Below, piece by piece: positions 1 to 64,000 of a DNA stretch of 64,000 nt; within the stretch, counting starts at the first letter, position 1; the number at the start of each line of letters is the position of its first letter. The position numbers were made by a program, and so were the translations under genes. This DNA comes from Veillonella infantium. GTDB lineage: Bacteria; Bacillota; Negativicutes; Veillonellales; Veillonellaceae. The stretch covers positions 62,001 to 126,000 of the forward strand of contig NZ_PPDD01000008.1 of assembly GCF_002959895.1 (NCBI RefSeq), in the 5' to 3' direction. The notes under the pieces are model-generated. The model ran no database searches. It was not told the DNA's origin and worked only from the letters and a program-made list of their open reading frames with translations.

Positions 1-314
1 CTTGCAGATACACGGAATAGATGTTCAATGCAATCTCGCTCTTCATAGAAGAAAAAGGCATCTTCATCGATGTGGTCGGCACCTTTTAAATCCTTTAACA
101 CAGCCAGCATATATTCTTTAGGGAACTCTACACCTTCTAAGGCCGCATAGATTTCAGTTCTATTGCATGTAGACAATATAACGCATTCTGCTACACAGTC
201 GAATTCATAGAGGCGGTTTAGTGCTGAAGCAACCTCGTCCTTATCAAACGAGAAACGTTCACGTACCTCAACAGCGGCACTTCTATGATTTAGACCTAAT
301 ACCACTAATTTCAT
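1..314 (-). CDS. hemA: glutamyl-tRNA reductase, N-terminal part (cut by window edge)
   Basis: The first about 104 codons of HemA are visible; the rest lies left of the window. HemA reduces glutamyl-tRNA(Glu) to glutamate-1-semialdehyde, the first committed step of C5-pathway tetrapyrrole synthesis in the cytoplasm. The start reads MKLVVLGLNHRSAAVEVRER, the typical GluTR opening, and the catalytic cysteine is visible as Cys50 in LSTCNRTEIY. The ATG at 314 lies inside the end of the upstream dehydrogenase gene (32-base overlap), so the two are probably translationally coupled. The context suggests supply of haem, sirohaem or corrinoid precursors. Confidence 0.93.
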   Translation of the reverse strand, partial: MKLVVLGLNHRSAAVEVRERFSFDKDEVASALNRLYEFDCVAECVILSTCNRTEIYAALEGVEFPKEYMLAVLKDLKGADHIDEDAFFFYEERDCIEHLFRVSA

Positions 315-930
315 GGTCAAGTTTCTCCTCTATAGTCATCCACTCTCCCTTGAGAATGGCTTCAAAAGTTTCTACGGTCAGATGGTCTCGCCAAAATTTC
401 TGTCGAGCCTCTGGGGTAGGAAGTAGTAACTTTACTTCTTCTCTAAATATTTTAAGTCTAGGCATAGCCTTTTGCAACTGGCCATAACGATTCATCATAT
501 CTTGCTTTACGAGGCGATTGATACGAGGTCCTACGTTATTAGCGCTAATAGCGATATGAAGATCACCCAGTTCAAGGGATGAAGGCACAGTAAATCTGCA
601 CGCCCTAGGGGCGTCACTGCGATTAGTCCAAACGCGGTGTTTTTTCCCCATATCATATAACGTATCGTTTAATTCGCCATTATCTGTGCAGATAAAGAAC
701 AAACTGCTCGTTATAATGTGGTGTTCATCATCCATTGTGAAAGCACGGTCGTACCACGTGATACGATTATCCTTTGCCCATTGGCAAATCCTATCTGTTA
801 CAGTGGGAGCAATTACGACAATGTTGCACGGCTCATCAATAAAGAGCTGTATTCGTCGCTCTGCTACCTCTCCGCCGCCTACGAATAGGATTGTATCTTC
901 TGTTGTAGGTTGAAATGTTATGGATACCAT
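283..930 (-). CDS. precorrin-2 dehydrogenase / sirohydrochlorin ferrochelatase family (Met8/CysG N-terminal type)
   Basis: A 215-residue protein with an N-terminal Rossmann fold (LFVGGGEVAERR, about residues 15-26), the NAD-binding signature of bifunctional precorrin-2 dehydrogenases. Members oxidise precorrin-2 to sirohydrochlorin, and some also insert iron or cobalt. It lacks the C-terminal methyltransferase of full CysG. The middle (RACRFTVPSSLELGDLHIAIS) matches the conserved CysG segment for substrate binding. The start ATG at 930 has an AGGA ribosome-binding site. The gene overlaps hemA by 32 bases, which places it in an early tetrapyrrole operon. Whether it still chelates metal cannot be told from sequence alone. 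Confidence 0.85.
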   Translation of the reverse strand: MVSITFQPTTEDTILFVGGGEVAERRIQLFIDEPCNIVVIAPTVTDRICQWAKDNRITWYDRAFTMDDEHHIITSSLFFICTDNGELNDTLYDMGKKHRVWTNRSDAPRACRFTVPSSLELGDLHIAISANNVGPRINRLVKQDMMNRYGQLQKAMPRLKIFREEVKLLLPTPEARQKFWRDHLTVETFEAILKGEWMTIEEKLDHEISGIRSKS

Positions 931-951
931 GGCTGTCCTACTATATATAAA

Positions 952-980
952 AAAATCGGCTTGATGGTCAAGCCGATTTT
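952..980 (-). terminator. intrinsic terminator after ylmH
   Basis: A perfect 13-base inverted repeat (952-964 with 968-980, loop TGG) is followed in the minus direction by a U tract. It starts 8 bases beyond the ylmH stop codon and separates the ylm cluster from the hemA operon. Confidence 0.88.
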
Positions 981-987
981 CAATTGC

Positions 988-1773
988 CTACATGAATCGT
1001 TTCAGATATACGCCGATACGCCCCTTACGAGATGTACCTGTAATGGCTTCTACCTTCATTCGGCCACGACCACGCATAGAAATCACATCCCCTTCTTTAA
1101 CTTCTTGGGATGCCCCCTTAGCTGGTTGCCAGTTTACTTGCAATAATCCTGCATTTATAGCGCTTACCAATTTAGTACGAGACACGCTAAAACCAGAACT
1201 TGCCACCGCATCTAAGCGCAAAGAAGCAACTGTAGTGCGGACTTCTTTAATTTTTTCTTCTTTTGGTGCAATATCTGATAGGTCAATAGCCTCTACAGAT
1301 ACAGAAACCATAGCGATTTTTGTGAAGTTTTGAATCACGAAGTCTGCTACGCTTTCATCCACCAAAATTTGAGCGCCCCCTTGTTGAACGATAACGTCCC
1401 CAAATTTGGAGCGATCAATGCCAAGGCCCATCAAGGAGCCTAGCACATCACGATGGGTAAGCAGTCGGAACCGTGGGTCCCAATTTACCTTAAGGGCGCG
1501 AATGCCCATGTCCACAGTACCGTTAAAGTCGCTATCTACAAAGGCGATACGGATACGTTCCGCCCCTTCATAGCCACCGTCTGTCTTAACGATAAGCTGT
1601 GGGTAGTTAGCCTTGATTGCGTCTGCAATGACAAGACCTGCAGGGCTCGTAAAGTCCGCCACGCGATAAGGGCGACCTTTTACAACCTGCTCAGCCAAGT
1701 CTAGCATGCGGCGAGCTTCCTCACCGCTGCCACTGGCTTCAAAATATCGTATTAATTTACTAGTATCTGCCAA
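988..1773 (-). CDS. ylmH: YlmH-like S4-domain RNA-binding protein
   Basis: A 261-residue protein with a C-terminal S4 RNA-binding domain (about residues 183-245; RLDAVASSGFSVSRTKLV followed by INAGLLQVNW). YlmH proteins sit in the division-linked ylm cluster of Gram-positive bacteria and have been linked to ribosome rescue and to septation. The start is TTG at 1773, two bases after the proC stop codon, with GGGGAAATAATT as ribosome-binding region inside the end of proC. It is the last gene of the cluster before a strong terminator. Confidence 0.88.
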   Translation of the reverse strand: MADTSKLIRYFEASGSGEEARRMLDLAEQVVKGRPYRVADFTSPAGLVIADAIKANYPQLIVKTDGGYEGAERIRIAFVDSDFNGTVDMGIRALKVNWDPRFRLLTHRDVLGSLMGLGIDRSKFGDVIVQQGGAQILVDESVADFVIQNFTKIAMVSVSVEAIDLSDIAPKEEKIKEVRTTVASLRLDAVASSGFSVSRTKLVSAINAGLLQVNWQPAKGASQEVKEGDVISMRGRGRMKVEAITGTSRKGRIGVYLKRFM

Positions 1774-1775
1774 AA

Positions 1776-2570
1776 TTATTTCCCCAATTCATTTGACCGA
1801 GCAAGACATGCTACTACGCCATCTTGGAGAGCACTGCGAAGTCCACCTTTTTCCATGGCACCAATACCAGCGATGGTCGTGCCACCTGGACTTGTTACTT
1901 GATCTCGTAGTACTGCTGGATGATTACCACTTTCAAGAGCCATCTTACCAGCACCATACATCGTTTGAGCCGCAGCCTTGATAGCCAACTGACGAGGCAA
2001 GCCTATGCGAACCCCTGCATCAGCTAAGGCATCTAGAATGACGAACATATAGCCAGGGCCCGCACCAGATAGTGCACCTAAGCGGTCCAAATCGGCTTCG
2101 CTCACCACGGCTACTTCGCCAACAGCCTCAAACAAGGCTTGAACATCGCGGCCAAGGTCTGTATTCACATCATCACCAGCAAGAGCAGTCATACCAGCAC
2201 CGATAGACGCCGGTGTATTTGGCATGGCTCTAAACCAGTTAGCTTGTGGAATCGCCGCATCAAGGGTATCTAAGGTAATCCCTGCCGCAACGGAGATCAT
2301 AACAGTTCCATAAGGTACTTCTTTTAAATCCTCTAGTACAGATGGTAACACTTGTGGTTTTACAGCCAATAGAATGGTATTGTACTCATGTACATTAGGC
2401 ATAGTCGTAAAGCCTACTACACCAAGCTCCTCTGTAAGAGCCTTACATTGTTCTTCACGACGCACCAGAATGTGTGTATCACTTGCTTTCAACACGCCAT
2501 GCTGTAATGCACCGCGCAATAGAGCGCCACCCATCGAGCCAACGCCGATACATAAGGTTTTACCTAACAT
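1776..2570 (-). CDS. proC: pyrroline-5-carboxylate reductase
   Basis: ProC reduces 1-pyrroline-5-carboxylate to proline with NAD(P)H. The N-terminal nucleotide-binding motif reads CIGVGSMGGALLRG, and the C-terminal family signature is clear (LSGAGPGYMFVILDALADAG and later VTSPGGTTIAGI). I prefer the ATG at 2570 (MLGKTLCIG, 264 residues), preceded by GGTGGTG. An in-frame GTG at 2582 would add four residues. The gene sits between sepF and ylmH, where ylmG (YggT family) is usual in related clusters. Confidence 0.93.
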   Translation of the reverse strand: MLGKTLCIGVGSMGGALLRGALQHGVLKASDTHILVRREEQCKALTEELGVVGFTTMPNVHEYNTILLAVKPQVLPSVLEDLKEVPYGTVMISVAAGITLDTLDAAIPQANWFRAMPNTPASIGAGMTALAGDDVNTDLGRDVQALFEAVGEVAVVSEADLDRLGALSGAGPGYMFVILDALADAGVRIGLPRQLAIKAAAQTMYGAGKMALESGNHPAVLRDQVTSPGGTTIAGIGAMEKGGLRSALQDGVVACLARSNELGK

Positions 2571-2596
2571 AGTTGTCACCACCGTTTATAGAGAAA

Positions 2597-3094
2597 TTAT
2601 TTGTTTTCCCAAGCGTATTCGTTTTGCTCAGCTTTGTTACTTTCATTATCAGAATAATCAATGGAAATGTTTACAGGTACGCACATGAAAATGTCCTTAC
2701 CAACCTTTTCCAATTTGCCATCCAATGCAAATGTCGCACCAGATACGAAGTCCACAATACGCGCTGCTTCATGAGGATCTGTATTTTCAAAGTTAATCAA
2801 TACAGGACGCATGTCGCGCAATTGATGTGTAATATTTTCAGAATCTTCAAATACTTTTGGTTCAATTACAACTACTTTCATAGCTGTTGGACGTTGTGTC
2901 ATCGTAGATTGGCCTCCTACCTTGCGTGGATGAAATTCAGATGCGCCGGATACTGGAGCTACTGGAGCTACTGGTGTAGGTTCCGCTTCATATTCCTCTT
3001 CATCTTCATAGTCATAATCATCATATTCATAGTCATCATCATTTTTGCCTAAGAATAAGTTTTTTGCTTTGTCTAAATAATCTCCCAATGCCAT
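2597..3094 (-). CDS. sepF: cell division protein SepF
   Basis: SepF (165 residues) bundles FtsZ filaments and anchors them to the membrane during septum formation. The sequence shows the standard layout: a short amphipathic N-terminus (MALGDYLDKAKNLFLG), an acidic Asp/Glu/Tyr-rich linker at about residues 18-40, and a C-terminal domain (about 80-155) with INFENTDPHEAARIVDF and VSGATFALDGKLEKVG. It lies downstream of yggS and upstream of proC, as in ylm clusters. Confidence 0.95.
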   Translation of the reverse strand: MALGDYLDKAKNLFLGKNDDDYEYDDYDYEDEEEYEAEPTPVAPVAPVSGASEFHPRKVGGQSTMTQRPTAMKVVVIEPKVFEDSENITHQLRDMRPVLINFENTDPHEAARIVDFVSGATFALDGKLEKVGKDIFMCVPVNISIDYSDNESNKAEQNEYAWENK

Positions 3095-3145
3095 TTGGAT
3101 TTCCTCCTAATACATAACGCTACCGATTACTAGGCAACCCGAGCC

Positions 3146-3832
3146 TTAATAATACACACGTTCCCCAAAAATTGCTGTGCCTACACGAACGATGTTAGCC
3201 CCTTCTTCTAAAGCGACTTCAAAGTCGTGAGTCATCCCCATAGATAAATATTGAATCTGCCCTTCTTCAAAGTAGCCCTTCATATCCTCATACAAGGCGT
3301 TTGCTACGCGGAAGATTGGACGTGCTTCCTCTGGATCATCGAAAAATGGTGCCATACACATTAAGCCCCGAACACGGACATGAGGTAATGTCTTTGCATA
3401 GTCTCGTATTTCTGGAAACTCTTCAACGGTCATGCCTGTTTTAGATGCTTCACGAGCTACATTAACTTGCAATAACACATCTTGCACCTTATCGTGCTTG
3501 GCTGCAACCTTTTCGATTTCATCTAATAATTTACGGCTGTCTACAGAATGAATTAAATCAAACATAGGCACCGCTTGACGCACCTTATTGACCTTTAAAT
3601 GACCAATCAAATGCCATGTCAATTGTGGACCTTTATAGGTAAGCTGTTTTTCTTTAGCCTCTTGTACTCGATTTTCCCCCACATGAGTAACACCGAGACG
3701 TGCGACCTCTTCCACCGCTGATACAGGGTGGTTCTTAGTAACAGCTACTAATAATGCTGTATCTACGCGACCAACGCGCGCCATAGCATCTGCCATGCGC
3801 TGCTGTATAGCGTGTAGGGATTCTTCAATCAT
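3146..3832 (-). CDS. YggS-family pyridoxal phosphate homeostasis protein
   Basis: A PLP-binding protein of the YggS/PROSC/YlmE family (228 residues), with a type III alanine-racemase fold but no known catalytic reaction; it buffers free PLP. The PLP lysine lies in LLVAVTKNHP. Further family motifs are VGENRVQE, HLIGHLKVNK and SMGMTHDFEVALEEGANIVR. The ATG at 3832 is chosen because AAGGGG lies 7-8 bases upstream; a longer reading frame to 3865 has no such site. It is the ylmE position of the cluster. Confidence 0.93.
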   Translation of the reverse strand: MIEESLHAIQQRMADAMARVGRVDTALLVAVTKNHPVSAVEEVARLGVTHVGENRVQEAKEKQLTYKGPQLTWHLIGHLKVNKVRQAVPMFDLIHSVDSRKLLDEIEKVAAKHDKVQDVLLQVNVAREASKTGMTVEEFPEIRDYAKTLPHVRVRGLMCMAPFFDDPEEARPIFRVANALYEDMKGYFEEGQIQYLSMGMTHDFEVALEEGANIVRVGTAIFGERVYY

Positions 3833-3890
3833 GTGATTCCCCTTCAATCTATATTTAAAAACCATAAAATATATTTGTATAGACTATTCT

Positions 3891-3919
3891 ATTATATAGT
3901 ATTTATTATTGATTGTACA
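3891..3919 (-). promoter_or_regulatory. possible promoter for yggS-sepF-proC-ylmH
   Basis: On the minus strand TGTACA (3914-3919) and TATAAT (3891-3896) are separated by 17 bases, about 60 bases upstream of the yggS start. The -35 matches consensus at four of six positions. The 130-base gap between pgeF and yggS is long enough to hold a promoter. Confidence 0.5.
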
Positions 3920-3962
3920 TCATTTAGGTCTTATAAAGCCTATAAATCTATGTATGTATATA

Positions 3963-4817
3963 CTACCGTTCTTGTAGCATACCAAATAAAGCCATGCGAC
4001 CTGTTTTACCAGATTCCCGACGATAGGAATAACAATCTTTATCTGTTACTGTATCGGTACCGCCAATAGCGATATTTTCTTTAGGCACACCATTCACCAT
4101 AAGTCCTTCGGCGATAAAGTTCCATAAGTTGATATAGGCTTTATCTAGTTTATCACCTGGATAGTTTACAATATCAGCCACACTGCGGTCAGTCATACCA
4201 CGCCAAGCTAATTCAAAACGTTTTCCTAACTCTACATCAACTTCAAAGGATTCTGGCCCAATGCTAGGTCCAAGATAGATATAACAATCTTTGAACTCCG
4301 TACCATAAGCTTCTTTCATAGTCTCAATAGTAAGAACTGGCAAATGTCCTATCGCTCCGCGCCACCCTGCATGTACCGTAGCGATAGCGTGATGCTTAGC
4401 ATCATAAATACCTACAGCTACACAATCAGCAGTAAATAAAAATAGTGGTACATTCGGTAATTTTGTAAATACAGCATCACAATCGGCTATGGCTGTATCC
4501 TCTCCCAAGGCTCCCGCACCAACGAGATCTTCTGTGATTTCTACAGCTTTTAAACCATGTACTTGATTACCACAAGAGATTCGCTCTGGTTCAACACCTA
4601 AATATTCAGCAACAATAGCACGGTTTTCACGAACATACTTAGGCTCATCCCCTACGTGAAATGCTAAATTTAGTGATTTATAGGGCTCTTGAGATACACC
4701 ACCATGACGGTACGTATCACCTATTGTAATAGGAAAACGATCTGCCCAATTAGGAGTTTCATAAGACCAAGTACCATGAGGTCCTTTAACATCTATACGT
4801 TTTACAGATTGATTCAT
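3963..4817 (-). CDS. pgeF: peptidoglycan editing factor PgeF / laccase-domain (YfiH, YlmD) protein
   Basis: A 284-residue multicopper-oxidase-like (DUF152) protein. Family members hydrolyse muropeptide side chains misincorporated with serine, and some show purine nucleosidase activity. The metal-site residues are visible in NQVHG, FTADCVAVG and ATVHAGWRG, and YLGPSIGPESFEV follows. It starts 9 bases after the radical SAM gene, with GGAGGCACTT before the ATG. It corresponds to ylmD and opens the ylm-like cluster. Confidence 0.9.
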   Translation of the reverse strand: MNQSVKRIDVKGPHGTWSYETPNWADRFPITIGDTYRHGGVSQEPYKSLNLAFHVGDEPKYVRENRAIVAEYLGVEPERISCGNQVHGLKAVEITEDLVGAGALGEDTAIADCDAVFTKLPNVPLFLFTADCVAVGIYDAKHHAIATVHAGWRGAIGHLPVLTIETMKEAYGTEFKDCYIYLGPSIGPESFEVDVELGKRFELAWRGMTDRSVADIVNYPGDKLDKAYINLWNFIAEGLMVNGVPKENIAIGGTDTVTDKDCYSYRRESGKTGRMALFGMLQER

Positions 4818-4826
4818 AAGTGCCTC

Positions 4827-6554
4827 CTATTTACATACACCACATCGCTTACAGCCTTGTACACATGGCGGTGTATACGCTTCATCCACAGAGCGCTTCC
4901 ATTCCATTTCAAGATATCCATCGTCCATCCCCATGTCGAGGTGACTCCATGGTAAGAATTCATCAAAGCTTCGTTCACGATAGTTCATCTCGTCCATATC
5001 TAGGCCTGCTGCCTTCATTTCAGCCTTGAAAGACTTACTGCCACGATCTGCTGCACATGCCGCAAGAACAGCGCCAAGACGGCGATCACCACGAGCTAGT
5101 ACACCTTGGATATATGCCTCTTTAGGTGATTCAACGAGCACCTCGATACGACGATTCTTTTGCAATGCTTTTTTAATATATTGAAGTTTTTTCTCTACCG
5201 TTTTTTGATTATCCATAGCCATCCATTGGAATGGTGTAAAAGGCTTTGGAATAAATGGATTGATACTGAGTGTTAAACGACCTTTACAGCCCACCTCTGC
5301 CATATGGGATTGCGTCCGTTCTGCCAGGCCTACGATGGCTTCAATATCCTCGTCTGTTTCCGTAGGCAACCCAATCATGATGTAGAGGCGCATGTGTTGG
5401 ATGCCAGACTTAGCAGATAAAGTAGCAGCATTTTTCAAATGTTCTTCGCTAATCCCTTTATTAATAACGCGGCGCAACCGTTCACTGCCCGTTTCTGGAG
5501 CAATGGTAATCGTCTTTTGACCGCTATCTGCCAAGCCATCTACTACGGCTTGCGTCAAAGAATCTGCTCGCAAAGATGCACAAGAATAGCGCATATCTTT
5601 AGAACGAATATAAGTAACTAACTCATCTACCTCTGGATAATCAGAAATAGCGGCCCCCATAAGGCCTACCTTTTTACCTAATTTCTCTGCTCTATCTACG
5701 CCTTCTTTTAATATGTCTAAAGGTCGTACGCGCGGTACACGGAAACAATACCCGGCCATACAGAATCGACAATGACGGCCACAGCCTCGAGCTACCTCGA
5801 TGATATACATGGCGCCAAACTCGGTGAAATTCGTAGCAATTACCGTTTCACCTCCACTCGTTAGAGGCTCAAAATGGCGTCGTATAGTTTTAGGTGCACC
5901 CTCTGCTATATCATAGCCAACAAAACGCTTATTATCGTCATATTGAGGGGTATATAAAATAGGTACATATACACCATCAATTTGAGCTAGTGCAGAAATC
6001 GTTTCTTCTCGGCTTTCACCATTCTCACGACCCTTGCGAATTCGTTCTAACACAGCAGTAACGATACCTTCCCCTTCACCGATGATGAAAGCATCGATAA
6101 AATCGGCAAAGGGCTCAGGATTAAATGTCGCACAAGGTCCTCCGGCAATGACGATAGGATCAAAGCCAGTTCGATCTTCGCTCATAACAGGCACACGCCC
6201 ATGTCGTAGCATTAATGGGATGTGAAAATAGTCCATTTCAAAAGTTACATCAAAAGCAACTACATCAAACTGATGCATAGGTCGTTGCGTTTCAACACTC
6301 ATAAGCGGAGTTTTCGTCTTATCATAGGCATCTAGTTCCTTTTTCTCAGGTAAGAATATCCGCTCGCATACACTAGCTGGACACAAATTGATTTCCTCAT
6401 AAATAATGTGGAGGCCTAGATTACTCATGCCTACAAAATATGTATTAGGATAGACGATAGCTACCTTTTGCCCTGCATGAGGGTTTACCGTTACCCGACT
6501 ATCTTCGTCTTTATATAATGCTTGTAATCTATCAATTAAATCTTTACGATTCAC
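4827..6554 (-). CDS. radical SAM protein, B12-binding-domain family (TIGR03960 type)
   Basis: A 575-residue radical SAM enzyme of unknown substrate. An N-terminal cobalamin-binding-like region (about 1-220; AIVYPNTYFVGMSNLGLHII) precedes the iron-sulfur motif in VARGCGRHCRFCMAG (CxxxCxxC). SAM-domain landmarks such as TIAPETGSERLRRVINKG and IMIGLPTETDEDI follow. The C-terminus carries an extra cluster of cysteines (CVQGCKRCGVC), possibly a second metal site. The start is GTG at 6554 with AAAGGAAAT upstream. In many Firmicutes this family sits beside a DUF2344 partner; none is in this window. Confidence 0.88.
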   Translation of the reverse strand: MNRKDLIDRLQALYKDEDSRVTVNPHAGQKVAIVYPNTYFVGMSNLGLHIIYEEINLCPASVCERIFLPEKKELDAYDKTKTPLMSVETQRPMHQFDVVAFDVTFEMDYFHIPLMLRHGRVPVMSEDRTGFDPIVIAGGPCATFNPEPFADFIDAFIIGEGEGIVTAVLERIRKGRENGESREETISALAQIDGVYVPILYTPQYDDNKRFVGYDIAEGAPKTIRRHFEPLTSGGETVIATNFTEFGAMYIIEVARGCGRHCRFCMAGYCFRVPRVRPLDILKEGVDRAEKLGKKVGLMGAAISDYPEVDELVTYIRSKDMRYSCASLRADSLTQAVVDGLADSGQKTITIAPETGSERLRRVINKGISEEHLKNAATLSAKSGIQHMRLYIMIGLPTETDEDIEAIVGLAERTQSHMAEVGCKGRLTLSINPFIPKPFTPFQWMAMDNQKTVEKKLQYIKKALQKNRRIEVLVESPKEAYIQGVLARGDRRLGAVLAACAADRGSKSFKAEMKAAGLDMDEMNYRERSFDEFLPWSHLDMGMDDGYLEMEWKRSVDEAYTPPCVQGCKRCGVCK

Positions 6555-6570
6555 TAATTTCCTTTCTATA

Positions 6571-6596
6571 TAAGCCCACTACGAATAGTGGGCTTA
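6571..6596 (-). promoter_or_regulatory. leader hairpin upstream of the radical SAM gene
   Basis: A perfect 11-base inverted repeat (6571-6581 with 6586-6596, loop of four) lies 17 bases before the GTG start. The minus-strand U run precedes the hairpin rather than following it, so it does not look like an ordinary terminator. It may be an mRNA stabiliser, a leader structure or a weak end signal for the gene upstream. Confidence 0.5.
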
Positions 6597-6614
6597 AAAA
6601 CATTTTATATATCG

Positions 6615-6642
6615 TTTGTATGTCTATATTTGTATGTCTATA
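6615..6642. repeat. perfect tandem repeat of 14 bases, two copies
   Basis: The unit TTTGTATGTCTATA occurs twice in direct tandem (6615-6628 and 6629-6642), in the gap between the DUF421 gene and the radical SAM gene. The role is unknown. It lies where a promoter or operator of the radical SAM gene would be expected. Confidence 0.8.
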
Positions 6643-6691
6643 AGAGTAGTATATAATACTTATCTTAACTATACTATAAGACCAAGAAACA

Positions 6692-7411
6692 TTACAATTT
6701 AGATTTCAATTTATCCTTTGTATGAGAGGTCTTATCTTTAAGTGTTTTTACAATTTGAGGGCGATGTTTTTTTTCATAAGGGTAAATAACAACTTCCCCA
6801 TCTTTGTATTCTGCAATGTATACCTCCTTAATTTTATAGCCTTGCTTTTCAACTTCTTCTTCTAGCCAATCCTGGCCTTTTTCAATTACATCTAATGTAA
6901 AATGGTTAATTTGACCATCATCAATAAGGTCAAATTTAATATTCTCATCACTAAATTGAACTACGCTGAGCTGACCATTTTGCTCCAATACAGCACGCTT
7001 AACATCCGTAACATATTGAACACCTGCTGTACGAAGCTTTAACTTAAGCTCCGCCGCTTGAATGCCATAACGCATACATTCTTCTGTTAAGATATGACCT
7101 TTTTCAATAACAATTACAGGATGTCCATCCAAAATAGTTTTAAAGAATCGGAGATTTCCTTTTAAGAACTTAAGCGTCATTACAAGTATAGTCCATAAAA
7201 TGAGGACTAACATAAACTGTAAAATACCGATTTGGTCATTGTAAATAATGGCACCGATAATACCACCAAGTACATAGTTTTGTAATTGGTCCAAAGCAGA
7301 GGTTGGCGCTAAGTTGCCCTTCCCCATTAAGTTGATTTGTAAGATAATCGCCAAGAGACCGATGGCGAGTTTGGCAAAGACCATCCCATAGACGGCCATA
7401 GCTTCTGTCAT
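6692..7411 (-). CDS. DUF421-family (YetF/YcaP-like) membrane protein
   Basis: A 239-residue protein with three N-terminal membrane segments (about residues 7-28, 45-60 and 63-85) and a soluble C-terminal region, the layout of the DUF421 family. The family segment FFKTILDGHPVIVIEKGHI is clear and marks the first soluble repeat. The function is not established; some homologues are linked to spore or envelope properties. The tail is rich in lysine. It lies 12 bases after a DUF3290-type gene, a pairing common for this family, and both are probably one transcript. Confidence 0.85.
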   Translation of the reverse strand: MTEAMAVYGMVFAKLAIGLLAIILQINLMGKGNLAPTSALDQLQNYVLGGIIGAIIYNDQIGILQFMLVLILWTILVMTLKFLKGNLRFFKTILDGHPVIVIEKGHILTEECMRYGIQAAELKLKLRTAGVQYVTDVKRAVLEQNGQLSVVQFSDENIKFDLIDDGQINHFTLDVIEKGQDWLEEEVEKQGYKIKEVYIAEYKDGEVVIYPYEKKHRPQIVKTLKDKTSHTKDKLKSKL

Positions 7412-7423
7412 TTACGTTCCTCC

Positions 7424-7885
7424 TTATGGTAATACGTCCGCTTTATCATGAATACGATCTGTTGGGCTCATCTTATACACACGAGTAATTGTATAGGTTG
7501 TAAATTCTGGATTAAACTGAACCTCATAATAATCATCGCTTACCTTTAAAATCATACCATTGCGAATTTTTAAGGAGTTAACCGCTAATTGCTCACTTGG
7601 TACAGAACGATCAGCACTAAAAGAATGTAAAAATTGAGCCATACGAGAAGAGTCTTCAGAGTATGTTTTCATTCGGTTATATTCTTGATACTCCAGTCCT
7701 AAGAAAAACACTACAACTAAAGACAAAATAACCAATAAATCACGATAGCGATTAGTAAAACCATTTCGCAATACCTGTACACCTAGAACAAGCAGTGCTA
7801 AAAGAATGGCAACAAAAACGATAAAGCCCCATGTTTGGCCTGTCACAGCCTGACTTTCAACATAGGCCAACGTGTAAAAATCCAT
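7424..7885 (-). CDS. DUF3290-type membrane protein
   Basis: A 153-residue protein with two membrane segments (about residues 18-39 and 49-66) followed by a soluble domain containing LKIRNGMILKVSDDYYEVQF. It resembles DUF3290 proteins, which usually lie directly upstream of DUF421 genes, as here. No enzymatic motif is visible. The pair probably forms a membrane complex, an inference from conserved neighbourhood. The start ATG at 7885 has AAAGGGGAAC upstream. Confidence 0.78.
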   Translation of the reverse strand: MDFYTLAYVESQAVTGQTWGFIVFVAILLALLVLGVQVLRNGFTNRYRDLLVILSLVVVFFLGLEYQEYNRMKTYSEDSSRMAQFLHSFSADRSVPSEQLAVNSLKIRNGMILKVSDDYYEVQFNPEFTTYTITRVYKMSPTDRIHDKADVLP

Positions 7886-7913
7886 ATTGTTCCCCTTTCA
7901 TATATTATTCTTT

Positions 7914-7922
7914 ATTATATCA
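7914..7922 (-). promoter_or_regulatory. extended -10 promoter for the DUF3290-DUF421 pair
   Basis: The minus strand reads TGATATAAT, an extended -10 box, about 30 bases before the DUF3290 ATG. No good -35 box was found. Confidence 0.55.
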
Positions 7923-7960
7923 CAAATAAATATGCTAATAACCAACAACGACTTATAAAA

Positions 7961-7989
7961 AATAGAGCTACCACAACGATAGCTCTATT
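7961..7989 (-). terminator. intrinsic terminator after the 169-residue membrane protein gene
   Basis: A 10-base inverted repeat (7961-7970 with 7980-7989) with a U tract on the minus strand, 20 bases beyond the stop codon at 8009. Confidence 0.85.
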
Positions 7990-8008
7990 AAACAGTTTCT
8001 ATACTAAT

Positions 8009-8518
8009 TTATTTACATTCACGGTACACGATGATATAAGCATGGGTATTCGCTGTAAAACCAGATTCTAATTCTAGTTCAACTTCTAAAACGGCATCGT
8101 CAACGTCACCTTTATAATACGCCTTACGTTGTTCCGCGGAATAGAAATACATAGCCGCATTATATTCATTACCTGCTTGTACAGGAATTGTGATGGTAAC
8201 AGGCTGTGTTTCAACATTCTTTGTTTTAGTACCCACATTATCCGTCGTGTAATATACGGATTCAATGGTATGTTCTCCTGGTGTTAATGCCACAATGACT
8301 TGACCATATTGACCAGTTTTATGATCAATAGTAGAAAGGTCCTTACCATCAACCTTTACAGATTTACCATAAATATGAAGAATCGCTTTATTAGCATTCT
8401 CTTGTACAAATTGTTGTTCACCGGCTTGTCGTTTTTTATTGAACTTCATAAATACGGCAAATAAAATGGCCCAAATGACTGCAACCGCCACGATGATAAT
8501 AATAGTTGTAGAACTCAT
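8009..8518 (-). CDS. membrane-anchored protein with PEGA-like domain, function unknown
   Basis: Not recognised as a named family. The 169-residue protein has one N-terminal membrane segment (about residues 4-24; TIIIIVAVAVIWAILFAVFM) and a short basic stretch. A beta-rich domain follows in which YGQVIVALTPGEHTIE looks like a PEGA-type repeat. The region after the membrane segment may face either side. It has its own promoter and terminator, so it is probably monocistronic. Confidence 0.7.
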   Translation of the reverse strand: MSSTTIIIIVAVAVIWAILFAVFMKFNKKRQAGEQQFVQENANKAILHIYGKSVKVDGKDLSTIDHKTGQYGQVIVALTPGEHTIESVYYTTDNVGTKTKNVETQPVTITIPVQAGNEYNAAMYFYSAEQRKAYYKGDVDDAVLEVELELESGFTANTHAYIIVYRECK

Positions 8519-8563
8519 AGTATCTCTCCTTATACCAAAATATACTACACTGACTCTACGTTA

Positions 8564-8592
8564 ACTATATCATACGTACTTGTATTACTCAA
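8564..8592 (-). promoter_or_regulatory. promoter of the 169-residue membrane protein gene
   Basis: TTGAGT (8587-8592) and TATAGT (8564-8569) on the minus strand, spaced by 17 bases, lie about 45 bases before the ATG at 8518. The -35 box abuts the ilvC terminator. Confidence 0.7.
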
Positions 8593-8595
8593 TAA

Positions 8596-8621
8596 AAAGC
8601 GACCCCAAATGGGGTCGCTTT
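8596..8621 (-). terminator. intrinsic terminator of ilvC
   Basis: A perfect 11-base GC-rich stem (8596-8606 with 8611-8621, loop AAAT on the plus strand) followed by U residues in the minus direction, 42 bases beyond the ilvC stop. Confidence 0.92.
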
Positions 8622-8662
8622 CAGTAAGTCTATGCTTATTAAGAAATTACTAATGTAATCTC

Positions 8663-9778
<1,116 letters not shown>

Positions 9779-9854
9779 TCAAATAGACTAATCTACAACT
9801 TAAATTTGTACCCTTTTTGTATTAAGAAAAAATGAATTATCCCATTTTTAGCTC

Positions 9855-10640
9855 TTATTTAACTATAATCCATGGGCGATTTTTCTCCCATACAACAGAT
9901 ACATCAATACCAAATACATCGCTTAGAATTTCATCTGTTAAGATGTCCCGCTTCTTGCCTTTATATACAATGAGGCCATCTTTAATAATAGCTACATGTG
10001 TAATACTGGGCATAATCTCTTCAATTTGATGAGATACATAAATAAAAGGCTTATGCTCCTCTCGTGCCATATTCTCAACAGTTCTTAAGAATTGCTCACG
10101 AGCAGGCAAATCAAGTCCAGAACAAGGCTCATCTAAAATGAGTAAATCTGGATTAGCCATAATAGCCCGTGCTAGTAAAACACGGCGCTGTTCACCAGCA
10201 GATAGTGTATGAAATCTATGGCCTTCCAAATAGGACAAACCAAACTCAGACAATAATTGCAGTCCTCGTTCACGTACTTCAGGCTCTACCTGTTGATAAA
10301 TACCAATACTATTAAAAGCACCAGAAATAACAACATCTTCTACGACTTGTTTATCCAAGGTGGACTGGAATTGACCAAGTGCTGAACTAACAAAGCCTAA
10401 TCGAGCCTTGATCTTAGGCCATGCATATTTGCCAAATTCATGACCAAATACGCGTAATAGTCCTGTTGTAGGAATTTGGTAAGCTGGAATCATGCTGAGC
10501 ATCGTCGATTTACCAGCCCCATTAAGACCTAATAAGGCCCAATTCTCCCCTTCTTCAACATGCCAATTAATGCCTTTTAAAATTTCCCGGCCGTCACGAC
10601 GAAACTTGACGTCTTCATAATGGAGTAATTCACTACTCAC
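9855..10640 (-). CDS. ABC transporter ATP-binding protein (YlmA/ModF-like), no permease nearby
   Basis: A single ABC ATPase of 261 residues. Walker A is LLGLNGAGKST (about 36-46), the signature is TLSAGEQRRVLLARA, and Walker B is LLILDEPCSGLD. The switch histidine lies in IYVSHQIEEI. It most resembles the YlmA/ModF group of stand-alone ATPases, whose partners are often unclear. No membrane subunit is adjacent. It starts 11 bases after ilvN, inside the branched-chain amino acid operon, and precedes the ilvC promoter. A role in amino acid transport is possible but not shown by sequence. Confidence 0.85.
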   Translation of the reverse strand: MSSELLHYEDVKFRRDGREILKGINWHVEEGENWALLGLNGAGKSTMLSMIPAYQIPTTGLLRVFGHEFGKYAWPKIKARLGFVSSALGQFQSTLDKQVVEDVVISGAFNSIGIYQQVEPEVRERGLQLLSEFGLSYLEGHRFHTLSAGEQRRVLLARAIMANPDLLILDEPCSGLDLPAREQFLRTVENMAREEHKPFIYVSHQIEEIMPSITHVAIIKDGLIVYKGKKRDILTDEILSDVFGIDVSVVWEKNRPWIIVK

Positions 10641-10651
10641 ACAACCATCTC

Positions 10652-11140
10652 CTAAATCTTTTCTCCACGGCTCATTGCGGTAATGCCAGTTTTGGCAATT
10701 TCAAGGACACCATAAGTTTCCATAATTTGAATGAAACCGCGTAATTTTTCTACGCTACCAATTACTTCAATAATCATAGAAGTAGGAGAAATATCGAGTA
10801 CATTGCCACGATATACATCGGCAATTTGTACAATTTGAGATCGTGTTGCAGCAGTTGCTTTTACCTTGATAAGCATTAACTCACGGCACACCACATCATG
10901 ATTTTCAAAAACTTTAACTTTTACCACATCAATGAGCTTGTAAATTTGTTTTTGAATTTGGTCTAAGATGCGATCATCTGCCTCAACGGTGAGGGTAATA
11001 CGAGCGTAGCCTGGTGTATTTGTAATACCAGATGTCATCTTTGTAACATTAAAACCACGACGGTTAAAGAGTGCCAATATACGTGCACCAATGCCTGCTG
11101 TATTTTTTGCAATTACTAAGACTTGATGTTCTTTCGCCAT
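10652..11140 (-). CDS. ilvN: acetolactate synthase small (regulatory) subunit
   Basis: A 162-residue regulatory subunit that binds valine through an N-terminal ACT domain (about residues 4-78; VIAKNTAGIGARILALFNRRG) and activates the catalytic subunit. The C-terminal IlvN/IlvH domain follows (about 85-157; SMIIEVIGSVEKLRGFI). Its start codon overlaps the ilvB stop by one base, which fits translational coupling and equal subunit production. Confidence 0.95.
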   Translation of the reverse strand: MAKEHQVLVIAKNTAGIGARILALFNRRGFNVTKMTSGITNTPGYARITLTVEADDRILDQIQKQIYKLIDVVKVKVFENHDVVCRELMLIKVKATAATRSQIVQIADVYRGNVLDISPTSMIIEVIGSVEKLRGFIQIMETYGVLEIAKTGITAMSRGEKI

Positions 11141-12849
11141 TATAGCACCCCTTTCTTGCCCATCATACCACTTACGGTACCGCCAGCTGGAATCATCGGC
11201 AATACATTATCTTCTCTTGCTACACGGCAATCCAAGATGATACTTTCATCAGATGTAATGAAAGATTTAAATTCTTTATTGAAATCCTCTACATTATCGA
11301 TGCGAGCGGCTTTCAAATCAAAGGCATCTGCCAATTTCAAGAAGTCTGGACTCACTTCCAAATCTACATAGGAATAACGGCGGTCATTAAAGATTTGTTG
11401 CCATTGACGAACCATGCCAAGGTAACCATTATTAATGATAACAATCTTAATTGGTAAATTATATTGGCGAACCATCATGAGCTCTTCGAAGGTCATTTGG
11501 AATCCACCATCACCAACAACAAGGATAACTTGCTTATGAGGTGCCCCCACTTGAGCCCCAATTGCAGCTGGTAAACCATAGCCCATGGTACCTGCACCAC
11601 CAGATGTAACAATGGTATGAGGCTTTTTATGAGTTAAGAATTGAGCCGCCCACATTTGATGTTGGCCTACGTCTGTTACAATAACTGCATCCTCTTTGGC
11701 AATCTTGTTAAGTTCAGATAATACGTATTGTGGATGTAATACACCATCTTTAGATTCAGGAATTACCATAGGATATTCCGCTTGCCATTCACGAATTTGT
11801 CCGATCCACGCTTCATGAGTTGTAGGTTCTACAAGCGTATTAAGTTCAGATAAAACGCGCTTCAAGTCACCTACAATTGGTACGTTAATAGTAACGTTTT
11901 TATCAATTTCTGCTGGGTCGATATCGATATGAATGATTTTAGCTTTTTTACAGAAGAAATCTGGATGACCTGTAATGCGGTCGTGGAAACGAATACCGGC
12001 TGCAATAACAAGGTCTGCTTCTTCTGTACTATTATTAGCCGCTACAGAGCCATGCATACCCACCATACCAAGAGCAAGCTCATGGTTACCTGGGAAACCA
12101 CCAAGGCCAACTAATGTATTTGTTACAGGAATTTGAGCCTTTTCTGCCAATTCTTTTAACTCATCCATAGCGCCAGATTTCAATACACCGGCACCGGCAA
12201 TGATGAGCGGACGTTTCGCATTTTTAATGAGTGTAGCCGCTTTCTTAATTTGCCCTTGATGACCTTTATAGGTTGGATCATAACCTTCAAGATGGATAGA
12301 TACTTCATATAATTTATTGTATTCTGTCATGGATATTTTTTCTGTTTGAACATCCTTTGGAATATCAATAAGAACAGGTCCTGGACGACCTGTACTAGCA
12401 ATAAAATACGCTTCTTTGATGATGCGAGGTAAATCGCGAATATCTTGAACAAGGTAGTTATGTTTTGTAATCGGCATGGTAATACCTTGGATATCTGCTT
12501 CTTGGAAGGAATCCTTACCAATAAACGGACGACCAACCTGACCAGTAATGGCCACCATAGGTACAGAATCCATGTAAGCAGTCATAATACCTGTAACAAG
12601 ATTAGTTGCACCAGGACCGGACGTAGCAAGGCATACGCCTACTTTTCCAGATACGCGTGCATAACCATCTGCTGCATGGGCTGCACCTTGTTCATGACGA
12701 ACAAAATAATGCTTAATTTCAGGGAAGCTATAAATTTCATCATAAATTGGAATTACCGCGCCGCCTGGATAACCGAACATGTCGGTTACACCAAGGCGAT
12801 GCAATGTTTCAAGGACAATGCGTGCCCCATTGATTGTTTCTGCGCTCAT
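11140..12849 (-). CDS. ilvB: acetolactate synthase large (catalytic) subunit
   Basis: A 569-residue ThDP enzyme that condenses pyruvate with pyruvate or 2-oxobutyrate. The catalytic glutamate lies in YFVRHEQGAAHAADGYA near residue 53. The FAD-type central domain follows (VTNTLVGLGGFP), and the ThDP/Mg2+ motif is VVGDGGFQMT...NNGYLGMVRQWQ near the C-terminus. The start ATG at 12849 has a GAAAGGG site. It lies 18 bases after ilvA. Confidence 0.97.
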   Translation of the reverse strand: MSAETINGARIVLETLHRLGVTDMFGYPGGAVIPIYDEIYSFPEIKHYFVRHEQGAAHAADGYARVSGKVGVCLATSGPGATNLVTGIMTAYMDSVPMVAITGQVGRPFIGKDSFQEADIQGITMPITKHNYLVQDIRDLPRIIKEAYFIASTGRPGPVLIDIPKDVQTEKISMTEYNKLYEVSIHLEGYDPTYKGHQGQIKKAATLIKNAKRPLIIAGAGVLKSGAMDELKELAEKAQIPVTNTLVGLGGFPGNHELALGMVGMHGSVAANNSTEEADLVIAAGIRFHDRITGHPDFFCKKAKIIHIDIDPAEIDKNVTINVPIVGDLKRVLSELNTLVEPTTHEAWIGQIREWQAEYPMVIPESKDGVLHPQYVLSELNKIAKEDAVIVTDVGQHQMWAAQFLTHKKPHTIVTSGGAGTMGYGLPAAIGAQVGAPHKQVILVVGDGGFQMTFEELMMVRQYNLPIKIVIINNGYLGMVRQWQQIFNDRRYSYVDLEVSPDFLKLADAFDLKAARIDNVEDFNKEFKSFITSDESIILDCRVAREDNVLPMIPAGGTVSGMMGKKGVL

Positions 12850-12867
12850 AGGAACCCTTTCGACCAG

Positions 12868-14091
12868 CTATTCAGATAAAATCTCGCTGGAATTTAATCG
12901 TTTAATAATGTAACCATTATTTTTGAAAGTATCAATAATGTGTTTGATGTGTTCTTCACCATTTGTTTCTACAGTCACTTGCAATTCCACTTCATGGAAG
13001 CGGTCAAGGTTTTTAAACTGATTATGATCAAGTTTAATAACGTTTGCATCCGCATCTGCAAGCATTTCAGATACAGCAACCAATTGACCTGGTTTATCTG
13101 GAAGGTTTACAGAGAAAGTGAAGATACGACCACGCAATACGAGACCTTTATTGATCATAGAAGAAATCGTAAGTACGTCGATATTACCACCACTAACAAT
13201 GGCTACTGCTTTTTTGCCTTTACAGTCTAATTTTTTTAGACCTGCTAATGGTAAAATACCGGAGTTCTCTGCTACTAATTTATGTTTTTCTACAAGCAAC
13301 AAAAATGCTTCCATCAATTCATAATCAGAGACAGTAACAATTTCATCTACATATTTTTTAATATATTTTAATGTAGTTTCGCCGATTTGACGTACAGCTG
13401 TACCATCTGCGATAGTTGCCACCTCACTAAGTGGTACAGGATGATCTGCTTTTAACGCAGCTATTGCACTGGCTGCACCTTCAGGTTCTACACCAATAAT
13501 TTTAATGCTAGGATTTTTTAATTTCGCAGCAGCTGCGATACCAGAAACAATACCGCCACCACCAACAGGAACTAGCAATACATCCGCATCAGGCAATTCC
13601 TCAAGAACTTCTAATGCAATTGTACCTTGTCCTTCAATAACATCTTCGTCATCAAAAGGATGAACAAACACATATCCGTGCTCTTGTTGTAATTCCATCG
13701 CTTTTTGGTAAGCTTCATCATAAATCTCACCATGTAGAACCACTTCTGCGCCATATTGTTTTGTAGCATTCACCTTGATGAGAGGTGTATGTTTTGGCAT
13801 CACGATTGTCGCTTTAATGCCTAAACGTTTTGCAGCAAGGGCCACGCCTTGCGCATGGTTACCGGCAGACGCGGCAATAACGCCGCGCGCCTTTTCTTCT
13901 TCTGTTAATTTTGCAATTTTATTATATGCACCACGAACCTTAAAGGAACCTGTTATTTGCAAGTTTTCTGGCTTGATATATACATCATTGCCACTTTCAT
14001 CGGAGAACACATCACTGTGAAGCAATTTTGTTTTCACCGTGATTGTGCTTAATCGCTCACGAGCCTCCATAAAATCATACAACTTATGCAT
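12868..14091 (-). CDS. ilvA: threonine ammonia-lyase with C-terminal ACT domain
   Basis: A PLP enzyme (407 residues) that deaminates threonine to 2-oxobutyrate for isoleucine synthesis. The PLP lysine is in ITGSFKVRGAYNK, the substrate loop is AASAGNHAQGVALA, and the PLP phosphate site is VPVGGGGIVSGIA. A single C-terminal ACT domain (about 325-400; FSVNLPDKPGQLVAV) is the short form seen in Firmicutes, not the longer two-domain enteric enzyme. The gene lies 41 bases after ilvD. Feedback by isoleucine is typical of the biosynthetic family but not provable here. Confidence 0.94.
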   Translation of the reverse strand: MHKLYDFMEARERLSTITVKTKLLHSDVFSDESGNDVYIKPENLQITGSFKVRGAYNKIAKLTEEEKARGVIAASAGNHAQGVALAAKRLGIKATIVMPKHTPLIKVNATKQYGAEVVLHGEIYDEAYQKAMELQQEHGYVFVHPFDDEDVIEGQGTIALEVLEELPDADVLLVPVGGGGIVSGIAAAAKLKNPSIKIIGVEPEGAASAIAALKADHPVPLSEVATIADGTAVRQIGETTLKYIKKYVDEIVTVSDYELMEAFLLLVEKHKLVAENSGILPLAGLKKLDCKGKKAVAIVSGGNIDVLTISSMINKGLVLRGRIFTFSVNLPDKPGQLVAVSEMLADADANVIKLDHNQFKNLDRFHEVELQVTVETNGEEHIKHIIDTFKNNGYIIKRLNSSEILSE

Positions 14092-14132
14092 GTACTCTAT
14101 CTCCTCTAGTTAGTATTAATGAAAATCTACTA

Positions 14133-15803
14133 TTAGTCTTCAAATACTTCGATAGCACCTTGTGCTGCAGAGGATACATGAAGAGCGTATTTTTTTAGGT
14201 ATCCAGTTACATTGGATTTGAATGGTTTCAATGCGGCTTTACGACGAGCGATTTCTTCATCAGATACAGCCAATTCCAATTTACCGTTTGGAATATCGAT
14301 GTTGATAATGTCACCATCTTCAACAACAGCGATTGTGCCACCAGCCGCAGCTTCTGGAGATACGTGACCAATGGATGCACCACGTGTAGCACCAGAGAAA
14401 CGACCATCAGTCAACAAGGCTACGTCTTTATCAAGACCCATACCTGCGATCATGGATGTTGGTGTTAACATTTCACGCATGCCAGGGCCTCCTTTAGGAC
14501 CTTCGTAACGGATAACTACCACATCACCTTTTACGATTTTACCGCCTGTAATAGCTTCAACAGCTTCTTCTTCGCTGTTGAATACCTTTGCTGGACCAGA
14601 GTGAACAAGCATATCTTCATCTACGGCACCTGCTTTTACAACGGAACCGTCTACAGCAAGGTTACCTTTAAGAACGGCAATACCACCTGTTTCATGAACA
14701 GGATTATTCCAAGGATGAATAACGTCTTCATCAGTTACATGAGCTACCGCTGCAATTTCACCTTGTGTTTTAAGAGCTACAGTTTTGCAATCTGTATGCA
14801 AACGACCATTTTCTGCTAAACGTTTCAACACAGCAGATACGCCGCCTGCAGCATACAAGTCTTCGATGAAGTATTTACCAGATGGAGAAAGTTTGGACAA
14901 TTGAGGTGTGTTTTGTGCAATGCGATCGAAGTCGTCCAAGGACAATGGTACACCTGCTTCGTGAGCGATAGCTGGTAAATGAAGTGCTGTATTAGAGGAA
15001 CCGCCCAAAGCCATATCTAGAGCTACTGCATTTTCAAAGGCTTCGCGTGTCATAATGTCTTTAGGACGAAGATTTGCTTGCAATACCTCTACTGCTTGCA
15101 TACCTGCTAATTTAGCAAGACGTAAACGTTCAGAGTATACTGCTGGAATTGTACCATTACCAGGAAGCCCCATACCAAGAGCTTCTGTTAAGCAGTTCAT
15201 TGTATTAGCTGTGTACATACCAGAGCAAGAACCACATGTAGGACATGCTGTATTTTCGATTTCAGATAACTCAGCATCACCCATTTCACCAGTTTGATGT
15301 TTACCTACTGCTTCGAATACATCAGACAAACCGATTTTTTTACCATTATGTACGCCTGCAAGCATAGCACCACCAGACACGAATACGGATGGAATGTTTA
15401 GACGAGCTGCAGCTATCAACATACCAGGTACTACTTTATCGCAGTTTGGAATGAATACCATAGCATCAAATGGTGTTGCCATAGCTGTTGCTTCGATGGA
15501 GTCAGCAATGATATTACGAGTTACCAAGGAGTATTTCATACCGATGTGGTTCATCGCCAAACCGTCACAAATACCAATTGTATTGAACTCGATTGGCACA
15601 CCACCTGCGTTGCGAATGCCGTCTTTTACGGCTTGTACAATATTTTTCAAGCCCACGTGACCAGGGATAATTTCGTTGAAAGAGTTCGCAATACCAATGA
15701 CTGGTCTGCCCATTTCTTCATCAACAAAACCAAGAGCTTTTAGCAAAGATCTGTGTGGTGCACGTGCTACGCCTGTTTTTAAATTGTCACTTCTACAACT
15801 CAT
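14133..15803 (-). CDS. ilvD: dihydroxy-acid dehydratase
   Basis: IlvD (556 residues) dehydrates dihydroxy acids to 2-oxo acids, the third common step of valine and isoleucine synthesis, using an Fe-S cluster. Cluster cysteines are visible in [12 protein letters not shown] and [20 protein letters not shown]. The active-site motif [18 protein letters not shown] is complete. The start is ATG 15803 ([11 protein letters not shown]) with GAGGAG seven to eight bases upstream; the frame stays open a further 16 codons but without a site. It is the first enzyme gene of the operon, behind a 350-base leader with a terminator. Confidence 0.96.
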
Positions 15804-15862
15804 GTTAATCTCCTCACTTTTCTTGAAAGCATCCACTTGGACGCTTTTCAACTTAATAAAAA

Positions 15863-15886
15863 AAGACGATTCTTATGAATCGTCTT
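15863..15886 (-). terminator. attenuator-type intrinsic terminator in the ilv leader
   Basis: A perfect 10-base inverted repeat (15863-15872 with 15877-15886) followed by seven U residues on the minus strand. It lies 60 bases upstream of ilvD and about 110 bases downstream of the stop codon of a Leu/Val/Ile-rich short ORF. Being inside the leader rather than after a gene, it suggests conditional termination of ilvDABN transcription. Confidence 0.85.
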
Positions 15887-15996
15887 AAAAGTTTACAAAT
15901 GATATTCCTTTTGTTTACAGAATTCCGATATACATAAACAATCCTATGTACCCCTTGGAATATATACACATAAGAAACAAACCATATAGTCAAATC

Positions 15997-16128
15997 TTAT
16001 TGATTGTATATTAAACCATTCGTGGAACCGTTAAGACAAAAACGTGTTAAGTTGTTGTTCATAATTCGAATGTCTTTAATAATCACGACGAGCGCGATAA
16101 TCAACAAGCTAATGACTAAACCCAACAT
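15997..16128 (-). CDS. 43-codon Leu/Val/Ile-rich ORF, candidate ilv leader peptide
   Basis: ATG at 16128 with a strong TTAGGAGGAAAC ribosome-binding site, stop TAA at 15997. The peptide opens MLGLVISLLIIALVVIIKDI; 15 of codons 2-22 are Leu (5), Val (3) or Ile (7). The second half (residues 23-43) is polar. It starts about 28 bases after the predicted transcription start, and an intrinsic terminator and then ilvD follow. This is the layout of a branched-chain amino acid attenuation leader. The hydrophobic run would also fit a single-pass membrane microprotein, and no homologue could be checked. Confidence 0.65.
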   Translation of the reverse strand: MLGLVISLLIIALVVIIKDIRIMNNNLTRFCLNGSTNGLIYNQ

Positions 16129-16162
16129 GTTTCCTCCTAAAGTAATCTGTAATCATAAAATA

Positions 16163-16191
16163 ATAATAACACTTTATATAATGTCGTGCAA
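16163..16191 (-). promoter_or_regulatory. promoter of the ilv leader and ilvDABN operon
   Basis: TTGCAC (16186-16191) and TATTAT (16163-16168) on the minus strand with 17-base spacing, in an otherwise empty AT-rich gap of 240 bases. Transcription from here would give a leader of about 350 bases before ilvD. Confidence 0.8.
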
Positions 16192-16335
16192 TAAATATTC
16201 TATAGATTTATCATATAAATTTTTAAAGTTTACCATATATAAAAACTATAGCAAACACTAATGGATACAACACCTATATAGCAATCATACAAAATAAATA
16301 GATAACAAACCTATATAGTCCTCAGATTAAATGAA

Positions 16336-16361
16336 AAATCCCTCACCGTAGTGAGGGATTT
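16336..16361 (-). terminator. intrinsic terminator after the DASS carrier gene
   Basis: A perfect 11-base stem (16336-16346 with 16351-16361, loop CGTA) with a U tract on the minus strand, 8 bases beyond the stop at 16369. Confidence 0.92.
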
Positions 16362-16368
16362 ATAGGCA

Positions 16369-17772
16369 TTATAGAATACCGAATAGCCACATACCGAGGG
16401 TACCACCCCAGAAGTGAATTAAGAAGCTAACCACAGAAATAGCAAGGCCTACACGCCACCATGTTCCTTGTGGTACATAGCCTGCACCGAAGAAGATTGG
16501 TGTTACACCAGAGCTGTAATGCGTTAATGTACAGCCAGGGCTGTTCATCAAACCAAAGAGCAAGATGGTAAACGGAATTGGTGCGCCCATTGCTACCAAG
16601 ATAGCTGCAAAGGCGGAGAATAACGCTGTAATACGCGCTGTACCACTGGCAAAGAAGTATTGAGAGTAAACAAAGGTTGCAGAGATAATGAAGGATGCCC
16701 AGAACCAATCAATACCCACAAGATGTTGACTTACAAAATCAGCAAATACTGCAACAACGCCGAGTTTGCCAAGTAAACCAGCCATACCAACGAGGGTACC
16801 CATCCAGATAAGGATATCCCAACCTGTGCGTTCACCTAGAATATCTTCCCATGTAAGGGATCCTGTAACTACACAAGCAAGTACGCCCATCATAGCAACT
16901 ACAGTAGGATGTAGTTTTGTCCAAATTGCAGTAGACCACAACAAAATACAAAGTATAAAAATAATAGCCACTGAAATTTCAGCCTTTGTAATAGGACCTA
17001 GTATATCTAGCTCTTTTTGGGCCATTACTGCTGCTTGAGGTGTTTCCTTGATTTCAGGCGGATAGATTTTATAAATAAACCAAGGCATCAAAATCATGCA
17101 AATTACACCAGGGATGACACCTGCTTGGAACCATTCCCACCATGAAATATCATAGCCAAACAATTTTGCACCTAAGGATGTAATCAATAAGTTACCACTA
17201 CAAGCAGTTAAGAAGATTGTTACAGTAATGGTGTTTATCGTATGAGCCGTTGTCATCAAGTATGCCCCAATACGACGTGCCGTACTACCATTTGGCTCAG
17301 AATCAAAGGCTAACGAAATGTTTTGTACAATTGGAAAAATAATACCGCCTCCACGAGCCGTATTAGATGGCGTGGCAGGAGAAATAATAAGATCTGTACA
17401 AGCCAATGCATAAGCTAGCTTTAAGGAACTAGTACCAAAGGAGCGAATCAAAGTATACGCGATACGCTTACCAAGGCCAGAATTAATAATGCCTCTAGAA
17501 AAGAATACAGCTGCTACGATAAGCCATACATTGGCTTCAGCGTAACCACCTAAAGCTTGCACCATGGTAATAGAATTTGTTGCTACTGCCGCAACAATAC
17601 CAAAGAGTGCCATAATACCTGTTGGCCAAGGTCTTAAAATAAAACCTACAATTGTAGCCGTAAAGATAGCTAATAAATGCCATCCTTCAGGCTTAATAGC
17701 CTCCGTGTGAGGCAAGAACCAAATTACAAGTCCTACCAGTACCGTCAGTGCGGCGCGTGTAAAGGTATTCAT
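16369..17772 (-). CDS. DASS/SLC13-family anion (dicarboxylate) transporter
   Basis: An inner-membrane carrier of 467 residues with about 12 hydrophobic segments. The first family signature SPATPSNTARGGG (SNT motif, near residue 130) and a matching second repeat near residue 420 (GCTLTHYSSGVTP) place it with the CitT/2-oxoglutarate-malate type of the divalent anion:Na+ symporter family. Likely substrates are C4-dicarboxylates, citrate or tartrate; the sequence does not decide. It is expressed alone, from a promoter overlapped by a 19-base inverted repeat. A cupin gene lies just upstream but has its own end hairpin. Confidence 0.88.
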   Translation of the reverse strand: MNTFTRAALTVLVGLVIWFLPHTEAIKPEGWHLLAIFTATIVGFILRPWPTGIMALFGIVAAVATNSITMVQALGGYAEANVWLIVAAVFFSRGIINSGLGKRIAYTLIRSFGTSSLKLAYALACTDLIISPATPSNTARGGGIIFPIVQNISLAFDSEPNGSTARRIGAYLMTTAHTINTITVTIFLTACSGNLLITSLGAKLFGYDISWWEWFQAGVIPGVICMILMPWFIYKIYPPEIKETPQAAVMAQKELDILGPITKAEISVAIIFILCILLWSTAIWTKLHPTVVAMMGVLACVVTGSLTWEDILGERTGWDILIWMGTLVGMAGLLGKLGVVAVFADFVSQHLVGIDWFWASFIISATFVYSQYFFASGTARITALFSAFAAILVAMGAPIPFTILLFGLMNSPGCTLTHYSSGVTPIFFGAGYVPQGTWWRVGLAISVVSFLIHFWGGTLGMWLFGIL

Positions 17773-17797
17773 AGAACCTCCCTATCAAACTACACAT

Positions 17798-17816
17798 ATC
17801 AACAGTTACTGTTGAT
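17798..17816. promoter_or_regulatory. operator-like 19-base inverted repeat before the DASS gene
   Basis: ATCAACAGT-T-ACTGTTGAT is a perfect 9-1-9 palindrome. It lies 26-44 bases before the carrier start codon and directly follows a TATAAT box (17815-17820 on the minus strand), so it covers the predicted transcription start. This is a typical repressor-site position; the regulator is not identified. Confidence 0.6.
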
Positions 17817-17824
17817 TATAAAAC

Positions 17825-17857
17825 TATATGGCGGTCATTACACATAACCGCCATATA
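17825..17857 (-). terminator. terminator hairpin after the cupin gene
   Basis: A perfect 11-base stem (17825-17835 with 17847-17857) begins three bases past the cupin stop codon; the minus-strand tail is GTTTTATAA, a modest U run. Confidence 0.7.
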
Positions 17858-17859
17858 AA

Positions 17860-18303
17860 TTAGCAACTTTCCAAAAATTCTTTAATCTTTGGATTAGAGC
17901 GCAATGTATCCATCTCTTCAGGAGTTAATAATTTTACCTTGTCCCGATCTTGGTTAACCAAGCAAAGGAACCCGATATAATCTCCTTTATTAGCCCGGAA
18001 TTGATGGATCGTTTTACCTGGAATTTCAATAAAATCACCAGCTTCTACATCATGGATCTCATCGCCTAATAAGACTTGACCCTTCCCACGAAATATCATA
18101 ACCATATGTGTATGTTCATGATATTCAAGCGTAGAATAACCACCTGGCAAGCATTCAAAATAGCGGAATTGGCATGGAATATCAAAGGCCCCATCGTATA
18201 AAACTTGACGTGTTACATCTTTAAAAGGGCTACCATCTTGCTTGTATACCAAGGTATCGACGCCATCCCACTTGAAATTTTCAGCATCAAACTTGCGTAT
18301 CAT
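17860..18303 (-). CDS. cupin-domain protein, function unknown
   Basis: A 147-residue single-domain cupin. Motif 1 is seen as YHEHTHMVMIFRGKG (metal-binding histidines near residues 62-66), and motif 2 as GDFIEIPGKTIHQFRAN. Such small cupins bind a divalent metal and act as isomerases, sugar-binding proteins or oxygenases; the sequence does not choose among these. It lies between the HMA protein and the DASS carrier, with terminators on both sides, so it is probably a single-gene transcript. The start ATG at 18303 has an AAAGAGG site. Confidence 0.82.
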   Translation of the reverse strand: MIRKFDAENFKWDGVDTLVYKQDGSPFKDVTRQVLYDGAFDIPCQFRYFECLPGGYSTLEYHEHTHMVMIFRGKGQVLLGDEIHDVEAGDFIEIPGKTIHQFRANKGDYIGFLCLVNQDRDKVKLLTPEEMDTLRSNPKIKEFLESC

Positions 18304-18326
18304 TTTATTACCTCTTTATGAAAAAA

Positions 18327-18357
18327 GGCTGCATCGAAACAGTGTTTCAATACAGCC
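18327..18357 (-). terminator. intrinsic terminator after the HMA gene
   Basis: A 14-base stem (18327-18340 with 18344-18357, two G-U pairs) and a run of six U residues on the minus strand, 12 bases beyond the stop at 18370. Confidence 0.9.
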
Positions 18358-18369
18358 CTATGGGTTCGA

Positions 18370-18678
18370 TTATTTGAAGAAACGTTTCAAAGTTCCTAGT
18401 AAACCATGACTATGTTCTTGTACACCATCTGCAACGCTTTCTACTTCAAAGCCTGTACGTTCAATAGCTTTTGTAATAACTTCAACAGATGCTTTTTCTG
18501 GATCAAAAGAAACAGTCGCTGTTTTCTCTGGCAAATTTACCTCTGCGCTCAAAACACCAGGTAAACCAAGGGATGCACCTTCAACAGTTTCTTTACAGTT
18601 ATTGCACATCATACCAGGTACAGTAAATACCTTTGTTACAACGCCATTATCTTCACCGCAACCACAATCTTTACACAT
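18370..18678 (-). CDS. heavy-metal-associated (HMA) domain protein, CopZ-like
   Basis: A 102-residue protein with one ferredoxin-like HMA domain (about 14-80). The metal site is in VPGMMCNNCKETVEG (GMxCxxC), the copper-chaperone pattern. A second cysteine group precedes it at the extreme N-terminus (CKDCGCG), and a His-containing tail ends in LKRFFK. It probably binds Cu(I) or another soft metal in the cytoplasm. No P-type ATPase is adjacent. It follows tatA by 14 bases and shares its transcript with pgl and tatA. Confidence 0.82.
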   Translation of the reverse strand: MCKDCGCGEDNGVVTKVFTVPGMMCNNCKETVEGASLGLPGVLSAEVNLPEKTATVSFDPEKASVEVITKAIERTGFEVESVADGVQEHSHGLLGTLKRFFK

Positions 18679-18692
18679 AGTGATACCTCCTA

Positions 18693-18935
18693 TTAATCAT
18701 TAGCTTCTTTATGTTTATCGTCGTTTTTAGCCCCTGCTGTTACGTCGATAGTAGTCGCCTTTTTAACGGCTTCTTTCGTTTCATCAACAGCTTTTTTAGG
18801 GCCCGAAATAGCATCTTTAAATTCATTGATGCCCTTACCAATAGCTTTACCTACTTCAGGTAATTTACCAGGTCCGAAGATAACTAAAGCGATCACTAAT
18901 ATAACTATTAATTCAGGTGTTCCTATAGATCCCAT
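18693..18935 (-). CDS. tatA: TatA/TatE-type twin-arginine translocase subunit
   Basis: An 80-residue protein with one N-terminal membrane helix (about 6-21), then [21 protein letters not shown], the conserved TatA hinge and amphipathic helix, and a charged lysine-rich tail. TatA forms the variable-size pore for folded Tat substrates. No tatC is in the window, so its partner must lie elsewhere. It sits 36 bases after pgl and 14 bases before the HMA gene. Confidence 0.88.
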
Positions 18936-18971
18936 ATGTATCTCCTTTATATTTACTAAAACTTACATCTT

Positions 18972-19727
18972 TTAGTGTACATCATTATAGGCAGCCTTGT
19001 CCACATACCAGGTCACAGCTTCTTGTGAAAGCACAGCACCAGGCAATGTACGACCAATGCGTTTTTCCCACGTTAAATCCTCGTAATCTTCGCGTTGGTA
19101 TAATACCTTTGTCAATGCAGTTCGCTTGCTTTCACCAGTCACAGTAAACCAGACAGCATCAGATTTTGCTAGGAAAGAAAATGTCATAGAAATGCGTTCC
19201 CATACCTTGCCATCTTCAACGGCCACTACATCTTGATCAGCTACACGCAGTGCGTGAGAGCCTGCAAATAATCCTGCCGTATGACCATCCTCGCCTAAAT
19301 CAAGCAACGCTAAATCAAGACCAGATTTTTTACATGCCTTTAGGACATTGCGAACCTCTTTTTCATATTCTTCAGCCGCTTCATGTACGGTTTTAGAATC
19401 CGTATTAATTGGCAAGAAATGAGCAGCCCCCTTTGCCTTGCATAGCAAATGAGGTTTTACGCGATTGAAGTAATTATCCTCATGCGTTTGTGGCAAGAAG
19501 CGCTCATCAGTCCACAAAAAGAATATCCGTTCCCAATTAAGGCGCTCAATATATTCAGGAGAGTTAAGTAATTCTAACAAACCATTTATAACAGTACCCC
19601 CAGTAATACCAACGATGCACGTTTCAGTATGGCTAATTTCATCATTGGTAAAATCAATAAAATCCTCCGCCAATGCTTGGACTACATCACTAGGACCGTC
19701 ATAACATTTAATTGTATCTTGAGCCAT
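18972..19727 (-). CDS. pgl: 6-phosphogluconolactonase (DevB/Pgl type)
   Basis: A 251-residue member of the glucosamine-6-phosphate isomerase/6-phosphogluconolactonase fold. GGTVINGLLELL, FFLWTDERFLPQTHEDN and LLDLGEDGHTAGLFAGS are the substrate-phosphate and active-site motifs (Asp/Glu/Arg and DGHTAS-like). The reaction is the second step of the oxidative pentose phosphate pathway. No zwf or gnd is in the window. The start ATG at 19727 follows an AGGAGG site and an 18-base palindrome, and the gene heads a three-gene unit with tatA and the HMA protein. Confidence 0.87.
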   Translation of the reverse strand: MAQDTIKCYDGPSDVVQALAEDFIDFTNDEISHTETCIVGITGGTVINGLLELLNSPEYIERLNWERIFFLWTDERFLPQTHEDNYFNRVKPHLLCKAKGAAHFLPINTDSKTVHEAAEEYEKEVRNVLKACKKSGLDLALLDLGEDGHTAGLFAGSHALRVADQDVVAVEDGKVWERISMTFSFLAKSDAVWFTVTGESKRTALTKVLYQREDYEDLTWEKRIGRTLPGAVLSQEAVTWYVDKAAYNDVH

Positions 19728-19751
19728 GTAATAATGACCTCCTAAAACTAT

Positions 19752-19769
19752 TATAATAGTACTATTATA
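19752..19769. promoter_or_regulatory. 18-base perfect palindrome overlapping a -10 box before pgl
   Basis: TATAATAGTACTATTATA reads the same on both strands. It contains the likely minus-strand -10 box (TATAAT, 19764-19769) and lies 25 bases before the pgl ATG. The position suits a repressor operator controlling pgl-tatA-HMA. The AT-richness raises the chance of coincidence. Confidence 0.5.
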
Positions 19770-19797
19770 TACACTTTTGCTTTTTTATGAAAGCAAA

Positions 19798-19833
19798 AAC
19801 CGATGTAACTCAATATATAGAGCCACATCGGTT
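19798..19833 (-). terminator. terminator after the crotonase-family gene
   Basis: A 9-base stem (19798-19806 with 19825-19833) plus an inner CTC/GAG pairing, followed by a U-rich tail on the minus strand, about 65 bases beyond the stop codon. Confidence 0.75.
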
Positions 19834-19897
19834 CGAATTATATTAGTAACTGCTTATAAAATACATGATATTTCAAGGAATTACAAGAGAATAATTA

Positions 19898-20689
19898 TTA
19901 TTTTTGACCAAATTTAGGACGACGACGTTCAGTGAATGCGCGTACCCCTTCTTTAAAGTCTTCAGAAAGCCCTAAAGAGCATTGATTTTCTACTTCAAAC
20001 TTCTTGTACTCTTCCCAACCAGATAAGAAGCTATTCCACATCATTTCTTTCATAACGCGGTAAGATTGTGCAGGACCTTTAGCTAATTTTTCAACAAGAC
20101 GTCTTGTAGCAGTTTCTAAGTCCTCAGGTTCGCAAACTTTATATACAAAGCCCCATTCTTTGCCTTTTTCTGCAGAAACAGCTTCGCCAGTCATAACGAT
20201 ATGCATAGCACGGTTCATACCAATAGAACGAGTTAACAAGAACAACCCACCTGCATCAGGAGCAAGACCTACGTTTACGAACGCTTGAATGAAGCGTACG
20301 TTATTAGCTGCCACCACAAAGTCTGCTGCTAATGCCATATTAAATGCCGCACCTGCTGCAGCACCTTGAAGGCTCATGATAACAGGTTTAGGCAAGCGTT
20401 TCATAGCCATAGAAATTTGAGCTACGAGCTCAACAATTTCAAACAAGGACTCTGTATCTCCATCGTTTACAGCGCGTTCCATTTCTGTTAAGTCGCCGCC
20501 AGCAGAGAATACTTTACCTTCTGCATTGATGAGCAAAGCACGCACACTTTCATCGTTGTGAGCCTTATCTAAGACCTCTAGGATCTCCTTACACATTTCG
20601 ATGTTAAAACCGTTCGCCACTGCGGGACGATTAAATGTCAACGTACCAATGCCGTTGTCCACTACGTACTGAATTGTATTATAAATCAT
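19898..20689 (-). CDS. enoyl-CoA hydratase/isomerase (crotonase) family protein, PaaG-like
   Basis: A 263-residue crotonase-fold protein. The oxyanion-hole segments are FSAGGDLTEME (about 60-70) and LQGAAAGAAFNMALAADF (about 104-121). Where hydratases carry a glutamate, this protein has VNVGLAPDAGGLFLLTRSIG, the aspartate-containing pattern of ring-epoxide and delta-isomerase members such as PaaG. An isomerase role is therefore likelier than hydration, but the substrate is unknown. It is a single-gene unit with a promoter at 20744-20772 and a terminator downstream. Confidence 0.82.
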   Translation of the reverse strand: MIYNTIQYVVDNGIGTLTFNRPAVANGFNIEMCKEILEVLDKAHNDESVRALLINAEGKVFSAGGDLTEMERAVNDGDTESLFEIVELVAQISMAMKRLPKPVIMSLQGAAAGAAFNMALAADFVVAANNVRFIQAFVNVGLAPDAGGLFLLTRSIGMNRAMHIVMTGEAVSAEKGKEWGFVYKVCEPEDLETATRRLVEKLAKGPAQSYRVMKEMMWNSFLSGWEEYKKFEVENQCSLGLSEDFKEGVRAFTERRRPKFGQK

Positions 20690-20743
20690 ATGAGTTCTCC
20701 TATATGAAAATCTATATTCGAAAAAATTCGATTATATATCTTT

Positions 20744-20772
20744 ATTATAGGAAAATTAAATGACGATGTAAA
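20744..20772 (-). promoter_or_regulatory. promoter of the crotonase-family gene
   Basis: TTTACA (20767-20772) and TATAAT (20744-20749) on the minus strand, spaced by 17 bases, about 55 bases before the ATG at 20689. A short inverted repeat TCGAA...TTCGA follows at 20718-20731. Confidence 0.72.
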
Positions 20773-20779
20773 TGTGAAA

Positions 20780-21766
20780 TTATTCCTTTTCACTAAACCC
20801 AATATTAAATAGATTTTCAAATTGAGTAATAGATTCTGGCAAGATAGCTTTATATTCCTTATAGAATGCTTGTAGTTCCTCAGTGGTAATTTGAATAACA
20901 TTCTTCATCTCTTCTAAATTATCAACCTTAGGTGCATATAAATAGATATAATAGCCTTTGTTTTCGTAGTCCTTGAAAGAAAGAGCATTTAACGCTGGCG
21001 CTTTAGGCCCTTTAACTTGTACAACAGCCTTTTTAACATCATTTACATCGCGGGAAATTAACTGACACTCAATTTTTACAGTCGTTGATTTATTAGCAAT
21101 GGAGTTCGAAAGAAGATAATAGCCTTTTACAATTTGAATGTAAGAAATTACTAACTCCTCCAATTCAAAATCGGGTAAATTCTCTATTACATTATTCGCT
21201 ATACTTAAATTAATATCATAGTAATTTTTACCAGATAATTTATTAAACACAAATTTAGAGTATTCGGTGATAGCTGGATATTGTAATCGCTGAACAATTC
21301 CACCTCTTGCACGATTAAACGATGCTTTTATCTGACCAGGTACTTCAAGCTCGAATTCATAAGCTTCAACAGGTAAAATCGCACCTATATCTAACTCTCT
21401 ATTTAAATAGGCCTTAGCAGGATTTTTTACTCTACAAATCCAATACACACCATTTAGGTCTCGCGTCCAAAACAGATCATTTACACGAGCGTCTTTAAAT
21501 ATCTTTAAAGCTGGATTTAATCGTCGATTTTGTCCATGTACATACTCTACTACGGTATCATAAAACGCAGAGTAGTCATCAGATTTAAAATCAACACAAC
21601 TCCAACCTATAGCTAAAAATTGAGCCTTACCTTGAGCTTTCTCATCATCAGTAAATTCATTTTTACCATTTAAACAGAAATCAATTAACTCCTTCCTATG
21701 ATCTGTAGCTGTTTTTAAGTTAATCCTCGTAACATAAACCTTTTCATCTGAGTTATTATTTTCCAT
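20780..21766 (-). CDS. unknown protein with EVE-like N-terminal and PD-(D/E)XK-like C-terminal features
   Basis: Not recognised as a named protein (328 residues). The N-terminal half holds FLAIGWSCVDF (50-60) and DLFWTRDLNGVYWICRV (97-113), reminiscent of EVE/PUA-like modules that read modified bases. The C-terminal half holds LEELVISYIQIVKGYYL (202-218), IECQLISRD (232-240) and AVVQVKG (247-253), which resembles the core of Mrr-like PD-(D/E)XK nucleases with a Q-x-K final motif. If so it would be a solitary modification-dependent nuclease. No methylase or helicase is adjacent. Codon use looks more AT-rich than in the ribosomal neighbours. The function is an inference only. Confidence 0.5.
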   Translation of the reverse strand: MENNNSDEKVYVTRINLKTATDHRKELIDFCLNGKNEFTDDEKAQGKAQFLAIGWSCVDFKSDDYSAFYDTVVEYVHGQNRRLNPALKIFKDARVNDLFWTRDLNGVYWICRVKNPAKAYLNRELDIGAILPVEAYEFELEVPGQIKASFNRARGGIVQRLQYPAITEYSKFVFNKLSGKNYYDINLSIANNVIENLPDFELEELVISYIQIVKGYYLLSNSIANKSTTVKIECQLISRDVNDVKKAVVQVKGPKAPALNALSFKDYENKGYYIYLYAPKVDNLEEMKNVIQITTEELQAFYKEYKAILPESITQFENLFNIGFSEKE

Positions 21767-21826
21767 ACTGTTTCCCCTTTACAAACAAAATATATTTACA
21801 CTATACCATAAATTAAACACAAAAAA

Positions 21827-21853
21827 ACACCTGCAGACATTGTCTGCAGGTGT
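21827..21853 (-). terminator. intrinsic terminator after rpsI
   Basis: A perfect 13-base inverted repeat (21827-21839 with 21841-21853) and a seven-base U run on the minus strand, 21 bases beyond the rpsI stop. Confidence 0.93.
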
Positions 21854-21873
21854 AATAACCTGTTTTCCAAATA

Positions 21874-22266
21874 TTAACGTTTGGAGAATTGGCTTGCTTT
21901 GCGGGCTTTTTTAAGACCGTATTTTTTACGTTCTTTCATACGTGGGTCACGAGTCAAGAAGCCAGCTTTTTTCAAAGATTGACGAAGTTCGCCATCTACG
22001 TCCAATAACGCACGGGAAATACCGTGACGAATTGCACCAGCTTGACCGGAAGGACCGCCACCAGCTACAGTTGCGATTACATCGTATTGTTCAACTGTGT
22101 TAGTCAAGTTCAAAGGTTGTTTTACGATCAATTCCAAAGTTTGGCGACCGAAATAATCATTAAGTTCACGTTTGTTAACAGTGATTTTACCTGTGCCCGG
22201 TACCAGACGAACTCTAGCAACGGAAGATTTTCTACGACCAGTGCCGTAATATTGTGCTACTGCCAT
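21874..22266 (-). CDS. rpsI: 30S ribosomal protein S9
   Basis: S9, 130 residues, with the typical opening [16 protein letters not shown] and the basic C-terminal tail [17 protein letters not shown] that reaches the P-site t[21 protein letters not shown] is the central family motif. It is co-transcribed 20 bases after rplM and closed by a strong terminator. In many Firmicutes this pair follows truA; here it lies about 14 kb away. Confidence 0.98.
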
Positions 22267-22286
22267 TATATGTTCCTCCCTCTAGA

Positions 22287-22727
22287 TTATCGTACGGAAA
22301 TTTCTAAAACTTCTGGTTTTTGAGCTGCATGTGGATGCTCAGGACCAGCGTATACGTTTAATTTACGGTATTGTTGTGCACCCAATTTGTTTTTTGGAAG
22401 CATACCACGAACTGCCATTTCAACAACACGTTCAGGTTGTTTTTCAAGCATCATGGACAATTTAGTGAAACGGGAACCACCTGGGTAACCAGAGTGACGG
22501 AAGTATTCCTTTTGTTCCAATTTTTTACCAGTTACACGAATTTTTTCTGCGTTTACAACGATCACATGGTCACCAGTGTCTACGTGTGGTGTGAAAGTTG
22601 GTTTATTTTTGCCCCGAAGAACTTTTGCAACTTCGGCAGCAAGGCGTCCTAAAGTTTTACCTTCAGCGTCAACAACATACCATTTCCGTTCGATTGTGTT
22701 CGGATTGGCCATAAATGTAGTTTTCAT
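22287..22727 (-). CDS. rplM: 50S ribosomal protein L13
   Basis: L13, 146 residues. [21 protein letters not shown] at the N-terminus and [19 protein letters not shown] near residue 105 are family signatures. ATG 22727 is preceded by GGAGG at nine bases. A leader of about 90 bases with a possible small stem separates it from its promoter, as expected for an autoregulated ribosomal operon, though no known leader motif could be confirmed. Confidence 0.98.
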
Positions 22728-22823
22728 GCTGCATATCCTCCTAATAACGTCATAATTCTACCAAAATCAGCTTGTCCTTTGCTTCCGGGGCTAATGGAAA
22801 CACGACTAAAGCTTACTCAAAAT

Positions 22824-22852
22824 AGTATACAGATTTTGGTGTTCTATGTCAA
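22824..22852 (-). promoter_or_regulatory. promoter of rplM-rpsI
   Basis: TTGACA (22847-22852) and TATACT (22824-22829) on the minus strand with 17-base spacing; near-consensus. Confidence 0.88.
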
Positions 22853-22901
22853 TTGTTTTTTACACTGTTATAGCCCATTAACAGTGATATGTCATAAAGA
22901 A

Positions 22902-22927
22902 AAAACCACCCAATTCTGAGTGGTTTT
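22902..22927 (-). terminator. intrinsic terminator after rpsD
   Basis: A 10-base stem with one G-U pair (22902-22911 with 22918-22927), U tract on the minus strand, 15 bases beyond the rpsD stop. Confidence 0.88.
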
Positions 22928-22942
22928 CCCATAAGCGCCAAA

Positions 22943-23530
22943 TTATTTGGAGTACAATTCGACGATAAGTGTTTCGTTAACTTCGATAGGAAGTTCTTCA
23001 CGTTGAGGAAGACGAGTGAATGTAGCTTTGAAGCCTTCCAAGTCTTTTTCAATGTAAGGAAGTTCGAAAGAACGAAGTTCTTGGAAGTTAGTTTTGAACA
23101 TTTCGTTGTCACGAGATGCTTCGCGCAATTCGATTACATCGCCTGGTTTGCAGGAGAAGGAAGGAATGTCTACGCGACGACCGTTTACCAAGATGTGGCC
23201 ATGGTTTACCATTTGACGAGCTTGACGAATGGAGTTACCGAAGCCGATGCGATATACAAGGTTATCAAGACGTTGTTCCAAAAGGATCAACATGTTTTGA
23301 CCTGTAACACCTTGCATTTTTTTCGCTTTATCATAATAGCGTACGAACTGGCGTTCTAGCAAGTTGTAGTAAGCTTTAACTTTTTGTTTTTCTAATAATT
23401 GTGTGCCATACTCAGACATTTTTTTCTGACGTTGGTCTTTTTTGACGCGATTCAAGGCTTTTGCGTGACCGAATACGTTCACACCAAAGCGACGACAAAG
23501 TTTGAATCGAGCCTCTCTTCTCGTTGCCAT
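22943..23530 (-). CDS. rpsD: 30S ribosomal protein S4
   Basis: S4, 195 residues, an early-binding small-subunit assembly protein. The S4 RNA-binding domain is at about residues 87-150 ([21 protein letters not shown] followed by [17 protein letters not shown]). The N-terminus ([18 protein letters not shown]) has only one of the cysteines of the zinc-type S4, so it is probably the zinc-independent form. It is transcribed alone, outside the alpha cluster, from a near-consensus promoter with a short leader. Confidence 0.97.
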
Positions 23531-23589
23531 GTGATTATCACCTCATAAGATTAATATAAACCTGTACCTACACAGAATGGTACCCATGT

Positions 23590-23618
23590 ATAATATCATT
23601 TTCATTTACTTATGTCAA
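23590..23618 (-). promoter_or_regulatory. promoter of rpsD
   Basis: TTGACA (23613-23618) and TATTAT (23590-23595) on the minus strand, spaced by 17 bases, about 60 bases upstream of the ATG. Confidence 0.87.
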
Positions 23619-23760
23619 TTATTGATAATTGTGAAAGTCATTGAAATAAGTGCATAATCGCATTTATTTATCACGATTTTTTACGATAATATTGCCCACT
23701 ATATCGATTGTGCATGATTCATCATATTTTATAGATTTAGATGAAAAAACAATTATAGTA

Positions 23761-23769
23761 TGCTACAAT
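23761..23769 (+). promoter_or_regulatory. extended -10 promoter of the LysR gene
   Basis: TGCTACAAT on the plus strand, 59 bases before the LysR ATG. No clear -35 box is present. Confidence 0.55.
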
Positions 23770-23827
23770 ATGAGTAAGAAAGGTAATAGGTATCATTGGA
23801 GTTTTATGTCAATATTGGGGGAATACT

Positions 23828-24727
23828 ATGAAAGAGTTACCTACAATGCAAGAGCTACAAAGTTTTATTACCTATAATAAAACAGGAAGCTTTACATTAG
23901 CTGCACAATCTATGAATATTACACAATCAGCTTTCAGCGCTCAAATGAAAAAATTAGAGCGTCTAGTTGGTGTGAAATTAATATCCCGCTCTACAAGAGG
24001 TAGCCGTTTGACGCCTGAAGGCGAGTTATTCCTACCAGAAGCAGAGCAAGTTCTTGACACATTGGAACGCGCTATCCAATCGATTCGTTTAGCCAGCAAG
24101 GTAGAGCGTCCAATATTAAATATTGGTGTATTACGTAGTTTAGGTGATATCCGCCTCAATGGCTATGTATCTCACTTCTTCCAAAACCATCCTGAGTTTT
24201 CAGTTAGCATTTACGACATGGAAGAAGAAGAATTGATGCTCGACTTACGCGAAAATCGTATCGACATCGCTCTCCTCTACTTACCAAACAACAAAGATAT
24301 GTCAGCCTATGAATCTACGGCCCTTCGGGAGGACGAATTCGTATACTATGCTCCAAACATTATCGATGGTATGGAAGTTGCTAGTTTGAAAGCAATTCAG
24401 CAACAACCGTTGCTTATGTATCCACCTAAGTACTTTATGTATCGCACATTGAAAAACTATGTGGGTAACGGCCAACAAAACCTACATATTAGAGGCAGCC
24501 GTTTATCCAACCCATATACAATGATCGACTACTGCAAAAAAAATAAATCCGGCTGCATCGTAGCACGCCAAATCTTAAATTCTTTAAATATCAATGATGG
24601 CTTCATACCTTTAGAAAAACCATTTAAACTACAAGTGTGCTTCGCATTCAAGAAGAATAACTCTAAATCTGAAACAATGCATACCTTCATGGACTATGTA
24701 CAAAGCGAATCACCAGCACGTTTATAA
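23828..24727 (+). CDS. LysR-family transcriptional regulator
   Basis: A 299-residue regulator with an N-terminal winged helix-turn-helix (about residues 7-65; GSFTLAAQSMNITQSAFSAQ, then LVGVKLISRSTRGSRLTPEG) and a C-terminal periplasmic-binding-type effector domain (about 93-295). One of only two plus-strand genes here. It diverges from rpsD. The next gene on the same strand encodes a YnfA-family protein, but a terminator and a separate promoter lie between them. The effector and targets are unknown. The start ATG has GGGGGAA upstream. Confidence 0.92.
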   Translation: MKELPTMQELQSFITYNKTGSFTLAAQSMNITQSAFSAQMKKLERLVGVKLISRSTRGSRLTPEGELFLPEAEQVLDTLERAIQSIRLASKVERPILNIGVLRSLGDIRLNGYVSHFFQNHPEFSVSIYDMEEEELMLDLRENRIDIALLYLPNNKDMSAYESTALREDEFVYYAPNIIDGMEVASLKAIQQQPLLMYPPKYFMYRTLKNYVGNGQQNLHIRGSRLSNPYTMIDYCKKNKSGCIVARQILNSLNINDGFIPLEKPFKLQVCFAFKKNNSKSETMHTFMDYVQSESPARL

Positions 24728-24737
24728 GAACGACTCA

Positions 24738-24771
24738 AAGCCTGTACACAAATACGTGTACAGGCTTTTTT
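24738..24771 (+). terminator. intrinsic terminator after the LysR gene
   Basis: A 12-base perfect stem (24738-24749 with 24756-24767) ending in six T residues on the plus strand. Confidence 0.93.
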
Positions 24772-24772
24772 A

Positions 24773-24801
24773 TTGCCCTCTACCGCAACAAGTTATAAAA
24801 T
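24773..24801 (+). promoter_or_regulatory. possible promoter of the YnfA-family gene
   Basis: TTGCCC (24773-24778) and TAAAAT (24796-24801), spaced by 17 bases, 35 bases before the ATG at 24837. Confidence 0.6.
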
Positions 24802-24836
24802 AGAGAATAGATTTCAATTAATATTGTGAGGTTATT

Positions 24837-25160
24837 ATGCTATTATCTATTTTCTTCTTTATATTGGCTGGTTTAGCCGAAATTGGTGGCGGTTATTTAG
24901 TATGGCTGTATATGCGTGACGATAAAAGTCCTGTCTATTTACTGGCTGGTGCCATCATCCTATTTTTATACGGCATCATCCCTACCTTCCAACCGGAAGC
25001 AAGCTTCGGCAAAGTTTACGCAGCCTATGGTGGCGTATTTATCGCCCTCTCCATCCTATGGGGTTGGCTCATCGATGGTTTACGACCAGACACATATGAT
25101 ATCATCGGCGGTCTTGTATGTCTTGTGGGTGTTTATATCATCATGTACGCGCCACGTTAA
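24837..25160 (+). CDS. YnfA-family (UPF0060) small membrane protein
   Basis: A 107-residue protein with four membrane segments. The family motifs [17 protein letters not shown] (about 11-27) and [19 protein letters not shown] are complete. YnfA proteins are related to small multidrug-resistance transporters, but their substrate is uncertain. It ends just before the tRNA array, which is transcribed towards it on the other strand. GTGAGGTT precedes the ATG. Confidence 0.88.
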
Positions 25161-25183
25161 TATGTCTTGTTTACTATAACAAA

Positions 25184-25209
25184 AAGCGGTCATCTGAAGA
25201 TGACCGCTT
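25184..25209 (-). terminator. terminator of the tRNA array
   Basis: An 11-12 base GC-rich stem (25184-25195 with 25198-25209) followed by U residues on the minus strand, directly after the last tRNA-Val. Confidence 0.9.
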
Positions 25210-25213
25210 ACGT

Positions 25214-25289
<76 letters not shown>

Positions 25290-25292
25290 ATG

Positions 25293-25367
25293 TGGTGACC
25301 CGTCCGGGAATCGAACCCGGGATACCGCCGTGAAAGGGCGGTGTCTTAACCGCTTGACCAACGGGCC
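25293..25367 (-). tRNA. tRNA-Glu (anticodon TTC), distal copy
   Basis: 75 bases with encoded CCA; anticodon loop CTTTCAC between a six-pair CG-rich stem. Matches the copy at 25619-25693. Confidence 0.95.
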
Positions 25368-25376
25368 ATATGAAAT

Positions 25377-25452
25377 TGGCTCCTCGAGTAGGACTCGAAC
25401 CTACGACCGATCGGTTAACAGCCGATTGCTCTACCAACTGAGCTATCGAGGA
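25377..25452 (-). tRNA. tRNA-Asn (anticodon GTT), distal copy
   Basis: 76 bases with encoded CCA; anticodon loop CTGTTAA, acceptor stem TCCTCGA/TCGAGGA. Matches the copy at 25779-25854. Confidence 0.96.
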
Positions 25453-25459
25453 ACATTAA

Positions 25460-25534
25460 TGGAGCGGGAAACGAGATTCGAACTCGCGACCCCCGCCTTG
25501 GCAAGGCGGTGCTCTACCGCTGAGCTATTCCCGC
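25460..25534 (-). tRNA. tRNA-Gly (anticodon GCC), distal copy
   Basis: 75 bases with encoded CCA; anticodon loop TTGCCAA, acceptor stem GCGGGAA/TTCCCGC. Matches the copy at 25860-25934. Confidence 0.96.
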
Positions 25535-25537
25535 ATG

Positions 25538-25613
<76 letters not shown>

Positions 25614-25618
25614 ATATG

Positions 25619-25693
25619 TGGTGACCCGTCCGGGAATCGAACCCGGGATACCGCCGTGAAAGGGCGGTGTCTTAACCGCTTGACCAACGGGCC
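25619..25693 (-). tRNA. tRNA-Glu (anticodon TTC), proximal copy
   Basis: Same sequence as 25293-25367; CCA encoded. Confidence 0.95.
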
Positions 25694-25697
25694 AGAA

Positions 25698-25773
25698 TGG
25701 TGACTCACCCGCGACTCGAACGCGGGACACCCTGATTAAAAGTCAGGTGCTCTGCCAACTGAGCTAGTGAGTC
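25698..25773 (-). tRNA. tRNA-Lys (anticodon TTT)
   Basis: 76 bases with encoded CCA; anticodon loop CTTTTAA, acceptor stem TGACTCAC/GTGAGTCA. The only single-copy member of the array. Confidence 0.95.
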
Positions 25774-25778
25774 ATAAA

Positions 25779-25854
25779 TGGCTCCTCGAGTAGGACTCGA
25801 ACCTACGACCGATCGGTTAACAGCCGATTGCTCTACCAACTGAGCTATCGAGGA
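25779..25854 (-). tRNA. tRNA-Asn (anticodon GTT), proximal copy
   Basis: Same sequence as 25377-25452; CCA encoded. Confidence 0.96.
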
Positions 25855-25859
25855 ATGTA

Positions 25860-25934
25860 TGGAGCGGGAAACGAGATTCGAACTCGCGACCCCCGCCTTG
25901 GCAAGGCGGTGCTCTACCGCTGAGCTATTCCCGC
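25860..25934 (-). tRNA. tRNA-Gly (anticodon GCC), proximal copy
   Basis: Same sequence as 25460-25534; CCA encoded. First tRNA of the transcript. Confidence 0.96.
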
Positions 25935-25951
25935 ATACAGAACCGATAATT

Positions 25952-25981
25952 AATATAACATAATCATCAATCTGTCGTCAA
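25952..25981 (-). promoter_or_regulatory. tRNA array promoter, proximal
   Basis: TTGACG (25976-25981) and TATATT (25952-25957) on the minus strand, spaced by 18 bases, just upstream of the first tRNA-Gly. Confidence 0.7.
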
Positions 25982-26013
25982 GAACAATTTAAGTCTGTCC
26001 TGACTGCCCTATA

Positions 26014-26042
26014 ATAATATCAATTTACACATATAGTGTCAA
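26014..26042 (-). promoter_or_regulatory. tRNA array promoter, distal
   Basis: TTGACA (26037-26042) and TATTAT (26014-26019) on the minus strand with 17-base spacing. Tandem promoters fit high, growth-rate-dependent expression of stable RNA. Confidence 0.85.
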
Positions 26043-26097
26043 TGGTTTTTCCATGAAATTCTCAGTTAATTTTGCATAATTGAGCATAAAACATATA

Positions 26098-26125
26098 AAA
26101 AGAGGGATTTAATAACCCCTCTTTT
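26098..26125 (-). terminator. intrinsic terminator after arsB
   Basis: A 9-base stem (26098-26106 with 26117-26125) with a U tract on the minus strand, 8 bases beyond the stop at 26133. Confidence 0.85.
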
Positions 26126-26132
26126 ATTTAGA

Positions 26133-27236
26133 TTACTCTTTATTCTTTTGTCTACCTTTACCGGCTCCGTCTTCAGCGGCTTTAACCTCAGCTTCTACGA
26201 AGGTTTTCATATCATTCAGCATATGCATGGATGCATCGATAATGGATAGTCCCATTGTAGAGCCTAATGCTTCATCAATTTGTAAGTTATAGTGCAAACA
26301 TGGTTTTACACCTAAGAATCGACATTGCTCCTTATGGATTGGTTCCTCATATGCTGCGGATGGGAATACATAGTCCTTAACTAATGGCTCAATAGTAACT
26401 GCAGCCAATACAGCTGCGCCTGTTACGGCATTATCAAATACTACTGCCATACGGTGACTTGCGGCACCTAAGATAAAACCTGTTAAGAATACAATATCTA
26501 GTCCCCCTGCTACCTGAAGTAAGTGTAATACCGCATCACGGCGCTCACTTTCACTCAAAACAGACCAATCATCAACAGCAATATTAAAACGATCGACAAA
26601 GGAATGAATATGAGCAGCCCGTTGTTCTACCGTAGGTCCACATTCGGTATGAACGAGAATATCGTCATAGGCACAGCCCGTAATTGTAGCCGTCGTTACG
26701 AGGGAGTCAAGGAATGCCCTTTCCCCTACGTTACCAATCGCCACCACTTGTAATCCATCAGCATGTAATTTATCAGCATAGGTAAAGCCAAGCTCTAGAG
26801 CTTGCTCAAGTTCATCTCGAGAAATAACAGGTTCTACACCAAAGAAATGAGATCCTTTACGAATGACTTGTTGATCAATATATTCTAGATTACTAGTATC
26901 TTGCTCAAGACCTACATTTACAACATGTACGTCTGCATTTAACTTAAATGCCGCCCCCTGCGTAGCCGTTCTACCTTCATTGAAACGCTTGATAGCCTCA
27001 TAACTTTCACTACCATGCTGACTATTTTGGGGACCATCTACCAAGTGGTCCGACGCCACCACAAGTACGCCATATCGCAAATGATTTGGTTGAGGATCTG
27101 CCAGAATGCCTGCAAAACGCTCAGCTATTAACTCTAATGTTGCAAGGCTATAAATAGGTTTTGTTAAATTATCGATACGTAATCGGCATGCTTCCATGGA
27201 TGGCGCATGTAATGGTTCAATTGTAAAAGTTCTCAT
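26133..27236 (-). CDS. arsB: CobT-family phosphoribosyltransferase homologue, ArsB-like subunit
   Basis: A 367-residue divergent paralogue of nicotinate-nucleotide:dimethylbenzimidazole phosphoribosyltransferase. The family core is present (VLVVASDHLVDG near 57; FLTGFILGAASHRMAVVFD near 255). At the position of the catalytic CobT glutamate it reads ALGSTMGLS, with serine near 326, so this subunit is probably not catalytic. A charged tail (AEDGAGKGRQKNKE) is unusual. It overlaps the preceding CobT gene by four bases (ATGA), which fits a heterodimer like Sporomusa ArsAB that activates phenol or p-cresol as the lower cobamide ligand. The symbol is assigned by this analogy. Confidence 0.78.
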   Translation of the reverse strand: MRTFTIEPLHAPSMEACRLRIDNLTKPIYSLATLELIAERFAGILADPQPNHLRYGVLVVASDHLVDGPQNSQHGSESYEAIKRFNEGRTATQGAAFKLNADVHVVNVGLEQDTSNLEYIDQQVIRKGSHFFGVEPVISRDELEQALELGFTYADKLHADGLQVVAIGNVGERAFLDSLVTTATITGCAYDDILVHTECGPTVEQRAAHIHSFVDRFNIAVDDWSVLSESERRDAVLHLLQVAGGLDIVFLTGFILGAASHRMAVVFDNAVTGAAVLAAVTIEPLVKDYVFPSAAYEEPIHKEQCRFLGVKPCLHYNLQIDEALGSTMGLSIIDASMHMLNDMKTFVEAEVKAAEDGAGKGRQKNKE

Positions 27237-28270
27237 GCCTTACCTCCTGTAACAGCCAAATACATATGAACGGCAAGATCTAGCATCCCCATTTGAATGG
27301 ACCCACCAGAGGCCTCACCGAGACAAAGACCTAAATCAACATAGGCTTCAAGGCCTAAATTTTCTAAAGAAGATTTAGCCGCTTTTTCAGCAGATAAATG
27401 AGATGCCATTACATAATCCATCGTCTGTGGAACTAATGTTTTAGCAACCAATGCACAAGCAGATGTATTAAAACCATCAATAATAACAAGTGCATTATTC
27501 GCTGCAGCACCTAGAATAACACCTACGATACATGTAAATTCAAAGCCGCCCACAGAGGATAAAATTCCGATTGCATCATCTTTCGGAATATTTTTATATT
27601 TTTCTAATACATCATGCACAATGCGTTGCTTTAATTTTAGACGCTCATCAGAAATATTAGTGCCTCGCCCTGTAGCTTCCTCTGCAGTGAGTCCTGCAAA
27701 CTTGGCTGTCATAAGAGCACTAGCAGTAGTATTGGAAATGCCCATTTCCCCTACTAAGAAAACATTAAAGCCTTCGTCGATTTTCTCTTTTACAAGGCGG
27801 ATACCTGTTTCAATGCCTTCAATGGCTTGTTCACGTGTCATGGCCGGTTCTTCAACAAAGTTTTTTGTGCCCATACCAAGTTTATGACTACGGAGTCCTG
27901 GTACCCAGCTCATATCTGCATCAATGCCCATATCGATGACTTCCATTTGAGCACCACAGTAATTAGCTAAGGAATTGGCACCCGCCCCTTTAGGAATTAA
28001 GTAGTTTTGTGTCATCCCTACAGTTGTTTCCTTTGGATACGCACTTACGCCCATATCGGCCACGCCATGATCGGCAGAGGCAATAATCATACAAGGCTTT
28101 GGAACCGTTAAATGTTCCTGATTTGTAGCCGCACCATATTGAGCCACCACGTTTACAAGTCGCCCATATTGTTCTACAGGTGACCCTGCATTCCAATTAT
28201 CGATTATATGTTGTTCAATTTCATGACTGCGACCTCTAATAGCGTCACAAGTTTCTTGTAACAAACTCAT
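27233..28270 (-). CDS. arsA: CobT-family phosphoribosyltransferase, ArsA-like catalytic subunit
   Basis: A 345-residue CobT homologue that transfers phosphoribose from nicotinate mononucleotide to the lower-ligand base during cobamide assembly. Landmarks are MIIASADHGVADMGVSAYP near 62, GAGANSLANYCG, LVGEMGISNTTASALM and the terminal DLGLCLGEASGGSIQMGM, which keeps the expected catalytic glutamate (near 319). The tandem, overlapping paralogue downstream suggests an ArsAB-type heterodimer specific for phenolic bases instead of benzimidazoles. AAGGAGATACC precedes the ATG. I saw no cobalamin riboswitch in the 190 bases upstream. Confidence 0.82.
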   Translation of the reverse strand: MSLLQETCDAIRGRSHEIEQHIIDNWNAGSPVEQYGRLVNVVAQYGAATNQEHLTVPKPCMIIASADHGVADMGVSAYPKETTVGMTQNYLIPKGAGANSLANYCGAQMEVIDMGIDADMSWVPGLRSHKLGMGTKNFVEEPAMTREQAIEGIETGIRLVKEKIDEGFNVFLVGEMGISNTTASALMTAKFAGLTAEEATGRGTNISDERLKLKQRIVHDVLEKYKNIPKDDAIGILSSVGGFEFTCIVGVILGAAANNALVIIDGFNTSACALVAKTLVPQTMDYVMASHLSAEKAAKSSLENLGLEAYVDLGLCLGEASGGSIQMGMLDLAVHMYLAVTGGKA

Positions 28271-28330
28271 GGTATCTCCTTAACTAAATAATATGTTAAA
28301 TGTATATTCTTTACGAACCCTAGTATACAC

Positions 28331-28336
28331 ATTATA
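28331..28336 (-). promoter_or_regulatory. possible -10 box for arsA-arsB
   Basis: TATAAT on the minus strand about 60 bases before the arsA ATG, without a convincing -35 box. The 190-base gap holds nothing else that I can name. Confidence 0.35.
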
Positions 28337-28460
28337 CTGCATAAACCGCGTTGCTTCAGCTACATAAATATACATCAAGTTCAAATGAATGTTAATTATT
28401 CATTGTCAGTATTCTATGAGTGCTAATCAATGTATAGCCTTAGCTAATAATTATTTATCA

Positions 28461-29348
28461 TTAGCTATTCTTTATTTGACCGGTTAAATATGGTAATTTA
28501 CCGCGGATTTCTCTTCCTCGTTCAAGATAGGATTCTAAAGCTTGACCTTCATCTTCTTGTGAAAGTATCTCTTTTACCCGTTTGATTTCGGATTCGATTT
28601 GTGAAAGACCTTCAATTACATTGTGTCTATTACCATAAATGATTTCACGCCACATAGATGGCAAACCACCGGCAACACGTGTACAATCTCTAAAGCCTCC
28701 TGCAGATAATTTCATGCGCAACTCGCCTAATTCATCACCACCGGAAACTTGAGTTAAAATGGATGCCAATAAATGTGGCATATGACTCACCATAGCTAAA
28801 TACGCATCGTGAGCATAGATATCGACGAATTCAATACGTGATCCTACAGCGCGTCCCATTTCAGCTAGTTCTTGAGCAACCTCTTCATTATATACATCAG
28901 AGGCCTTATCCTCTAGTACAATCCAACCCATACCTTTAAATAGGTTTTTATGAGATACTTCGTAGCCACCCTTTTCAGAGCCAGCCATAGGATGAACAGA
29001 CACAAAAATTGTCCCTTTCGGAATAGAATCATATACAGCTCGTACAAAGTTTTCCTTTGCACTAGATACATCAGTCACCACTTGTCCTGGTCTAAAAAGA
29101 TGTGCCATTTCTGTAAATAGTCTTGCATTTGTATCTGGAGGCAATGAAAATACAACGATATCTGAATTTTCAATCAATGGTTCTACCTCAGTCCAAGCAG
29201 CTTTTACCACCCCATCCTGAATGGCCGCATCACAAACCTCTTGGCGACGAGCATACCCTACCACCTCATAATCGGTATAGGCCTTTAAAGCCTTCGCCAA
29301 CGAACCACCTAATAGACCTAAGCCAATAATGCCTACTGTCTTACTCAT
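28461..29348 (-). CDS. tyrA: prephenate dehydrogenase
   Basis: TyrA (295 residues) oxidatively decarboxylates prephenate to 4-hydroxyphenylpyruvate for tyrosine synthesis. The N-terminal NAD-binding loop is IIGLGLLGGSLAKALKA, and VSVHPMAGSEKGGYE is the conserved substrate-binding segment. The helical C-terminal domain is complete, with no chorismate mutase or ACT extension. It stands alone between a MATE exporter and the arsAB genes. Its 4-hydroxyphenyl product is a conceivable precursor of p-cresol, but that link to ArsAB is speculative. Confidence 0.93.
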   Translation of the reverse strand: MSKTVGIIGLGLLGGSLAKALKAYTDYEVVGYARRQEVCDAAIQDGVVKAAWTEVEPLIENSDIVVFSLPPDTNARLFTEMAHLFRPGQVVTDVSSAKENFVRAVYDSIPKGTIFVSVHPMAGSEKGGYEVSHKNLFKGMGWIVLEDKASDVYNEEVAQELAEMGRAVGSRIEFVDIYAHDAYLAMVSHMPHLLASILTQVSGGDELGELRMKLSAGGFRDCTRVAGGLPSMWREIIYGNRHNVIEGLSQIESEIKRVKEILSQEDEGQALESYLERGREIRGKLPYLTGQIKNS

Positions 29349-29370
29349 ATAAACCTACTTTCACAAATAA

Positions 29371-29400
29371 TTAGCCTTACACTCTCTAATGTAAGGCTAA
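29371..29400 (-). terminator. hairpin between the MATE gene and tyrA
   Basis: An 11-base perfect stem (29371-29381 with 29390-29400). The tail on the minus strand, TTATTTGTG, is only moderately U-rich. It lies 50 bases past the MATE stop codon and about 22 bases before tyrA, so it may be a terminator or a leader structure of tyrA. Confidence 0.6.
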
Positions 29401-29449
29401 CTATATCTACAAACTACTAAAAGTATATTGAAATCGTGTAAATATAAGA

Positions 29450-30796
29450 CTATGCCTCTATGAGGCGTCTATTTTTCCACTTCCCACTATACCAGCGATA
29501 TACAAATAATAAACCTCGTAAAATTTCATCTACCGCCATGGCAATCCAAATGCCTACGAGCCCCCATTCCCAGTAAATTCCAAATAGATAGGACAATGGT
29601 ACAGCACATAACCACATGCCAAAAATGCCTACGAGCATCGGTGTTCTAATATCCCCTGCTGCTTGTAAGCAGCCAACCATAACAATATTAACGGCACGAC
29701 CTAACTCAAGAAAAATCTCAATCAGTAATACATTATGTGCTAACGATAGGATTTCTGGATCCGTAGTAAATATGGATAGTACAATATCACTGGTAATATA
29801 AAAGAACGTAGCCAGTCCTACACTAATGGCAATGGCTAACAACATAGAATGCCATACGCGATTTGTCACCTCAGCTTGTCGTTTAGCCCCCATCAGGTAA
29901 CCCACAATAACTTGAGATGCATTTGCTAATGCTATGGTATATACATAGCAAAGCATGGCTATAACCGAAACATACACCTTTGTATTAATAACAGCTAGCC
30001 CTAGGATGTTGACCATTTTCATAATCGTTGTCTGAGATAGCTGATAGCTTAATGTTTCACCACCAGAGGGAACACTGATATTCAGTAAAGACTTAACCGT
30101 ATGCCACGGGAATGGTTTTAAAAATTTGAAGCTCACCTCTAAAGTAAGCAACTTCTTAAAGGTATAGCCAATAATTACGAGGCCTACCACCTTAGATAAC
30201 CAGGTAGAAATTGATACCCCTAGTACACCAAGGCTTGGTATGGGACCATGACCAAATATTAATACATAGTTAGTTGTGATATGGATAACATTCATAACTA
30301 ACGCGATATACATAGTAACACGCGTTAATGAATGGCCTCTAAATACGGCAACCAACGCATAATACATAGCCTGAATCGGTAATCCTGCGGCCACAATGGT
30401 CGTATATATCGACGTATCACTCATCGTTTCGGGAGGTATACCTAGCCATGTAAAAATCCATTCATGACAGGTGATAAAGAATACGGCCGCAACAGATGAA
30501 AACAAAAAGTTCAACACCAAACTGACCGTACACACCTCAGATAGCTTAGACTGATTCTTAGCCCCTAAATACTGGGCAATCAAAATCGTCGTAGCTGTAC
30601 TCATAACAATGATGAGCATAATAAAGATATTTAAAATTTGATTGGCATTAGCCACAGCTGCTACCGCTTGAGGAGAGTAATGGCTCATCATTACTTGGTC
30701 TATATTACCTACTAACAGCTGTAGGAATACTTCGATAAATATAGGCCAGCTCAATGTCCAGATAGACAAGCTAATCCCTTTTTCATAAGACTTCAT
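29450..30796 (-). CDS. MATE-family efflux transporter
   Basis: A 448-residue inner-membrane protein with 12 predicted hydrophobic segments in two halves, the fold of multidrug and toxin extrusion exporters of the NorM/DinF group. Recognisable parts include LSWPIFIEVFLQLLVGNIDQ at the start and VGCLQAAGDIRTPMLVGIFG near the end. Exchange is with Na+ or H+; the substrate cannot be predicted. It is probably followed by tyrA only by location, since a hairpin separates them. Confidence 0.92.
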   Translation of the reverse strand: MKSYEKGISLSIWTLSWPIFIEVFLQLLVGNIDQVMMSHYSPQAVAAVANANQILNIFIMLIIVMSTATTILIAQYLGAKNQSKLSEVCTVSLVLNFLFSSVAAVFFITCHEWIFTWLGIPPETMSDTSIYTTIVAAGLPIQAMYYALVAVFRGHSLTRVTMYIALVMNVIHITTNYVLIFGHGPIPSLGVLGVSISTWLSKVVGLVIIGYTFKKLLTLEVSFKFLKPFPWHTVKSLLNISVPSGGETLSYQLSQTTIMKMVNILGLAVINTKVYVSVIAMLCYVYTIALANASQVIVGYLMGAKRQAEVTNRVWHSMLLAIAISVGLATFFYITSDIVLSIFTTDPEILSLAHNVLLIEIFLELGRAVNIVMVGCLQAAGDIRTPMLVGIFGMWLCAVPLSYLFGIYWEWGLVGIWIAMAVDEILRGLLFVYRWYSGKWKNRRLIEA

Positions 30797-30868
30797 AGTA
30801 TCCCCTTATATACTAATGTCAGATTTTATAGTATGCCCTTTATACACTAACCTCCAATTGCCTATCCC

Positions 30869-31588
30869 TTAAAAGAAAACGCCTTTAGATTTTTCTTTAG
30901 TTTCTTGATCTGCAATAAATGGAATTCTAGTAGTTCTACCTTCTTTGGCCGCTACAATCTTTTTAAATGGGAATTCAAAGATTTCTCTATTCCAAGTATT
31001 TACAGCATCATTATACAACGTTCTAGCTGCAGTAATTTCTTTTTGTAAGTAAGAATTTTGTTGCATTGCATCACGAATTGTATCTTGGCTTTGTAATTCT
31101 GGATAATTTTCTATAGCTACGTTGAGGGCTCTTGTAGCCTTGTTAAGTTGTGCATTCACATCACTTCTAGATTCTTCAGAAAAATTACCACTTCTATACT
31201 TAGCAATGTCTACAAGGATATCCTTATCAACTTCAATAGATTTTTCCACAAGTTTAGCCGCATTAGAAAGAATCACAACACGTTGCTCCATATAGTTATC
31301 AATTTCAGATGCAGCATTTTGAATTCTTTGTTCCATCATATTAAACTCTGAGCTAATTTGTTTTAATCGCCACCATGGATAAATCAATACAATGGCGCCA
31401 ATAATAGATACTAGATACTTGTCTATAACTATGCCTAAAACGATACCGATAACACCAACTGCCATAAGGATCGTTGGAAGAAGTTTTTCAAAGCCACTAG
31501 TTTCAACAGGGATTACCTTAGCGATAACATGCACATCTCTGCCTTCAGACATAATTTCCGGATTCATTTCGTCGAGTTGGTTAGCCAT
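30869..31588 (-). CDS. LemA-family protein
   Basis: A 239-residue protein with two adjacent membrane segments near residues 34-72 and a long helical LemA region (about 80-205) containing YMEQRVVILSNAAKLVE and ENYPELQSQDTIRDAMQQ. The function of LemA proteins is unresolved. ATG 31588 (MANQLDEMN) is chosen because GGAGG lies eight bases upstream; the longer frame from 31603 lacks a site. The start lies inside the last codons of the preceding 616-residue gene (8-base overlap), so the two are probably co-translated. A usual LemA is shorter and has one N-terminal segment, so the extra N-terminal hydrophobic segment is unusual. Confidence 0.85.
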   Translation of the reverse strand: MANQLDEMNPEIMSEGRDVHVIAKVIPVETSGFEKLLPTILMAVGVIGIVLGIVIDKYLVSIIGAIVLIYPWWRLKQISSEFNMMEQRIQNAASEIDNYMEQRVVILSNAAKLVEKSIEVDKDILVDIAKYRSGNFSEESRSDVNAQLNKATRALNVAIENYPELQSQDTIRDAMQQNSYLQKEITAARTLYNDAVNTWNREIFEFPFKKIVAAKEGRTTRIPFIADQETKEKSKGVFF

Positions 31589-33431
31589 TTTGGGTACCTC
31601 CAAATTCTTTGTAAATAGTATTTAATAAATCGTCGAGAGACTGATTTTGTCGATATAGTTTACCTGCCATAAAGTGATCGTATGCAAAAGACCGATCTCT
31701 ATTATTTTCAGATTTTTGATACTGGTCTAGACCTTTAATATGATTAAAATCCTCTCCAGCAGATTTAATTTCTGAAACCTCTATCAATTCGTGTTTTGTA
31801 ACAGGAACATACTCGTCCCAGCGGACTGGTACATAATAGGTTCTACCATTACCCGCTCGCACAGGCACTTCATCTATGTGTTCAATCGTTCTATACGAAT
31901 AGGCATCTACCTTAATCACTTCTGAGTCACCTTCATTTTTATGGTGGCTAGTCTTAAGGATTGTTTTTACATTATTACGCTCCGACGCATTAGGGGGAAC
32001 AAATAAATTGAGTCCCATTTTATTGGCTAGCATTTCTGTAATGTAATCATTATATTTGAAAGCATAAGATTTACTATAAATATAATCATTAGATGCCATC
32101 TGTTGATACACAGGAATTGCTAAAATTGGGAGGAATGAGAAATACATATGATCAAAGTAACTACAGTTGTAATTAATGAACTTCTCTTTAATCTTTTCGA
32201 ATGAAAAATCATAATACTGAGATGGTGATGTATCAAAGTCCCAATTTTGAGAATTGTCAGCATTAATCTCATTAATTTTACACTCTTTATTAAATATAAA
32301 GTCATCTCCATATGGAGAGTTTTCAAAAATATCCTTATAGTTGTTTTGTGCTAATGGCGTAAATAGTACGCGGAACTCAACCTCATTGTTGCGATCTAAT
32401 GCATTAAATTGTGCATCAAACTCTTCATTGGCTAAAGCTTGGAAGCTTCCGCCATTCTCCAATGAATCCTGACTCTTCTGTCTAAGACTAGCAATACCTT
32501 TTGCTATCTTACTCTTAGCGCTACCGAAATTAAAGAATCCTTTTTCCGGTGGCTTCCTATGGAATGTTAGGTTAGGTGCTGCATGATTACCATACACTAA
32601 AGATACTTTATTGGCATAATAAGGACCAGGTTGTCTTATAACGGCCCGTAATGTTTCGTTAACATCACGAGTTTTTAGATTCCCATTAGAATCAACATAC
32701 TCTTCTGTATACGTAACATTTAAGGTGCCTTCATACGTATAATCATCCATCCAGTGGATTATGCGCTTCAGAAAAACAAAAGGGTTTCCTAAAATATCAC
32801 CAGAAGCAATATCTAAGGTGGAATGATTCACATCACCTTTTTCTAAGAATCCATAATCTTTAACGAGCTGTTCATATCGTTCAATATTAAAGTTAGAATC
32901 CATATGAATAAAGGGAATCGCCTTTTTTATAAGTTCTACAGTCATTTCACTATGAAATAGATTGTTTAAAGGGGCCATCATCTCATAGCCTTCTTGACGC
33001 ATTTTAGCTAATGTAGCATCTAAATCATTAAGTTTTTCTTCAAGGCTTTTACTATTAGGCTTAATCCAATATAGGTAAAGCCCTACACATAGAACTAATA
33101 TAAGTATAGAAACAATAACCGCTACAATATCAATATACTCTTGTGAAAACTGATAAATACCATAAATAATGGCACCTATACCAATAACAATATCAACCTT
33201 TTTAATAATGCCAAATCGTTTATATGATGTATTCGATTGGTCCCGATTTTCTGATACAGCAGTATACTTATCTATTAATACTTTATTGTTATCTATATCA
33301 ATCTTTGATTGATCTACTAGTTGTTGAAAGTATTCTTCGGTTACTTGTTGGAAGGAATCTTTTAACTCTTCCCGATAATACTTAAGTGGCTCTAGTAATG
33401 CTTCATTATATTCATTCGACACGTTACTCAT
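31581..33431 (-). CDS. large membrane protein of unknown function coupled to LemA
   Basis: Not recognised with confidence. The 616-residue protein opens with a charged helical region (1-70), then two membrane segments (about 79-95 and 101-122), a helical stretch (about 130-155) and a long soluble part without known catalytic motifs. Proteins of this layout encoded beside lemA sometimes carry a DUF3137 domain; I cannot establish that here. GVPVRAGNGRTYYVPVRWDEY-like beta segments occur near residue 530. It overlaps the lemA start by eight bases. AAGGAGAGG precedes the ATG at 33431. The lower GC of this pair compared with neighbours may indicate accessory origin. Confidence 0.6.
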   Translation of the reverse strand: MSNVSNEYNEALLEPLKYYREELKDSFQQVTEEYFQQLVDQSKIDIDNNKVLIDKYTAVSENRDQSNTSYKRFGIIKKVDIVIGIGAIIYGIYQFSQEYIDIVAVIVSILILVLCVGLYLYWIKPNSKSLEEKLNDLDATLAKMRQEGYEMMAPLNNLFHSEMTVELIKKAIPFIHMDSNFNIERYEQLVKDYGFLEKGDVNHSTLDIASGDILGNPFVFLKRIIHWMDDYTYEGTLNVTYTEEYVDSNGNLKTRDVNETLRAVIRQPGPYYANKVSLVYGNHAAPNLTFHRKPPEKGFFNFGSAKSKIAKGIASLRQKSQDSLENGGSFQALANEEFDAQFNALDRNNEVEFRVLFTPLAQNNYKDIFENSPYGDDFIFNKECKINEINADNSQNWDFDTSPSQYYDFSFEKIKEKFINYNCSYFDHMYFSFLPILAIPVYQQMASNDYIYSKSYAFKYNDYITEMLANKMGLNLFVPPNASERNNVKTILKTSHHKNEGDSEVIKVDAYSYRTIEHIDEVPVRAGNGRTYYVPVRWDEYVPVTKHELIEVSEIKSAGEDFNHIKGLDQYQKSENNRDRSFAYDHFMAGKLYRQNQSLDDLLNTIYKEFGGTQNG

Positions 33432-33603
33432 TCCCTCTCCTTAATGAATCGCATAGTAAATGATACTTCTATACGTTTCCATTATGCCTCATATTCTGAA
33501 ATAATAGCCTCTTATACTTATAAGCGTTCAATTTTTACTTAATTATAAATATCCTAAATTATAAATTAGTATATCAATTAAGAAAACCTCCGTAAAGTAA
33601 TAA

Positions 33604-33708
33604 TACGATTCATACCACTATAAAATAACCGTATCATTCATACCACTATAAAATAACCGTATCATTCACAACACTCTAAAGTAATCATACTATTCATAAT
33701 GTCATAAT
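33604..33708. repeat. degenerate 28-base tandem repeat
   Basis: Three units of 28 bases (33604-33631, 33632-33659, 33660-33687) and a decaying partial fourth, with unit start TATCATTCATACCACTATAA. Units 1 and 2 differ at two positions; unit 3 is more diverged. It occupies the 348-base gap between the unknown membrane protein and korB. No spacers alternate with it, so it is not a CRISPR array. Confidence 0.85.
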
Positions 33709-33713
33709 GTAAA

Positions 33714-33749
33714 AACCCCTCTTTACCAGACATTCAGTAAAGAGGGGTT
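33714..33749 (-). terminator. intrinsic terminator after korB
   Basis: A perfect 13-base stem (33714-33726 with 33737-33749) followed by five U residues on the minus strand, about 30 bases beyond the korB stop. Confidence 0.92.
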
Positions 33750-33779
33750 CAGATTATACATAATTCAATTTAGATAAGA

Positions 33780-34652
33780 TTATTTAAATTGATTGCAAAG
33801 GCTATCGAATAGCGCTTGATCTGGTTTTACAACATCTTCAGTTAATGGACGAGGATGTGGACCACCATTTGCTGCTGCCAGAGCTTTTTCGAAGGAAGGT
33901 TTAGTAGTATCTTGATAGATAACACCTGTTACCAATCCATCAGTTTCACCCAATGTTTTAAGTGCTGCTGCACGATCTGTTGGGTCATAACCTTCTGGCA
34001 ATTCTACCAAATGTTCTTTGAACCAGTCATAGCTGTTGTGTTTATTGTATGTAACACATGGGCTGAATACGTTGATAAAGGAGAAACCTTCATGATCCAT
34101 TGCCTTTTGAATCAACTCTACAAGTTGTGCACGATTAATCATGTAACCTTGTGCTACGAATGTAGCACCTGCAGCAATTGCAGTTTCACAAACGGACAAT
34201 GGAGATTCGAAAGCCCCACGAGGAGTTGTTTTTGTAACAAAACCGATATCGGAACGAGGGGATGCTTGACCTTTAGTCAAACCATATACATGGTTATCCA
34301 TTACGACGTATGTCATATTTACATTACGTTTGAAAGCATGGATAGTGTGACCCATACCAATAGCGAACGCATCACCATCACCAGAGCAAGCGATAACTTC
34401 TAAGTCTTGGTTAGCAAGTTTAACGCCTTGTGCGTAAGGAAGCGCACGACCATGAGTTGTATGAGCTCCATATGCGTAGAAATAACCACCGATACGGCTA
34501 GAGCAACCGATACCGGAAATTACTGCTAATTTTTCTGGTGGAATATTTTTCGCTACTACAGCGTCAGTAATCGCTGCTTGAACCCCATAATGGCCACAGC
34601 CTGGACACCAGTTAGGACGAATATCGTTTCTGTAATCTTTAGCTGTTGTCAT
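33780..34652 (-). CDS. korB: 2-oxoacid:ferredoxin oxidoreductase, beta subunit
   Basis: A 290-residue ThDP-binding subunit that works with the fused gamma-alpha subunit upstream to oxidise a 2-oxo acid (probably 2-oxoglutarate, possibly pyruvate) to acyl-CoA with ferredoxin as acceptor. NWCPGCGHYGVQAAIT near the start holds cluster/ThDP-site cysteines, and the ThDP-Mg2+ motif is CSGDGDAFAIGMGHTIHAFKRN near 90. GIGCSSRIGGY is also typical. ATG 34652 (MTTAKDYRND) is chosen for its AAGGAGG site, one base after the korA stop. Substrate assignment rests on overall resemblance. Confidence 0.88.
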   Translation of the reverse strand: MTTAKDYRNDIRPNWCPGCGHYGVQAAITDAVVAKNIPPEKLAVISGIGCSSRIGGYFYAYGAHTTHGRALPYAQGVKLANQDLEVIACSGDGDAFAIGMGHTIHAFKRNVNMTYVVMDNHVYGLTKGQASPRSDIGFVTKTTPRGAFESPLSVCETAIAAGATFVAQGYMINRAQLVELIQKAMDHEGFSFINVFSPCVTYNKHNSYDWFKEHLVELPEGYDPTDRAAALKTLGETDGLVTGVIYQDTTKPSFEKALAAANGGPHPRPLTEDVVKPDQALFDSLCNQFK

Positions 34653-34653
34653 A

Positions 34654-36405
34654 TTATAGGACCTCCTTAATCGCATTTTTCACATAACTTTTTGTGAATG
34701 GATTACCATCGTATTTCAAGCAGCTGGAAATTTTAGATTTCTTATGCATGTTGATTTTAAATAAGTTAGTCAATTGACCTGTTGCATTGTGCTCAACGAT
34801 AACCACTTTTTTCGCAGCATCCATGAATGGTTGTAATTGTTTTGCTGGGAATGGTTTAATCAAGCGCAATTGCAAGTGGTTAACTTTAACACCTTCTTGA
34901 TCGAATTCAGCAACAGCTTCTTCGATAGCGCCACGGCTAGAAGCCATACCTACAACAAGTACATCTGCTTCGTCGTATTTAGCGTTATTCAAGAATGGTT
35001 CATAGTTGTCAGCTACAGTTTCCAATTTGCGGAAACGTTTATCAGTTTGCGCTACGTGCATTGTAGGCGCTTCTGCTGGTTTACCTTCTTCATTATGTTC
35101 TAAACCTGTGGAAAGGAATAGACCATTTTTCATGCCAGGAATTGTACGTGGAGAAATACCATCTTCAGTCAATTCAAAACGTTTGAAGTAGTTAGGTTGT
35201 TCCAATTCAGGAAGATCAGCTTCTTTCATCATTTTACCGCGGTTAATAGGTACACGGTTCAAATCGAAGGAAGGAACGGATTGTTTATTCAAACCTTGTT
35301 GTAAATCAGGCATGAAGATAACTGGACATTGGTACATTTCTGCCAAGTTGAAAGCTTTTTGAATTTCATAGAAGCATTCTTCAATAGATGTTGGAGAAAT
35401 AACGATACCAGAGTAATCGCCATGTGCATTATAGCAAGCTGCATCAATATCGGATTGTTCAACCTTTGTAGCCATACCTGTAGATGGGCCAGAACGTTGA
35501 ACGTCGATAACAACCATTGGTAATTCAGCCATGGAAGCCATGGATAAGGATTCAGCCATCAAGGAAAGACCAGGGCCAGAAGTACATGTGAAGCCACGAA
35601 CACCTGCGTATACGCCACCCATAGCTGTCATACATGCTGCGATTTCGTCCTCTGTTTGAACGATAGTAGCACCCAATTTATCCATATTTTTAATCATATA
35701 TTCCATTACTTCAGATGCTGGAGTAATAGGATAAGATGCCATGAAACGGGAGCCCGCAGCAATAGCACCTAAAGCACATGCTTCATTACCTAATAAGAAC
35801 ATTTGATCTTTCTTACCAGGAGCTGGCAATGTATCGATTTCCACATCGCCCAATTTTTCCATTACAAGGCCATAACCATCGTCAAAGGCAGCTAAGTTTT
35901 TATCCACGATTTCTTGGGATTTTTTCGCAAATTTAGCAGCAATCGCATCTTTAAACATCTTAGTATCGAAACCAAGAAGTGCTACAGACATACCAAGTGC
36001 TACGATATTACGCATCAACAAGGAACCTTGTTTCATTGCGGTTTCAGAGATTGGCAAGGACAAGCAATTAACCTTTGTACCTTCAAATTTAGAGAAGTCA
36101 GGATTTACTTTGCTGTCACAGATGATGTAACCGCCCTCACGAACTTCAGAACCATGCATATCAACTGTTTCTTGATCAAGGGAAAGCAAGAAGTCTACAC
36201 CTTCACCAATAGACATAACTTGTTCTAATGCAACGCGCAATGCGAATGTAGTATGACCACCTTTGATACGAGATGCAAATAAACGTTGGCTATACAAGGA
36301 ATAACCTTCTTTAGCGAGGATTGTCGCCATGATTTCGCCACAACTCTCGATACCTTCACCTTGTTGGCCGCCCATTTTCCAGATAAAATCTTTACGTTTT
36401 TGCAA
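34654..36405 (-). CDS. korA: 2-oxoacid:ferredoxin oxidoreductase, fused gamma-alpha subunit
   Basis: A fusion of the gamma domain (about 1-190; MGGQQGEGIESCGEIMATIL) and alpha domain (about 200-580; ASYPITPASEVMEYMIKNMD). The YPITP motif takes part in ThDP binding and is diagnostic of 2-oxoacid:ferredoxin oxidoreductases. I place the start at TTG 36405 (MQKRKDFIWK): AGGAGG lies nine bases upstream, whereas the in-frame GTG at 36414 touches the site. Such two-subunit enzymes are central in anaerobes that lack a full dehydrogenase complex. Confidence 0.9.
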   Translation of the reverse strand: MQKRKDFIWKMGGQQGEGIESCGEIMATILAKEGYSLYSQRLFASRIKGGHTTFALRVALEQVMSIGEGVDFLLSLDQETVDMHGSEVREGGYIICDSKVNPDFSKFEGTKVNCLSLPISETAMKQGSLLMRNIVALGMSVALLGFDTKMFKDAIAAKFAKKSQEIVDKNLAAFDDGYGLVMEKLGDVEIDTLPAPGKKDQMFLLGNEACALGAIAAGSRFMASYPITPASEVMEYMIKNMDKLGATIVQTEDEIAACMTAMGGVYAGVRGFTCTSGPGLSLMAESLSMASMAELPMVVIDVQRSGPSTGMATKVEQSDIDAACYNAHGDYSGIVISPTSIEECFYEIQKAFNLAEMYQCPVIFMPDLQQGLNKQSVPSFDLNRVPINRGKMMKEADLPELEQPNYFKRFELTEDGISPRTIPGMKNGLFLSTGLEHNEEGKPAEAPTMHVAQTDKRFRKLETVADNYEPFLNNAKYDEADVLVVGMASSRGAIEEAVAEFDQEGVKVNHLQLRLIKPFPAKQLQPFMDAAKKVVIVEHNATGQLTNLFKINMHKKSKISSCLKYDGNPFTKSYVKNAIKEVL

Positions 36406-36498
36406 GAGATTCACCCTCCTTAGGATAAAAATTACACTGCTGACAAGAGTCTACCTTACTATGTTAATGTTTTATAGTACGAACCTGTCCATATCGTC

Positions 36499-36527
36499 AT
36501 TGTATCATGTATATATTGGGTTTACAA
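36499..36527 (-). promoter_or_regulatory. promoter of korA-korB
   Basis: TTGTAA (36522-36527) and TACAAT (36499-36504) on the minus strand with 17-base spacing, about 95 bases before the TTG start. Confidence 0.7.
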
Positions 36528-36587
36528 TGTATCATTTCACATAATAATAGGTATAAATTAAGGCATTATAACTAAAAATTATAAGAA

Positions 36588-36620
36588 AAAAGGATACTAC
36601 ATGCTAAGTAGTATCCTTTT
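36588..36620 (-). terminator. intrinsic terminator after truA
   Basis: A perfect 13-base stem (36588-36600 with 36608-36620) with a U tract on the minus strand, 55 bases beyond the truA stop. Confidence 0.9.
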
Positions 36621-36675
36621 AGTATTAATAGTTATCGTTTTAAATAAATTCTAGAAGAATGCAGTCTATACAAAA

Positions 36676-37461
36676 TTATATAGAATATTTATTCTGTAAC
36701 ACCTCTTGCTGACGTTCTTTCGTAAAGAATATCTCCTCTAAACATAACCCTTGGGCTGGCGCCGTTTTACCTATAACACGACGATCTTTAGCGGCCAAAT
36801 AGCCCTTGATATCCTCCACCTTGCGTCTTCCAAGGCCTACATCGACGAGGAGCCCTGCAATATTGCGAACCATGTGGTATAAGAACCCATCCCCCACTAC
36901 AGAAATGGTAACATGAGAGCCTTCTGCCTCTACATGAATTCCTATAATTGTTTTTACCGGATCAGCAGGTGTTGAATTCGTCCCCTTTAAGGTAGTAAAG
37001 TCATGGGTGCCTAATAATTCATTGCCTGCAGCTTGCATGAGGTCGATATTAAGAGGCTTCTTAACATGCCAATGGTATCGTTTTGTCAAAGGATTAGCAA
37101 TAAGCTGATTATGAATCGTATATACATACTCTTTACCGTATATATTCCAGCGTGGCTTCCAATCAAGTGGAATTTCCACGGCTTCAAGAACAACGATATC
37201 CTTTGGAATATGTGCAATCATAGCACGAGGAATATTTTCTACTGGTATAGATCCAGATGTTTGGAACGTACATACTTGAAACTTCGCATGTACCCCTGCA
37301 TCTGTTCTAGAAGCTCCATAGATTTGTATGGGTTCATTACAAATTTTAGATAATCCATATTCTAAGCAACCTTGTACGGTTAAGCCCTTATCATCAGGTT
37401 GCTTCTGATAGCCTGCCAAATCGGTGCCGTCATAAGCAACTATGATTCGTATATTTCTCAT
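36676..37461 (-). CDS. truA: tRNA pseudouridine synthase A
   Basis: TruA (261 residues) isomerises uridines 38-40 of the tRNA anticodon arm. The catalytic aspartate lies in YGASRTDAGVHAKFQV near residue 54, and the C-terminal motif FLYHMVRNIAGLLVDVG is complete. It overlaps ecfT by four bases. The order ecfA1-ecfA2-ecfT-truA behind the ribosomal alpha cluster is a well-known Firmicutes arrangement. Confidence 0.96.
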   Translation of the reverse strand: MRNIRIIVAYDGTDLAGYQKQPDDKGLTVQGCLEYGLSKICNEPIQIYGASRTDAGVHAKFQVCTFQTSGSIPVENIPRAMIAHIPKDIVVLEAVEIPLDWKPRWNIYGKEYVYTIHNQLIANPLTKRYHWHVKKPLNIDLMQAAGNELLGTHDFTTLKGTNSTPADPVKTIIGIHVEAEGSHVTISVVGDGFLYHMVRNIAGLLVDVGLGRRKVEDIKGYLAAKDRRVIGKTAPAQGLCLEEIFFTKERQQEVLQNKYSI

Positions 37462-38261
37462 AGATCAAGCCACCATAAAACGATGAGTACAATGGTAATC
37501 AAAATAACAGCACCGACGCCAATATAATCAACATAGGTAACTTGTAGTTCCTTCATACGCGTACGGTTTACACCACCTCGATAGCAACGCGCTTCCATAG
37601 CAATAGCCAGTTCATCAGCACGTCTAAATGCACTAATGAATAAAGGAACCAACAAAGGTACCATATTTTTTGCCCGTTGAATGATAGACCCTGTTACAAA
37701 GTCTGCACCACGAGCAGATTGAGCTTTCATAATACGATCTGTTTCATCCAATAAAGTAGGAATGAAACGCAATGCAATGGTCATCATCATAGCCAATTCA
37801 TGAGCAGGTACGCCAATACAACGGAATGGGTTTAGCAAATGCTCAATACCATCAGTCAAACGAATTGGTGATGTCGTATAGGTCAATAGGGAGGAGAATA
37901 AGATTAAAAAGATTAATCGTGCCGCCATTTGTAGACCCATAGCTAAGCCTTGATCTGTAATATTAATAACGCCCCATTGGAAAAGTGAATTACCTGGGGT
38001 CGTAAAGATATGAATACCCATAGTAAATACAATAATAATCCAAAGTGGTTTAATAGCTGACCACATCAAGCGTAATGGCAATCTTGATAACAGCATAGCA
38101 AAGATGGTAAATGCCCCTACCAAGCCATACGCAAGAGGAGAATTTGCTAGGAAGATAGCTACCACAAAGATAGTTGTAGCAATAATCTTGGCACGAGGAT
38201 CCATGCGATGCAAGAAGGAGTTTCCTGGGAAGTATTGCCCAATAGTAATGTTATTTAACAT
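37458..38261 (-). CDS. ecfT: energy-coupling factor transporter transmembrane protein EcfT
   Basis: EcfT (267 residues) is the membrane scaffold that couples two ATPases to exchangeable vitamin-binding S components. It has about five hydrophobic segments at 25-120 and 240-262. The coupling-helix motifs are visible as MKAQSARGADF and AMEARCYRGG (Ala-Arg-Gly pattern). It overlaps ecfA2 by 11 bases and truA by four. No S component is adjacent, which fits a shared group II ECF system. Confidence 0.94.
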   Translation of the reverse strand: MLNNITIGQYFPGNSFLHRMDPRAKIIATTIFVVAIFLANSPLAYGLVGAFTIFAMLLSRLPLRLMWSAIKPLWIIIVFTMGIHIFTTPGNSLFQWGVINITDQGLAMGLQMAARLIFLILFSSLLTYTTSPIRLTDGIEHLLNPFRCIGVPAHELAMMMTIALRFIPTLLDETDRIMKAQSARGADFVTGSIIQRAKNMVPLLVPLFISAFRRADELAIAMEARCYRGGVNRTRMKELQVTYVDYIGVGAVILITIVLIVLWWLDL

Positions 38262-39111
38262 GGCTACCTCCTTCTAGAATGGCTTGTACTGCATCATCCA
38301 CGGATAATACACGGTTAGATACATCTAGTCCCTGTTCACGCAAATACTCCATAGTTACGGATACTGGTGGTACGTCTACACCAACAGCCTGTAACTCATC
38401 GCGATGATTATTAAAGATATCCATCGGCTCTCCATCGAGAACGATGCGACCTTTATCAAGGACTACAAGGCGAGATGCCATGCGCGAAATATCTTCCATA
38501 TTGTGAGATACAAGGATTACTGTAATCCCCTTTTCTTTATGAAGTCGAATGATCTCTTCAAAGATTTCTTCACGACCAAATGGGTCAAGGCCTGCAGATG
38601 GCTCATCAAGGACTAGGAAATCTGGATTCATAGCCACTACACCAGCGATGGCAACACGGCGCATTTGTCCACCAGATAGATGGAATGGAGAGCGCTCTGC
38701 GTAGGTGTCGTAATCAAGACCTACAAATTTCATTGCCTCCCGTACCCGTTCATCTACTTCATCAGCACTGAGGCCTAAATTTTTAGGACCAAAAGCAATA
38801 TCTTCAGCAATAGTTTCTTCAAACAACTGATGTTCTGGATATTGGAAAACCATGCCTACCTTATGGCGCATCTTTTTAGCTTCCTCCGTAGAAGCACTAA
38901 TATCTACGCCATTAACGGTAACCGTTCCTGTTGTAGGGTGTAATAAGCCATTTAAATGTTGTACAAAGGTAGATTTACCAGAGCCGGTATGACCAATGAT
39001 GCCTAAAAACTCACCGTTTTCAATAGTAAGAGATACACCGTGAAGGGCTGTCTTTTCAAATGGAGTACCTACACCATAAGTATAAGTAATATTATCTAAT
39101 ACAATCGCCAT
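38251..39111 (-). CDS. ecfA2: ECF transporter ATP-binding protein EcfA2
   Basis: An ABC ATPase of 286 residues with Walker A GIIGHTGSGKSTFVQHLNG, signature HLSGGQMRRVAIAGVVAM and Walker B FLVLDEPSAGLD. LFEETIAEDIAFGPKNLG contains the Q-loop-following segment typical of EcfA. It pairs with EcfA1 as the asymmetric motor of the vitamin-uptake module. It overlaps the ecfA1 stop by one base and ecfT by 11. Confidence 0.95.
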   Translation of the reverse strand: MAIVLDNITYTYGVGTPFEKTALHGVSLTIENGEFLGIIGHTGSGKSTFVQHLNGLLHPTTGTVTVNGVDISASTEEAKKMRHKVGMVFQYPEHQLFEETIAEDIAFGPKNLGLSADEVDERVREAMKFVGLDYDTYAERSPFHLSGGQMRRVAIAGVVAMNPDFLVLDEPSAGLDPFGREEIFEEIIRLHKEKGITVILVSHNMEDISRMASRLVVLDKGRIVLDGEPMDIFNNHRDELQAVGVDVPPVSVTMEYLREQGLDVSNRVLSVDDAVQAILEGGSHVK

Positions 39112-40058
39112 TAGTGTGTGCCCTCCCCTCTTACTGCATTTACATCTTCATTGGTAGGAGAGCTAATAGTTTTAGCACCTACATTATGATTATCTAGTAG
39201 TTGGTCAGCTAATTTAGAATGTTTAAGACCTACTGCTAATTCTTCATTATTGATGATACTTTTACCAATCTCATAACCTTTTTCATTTAATTTAAAAGCA
39301 ATTTCAGACGCCACAGGAACATCAAGGCCAAGACCTTTTAAGGTATCTACATGACTGAAGATTTCACGAGGAGTGCCATCATGTAATTTCACACCATTTT
39401 TCATAACTACTACACGATCAGCTGTGACAGCTTCCTCCATAAAATGTGTAATGTACACGATAGTGATACCTTCTTCTTTATTGAGTTTATGAACTGTCTC
39501 TAATACCTCACGACGACCTTTTGGATCAAGCATAGCCGTTGGTTCATCAAGAACGATACAATCAGGTTTCATGGCAAGTACGCCAGCAATAGCGATACGT
39601 TGCTTTTGACCACCAGACAACAAATGAGGACCATGCTCTCTATATTCAGTCATATTAACAGCCTCTAATGCTGCATCGACACGTTTTCTAATTTCAGCAC
39701 TAGGAATTCCAAGATTTTCTGGACCAAAGGCAACATCTTCTTCTACGACAGCTGCCACAATTTGGTTATCCGGATTTTGGAACACCATACCTACATGTTG
39801 GCGTATATCCCAAATATGTTCTTCATCACGCGTATCATAGCCACATACATTGATATACCCTTCACTAGGTTGTAATAACACGTTGAAATGCTTGGCTAGT
39901 GTACTTTTACCACTACCATTAGTACCGATAATACAAACAAACTCACCACGCTTGATGGATAAACTCACATCATTTAGTGCATGTACATCATTGCCATTTT
40001 CATCACTATAAATATGACTCATATGATTGACGTCAATCATAATGTCTTTTTCATTCAT
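39111..40058 (-). CDS. ecfA1: ECF transporter ATP-binding protein EcfA1
   Basis: The second ABC ATPase (315 residues from ATG 40058, chosen for GAGG nine bases upstream). Walker A is [18 protein letters not shown], the signature is [18 protein letters not shown] and Walker B is [36 protein letters not shown] is characteristic of EcfA1. A C-terminal extension of about 40 residues ([18 protein letters not shown] onward) exceeds the common core. It opens the module after the rplQ terminator; no promoter stands out clearly. Confidence 0.94.
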
Positions 40059-40204
40059 GGATAACCTCATATCTTTCTAGTCAATTTCGTTTCTATGAAA
40101 GTAAACCCCTTTACGGTTAACAATACATATTCAATATTACGATAACTGCTAACATATTACGATATTATACTAATCGATTGTACCATAAAATTGACAATAA
40201 AAAA

Positions 40205-40234
40205 ACGGTGCTGCAACATAAGTTACAACACCGT
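40205..40234 (-). terminator. intrinsic terminator after rplQ
   Basis: A 13-base stem with two G-U pairs (40205-40217 with 40222-40234) and a U tract on the minus strand, 11 bases beyond the rplQ stop. It ends the ribosomal superoperon. Confidence 0.9.
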
Positions 40235-40244
40235 ATGAGTTTGA

Positions 40245-40580
40245 TTAAACTAACTCGATAATAGCCAAAGGTGCAGCGTCACCTTTGCGAAGACCAGTTT
40301 TGATTACACGAGTGTAACCACCTTGACGGTCTGCATATTTTGGAGCAATTGTATCAAACAATTTTTTTACTACGCTTTCATCCATGAGGTACGCAAGAAC
40401 TTGGCGACGTGCATGAAGATCACCACGTTTAGCCAAAGTTACCATTTGATCAGCTAAAGAGCGAAGTTCTTTCGCTTTAGCTTCTGTAGTTTCAATACGC
40501 TCATATTGGAAGAAAGATGTTAACATGCTACGGAACAACGCTTTACGAGCGGAGCTGTCGCGGCCTAATTTTCTGTACAT
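40245..40580 (-). CDS. rplQ: 50S ribosomal protein L17
   Basis: L17, 111 residues, with the family opening [18 protein letters not shown] and a short C-terminus ([20 protein letters not shown]). Last gene of the alpha cluster, 12 bases after rpoA and directly before the terminator. Confidence 0.98.
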
Positions 40581-40592
40581 TCGTCTTCCTCC

Positions 40593-41597
40593 TTATTCGC
40601 CTTTTTGTTTAAGTTGAAAACCACCTGGATGATTGTTGAGTTTTTCCTCAATTTCATCGATGGATTTTTTGCCTAAATTGCGAACTTTTCCTAAGTCATC
40701 AATGGTTTTGTCTAGCAAATCTGCAATTGTATTAATGCCAGCACGTTTCAAGCAGTTATATGCACGAACAGAGAGTTCCAACTCATCGATGGAAATCTTT
40801 GCTGGGCCGTCATCTACAGCTGGTTCTTCATTATCGGAACCTACTGGATCAACAACGATACCGCCTTCACCTGTGTTTACATCTACAACATCTGCAGAGT
40901 GCGCTAATTTAGTGAAGTTCCCTAAATAACCAATCATAATGGCAGCAGATTTTGCTACTGCATCAGCAGCAGTAATGGAACCATCAGTCCAAACTTCTAA
41001 TGTAAGTTTGTCAAAGTCCATTTCATTGCCTACACGAACATCACTCACTTCGTATTTGGCACGAAGAATTGGGGAGAAGATGGAATCGATTGGAATACAA
41101 CCGATTACATCTGTATCTTTTTTATTCTTCGTGGAAGGAACGTAACCTTTGCCACGTTCGATTACTACGTCCATTACGAGATGAGCTGTCTCATCCATTG
41201 TCGCAATCACTAGATCAGGATTCAATACTTCTACTTCTGGTGGGAATTGCTCAGCTAAGTCAGCAGCTGTCAATACGCCGTCCTTTTGGAAGTCAAAATG
41301 AACTTCCAAAGGTAATTGAACATCTTCTTCAACTTTGATGCACAATTGCTTTAAGTTAAGGATGATATCCGTAACGTCTTCGCGAATACCAGGAATAGTA
41401 GAGAACTCATGAAGAACTCCATCAATTTTGATAGAGGTGATAGCTGCCCCATCCAAGGATGAAAGCAAAATTCTGCGTAAGCTATTACCGAGAGTGATAC
41501 CATAACCACGGTCTAATGGTTCACATACGAACTTACCATAGCGACCGCCTTCGGCGATGTCCACTTTCTCGATTTTAAGTTTCTTTTCTTCGCTCAT
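40593..41597 (-). CDS. rpoA: RNA polymerase alpha subunit
   Basis: RpoA (334 residues) assembles the polymerase core and contacts upstream promoter DNA. The N-terminal dimerisation domain contains GYGITLGNSLRRILLSSLDG (about residues 30-49). The C-terminal domain contains SVRAYNCLKRAGINTIADLL and LGKKSIDEI. The linker near 240-260 is acidic. ATG 41597 (MSEEKKLKIEK) is chosen for its GGAGG site nine bases upstream; the frame stays open to 41621. Confidence 0.97.
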   Translation of the reverse strand: MSEEKKLKIEKVDIAEGGRYGKFVCEPLDRGYGITLGNSLRRILLSSLDGAAITSIKIDGVLHEFSTIPGIREDVTDIILNLKQLCIKVEEDVQLPLEVHFDFQKDGVLTAADLAEQFPPEVEVLNPDLVIATMDETAHLVMDVVIERGKGYVPSTKNKKDTDVIGCIPIDSIFSPILRAKYEVSDVRVGNEMDFDKLTLEVWTDGSITAADAVAKSAAIMIGYLGNFTKLAHSADVVDVNTGEGGIVVDPVGSDNEEPAVDDGPAKISIDELELSVRAYNCLKRAGINTIADLLDKTIDDLGKVRNLGKKSIDEIEEKLNNHPGGFQLKQKGE

Positions 41598-41668
41598 CAG
41601 GAACATCCTCCTATACAACACACGTTCATAGTTTAATTATAGCACCGTATCAAATCGGCCGCTATAAA

Positions 41669-42058
41669 TTATACACGACGGCGTTTTGGAGGGCGACAAC
41701 CATTGTGAGGAATTGGAGTTACGTCTTTAATGGAAGTAACTTCAAGACCTGCAGCTTGTAAAGCACGGATTGCAGCTTCACGGCCGGATCCAGGACCTTT
41801 TACGAATACTTCAACAGTGCGAAGACCATGTTCCATTGCAGCTTTAGCAGCTTGTTCAGCAGCCATTTGAGCAGCAAATGGAGTGGATTTACGGGAACCA
41901 CGGAAGCCCAAGCCACCAGCGGAAGCCCAAGACAACGCGTTACCGTTTGTATCTGTCAAAGTTACGATAGTGTTATTGAATGTAGAACGAATATGAGCCG
42001 CACCGGATTCAATATGTTTCTTTTCTTTTCTTTTAGTTCTAACAACTTTTTTAGCCAC
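41669..42058 (-). CDS. rpsK: 30S ribosomal protein S11
   Basis: S11, 129 residues. [20 protein letters not shown] and [21 protein letters not shown] are the family signatures, and the C-terminus ends in [13 protein letters not shown]. It lies on the platform of the small subunit. It follows rpsM by 19 bases. Confidence 0.98.
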
Positions 42059-42077
42059 GCTTTATCCCTCCTTTATC

Positions 42078-42446
42078 TTATTTCTTTTTACCAGCAATTG
42101 CTTTTCTAGGACCTTTGCGAGTACGTGCATTCGTTTTAGTACGTTGACCACGAAGTGGTAAACCCATACGATGACGTTTGCCTCGATAGGAGTTGATTTC
42201 AATTAAGCGTTTAATGTTAAGAGCTTCTTCACGACGAAGGTCACCTTCAACTTTGTAATCAGCATCTAACAATTCACGGATTTTCGCTACTTCATCTTCA
42301 GAAAGATCACGAACACGTGTGTCAGGATTGATGCCAGTTTTAGCAATGATTTCAGATGCTAAAGTTGGACCAATACCATAAATATAAGTTAAACCAATTT
42401 CCACTCGTTTATCACGAGGTAAATCTACACCGGCGATACGTGCCAT
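42078..42446 (-). CDS. rpsM: 30S ribosomal protein S13
   Basis: S13, 122 residues. The N-terminus [20 protein letters not shown] and the C-terminal [24 protein letters not shown]-type tail (contacts to P-site tRNA) are complete. It follows rpmJ in the standard infA-rpmJ-rpsM-rpsK order. Confidence 0.98.
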
Positions 42447-42469
42447 CTAATCATCCACCTCCTATCAGA

Positions 42470-42583
42470 TTATCCTTGTTTTTGTTTATGTTTTGGATTT
42501 TCGCAAATAACCATTACACGGCCTTTGCGTTTAATGATTTTACATTTTTCGCATATCTTTTTAACTGATGGTTGAACCTTCAT
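42470..42583 (-). CDS. rpmJ: 50S ribosomal protein L36
   Basis: A 37-residue protein starting [20 protein letters not shown], with the zinc ligands Cys11, Cys14, Cys27 and His32, so it is the zinc-binding form. ATG 42583 has AAAGGAGG upstream. It lies between infA and rpsM, as is standard. Confidence 0.97.
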
Positions 42584-42609
42584 TAGTACCTCCTTTGTGG
42601 ACCCTATGC

Positions 42610-42828
42610 TTATTTGAAGCGATAGGTGATGCGACCACGATTTAAGTCATACGGTGTCAGTTCCATAGTAACTTTATCACCAGGAAGAATACGGATAAAA
42701 TTCATACGCATTTTACCTGACACATGAGCCAATACGATATGACCATTTTCCAATTCAACTTGGAACATGGCATTCGGTAAAGCCTCAACTACCGTACCTT
42801 CCACCTCAATAACGTCTTCTTTTGACAT
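42610..42828 (-). CDS. infA: translation initiation factor IF-1
   Basis: IF-1, 72 residues, a single OB fold that occupies the A site during initiation. [20 protein letters not shown] and [19 protein letters not shown] are the family motifs. It lies between map and rpmJ. Confidence 0.98.
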
Positions 42829-42851
42829 ATCTTTTCCTCCGGTTACCTGTT

Positions 42852-43622
42852 TTATTTAATTAACCGCGGTTCATCACGCATGGTTAATATTTCAGGGCCG
42901 TTTTCTGTAACAACCACTGTATGTTCGAAATGAGCAGCAGGTTTACCATCTACGGTAACTGCTGTCCAGTCATCCCCTAATACACGAACACGATGTGTAC
43001 CTAGAGTAATCATCGGTTCGATACACAATACCATACCAGGTTTCATAAGAGGTCCTTGGTCAGGACTACCATAGTTTGGTATTTGTGGATCTTCATGCAT
43101 TTCGCGGCCTAAACCATGACCTACGAAGTCGCGAACGACACCGTAACCATGTTTCTCGCAATACGTTTGAACAGCATGACCGATAGCACCGATACGGTTG
43201 CCAACTTTCACTTGTTCAATTCCCTTGAACAGACTTTCTTCTGTAACTTTTAACAATTTCATCACATCAGGTTTGACGTGACCGATAGGAATCGTCACAG
43301 CCGAATCGCCGTGATATCCATCAATAGATGATACAAGATCAATACTGAGGACATCACCGTTTTTAAGCTTACGCTTAGCGCTCGGAATACCATGAACAAC
43401 TTCATCATTGATAGAAGCACAGATTGTAGCAGGGAATCCATAGTACCCTTTACAACTTGGTATACCACCGTGGCTGCGAATATATTCTTCGGCAATTGTA
43501 TCTAACTCAAGCGTCGTGATGCCAGGTTTAGCCTTTTCTACTAACAAGGACAACGTGTCTGCTGTAAGCTTACTTGCCTTGCGGATACATTCAATTTCAT
43601 GGGACGATTTCAAAATAATCAT
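42852..43622 (-). CDS. map: methionine aminopeptidase, type I
   Basis: MAP (256 residues) removes the initiator methionine from nascent proteins. Metal ligands appear in order: [20 protein letters not shown] (two Asp), [13 protein letters not shown] (His), [11 protein letters not shown] (Glu) and [11 protein letters not shown] (Glu). There is no N-terminal zinc extension. It starts three bases after the adk stop codon. Confidence 0.96.
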
Positions 43623-43625
43623 GGA

Positions 43626-44189
43626 TTATTTCTCCAAAGCCTTAATGATGTCAGCAAATACTGCGTCTACATCTTGTAAACCATTAATTTCTTCATATAA
43701 ACCGCTATTGCGATAGTAGTCGATTAAAGGTTTAGTAGATTCTTCGTACACAGCTAAACGTTTCTGTACTGTTTCAGGGTTATCATCAGCACGATTTTCT
43801 AGAACAGCTCGTTCGCTAATACGTTTAACTAATTCCTCGGAAGGAACGTTTAAGTTAAGTACAGCGTCCAAAGAAATTCCTAATTCTTTAAGGATTGCGT
43901 CCAAGGACACAGCTTGCGCTGTAGTTCTTGGGAATCCATCAAGAATAAATCCAGATTTGCAGTCATCTTTCACCAAGCGATCACGTACGATACCAACAGT
44001 TACACTGTCTGGTACCAATTGACCAGCATCGATGTATTTCTTAGCCTCAACTCCAAGAGGTGTTTCGTTCTTAATCGCAGCGCGGAACATATCACCTGTT
44101 GAAATTTGGGGAATACCGTATTTTTCAATAAGTCGAGCTGCCTGAGTGCCTTTACCAGCACCAGGAGGTCCCATTAATAGAATATACAT
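43626..44189 (-). CDS. adk: adenylate kinase, short-LID form
   Basis: Adk (187 residues) interconverts AMP, ADP and ATP. The P-loop is [15 protein letters not shown], and [13 protein letters not shown] is the AMP-binding motif. The LID is replaced by a short turn ([18 protein letters not shown]), so the zinc-finger LID seen in many Firmicutes (about 215 residues) is missing. Location between secY and map is standard. Confidence 0.95.
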
Positions 44190-44201
44190 ATTGTTTCCCT
44201 C

Positions 44202-45464
44202 CTATTTCACAAAGCCTTTATAGTGGCGTGTTACCATGAGCGACTCAATTTGTTGCATTGTATCAAGCGCTACACCTACAACGATGAGAAGAGCCGTACC
44301 ACCAAAGTATACGCCTTGGACGCCGGTAATGCTACCGAGGAAATTCGGTATAATAGCAACGACAGCTAAGAATACAGCGCCAGCCAAAGTGATCTTGGTC
44401 ATCACGTTATCCACATAATCAGCAGTTGGTTTACCCGCACGAATACCTGGGATAAAACCACCGTATTTTTTCATATTATCTGCCATATCTGTAATGTTGA
44501 TAGAGATTGCAGTATAGAAATACGTAAAGATAAAAATCAATAATGCATACAATGCCGTTTGTAACGGCGTACCCCATGTAAAGAGATCCGCAGCTTTATG
44601 AACATATTCATTGTCAATAAATTGCGCAATCGTCACAGGGAACATCAACACAGATGACGCAAAGATAATTGGGATTACACCTGCCTGATTAACTTTCAAC
44701 GGCAAGAATGTAGAGTGACCACCGTACATTTTACGACCTACTACGCGTTTAGCATATTGAATCGGAATACGACGTTGGCCTTGTGTAACTGCAACTACGA
44801 CAGCAATCATCGCAAGAGCAATTACAGCAAATAAGAATGCTTGGAACATATTGATTGTTCCGTTTTGGATATATTGATAAATAGTTTCTAAACCATCAGG
44901 TAATCGAGCTACGATACCAGCAAAGATGATCAAGGAAATACCATTACCTATACCATATGCTGTGATTTGTTCACCAATCCACATCAACAAGCATGTGCCT
45001 GCTGTTAGGATGATGGCCACAACGAATACACTAAGGAAATCATTATTTACCAAAGCGTTGTTTGCTCTAAGAGCAAATGCCATGCCTGCGGCTTGTACAA
45101 AGCCGAGAACTACGGTGCCATAACGAGTTACCTTCGCTATTTTCTTACGCCCGTCTTCACCATCTTTACTCCATGCTTCAAACTGAGGAACCACAGCCTG
45201 AAGCAGTTGCATGATGATGGAAGCATTGATGTAAGGTGTAATACTCATCGCAAAGATAGAGAACTTACTAAGCGCACCACCAGCAAACAAGTCTAATAGA
45301 CCGAATAGGTTACCGGATGTAAACAAGGATTCGATAACAGATGCATCAACACCTGGAACAGGAATGTGAATACCAGCTCTAAAGATAGCAAACATCATTA
45401 ATGTATAAAGAATCTTATTACGTAGTTCGGTAATCTTAAAGATGTTCGAGAGGCTATCTAGCAC
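44202..45464 (-). CDS. secY: preprotein translocase subunit SecY
   Basis: SecY (420 residues) is the channel of the Sec translocon with ten membrane segments. AGIHIPVPGVDASVIESLF, SITPYINASIIMQLL and YADFGGIRAGKPTADYV-type conserved stretches are seen (IPGIRAGKPTADYVDNVM near 350). The start is GTG at 45464, one base after the rplO stop, with GAGGTG as ribosome-binding site. The ribosome-contacting loop YGGHSTFLPLKVNQAGVIPI is intact. Confidence 0.96.
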   Translation of the reverse strand: MLDSLSNIFKITELRNKILYTLMMFAIFRAGIHIPVPGVDASVIESLFTSGNLFGLLDLFAGGALSKFSIFAMSITPYINASIIMQLLQAVVPQFEAWSKDGEDGRKKIAKVTRYGTVVLGFVQAAGMAFALRANNALVNNDFLSVFVVAIILTAGTCLLMWIGEQITAYGIGNGISLIIFAGIVARLPDGLETIYQYIQNGTINMFQAFLFAVIALAMIAVVVAVTQGQRRIPIQYAKRVVGRKMYGGHSTFLPLKVNQAGVIPIIFASSVLMFPVTIAQFIDNEYVHKAADLFTWGTPLQTALYALLIFIFTYFYTAISINITDMADNMKKYGGFIPGIRAGKPTADYVDNVMTKITLAGAVFLAVVAIIPNFLGSITGVQGVYFGGTALLIVVGVALDTMQQIESLMVTRHYKGFVK

Positions 45465-45465
45465 C

Positions 45466-45909
45466 CTAGATCACCTCTACTTTTCCGCCTGCTGCTGTAA
45501 TTTTTTCTTCAGCAGATTTAGTGAAGCCATTAGCGATAACAGTTAAGTTTTTAGTTTCCAATGTACCGTTACCTAAAATACGAATGCCATCGCGTACATT
45601 TTTCAAAATGCCAGCTTCAATAAGAGCTACTGGATCAACTGTTGCACCGTCTTCAAAACGGTTCAATTGTTCTACGTTAACTTCAGCATATTGTTTAGCA
45701 AAAACGTTGTTGAAACCACGTTTTGGTAAACGACGATAAAGAGGCATTTGGCCGCCTTCAAAACCGGAGCGAACGCCACCGCCAGAACGGGAGTTTTGAC
45801 CTTTTTGACCACGACCAGATGTTTTACCCAAGCCAGAACCTAAACCACGGCCTACACGAGTACGAGCTTTTTTGGAACCAGCAGCTGGTTGTAATTCATG
45901 AAGTTTCAT
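45466..45909 (-). CDS. rplO: 50S ribosomal protein L15
   Basis: L15, 147 residues. [20 protein letters not shown] and the glycine/arginine-rich [20 protein letters not shown] lead the protein, and [20 protein letters not shown] follows. It precedes secY with a one-base gap. Confidence 0.98.
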
Positions 45910-45931
45910 TCAGTGCACCTCCTTATCAGTA

Positions 45932-46111
45932 TTAAACTTCTTCAACTTTTACTAAATGTCTAACTTTGTGAAGCATACCTTCGATTTGAGGTGTTACTTC
46001 TTTTACAACTTGAGAATTAGTTTTTTTCAAGCCCAAAGCTTTAACTGTCGCGCGTTGATCTTCAGGACGACCGATTAAGCTTCTTGTTAATGTTACTTTA
46101 ACTTGTGCCAT
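45932..46111 (-). CDS. rpmD: 50S ribosomal protein L30
   Basis: A 59-residue protein starting [20 protein letters not shown] and ending [10 protein letters not shown], the short bacterial L30. ATG 46111 is preceded by AAGGAGACAAGAA. It lies between rpsE and rplO as in the standard spc cluster. Confidence 0.97.
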
Positions 46112-46125
46112 TTCTTGTCTCCTTA

Positions 46126-46629
46126 TTACGCGTTATAGATTTCTTCAACGGTTTTACCACGAAGTTCTGCAACTTCGCTAGCGCGTTTCAAATCTTTCAA
46201 ACCTTCGATTGTAGCGCGAACCATATTGTTAGGGTTAGAAGAGCCCAAAGATTTAGTCAAGATGTTACGAACACCTACTAATTCCAATACGGCACGAACA
46301 GGGCCACCAGCGATAACGCCAGTACCTTCAGCAGCTGGTTTCAAGAATACGCGGCCTGCGCCGAATACGCCTGTTACGCTGTGAGGGATTGTACCATTTT
46401 TAATTGCTACGTTTACAATATTTTTCTTAGCATCATCGATACCTTTGCGAATTGCTTCTGGTACTTCCGCTGCTTTACCTAAGCCAACGCCTACATAACC
46501 GTTGCCATCACCAACAACTACAAGAGCGCTGAAGGAAAAACGACGACCGCCTTTAACTACTTTGGCTACGCGGTTGATGAATACTACTCTTTCTTTAAGA
46601 TCAAGACTGGTGTAGTCAATTCTCGCCAT
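46126..46629 (-). CDS. rpsE: 30S ribosomal protein S5
   Basis: S5, 167 residues. The double-stranded-RNA-binding-like N-terminal domain holds [20 protein letters not shown], and the C-terminal domain holds [20 protein letters not shown]. These positions shape decoding accuracy. It follows rplR by 18 bases. Confidence 0.98.
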
Positions 46630-46647
46630 GTCTATAGTTCCTCCTTC

Positions 46648-47010
46648 TTAGAATTTTAAGCCTGCTTCACGAGCACCTTCTGCAAGGGCTGCTACGCGGC
46701 CGTGGTAAATGTAACCACCACGGTCAAACACTACTGTGTCAATACCTTTAGCGATAGCTTTTTTAGCAACTGCTTCACCAACAGCTTTAGCAGCAGCTAC
46801 GTTACCACCATAGGACAAGTTCAAATCTTTATCTAAAGAGCTAGCAGCTACCAAAGTTGTACCTGCTACGTCATCGATAACTTGAGCATAGATGTTGCCT
46901 AAAGAACGGAATACGTTCAAACGTGGGCAAGTTGCCGTACCAGAGATGTGACGGCGAATACGAAGATGACGTTTTGCTCGAGCGATGTTTCTACTAGATT
47001 TACGAGGCAA
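46648..47010 (-). CDS. rplR: 50S ribosomal protein L18
   Basis: L18 (120 residues) binds 5S r[23 protein letters not shown] and [20 protein letters not shown] are family motifs. I place the start at TTG 47010 ([10 protein letters not shown]): GGAG lies eight bases upstream, while the in-frame ATG at 47028 has no site and the GTG at 47019 overlaps the site. The resulting length matches typical L18. Confidence 0.93.
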
Positions 47011-47045
47011 GATATTCACTCCTTTCATTCATATAGATGATATTA

Positions 47046-47591
47046 CTATTTACCTTTTGCACCAGCTTTACCAGCTTTACGACGAACAACTTCGCCTTCA
47101 TAGCGGATACCTTTACCTTTGTAAGGTTCTGGTTTTCTCCATTTACGGATATCAGCTGCTACTGCGCCTACAACTTCTTTGTCTGCACCAGAAACAACGA
47201 TTTTGTTAGGAGCTGGAACTTCAATTGTAATACCAGCTGGAGCTTCCATTTCTACTGGATGAGAGAAGCCAAGTGTAAGAGCTAATTTATTGCCTTGTTT
47301 AGCCGCTCTGTAACCAACACCGTTGATTTCAAGAGTTTTTGTGAATCCTTCAGATACGCCTGTTACCATATTAGCAACAAGAGCGCGAGTCAAACCGTGA
47401 AGGGAACGATGAGCTTTATTGTCGGAAGGACGAGCTACTGTAATTGTGTTACCTTCAACAGTGATATTCATATCTGGATGCAAATCGCGAGATAATTCAC
47501 CTTTAGGACCTTTTACGTTCATATGATGGTTATCATATGTAACAGTAACGCCTGCAGGGATCTCGATAGGCATTCTACCGATACGTGACAT
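47046..47591 (-). CDS. rplF: 50S ribosomal protein L6
   Basis: L6, 181 residues, near the GTPase-associated centre. [17 protein letters not shown] opens it. The second domain ends [20 protein letters not shown], the invariant C-terminal signature. Confidence 0.98.
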
Positions 47592-47615
47592 TATTTCTAC
47601 CTCCTATTGCTACTA

Positions 47616-48002
47616 TTACCAAACGTATGCGATTACTTCGCCACCAAGACCTTCTTTACGAGCTTGTTTGTCGCTCATAACGCCTTTGGATGTAGAAATA
47701 ACTGCGATACCCAAACCACCAAGTACACGAGGAAGTTCTTCCTTTTTCGCGTAAACACGTAAACCAGGTTTGGAAATACGTTTAATTCCTGTAATAACTT
47801 TTTCGTTATTGGAACCATATTTCAAAGTTACTTTTAAAGTGTTTTCTTCTTTTTCTACGTTCTTTACGAAACCTTCTTGTAAAAGGATGTCAAGAACAGC
47901 TGCTTTCATTCTAGATGCAGGAATGTTTACCGTTTCATGAAGTGCAGCATTTGCATTACGGATGCGCGTAAGCATATCCGCGATAGGATCGGTCATTACC
48001 AT
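47616..48002 (-). CDS. rpsH: 30S ribosomal protein S8
   Basis: S8, 128 residues. [19 protein letters not shown] starts the family core and [20 protein letters not shown] is the C-terminal motif. Two in-frame ATGs (48002 and 47996) are near the GGAGG site; the first is given. E. coli S8 represses the spc cluster; no matching mRNA site was identified here. Confidence 0.97.
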
Positions 48003-48029
48003 AATCTAAAAACCTCCTCTCGTCTAATA

Positions 48030-48299
48030 TTACCAGCTGGCTTTTTTAACACCAGGAATTTGTCCTTTGTACGCCAATTCACGGAACGCAATACGGCTGA
48101 TACCGAATTTGCGCATATAGCCGTGAGGACGACCAGTTAAGTTGCAACGGTTGTGTAAGCGTGTTGGGGATGCATTTGCTGGTAATTTGGACAAGCCTTC
48201 ATAATCACCTGCTGCTTTTAACGCTGCACGTTTAGCTGCATATTTTTCAACGATTTTAGCGCGTTTCTTTTCGCGTTCAATCATAGATTTTTTAGCCAT
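48030..48299 (-). CDS. rpsN: 30S ribosomal protein S14, zinc-independent form
   Basis: S14, 89 residues, the long form. It has a single cysteine in [20 protein letters not shown] and lacks the paired CxxC motifs of the 61-residue zinc form common in Firmicutes spc clusters. Position between rplE and rpsH is standard. Confidence 0.96.
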
Positions 48300-48315
48300 C
48301 TATATGTTCCTCCTA

Positions 48316-48855
48316 TTATTTTTCAAAAGGCATACCGAATTGAGTCAACAATTCACGAGCTTCTTCATCTGTTTTAGCAGTTGTTACTACGATGATATCC
48401 ATACCAGTAACACGTTCTACTTGATCATATTCGATCTCAGGGAAGATGAGCTGTTCTTTAAGACCCAAAGCGTAGTTACCACGGCCATCAAATGCTGTTG
48501 CGCTGATACCGCGGAAGTCACGTACACGAGGTAATGCCGCATTGATCAATTTGTCGAGGAATTCATACATGCGTTCGCCACGAAGAGTAACTTTTGTACC
48601 CAACGCCATACCTTCACGAACTTTAAAGTTCGCAATGGATTTTTTTGCTTTTGTGATTACAGGTTTTTGACCAGCGATGATAGTCAAATCATTAACTGCT
48701 GCTTCCAATGCTTTTGCATTGCCTACTGCATCACCAACGCCGATGTTGATAACGATTTTTTCCAATTTAGGGATTTCCATAACGTTGCCGTATTGGAATT
48801 TTTCTTGCAAACTCTTTTTAATTTCAGAGTTGTATTGTTCAAATAAACGAGACAT
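48316..48855 (-). CDS. rplE: 50S ribosomal protein L5
   Basis: L5 (179 residues) binds 5S r[23 protein letters not shown] and [20 protein letters not shown] are the family motifs. It follows rplX by 23 bases. Confidence 0.98.
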
Positions 48856-48878
48856 TTATTTAGCTCCTCCTTTCCTGA

Positions 48879-49199
48879 TTATTTAAGTACTGTACCAGAT
48901 TTAACTGTAGCGCGAACGAATTTACCGTCTTTGCCTTCAACTTTTTTGATACGAGTAGCTGTTTTAGTTTCTGGGTCAACAACCATTACGTTAGAAACAT
49001 GGATACCAGCTTCTTTAGTAACGATGCCGCCTTGTGGGTTAGCTTGAGAAGGTTTTGTGTGACGTTTTACAGTGTTAACGCCTTCAACAAATACGCGTTC
49101 TTTTTTAGGTTCAGTTGCAATAACTGTACCTTGCTTACCTTTATCTTTACCGGAGATAACAACAACTGTATCGCCTTTTTTGATTTGTAGTTTAGCCAT
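48879..49199 (-). CDS. rplX: 50S ribosomal protein L24
   Basis: L24, 106 residues, an assembly initiator with a KOW motif ([20 protein letters not shown]). [20 protein letters not shown] is also typical. It follows rplN by 18 bases. Confidence 0.98.
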
Positions 49200-49217
49200 A
49201 TGCTGCGTTCCTCCTTC

Positions 49218-49586
49218 TTATAATACTTCTGGAGCCAAGGAAACAATTTTCATGAAGTCTTTTTCACGAAGTTCTCTTGCTACAGGTCCGAAAATACGAG
49301 TACCACGAGGGGTTTTATCGTCTTTAATTACTACTGCTGCGTTTTCATCGAAACGGATATAGGAACCGTCTTGACGGCGGATACCTTTTTTAGAACGAAC
49401 AATAACAGCTTTGACTACGTCGCCTTTCTTGACAACGCCACCGGGTGATGCATCTTTTACAGAAGCAACGATTACGTCACCGATATTGCCGAATTTGCGA
49501 TAAGAACCGCCCATGACTTGGATACACATAATACGTTTTGCACCAGTGTTGTCGGCAACATTCAAAATTGTTTGTTGCTGGATCAT
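49218..49586 (-). CDS. rplN: 50S ribosomal protein L14
   Basis: L14, 122 residues. [20 protein letters not shown] opens it, and [20 protein letters not shown] is the family signature. Confidence 0.99.
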
Positions 49587-49610
49587 CGTCTATTCCTCCT
49601 TACATCACTC

Positions 49611-49871
49611 TTATTTTTGTCTTTCAAGAATTTGAACAACTCTCCAACATTTATCTTTAGAAAGTGGACGAGTTTCTACAATTTTAACTGTATCGCCAAT
49701 TTGGCACTCATTATTTTCATCATGAGCTTTGAAGCGTTTAGTGCTAACCATTGGCTTATTATATAATGCGTGAGGTACTTTACGTTCTACAGCAACAACA
49801 ACAGTTTTATTCATTTTGTCGCTAACAACTTTACCTACGCGGACTTTACGTACGTTTCTTTCTTCTGCCAC
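49611..49871 (-). CDS. rpsQ: 30S ribosomal protein S17
   Basis: S17, 86 residues, an OB-fold primary rRNA binder. [18 protein letters not shown] and [20 protein letters not shown] are its motifs. The start is GTG at 49871 ([11 protein letters not shown]): GGAGG lies nine bases upstream. The frame extends upstream to a TTG at 49892, which overlaps the site and is unlikely. Confidence 0.94.
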
Positions 49872-49910
49872 GATTTTAAGCCTCCTTTTCAACCTTTAAC
49901 AAATCTGTTA

Positions 49911-50114
49911 TTATGCGTTTTCAGATTTAAGTTCAACTTCACGTTGTACAGTTTTAATACGAGCGATTGTCTTCTTAACTTCACGAATGCGCATAGGATT
50001 TTCTAATTGACCTGTTGCAAGCTGAAAACGGAGGTTAAATAACTCTTCCTTAAGACCGGAAACTTTTTGTTCCATTTCGGCAGCGCTCATATTGCGAATG
50101 TCATTAACCTTCAT
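49911..50114 (-). CDS. rpmC: 50S ribosomal protein L29
   Basis: L29, 67 residues, a two-helix protein at the exit tunnel. [20 protein letters not shown] is the signature. It overlaps rplP by 11 bases. Confidence 0.98.
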
Positions 50115-50541
50115 TTACGTCACCACCCAATTCTTTACCCTTAACAACAAATTTGCATTTGATTGGAAGTTTATGGCTTGCAAGACGCATAGCTTCACGA
50201 GCTGTAGCTTCTGGCACACCGTCCATTTCAAACATTACACGACCTGGTTTAACTACTGCTACCCAGTATTCAGGAGAACCTTTACCGGAACCCATACGAG
50301 TACCAGCTGGTTTAGCTGTGATTGGTTTGTCAGGGAAAATTTTAATCCATACTTTACCACCACGTTTGATATAACGAGTCATAGCAATACGGGCAGCTTC
50401 GATTTGACGGTTAGTGATCCAAGATGGTTCGCATGCTACCAAGCCGAACTCACCATGAGACACTGTATTACCGCGCATAGCACGACCTTTCATACGGCCG
50501 CGGAATTGCTTACGATGTTTTACGCGCTTTGGAATAAGCAT
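50104..50541 (-). CDS. rplP: 50S ribosomal protein L16
   Basis: L16, 145 residues. [20 protein letters not shown] at the start and [20 protein letters not shown] near residue 80 are diagnostic. It overlaps rpsC by one base and rpmC by 11, which points to coupled translation. Confidence 0.99.
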
Positions 50542-51206
50542 TACTTGCCACCTTCTTCCTTCTTAGCAGGTTGTTTTGCTTCTGGCAAAACTTCACCTTT
50601 GTAAATCCATACTTTAATGCCGATACAACCATATGTTGTATGAGCTTCAGCAGTACCGTAGTCGATGTCTGCACGAAGTGTATGCAAAGGAATAGAACCT
50701 TCACGGTAGGATTCGCTACGAGCGATTTCAGCGCCGCCAAGACGACCGCTTACCATGATTTTGATACCTTTTGCACCTAAGCGCATTGTACGACCTACAG
50801 CTTGTTTCATTGCACGACGGAAACCGATACGGCGTTCCAATTGGCCAGCAATGTTTTCAGCAACTAAAGTTGCGTCCATGTCTGCTTGTTTAATTTCTGC
50901 GATGTTAACGTCCACTTGTTTGTCAGTGAAACGAGTCATTGCTTTTTTGATATCTTCGATACCAGCACCACCACGACCGATAACCATACCTGGTTTTGCA
51001 GTGTGGATAGTCAATTTAATACGTTTATTTGTACGCTCGATTTCAATGCGGGAAATACCAGCAATGAAAAGGGTTTCTTTCAAGAAGTTACGAATTTTTA
51101 CGTCTTCATGAAGATTAGCAGCGAAATCTTTATCTGCATACCATTTTGCGTCCCAATCTTTTACGATACCGACACGCAAACCGTGTGGATTAACTTTTTG
51201 ACCCAC
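50541..51206 (-). CDS. rpsC: 30S ribosomal protein S3
   Basis: S3, 221 residues, at the mRNA entry site. [20 protein letters not shown] opens it. The KH domain carries [19 protein letters not shown] near residue 73, and the C-terminal domain carries [20 protein letters not shown]. The tail ends in a lysine/glutamate-rich stretch. Confidence 0.99.
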
Positions 51207-51222
51207 TCTGTTTCCCTCCTTC

Positions 51223-51558
51223 TTAAGCTCTTTCTTTAACTACTACTGTTACATGGCTAGTGCGTTTCAAAATTTTGAAAGCTTGACCACGGGAACGAGG
51301 ATGAATGCGTTTTAATGTAGGGCCTTGATCAACGAAGATCTCGGATACGTAAAGATTGTCAACATTCATATCGAAATTATGTTCAGCGTTTGCGATTGCA
51401 GAACGCATAACTTTTTCTACTACATCAGCGCCAACTTTCGGAGTGAACTTCAAGATGGCAAATGCTTCGCCGATGTTTTTACCGCGCACTAAATCTGCAA
51501 CGATACGGATTTTACGAGGCGCGATTCGGATATGTCTAGCGATTGCTTTTGCTTCCAT
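51223..51558 (-). CDS. rplV: 50S ribosomal protein L22
   Basis: L22, 111 residues. [20 protein letters not shown] and the tunnel-loop segment [20 protein letters not shown] are intact, without the deletions known to give macrolide resistance. Confidence 0.98.
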
Positions 51559-51571
51559 GTATTATTTCCTC

Positions 51572-51853
51572 CTATTTTTTGCCTGTAGATTTTTCGTCCT
51601 TACCATGACCTTTAAAAGTACGTGTAGGAGCGAACTCACCTAATTTATGACCTACCATATCTTCTGTAATGAATACAGGTACATGTTTGCGACCATCATG
51701 CACAGCAATTGTGTGGCCTACAAAACTTGGGATAATAGTAGAGGCACGGGACCAGGTTTTTACAACTTTCTTTTCGTTAGTTTCGTTTAAAGCTTCAACT
51801 TTCTTAAGCAAATGATCTGCTACGAAAGGGCCTTTTTTAATAGATCTGGACAC
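51572..51853 (-). CDS. rpsS: 30S ribosomal protein S19
   Basis: S19, 93 residues. [19 protein letters not shown] opens it, and [20 protein letters not shown] is the C-terminal family motif. Confidence 0.99.
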
Positions 51854-51876
51854 TATTTTATCTCCTTTCCTTTATC

Positions 51877-52707
51877 CTATTTTGTACGACGTTTAATGAT
51901 TAAGCTATTAGAAGCTTTTTTCTTGTCGCGAGTTTTAACACCATGTGCTGGTTTGCCCCAAGGTGTAACAGGATGTTTACGACCAACAGGAGATTTACCT
52001 TCACCACCACCATGTGGATGGTCACAAGGGTTCATTACAACACCACGGTTGCCAGGGCGAACGCCCATCCAACGATGACGACCAGCTTTACCAATTACAA
52101 GGTTGCTGTGGTCAGCGTTACCAACAACACCTACTGTTGCACGGCACTCTTGACGAACACGACGCATTTCACCAGATGGTAAACGAAGAATAGCATAGCC
52201 ATTATCTTTACCCATCAATTGAGCAGATGTACCAGCGGAACGAACGATTTGGCCACCTTTACCGATTTTTAATTCGATATTGTGGATTTGTGTACCGTCT
52301 GGAATATTAGCCAATGGTAAGCAGTTACCAGGTTTAATATCGGACTCAGGACCGGAGAATACAACGTCACCAACTTTTAGACCGTTAGGAGCTAAAATGT
52401 AGCGTTTTTCACCATCAGCGTAGTTAAGCAAAGCGATACGAGAAGAACGGTTAGGATCATACTCGATTGTTGCTACTTTAGCTGGAATATTATCTTTAGT
52501 ACGTTTGAAGTCAATAATACGATATTGACGTTTATGACCGCCACCTTGGTGACGAACTGTCATTTTACCAGTATTGTTACGACCACCTTTTTGAGAAATC
52601 TTAGCTAGCAAAGATTTTTCTGGTTTGCTTGCTGTGATTTCGTCGAAGGCGGATACTGTCATAAACCGGCGACCAGCGGAGTACGGTTTAAATGATTTAA
52701 TTGCCAT
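51877..52707 (-). CDS. rplB: 50S ribosomal protein L2
   Basis: L2, 276 residues, needed for subunit association and peptidyl transfer. [20 protein letters not shown] and the C-terminal [20 protein letters not shown] with the functional histidine are present. Confidence 0.99.
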
Positions 52708-52733
52708 TAGTGGGCCTCCTTACAACTAGACTC

Positions 52734-53018
52734 TTAGACACCTTCAAAGAATTCAATGGATTCGCCAGCTTTCAAAGTAACGATAGCTTTTTTGTAATCG
52801 CTACGTTTACCTTGTGTACGACCCATGCGTTTAGTTTTGCCTAAAACACGAATAGTAGCTACTTTTTCTACTTTTACATTGAAGATTTTTTCAACTGCTT
52901 GACGGATTTGCACTTTATTTGCAGTCAAAGGCACACGGAAAGTGTATTTGCCTTCTTCCATAAGCATAGTGGATTTTTCGGTAATAACCGGGCGGATTAG
53001 TACATCATGTAATTGCAT
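52734..53018 (-). CDS. rplW: 50S ribosomal protein L23
   Basis: L23, 94 residues, the docking site for trigger factor and SRP at the tunnel exit. [20 protein letters not shown] is the family motif. Its start overlaps the rplD stop by one base. Confidence 0.98.
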
Positions 53019-53641
53019 TATCCAAGTACCTCCTCGATTTTTGCGACAGCACCTTTAGTAATGAAGAGCTTATCGTAATGAAGAAGATCGAAAATGTTCA
53101 TACCTTCGCAAGCCAATGCTTTAACACCTTGGATGTTGCGAGCGGAACGTTCAACATTTACATCACCTTCTGTGATGAACAATACTTTTGCATCACCAAC
53201 GTTGAAGCTATTGATAATGTTCAACACTTCTTTAGTTTTAGGAGCTGCTAATGTGATTTCTTCCAAAACGTATAATTCGCTATTATTCACTTTATCGCTA
53301 AGAGCAGATTTAACTGCCAAACGTCTAGCCTTACGAGGCATAGCTTTGTAATAGCTGCGAGGTTGTGGACCAAATGTAGTACCGCCACCAATCCAGATTG
53401 GAGAACGGCTGGAACCGGAACGTGCACGACCAGTACCTTTTTGTTTCCAAGGTTTGCGGCCACCGCCACGAACCATACCTCTAGTTTTTGTTGCATGTGT
53501 GCCGAGACGTTCGTTAGACAATTGACGAACTACGGCTTGATGCATAACGGCTTCGTTTACTTCAACGCCGAATACTGCATCGTTTAACTGTATTTCACCG
53601 ACTTTAACGCCGGATTGATTATATGTTGCTACTGTAGGCAT
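53018..53641 (-). CDS. rplD: 50S ribosomal protein L4
   Basis: L4, 207 residues, with the tunnel-lining loop around [20 protein letters not shown]. In E. coli L4 represses the S10 operon; a comparable site would have to lie in the leader before rpsJ. Confidence 0.98.
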
Positions 53642-53667
53642 TACATAATCCTCCTTTCGACAAATGA

Positions 53668-54309
53668 TTATTTAACAGGTTTAACCGTGTTGCGAACCAT
53701 AACCAAGCTACCTTTAGCGCCTGGGATACCACCTTTAACCAATAAAAGGTTACGTTCAGCATCAACTTTCACAACGGATAAGCGTTGTACGGTAACTCTG
53801 TAACCACCCATTTGTCCAGGGAGTTTTTTACCTTTGTATACCTTACCGCCGCCACCGGAGATCATAGGACCGATGGAACCAGGTTCACGGTGAGATTTAG
53901 AACCATGAGTTTCAGGACCACGGGAGAAGTTATGGCGTTTAATTGTGCCAGCAAAACCCTTACCTTTACCTGTACCCACTACGTCCACCAATTCACCTTC
54001 TGCGAAGATATCAGCTGCCAGAGTTTGGCCTACTGTGTAGTCAGCTGCATTAGCTACGCGAACTTCGCGAAGATATTTAACTGGAGCTACGCCAGCTTTG
54101 TCGAACTGACCTTTTACAGGTTTTGTTAAATGTTTTTCTTTAATGGAACCGTAACCAATTTGTACTGCTTCGTAGCCGTCTGTTTCAACAGTCTTAACGC
54201 GCACTACAACGCTTGGGGTAGTTTCCACTACTGTTACAGGAACTAATTGGCCTTCAGCTGTGAAGACTTGAGTCATTCCTAATTTTTTACCCAAAATAGC
54301 TTTAGACAT
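53668..54309 (-). CDS. rplC: 50S ribosomal protein L3
   Basis: L3, 213 residues. AILGKKLGMTQVFTAEGQLV opens it. FSRGPETHGSKSHREPGSIG is the peptidyl-transferase-centre extension, and GQMGGYRVTVQRLSVVKVDA follows. Confidence 0.98.
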   Translation of the reverse strand: MSKAILGKKLGMTQVFTAEGQLVPVTVVETTPSVVVRVKTVETDGYEAVQIGYGSIKEKHLTKPVKGQFDKAGVAPVKYLREVRVANAADYTVGQTLAADIFAEGELVDVVGTGKGKGFAGTIKRHNFSRGPETHGSKSHREPGSIGPMISGGGGKVYKGKKLPGQMGGYRVTVQRLSVVKVDAERNLLLVKGGIPGAKGSLVMVRNTVKPVK

Positions 54310-54321
54310 TATCGCACCTCC

Positions 54322-54633
54322 TTATAGTTTTATTTCAATAGATACACCAGCTGGTAAATCTAAACGAGTGATAGCATCTACTGTTTTCGAATTTGGTTCA
54401 AGAATATCGATTAAGCGTTTATGTGTACGCATTTCGAATTGTTCACGAGAATCTTTGTTTACGTGTACAGAACGAAGAATTGTGAAGATATTCTTTTCTG
54501 TTGGCAATGGAATCGGACCAGATACCATAGCGCCATTTCTTTTTGCAGTGTCTACGATCTTAGCAGCGCTTTGATCGAGAGCTTTGTGGTCGTATGCCTT
54601 AAGGCGAATACGGATTTTTTGCTGTTTAGCCAT
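54322..54633 (-). CDS. rpsJ: 30S ribosomal protein S10
   Basis: S10, 103 residues, also the NusE transcription antitermination factor. [20 protein letters not shown] opens it, and the loop segment [20 protein letters not shown] is intact. AGGAGG lies upstream of ATG 54633, and a 14-codon ORF ends two bases before the start. First gene of the S10 cluster. Confidence 0.99.
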
Positions 54634-54635
54634 TA

Positions 54636-54680
54636 TTAATAATTCCTCCTGTCGTCCATTTCGTGAATGGGCTGCTCCAT
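54636..54680 (-). CDS. 14-codon ORF directly upstream of rpsJ, possible leader peptide
   Basis: ATG at 54680 follows GGAGG at nine bases, as good as any ribosome-binding site here. It encodes [14 protein letters not shown] and stops two bases before the rpsJ ATG. Two adjacent arginine codons AGG AGG form the rpsJ ribosome-binding site itself. Coupled translation or ribosome pausing could therefore control rpsJ. It may also be chance, since the region is short. Confidence 0.4.
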
Positions 54681-54736
54681 AGAAATTCTCCTCCGCAGAG
54701 GCAACCTTCTACTTCATAGTTTAAAAACACAACACT

Positions 54737-54758
54737 AGAGCGGCATTACTGCCGCTCT
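54737..54758 (-). terminator. hairpin after tuf, possible partial terminator
   Basis: A perfect 9-base GC-rich stem (54737-54745 with 54750-54758). On the minus strand the U run comes only after eleven bases, so termination is probably partial. It may separate the tuf and S10 transcripts to some degree or mark an mRNA end. Confidence 0.5.
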
Positions 54759-54813
54759 GAATGCTGCATGTATTGTGCTCAACGCATCACTACGATGAGC
54801 ATAAAAGGTTAAA

Positions 54814-56001
54814 TTAACCTTCGATTTCAGTTACAACGCCAGCGCCTACTGTATGGCCACCTTCGCGGATCGCGAAACGAAGACCTTCTTCGATAGCGAT
54901 TGGAGTGATCAATTCGATATCCATTGTTACGTTATCGCCAGGCATACACATTTCTACACCTTCTGGAAGGTTTACAACACCTGTTACGTCTGTTGTACGG
55001 AAGTAGAATTGTGGACGGTAGTTGGAGAAGAATGGAGTATGACGGCCACCTTCTTCTTTAGTCAATACGTAAACTTCTGCTTTGAATTTTGTGTGTGGTT
55101 TGATGGAACCTGGTTTAGCCAATACTTGACCACGTTCGATGTCTTTACGGTCAACACCACGAAGCAACGCACCTACGTTGTCACCTGCTACTGCAGAGTC
55201 CAAAGTTTTGCGGAACATTTCAAGACCAGTTACTACGTATTGTTCAGCTTTTTCTTTCAAGCCTACAACTTCTACTGTGTCGCCTACGTTTACTTGACCA
55301 CGTTCAACACGGCCAGTTGCTACTGTACCACGACCAGTGATTGTGAATACGTCTTCCACAGGCATCAAGAAAGGTTTGTCAGTGTCACGAACTGGAGTTG
55401 GGATGTAGGAGTCTACAGCTTCCATCAATTCGTCGATTTTAGCTACATATTGAGCATCGCCTTCCAAAGCTTTCAACGCAGAACCTACAACGATAGGTAC
55501 TTCGTCGCCAGGGAATTCGTAGGAAGAAAGAAGTTCACGAACTTCCATTTCTACCAATTCAATCAATTCTTCGTCGTCAACCATGTCAGCTTTGTTCAAG
55601 AATACTACGATTGCAGGAACACCAACTTGGCGAGCCAACAAGATGTGTTCGCGAGTTTGAGGCATAGGGCCGTCAGCTGCGGAACATACCAAGATAGCGC
55701 CGTCCATTTGAGCTGCACCAGTGATCATGTTTTTAACATAGTCAGCATGGCCTGGGCAGTCAACGTGTGCATAGTGACGGTTAGCAGTTTCATACTCAAC
55801 GTGTGCAGTGTTGATTGTGATACCACGTTCACGTTCTTCTGGAGCTTTATCGATCATGCTGTAATCTTGGAAATCAGCTTGGCCTTTTTCAGCCAATACT
55901 TTAGTGATTGCAGCAGTCAAAGTAGTTTTACCATGGTCAACGTGACCGATTGTACCGATGTTAACATGCGGTTTCGTACGTTCAAATTTTTCTTTTGCCA
56001 T
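54814..56001 (-). CDS. tuf: elongation factor Tu
   Basis: EF-Tu (395 residues) delivers aminoacyl-tRNA to the ribosome. G-domain motifs are [15 protein letters not shown] (P-loop), [11 protein letters not shown] and [10 protein letters not shown]. The C-terminal domains are complete ([19 protein letters not shown]). The gene lies 50 bases after fusA. Strong codon bias, as expected for a highly expressed gene, produces long shadow frames on the other strand. Confidence 0.99.
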
Positions 56002-56051
56002 TTTAAATTATCCTCCGAGGAAAATAGTAATTCTATTAATCTAATGTAAGA

Positions 56052-58136
56052 TTAACCGTTTTTCTTTGCTTGAATTTCTTCAGCAATTTTCTTAGGAACT
56101 TCTTCGTAATGATCGAATGTCATGGAGTAGTTACCGCGACCTTGAGTTTTGGAACGAAGGTCTGTTGCGTAACCGAACATTTCGCTCAATGGAACATATG
56201 CTTTGATATGTTGGTTACCATTACGAGCTTCCATGCCGTCCATGCGACCACGACGGGAGTTCAAGTCACCGATAACGTCGCCCATGTATTCTTCAGGAAC
56301 GTCTACTTCTACGGACATATATGGTTCAAGCAATGCAGGATCTGCTTTGCGAGCACCTTCTTTAAAGCCCATGGAACCAGCGATTTTGAAGGCCATTTCG
56401 TTGGAGTCAACGTCATGGTAGGAGCCGTCAAATACGATAACTTTGATGTCAACCATTGGATAACCAGCGATAACACCGGATTCCATAGCTTCTTTAACAC
56501 CGTTTTCTACAGGTCCGATGTATTCACGAGGAATTGCACCACCTACGACCTTATTTTCAAATTCGAAGCCAGCACCTGGTTCTTGAGGAATTAATTCCAA
56601 CCAGCAGTGACCATATTGACCACGACCACCAGATTGACGAACGAATTTACCTTCAGCTTTAACAGCTTTACGGATAGTTTCGCGATAAGCTACTTGAGGT
56701 TTACCTACGTTACATTCTACTTTGAATTCACGGTTCATACGGTCAACGATGATATCCAAGTGAAGTTCGCCCATACCGGAGATAATAGTTTGACCTGTTT
56801 CTTCATCAGTACGAACTTTGAAAGTAGGATCTTCTTCTGCCAAACGAGCAAGAGCTGTACCCATTTTTTCTTGGTCAGCTTTTGTTTTAGGTTCAACAGC
56901 AACGGAGATAACTGGTTCAGGGAACTCCATGGATTCAAGAATTACAGGATTCTTTTCATCACAAAGAGTATCACCAGTAGTAGTATCTTTCAAGCCTACA
57001 GCTGCAGCGATGTCGCCAGCGTAAACCATGTCGATTTCTTTACGAGTGTTAGCGTGCATTTGAAGAATACGGCCAATACGTTCTTTCTTACCTTTTGTGG
57101 AGTTGAAAACGTAGGAACCGGATTCCAATGTACCGGAGTACACACGGAAGAACGCTAATTTACCAACATAAGGGTCAGCCATGATTTTGAATGCCAATGC
57201 GGAGAATGGCTCTTCATCGGAAGAAGGACGAGTTGTTTCTTCTTCAGTACCAGGAACGACACCTTTAATAGCTGGAATGTCGATAGGAGCTGGCATATAA
57301 TCTACAACAGCGTCCAACAACATTTGTACACCTTTGTTTTTGTAGGAAGAACCACAAAGAACTGGGAACAATTGGTTAGCGATAACCGCTTTACGCAATG
57401 CTGTTTTCAATTCTTCAATGGAGATTTCTTCACCTTCCAAATATTTCATCATGATATCGTCATCAGTTTCAGCGATAGCATCGATCATCATTTCGCGACG
57501 AGCTTCAGCTACTTCTTGATATTCTGCTGGGATATCAGTGATTTCATATTCTTTACCGTCATCGGATTTGTAAATTTCCGCTTTCATAGTCATCAAATCG
57601 ATGATGCCTTCGAAAGTATCTTCAGCGCCGATTGGCACTTGGATAGCTACGGAATTTGCACCCAAACGGGATTTCATCATATCAACTACGTTGAAGAAGT
57701 CAGCACCTACTGTATCCATCTTATTTACATAAGCGATACGAGGTACGCCGTAGTTAGATGCTTGACGCCATACTGTTTCGGATTGAGGTTCAACGCCACC
57801 TTTAGCACTGAACACCGCTACGGAGCCATCAAGTACACGTAGAGAACGTTCTACTTCTACAGTAAAGTCAACGTGACCAGGAGTATCGATGATATTGATA
57901 CGATGATCTTTCCAGTGACATGTTGTCGCCGCAGAAGTGATTGTGATACCACGTTCTTGTTCTTGCGCCATCCAGTCCATCGTAGCAGCACCTTCATGTA
58001 CTTCGCCGATTTTGTGAACAATACCTGTATAGTAGAGGATACGTTCTGTAGTTGTTGTTTTACCAGCATCGATGTGAGCCATGATACCGATATTACGAGT
58101 TTTTGCTAGGGAAAACTCTCTTGCCACAGTTGTCAC
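56052..58136 (-). CDS. fusA: elongation factor G
   Basis: EF-G (694 residues) catalyses translocation. G-domain motifs are [36 protein letters not shown] and [12 protein letters not shown]. Domain IV is intact ([20 protein letters not shown]), as is domain V ([20 protein letters not shown]). It follows rpsG by six bases. Confidence 0.99.
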
Positions 58137-58142
58137 CTCTTA

Positions 58143-58652
<510 letters not shown>

Positions 58653-58665
58653 TTAATGGCTAAAA

Positions 58666-59040
58666 TTATTTTTTAGCTTTTTTCGCGCCGTATTTGGAAC
58701 GACTTTGCATACGGTTTTGTACGCCAGCTGTATCCAATGCACCACGAACGATGTGATAACGCACACCTGGAAGGTCTTTTACACGACCGCCTCTGATAAG
58801 TACAACACTGTGTTCTTGTAAATTGTGACCAATGCCTGGGATGTAAGCAGTTACTTCAATAGCGTTTGTCAAACGTACACGGGCAACTTTACGAAGCGCG
58901 GAGTTTGGTTTCTTTGGAGTAGCTGTGTACACACGAGTACATACACCACGTTTTTGTGGAGATTCTTGAAGTGCTGGAGCTGTAGATTTTTTAGTCAAGC
59001 TCATGCGACCTTTGCGTACTAGCTGATTAATTGTTGGCAT
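58666..59040 (-). CDS. rpsL: 30S ribosomal protein S12
   Basis: S12, 124 residues, at the decoding centre. [17 protein letters not shown] and the loop [20 protein letters not shown] are wild-type at the lysines linked to streptomycin resistance in other bacteria. It follows the L7Ae-like gene by about 76 bases. Confidence 0.99.
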
Positions 59041-59116
59041 TTGGGCACCTCCTTTCCAAATTTGAGATTTATAATTGATCCGTCATAACAAAGTGTTACA
59101 TCGGATATTACCAAGA

Positions 59117-59362
59117 TTAACGTAGGATGCCTACCGCTGTGGCCCGCACCTTAATGCGACACGCACGACCAAGGTCATCCATAGTGTGCTTGTCATTCAC
59201 AGGTATTCCCTGTTCAGCACAAGCATTTCGTATAGGTCCAACTACACTTTCATCACTATCATGTCCTACGAACACATACTTCACAGTCCCTCGTGCAATG
59301 TTTTTCAACGTTTGCTTGGCACCGATTGTTTTGTTCATCGACTTCAGATGGGCAATGTCCAT
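59117..59362 (-). CDS. L7Ae/L30e-family ribosome-associated RNA-binding protein
   Basis: An 81-residue protein of the L7Ae/L30e/S12e family, as found between rpoC and rpsL in many Firmicutes (YbxF type, a k-turn binder). IGAKQTLKNIARGTVKYVFV and VNDKHTMDDLGRACRIKVRA are recognisable. AAGGAG precedes the ATG. It is the first gene behind the str promoter. Confidence 0.9.
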   Translation of the reverse strand: MDIAHLKSMNKTIGAKQTLKNIARGTVKYVFVGHDSDESVVGPIRNACAEQGIPVNDKHTMDDLGRACRIKVRATAVGILR

Positions 59363-59775
59363 AGTAAAATTCTCCTTACGAAATTATGCTACTTAGGCAT
59401 ACTTGCCTCTGAGCACTATGTAAGTATACCAATTACACAAACACATGTCAAACGTTTTTCGATGCTCTACACCGCTATACAACTGCATTTTATGTGTACA
59501 CGTTTCCGTGCGTTTCATTACAACGAATCATATAACAATATATGTAATTTTTATGCAAAAATGGTTGTTTTATTCTCATTTTTATACATTACTTTCATAT
59601 TATTTTAATTAATCACATTTTATGTATGCATAATTGATATAATAGAAAAATAAATAGTCATTTTTTAGTTCAATTTTATTAACCATATTCAATATATCTA
59701 TATTATTAAATTTATAGGTTTATTTATTCTATCTGAAAATTTCATCTTAACAAAGAACTTCAGTATTTATAAAAA
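59363..59775. other. AT-rich intergenic region between rpoC and the str operon
   Basis: About 410 bases, strongly AT-rich, without a convincing ORF on either strand. It holds the str promoter near the left end and otherwise only weak promoter-like AT sequences. Such a long gap is unusual within this cluster, where rpoC and the L7Ae-like gene are often close. Confidence 0.7.
59423..59451 (-). promoter_or_regulatory. promoter of the str-S10-spc-alpha superoperon
   Basis: TTGACA (59446-59451) and TATACT (59423-59428) on the minus strand, spaced by 17 bases; close to consensus, about 60 bases upstream of the L7Ae-like gene. Confidence 0.9.
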
Positions 59776-59799
59776 AGAGCGTGCCCTAAGGCACGCTCT
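59776..59799 (-). terminator. intrinsic terminator of rpoC
   Basis: A 10-base GC-rich stem (59776-59785 with 59790-59799, loop CTAA) followed by a U tract on the minus strand, 17 bases beyond the rpoC stop. Confidence 0.92.
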
Positions 59800-59815
59800 C
59801 TTCTATTGCAATAGA

Positions 59816-62800
59816 TTATTCTTCTACAGCAGTTTCTTCTGTAATATCGATGATTTCAGGTGTGTTTTTAACAACCTCAATCTTACGGTAACGGCTCATG
59901 CCAGTACCAGCAGGAATCAATTTACCGATGATTACATTTTCTTTTAAGCCCAATAATGGATCAATTTTACCTTTGATAGCAGCGTCGGTAAGAACACGTG
60001 TTGTTTCTTGGAAGGACGCAGCAGACAAGAAGGAATCCGTAGCCAATGCAGCTTTAGTAATACCCAACAATGTACGTTTGCCTGTAGCATTTTCACGGCC
60101 ATTAAGAGTAAGACGACGGTTTTCTTCGTCAAAGGTATTAACGTCGACCATATCCCCTGGAAGCATATCTGCATCACCAGCAGTTTCAACTTTTACTTTA
60201 TGAAGCATTTGACGAACGATAACTTCGATATGTTTATCGTTAATTTCTACACCTTGAGATTTATATACTTTTTGTACTTCGTAAACGAGGTAACGTTGAG
60301 TTGCTTCAGTACCCATTACGCGCATAATGTCATGAGGGTTAATAGAACCTTCAGTCAAACGAGCGCCCAAGGATACAACATCACCGTCTTTAACGATAAT
60401 ACGAGAACCATAAGGGATTAGGTAATCGAGTTCAATACCGTCTTCACCAGTGATGAAGATAGTATTAGTACCTTTTTTACCTTCGTTAGGTACAACGCGA
60501 ACTGTACCTTCGTTTTCTGCGATGATAGCATTACGTTTTGGTTTACGCGCTTCGAACAATTCTTCGACACGTGGCAAACCTTGTGTAATATCGTCACCTG
60601 CGACACCACCTGTATGGAATGTACGCATTGTCAACTGAGTACCAGGTTCACCGATGGATTGCGCTGCAATAATACCTACAGCTTCACCAACTTGAACTTG
60701 ACCACCTGTACCAAGGTCACGACCATAGCACTTGCGACATACGCCATAAGGGCTGCGGCAAGTTAATACGGAACGGATTTTAACTGTTTCATAGTGTTTT
60801 ACAACTTCATCAGCCAATGGTTCTGTGATTTCACCATTAAGAGGAACGATAACTTCGCCAGTTTCTTTATTAACCAATTCTTCAGCTGCAATACGACCTA
60901 CGATACGATCTTTTAATGGTTCAATAACGCCAGTACCTTCAACGATGGCTTCCACTTCGATACCGTGAATTTCATTGTTGCGTACTTGTACTTCTTTTAC
61001 ATCGGAGTTAAGGATAGCTTCGATGCCTTCTTCAGTAAGGCGTGTGTTAGCAGGGAAGATTTCTACACCTTCACTGTCAACGATAGCATTAACAGTATCT
61101 TTGTTCAACATATTTTGAACCATAGTTTCTTTTAATGTTGCACGGATGCTGTCATCGCTTTCACCAAGAATAATTTTTTGAACCAAGTTAGTATGGTTAA
61201 TATCGCTATCAGAGCCTAAGTGAGCACCGCGCAATGCAACGGATGTAACACCAGATTCAGCAATATCGGCCAAGCATTGTTCGTCTAAGATAGTTTCAGC
61301 AGGAACAACAAGTTCGCCTGTTTCTACGTTCACTACATCTTTATCTAGCACACGGCCAATAAGTTTATCTTTCAACAATTCCAATGCTTGACGTGGAGAA
61401 GTAGCCAAACGAGCGCGTTCACGAACGAGATCGATACCTACAACATCACAATCGTCCTCACGAACGATAACGTCTTGAGATACGTCAACAAGACGACGAG
61501 TCAAGTAACCGGAGTCAGCTGTACGAAGAGCTGTATCGGCCAAACCTTTACGAGCACCGTGAGAGGATGTAAAGTAATCCAATACAGTCAAACCTTCTTT
61601 AAAGTTTGCTTTGATTGGCAAGTCGATGATACGACCGGATGGATCAGCCATCAAACCACGCATACCAGCAAGCTGACGGATCTGTTGTTTGTTACCACGG
61701 GCACCAGAGATAGCCATCATGTAAACAGGGTTGAAGCCATCTTTATCGCGCGCCATATTATCCATCATGGCATCAGTAACATCTTCTGTTGCTTGAGTCC
61801 ACAATTGAATAGTTTTACGGTAACGTTCTTCTTCTGTAATAAGACCACGACGATACAAACGAGATACTTTTTCTACCTCTTGTTCCGCTGTGTCTAATAA
61901 ACCAGTTTTTACTTCTGGTACTTTAATATCTGCAATAGCTACAGTCATACCTGCGCGACGTGCGAAGGAGTAACCCAAGGATTTAATACGGTCCAAGAGT
62001 TCTGCAGTCTTTTCATTGCCAAACAATTGGAAGCATTGGTCAACCAATTTACCAACTGTTTTCTTATCCATAACCTTACCTAAAGAGTAAGTGCCATCTT
62101 CACGTTTTTCATATTGCCACAATTCTGGGAATAGAGCATTATTGAAGATCAAGCGACCTGCAGTTGTTTCTACACGGCCATGGTCAGGCAAACGGATATA
62201 AAGAATATCTTGCAAGCCAATAATATGAGATTCGTATGCAAGCATTACTTCATCATAAGTAGCAAATGTTTTTGCTTTATCACGAGTATCTTCACGTACA
62301 ACCGTTAAGTAGTATGTACCCAAGATCATATCTTGAGATGGTACTGCTACTGGCTTACCGTCCTTAGTGGACAAGATATTATGGCTGGAAAGCATCAATG
62401 TACGAGCTTCCGCTTGTGCTTCTACGGACAATGGTAAATGACATGCCATTTGGTCACCGTCAAAGTCGGCGTTGAAGGCTGTACATACTAATGGATGCAA
62501 TTTGATAGCACGGCCTTCCCAAAGAATTGGTTCGAAGGCTTGGATACCAAGTCTATGCAATGTAGGGGCACGGTTCAAGAGAACTGGATGTTCTTTGATT
62601 ACCTCTTCCAAGGCTTCCCATACACCAGGACCGATTCTTTCTACTTGGCGTTTAGCAGCCTTAATGTTGGATGCTTGACCACGTTCTACCAAACGTTTCA
62701 TAACGAAAGGTTTGAACAATTCCAATGCCATTTCTTTAGGCAAACCACATTGGTGCATTTTAAGCTCAGGACCTACTACGATAACGGAACGACCAGAGTA

Positions 62801-64000
62801 GTCAACACGTTTACCAAGCAAGTTTTGACGGAAACGACCTTGTTTACCTTTAAGCATATCGGACAAGGATTTTAATGGACGGTTACCAGGGCCTGTTACA
62901 GGACGACCGCGACGACCATTATCGATCAATGCGTCAACAGCTTCTTGAAGCATACGTTTTTCGTTGCGCACAATGATATCAGGAGCACCTAAATCTAACA
63001 AACGTTTTAAACGGTTGTTACGGTTGATAACACGACGGTACAAATCATTGAGGTCAGATGTAGCGAAACGACCACCATCTAATTGAACCATAGGGCGCAA
63101 TTCAGGTGGGATGACAGGAACAACATCCATAATCATCCATTCTGGACGGTTGCCAGATTGACGGAATGCTTCTACCACTTCTAAACGACGAACCGCACGG
63201 ATTTTACGTTGACCACTTGCAGTGTTCAATTCTTCGCGCAATTCAGCATTCAATGCTTCAAGATCAAGTTCTGCTAAAAGAGCTTTTACAGCCTCAGCAC
63301 CCATGTCGATACATGCGAAGAGAACTTCTTCAGCAGCACCTAATTCATAGCGCTCTTCACGAGTTAGTTCTTCGTATTCTTTATCTGCTTCTGGGATTGT
63401 TGCATCATCGCGAAGAGCAGCATTATAGCGCTCTTTGCGTTGTGCTTCACGAACGATAGCTAAACGTTCGTTACGTTGAGCTACTGTTTCGATTACGACG
63501 GATTTACCACCGATAGTATAACCGTCTTCGTTAAATTGAGCTTCATATTCGCGGTACTCTTGCTCGGACAACAATTGGCGTTTTGCCAATGGAGTACCAG
63601 CTGGATCTACTACGATGTAGGAAGCAAAGTATAATACGCGTTCCAAGGAACGTGGGGATACATCAAGGATAAGGCCCATGCGGGATGGGATACCTTTAAA
63701 GTACCAAATGTGAGATACAGGAGTAGCCAATTGGATATGGCCCATACGTTCACGACGTACTTTTGCACGTGTAACCTCTACACCACATTTATCGCAGACT
63801 ACGCCTTTATGGCGAATGCGTTTATATTTGCCGCAGTGACATTCCCAGTCCTTTGTTGGTCCAAAAATGCGTTCGCAGAATAGACCATCACGTTCTGGCT
63901 TCAACGTACGGTAGTTAATAGTTTCAGGTTTCTTAACTTCCCCATGAGACCAAGCTAAGATCTGCTCTGGAGAGGCTAAACCGATTCGCATGGAATCGAA
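59816..64000 (-). CDS. rpoC: RNA polymerase beta-prime subunit (5-prime end outside window)
   Basis: The catalytic-centre subunit; all but the first codons are present. The frame continues past an internal ATG at 63991 with the codons for Phe-Asp-Ser to the window edge, as expected for ...[14 protein letters not shown]. The N-terminal zinc site is [20 protein letters not shown]. The catalytic Mg2+ motif [13 protein letters not shown] is intact, and a second zinc site is [14 protein letters not shown] large insertion in the trigger-loop region, as in proteobacteria, is not evident. It ends with a terminator, separating it from the str operon. Confidence 0.98.

Follow-up and report, generated by a model that had tools for sequence, protein, structure and literature searches.

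Fusions of an EVE domain to a PD-(D/E)XK domain were described as putative type IV enzymes by Bell et al. 2020 (PMC7641849), where EVE-McrB is given as the commonest architecture among the EVE proteins of defence systems. VcaM4I, an EVE-HNH protein, is likewise a one-chain reader and nuclease (PMC7897488), and MspJI is described as combining an SRA-like domain with a Mrr-like one whose site is PD-QxK (PMC12707154). The EVE domain of VcaM4I is reported as a reader of 5mC/5hmC, and YTH-McrB as a reader of 6mA (PMC11037411). McrB GTPase domains often carry insertions, which are likely specificity domains (PMC11090510). PDC-S02 belongs to the phage-defence candidates (PDCs) of a 'guilt-by-embedding' screen, most of which are unvalidated, and is mainly bacterial (PMC12988326). 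It was called 2,715 times by software in a rumen survey (PMC13356809), and the name also appears in PMC10855318 and PMC11878078. In the passages of the literature examined, PDC-S02 appears as software calls, and no phage-defence or other functional assay of it was found.

Herein, we analyzed a gene in a 64,000-nucleotide stretch of Veillonella infantium DNA (the window), whose source genome is 2.02 Mb. The ORF, at window positions 20780–21766 on the minus strand, is intact, starts with ATG, and encodes 328 aa, the last base of its stop codon being 20780. A 328-residue protein had been called here by the first-pass annotation, which named no strand, and all of the segments quoted from it were located in the translation: FLAIGW at residues 50–55, DLFWTRDLNGVYWICRV at 97–113, IECQLISRD at 232–240, and AVVQVKG at 247–253. 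The PADLOC profile PDLC04816 (PDC-S02) matched residues 12–320 with an E-value of 8.7e-47, covering positions 3–294 of 299, and by this match the protein belongs to PDC-S02, a phage-defence candidate family that was already catalogued. The profile match, the aligned relatives and a dN/dS of ~0.14 against the Veillonella parvula copy establish that 20780–21766 is a real gene; together with the predicted structure, they mark it as a PDC-S02 family gene for a predicted reader-nuclease. Like the PADLOC candidate, it shows a whole-length profile match, a single-gene organization and a patchy distribution, and no feature distinguished the two in anything compared. The family is defined as a single gene; here, the neighbours in the window are housekeeping genes, and no partner common to all inspected loci was seen by eye.

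No Pfam family matched the 328-aa protein at a limit of E 10 (the program filters drop most matches above 0.1), so that the EVE, YTH, Mrr_cat (PF04471), and AAA models were all unmatched, and NCBIfam gave no match at the same limit. No PDB chain matched the protein by sequence (limit E 10) or its C-domain profile. The N-domain profile matched KDM4B alone among the PDB sequences (E 0.14 and 0.19), which was taken as chance, and PHROGs returned one meaningless match (E 0.22). Because no Pfam family was matched, the protein is placed in the EVE/YTH-PD(D/E)XK class by fold, not by a Pfam model.

Structure prediction followed by fold search, the check suggested in the first-pass annotation, returned neither an unrelated fold nor a site lacking acidic residues. 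The AlphaFold2 model, built on an alignment of 13 relatives, reached a pLDDT of 81.2 and a pTM of 0.80. In VIA-align, the N-terminal half (residues 8–183) superposed on the EVE domain of VcaM4I with Z 7.8 and an rmsd of 3.8 over 130 aa, and it also matched the YTH domain of YTHDF2 (Z 7.4) and the McrB N-domain of Thermococcus gammatolerans (Z 7.1). The C-terminal half (residues 191–315) superposed on the PD-(D/E)XK domain of MspJI with Z 8.8 and an rmsd of 3.2 over 123 aa, and matched AspBHI (Z 7.8) and FokI (Z 6.6). The two folds proposed earlier were therefore both recovered, each at a moderate level. From VIA-align, hhalign and the conserved residues, we delimited a predicted EVE/YTH-like (PUA superfamily) reader domain at residues 9–185 (window 21212–21742, minus strand). 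VIA-align and hhalign place a predicted Mrr/MspJI-like PD-(D/E)XK domain at residues 186–320 (window 20807–21211, minus strand), with a predicted site of E203, E233, Q250, and K252.

Fifty structure matches were listed. On the N-range, 39 were EVE, YTH or DUF55 structures, among them PH1033 and MJECL36, which we take to be EVE proteins. On the C-range, 10 were PD-(D/E)XK-type folds, headed in the list by the modification-dependent enzymes MspJI and AspBHI; RPB5, AF1548, and a stretch of Avs4 in this range presumably also have the PD-(D/E)XK nuclease-type fold. One listed MspJI match spanned both halves with Z 9.0 but an rmsd of 19.4, indicating that one half fits at a time; the listed matches of the N-terminal half are EVE/YTH.

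Considering that these Z values (6.6–8.8) are moderate, a profile-profile test was added. The hhalign profiles used 20 of the 27 EVE match rows and 29 of the 53 Mrr_cat rows (30 of the 53 had loci). The C-domain profile aligned with the 29 Mrr_cat segments at a score of 28.5 (P 2e-4, probability 47%, 101 columns), which was reached by none of 200 column-shuffled profiles (maximum 18.5). The N-domain profile aligned with 20 bacterial EVE segments at a score of 23.3 (P 0.0036, probability 9%, 33 columns only), and its 200 column shuffles all stayed below this score, with a maximum of 19.2. When the pairings were swapped, P was 0.09 and 0.56. The profile matches, at 47% for Mrr_cat and 9% over 33 columns for EVE, are modest. 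Foldseek against the PDB gave low TM-scores and no match reaching E 1e-3; MspJI ranked first (1.6e-3) and the repair enzyme EndoMS second (2.1e-3), with Bax1 and another repair endonuclease lower. Against viral structures, a single match fell under E 1e-3, namely BFVD A0A8S5NVT7, which has 336 aa and comes from Myoviridae sp. ctEBR14 (E 1.9e-4, TM 0.32, 370-column alignment); by structural similarity, it is a possible phage-borne distant relative. EVE and YTH were tied as the type of the N-domain, and the target base may be of the cytosine or the adenine type. Since the two kinds of reader recognize different bases (PMC11037411), the fold does not fix the target base.

The hhalign alignment with Mrr_cat placed E203 opposite the Glu of the Mrr 'FE' helix and E233 opposite the catalytic Asp of 'GxD', and Q250-V251-K252 was in register with Mrr Q-x-K. 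The active site proposed previously, with acidic residues at 203–204 and Q250/K252, thus holds for the Q-x-K part, whereas E203 and E204 lie in the helix equivalent to 'FE', and the place of the catalytic Asp is taken by E233, which had not been named. By this register, E233 is the likely catalytic acid, and the window protein has E as the first catalytic acid where Mrr has D. E203, E204, E233, Q250, V251, and K252, together with W55, W100, R102, and D103, did not vary in the 13-row close alignment. The positions of E233, Q250, V251, and K252 were likewise invariant in the 13-row alignment A5, which leaves out the degenerate rows L007–L009.

The conserved residues of the N-domain are GW (54–55), W100, D103, Y108, and VPG (142–144), and W55, W100, Y108, and W109 are candidate base-pocket residues. 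The EVE profile alignment seems to set R102 opposite an EVE tyrosine (hhalign), which in our reading would be a pocket residue. The loop NSIANKSTT before E233 (residues 221–231, window 21074–21106) is near-invariant in the 13 relatives and has a pLDDT below 50; it may become ordered only upon binding of DNA or metal.

The E...QxK motif was kept in 21 of 24 full-length members. The other three, all from one genus, carry N for E and RIS for QVK and keep the reader half (L007 1465–2403 in G173, L008 1489–2400 in G284, and L009 1477–2400 in G207), indicating that part of the family cannot act as such a nuclease. This count drops L002, which is the gene of L024, the truncated L022 (N-domain only), and L003, a decayed C-domain fragment in which E and QVK can still be seen by eye. 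Inspection by eye also showed that L005 retains E...QVK, with G at the position of E203.

In 60 genomes of the genus, family and order, three matched, namely the window's own genome, that of V. parvula, and one of a sister genus in which a decayed C-terminal fragment is left; the gene was present in 2 of 14 Veillonella genomes. In 398 genomes of the phylum, the PDC-S02 profile matched 14, including the window's own, seven with full-length proteins and seven with the N-domain only. Four of these seven are McrB-like proteins with Walker A, 'IIDEINRG', and 'NTADR' motifs, and the N-domain lies between Walker A and Walker B in three of them and ahead of the GTPase in the fourth. Together with the insertions described for McrB (PMC11090510) and the EVE-McrB architecture (PMC7641849), this context supports a reader role of the N-domain.

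Outside the phylum set, 11 of 72,556 plasmid records matched at E 1e-5, five of them from Streptococcus salivarius. Four of these five copies are annotated as 'ribonuclease D', which we rejected because the protein has no Pfam match. A protein search of 50,697 GenBank phage records gave no match at E 0.01. Single-protein scans of genome contigs and of viral contigs found no close relatives, and alignment-based scans of viral contigs found no relatives. Another scan of the genome contigs found 12 relatives at 49%–77% identity, from one Veillonella, five Streptococcus, and six Clostridia-type bins. The aligned relatives had 79% identity in V. parvula and 52%–57% in streptococci and Clostridia. 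In the tree, the window copy was firmly joined with V. parvula only; the 15-row set that includes it also holds the rows from streptococci and Clostridia, among which the branching order is for the most part not resolved, and some long branches of the tree are unsafe. This patchy pattern suggests transfer of the gene.

Neighbourhoods were taken from 6 of the 11 matching plasmid records. On one plasmid, the relative lies ~3.5 kb from a pair of DUF1837 and DEAD/DEAH helicase genes, and on another it lies ~2.5 kb from an AAA and retron-type HNH pair. Several loci of streptococci and Clostridia have WYL regulators adjacent to the gene or close by (L020, L027, L028, and L035 by Pfam, PADLOC or annotation; others by eye). 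AAA proteins with an M41-type domain lie nearby in L028, L030, and L035, and AAA proteins with a lid domain in L020, L027, and L029; the best PADLOC label for four of these nearby AAA proteins was IetA. In the clostridial loci (L028 240–2718; L030 9132–10397 and 13565–14542, the WYL gene by eye; L035 1116–2912 and 4365–5372; L020 6869–11054), the gene together with WYL and AAA forms a possible larger defence neighbourhood. As obligate partners, WYL and AAA genes were rejected and left out of the system, because by eye none was common to all loci and none was present in the window. The streptococcal copies adjoin a gene of 240–270 aa, which is DUF6994 on two S. salivarius plasmids (L018 9195–9923 and L023 7201–7947); the S. 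suis and S. infantis genes (L029 5965–6705 and L027 7186–7986) matched no Pfam family. In the five inspected genomes of family f41, the family of the genus with the degenerate copies (L132, L133, L135–L137), the gene adjoins the same neighbour, which we take to be cobyric-acid-synthase-like.

The description of the locus as accessory DNA was supported by its composition, distribution and empty site, yet the gene does not look recent by dS. A stretch of ~1.04 kb (window 20783–21820) is absent at the same site in six congeners, as determined by blastn and flank alignment. In these six of the 13 other Veillonella genomes (G002, G011, G009, G012, G003, and G006), the site is cleanly empty, with 10–102 bp between the rpsI terminator and the enoyl-CoA hydratase flank. 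The gene occupies this site in V. parvula. Different genes are found there in G005, G008, G010, and G013, and two genomes, G001 (contig end) and G004 (other genes), were not assessable for the empty site. No convincing target-site duplication or terminal repeats were found at the insertion. The G+C content of the gene is 32.3%, compared with 40.4% for the window, and is the lowest among the 52 frames that start with ATG and span 150 aa or more, not all of which are genes. Against the V. parvula copy, the dS of the gene is 0.92 and its dN/dS 0.135, compared with 0.54–1.00 and 0.025–0.056, respectively, for four neighbours (Nei-Gojobori script). The gene is thus under purifying selection and evolves faster than these neighbours. 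Because its dS is within their range, a recent horizontal arrival in the window strain is not supported; the gene was probably at the rpsI site before the window and V. parvula lineages split, and elsewhere it was lost or never gained.

In G008 (L063 4930–6301), the rpsI site holds a 202-aa gene that is presumably TMEM175-like, and the end of rpsI is partly repeated (82% over 51 bp). A 450 bp part of this site is 84% identical to L027 12601–13090, ~4 kb from the S. infantis PDC-S02 gene, which hints, by sequence similarity, at DNA exchange between Veillonella and Streptococcus.

The methyltransferases of the hosts bear on what the protein could read. The window genome has matches to C5-cytosine methyltransferases at two places (three rows), one weak N6_Mtase match (E 7.3e-6), which falls in a frame of 303 aa that resembles frames of several congeners, and no match to MethyltransfD12 or N6_N4_Mtase. 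V. parvula has two C5, one D12, and three N6_Mtase matches and none to N6_N4. Provided that these enzymes are active, a protein that reads 5mC regardless of context would damage both hosts, and one that reads 6mA in the same way would damage V. parvula. Since the carriers encode methyltransferases of their own, a strict sequence context or a phage-type modification would be the more likely target.

We consider it fairly probable that the gene product is a modification-dependent (type IV) restriction endonuclease that works as a single chain and without NTP. The stand-alone type IV-like reader-nuclease of the first-pass annotation is right in kind by the predicted folds, with the likely catalytic acid corrected to E233. 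The analysis shows the domain folds by prediction, the motif conservation, the purifying selection, and the patchy distribution with its empty site; base flipping, cleavage, the target and a role in defence are inferences beyond these results. By analogy with VcaM4I and its relatives, the EVE/YTH-like PUA domain would flip a modified base from duplex DNA into an aromatic pocket. The tethered Mrr/MspJI-type PD-(D/E)XK domain would then, as modelled on MspJI, cut the DNA beside the mark, with a putative metal site formed by E203, E233, Q250, and K252. The presumed target is phage or plasmid DNA that enters the cell bearing bases which do not occur in the host at all, or not in the given sequence context. 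Counting for the type IV reading are the whole-length PDC-S02 match, the fold lists, the Mrr register, the recurrence of the N-domain in McrB, the accessory signs, the gene pairs near the relatives on two plasmids, and dN/dS. Counting against it are the lack of a sequence match in Pfam and the PDB, the moderate Z values, the modest profile matches, E in place of D, the degenerate relatives, the methyltransferases of the hosts, and the rank of EndoMS.

More tentatively, and with less than an even chance in our estimate, the N-domain may represent a separate EVE/YTH branch that Pfam does not model. This branch would be common to the solitary E...QxK nuclease, to McrB GTPases (three of which carry it between Walker A and Walker B), and to small proteins that have a different tail. 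The mark it reads would be one not made by the hosts, either phage hypermodification or a strict context. The proteins of the one degenerate genus would then be a reader-only derivative with a dead nuclease.

Other explanations were weighed against the type IV reading. The YTH-like domain might read m6A or another mark on RNA, and the PD-(D/E)XK-like domain might cut or bind RNA, making the protein an RNase triggered by infection. In favour of this, YTH structures rank with the best matches of the N-domain, the 'ribonuclease D' annotation points the same way, and YTH-like domains in predicted RNA-targeting McrBC relatives as well as PD-(D/E)xK domains with reported RNase activity are described in PMC11090510. 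However, the lack of any Pfam match extends to the RNase D model, no RNA-defence gene was seen beside the gene within the window, and the C-domain is matched best by DNA endonucleases, of which two are modification-dependent. The top N-domain match is the EVE of the DNA enzyme VcaM4I, though it is tied with YTH. We regard an RNA target as unlikely. Equally unlikely is a nuclease for chromosome maintenance or repair instead of a defence gene. The second place of the mismatch endonuclease EndoMS in Foldseek, with Bax1 and another repair endonuclease below it, would fit such a role, and the same cobyric-acid-synthase-like neighbour in the five f41 genomes suggests stable inheritance there; but the gene is found in 2 of 14 congeners, its site is empty in six, its G+C is low, and copies lie on plasmids. 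Neither EndoMS nor Bax1 appears in the 50 VIA-align matches listed, although they are not thereby excluded.

The nuclease half might instead be structural or regulatory, so that the protein would act by binding modified DNA, either to block replication or to recruit a partner. In its favour are the three relatives without E and QVK that keep the reader half, and the use of E where Mrr has D. Against this, E...Q-V-K is retained by the window protein and by 20 further members, and the 13-row close alignment shows no variation at E203, E233, Q250, or K252; we give this explanation slightly less credence than an RNA or a repair role. That the fold assignments are an artefact of common arrangements and the protein is of an unrelated family is very improbable. 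The moderate Z values, the lack of a sequence-level Pfam match, and a model made from only 13 related sequences would allow it. On the other side, two separate methods agree on the C-terminal half, where the catalytic residues are in register and 0 of 200 shuffles reached the score, and the listed matches of the N-terminal half are mutually consistent and accompanied by a weak profile match.

Taken as a type IV enzyme, the protein can be compared with the described systems. PDC-S02 and the EVE-PD(D/E)XK fusions had both been put forward before as predictions, and the window protein is a further example. It shares with the putative enzymes of PMC7641849 an EVE/YTH-kind reader and a PD-(D/E)XK domain in one protein, but its N-domain has no Pfam EVE match and fits YTH about equally. 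MspJI and AspBHI have the same order of N-terminal reader and C-terminal Mrr-like PD-(D/E)XK domain with QxK, whereas the MspJI reader is SRA-like, its listed chains are longer (447–452 aa), and the window protein has E as the first acid. VcaM4I is the closest N-domain match and carries an HNH nuclease (PMC7897488) in contrast to the PD-(D/E)XK domain here. McrB proteins with an EVE/YTH-type specificity domain have a related N-domain fold, and the PDC-S02 profile matches inside McrB-like proteins; unlike McrBC, the window protein has no AAA+/GTPase domain, and no McrC-like match was seen among the 10 window neighbours scanned (9 of 10 with a Pfam match). For a defence-candidate family that is often called, these results provide a concrete anatomy with a reader fold, a nuclease fold, four predicted catalytic residues, and a natural degenerate branch. 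If the reading is true, the protein would be a compact candidate barrier of Veillonella to phage or plasmid DNA. A QxK enzyme encoded by one gene lends itself to easy testing and could yield a reagent with which modified bases are mapped.

The Pfam scan of the window neighbours agreed with the earlier remark that the gene stands alone among housekeeping genes. Upstream lie rpsI, rplM, and rpsD, and downstream lie enoyl-CoA hydratase, a 6-phosphogluconolactonase/glucosamine-isomerase-type gene and tatA, followed by a heavy-metal-domain gene. An intrinsic-terminator-like hairpin after rpsI, just upstream of the gene (window 21827–21853, minus strand), has a 12-pair stem with a T tail and contains a 13-nt perfect inverted repeat; for this reason, the gene is probably its own transcription unit. 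No convincing promoter of the gene was found, with 10 sites against 6.1 expected and one 9/12 site overlapping the start codon. Elsewhere in the window, positions 25214–25934 hold nine tandem tRNA genes with Val-Glu-Asn-Gly and Val-Glu-Lys-Asn-Gly blocks, which look duplicated. At 30869–33431, two overlapping genes of low G+C, encoding 616 aa (33.8%) and 244 aa (34.9%, an ATG-started frame), show helix-rich and membrane-like stretches by eye and are possibly another accessory insertion.
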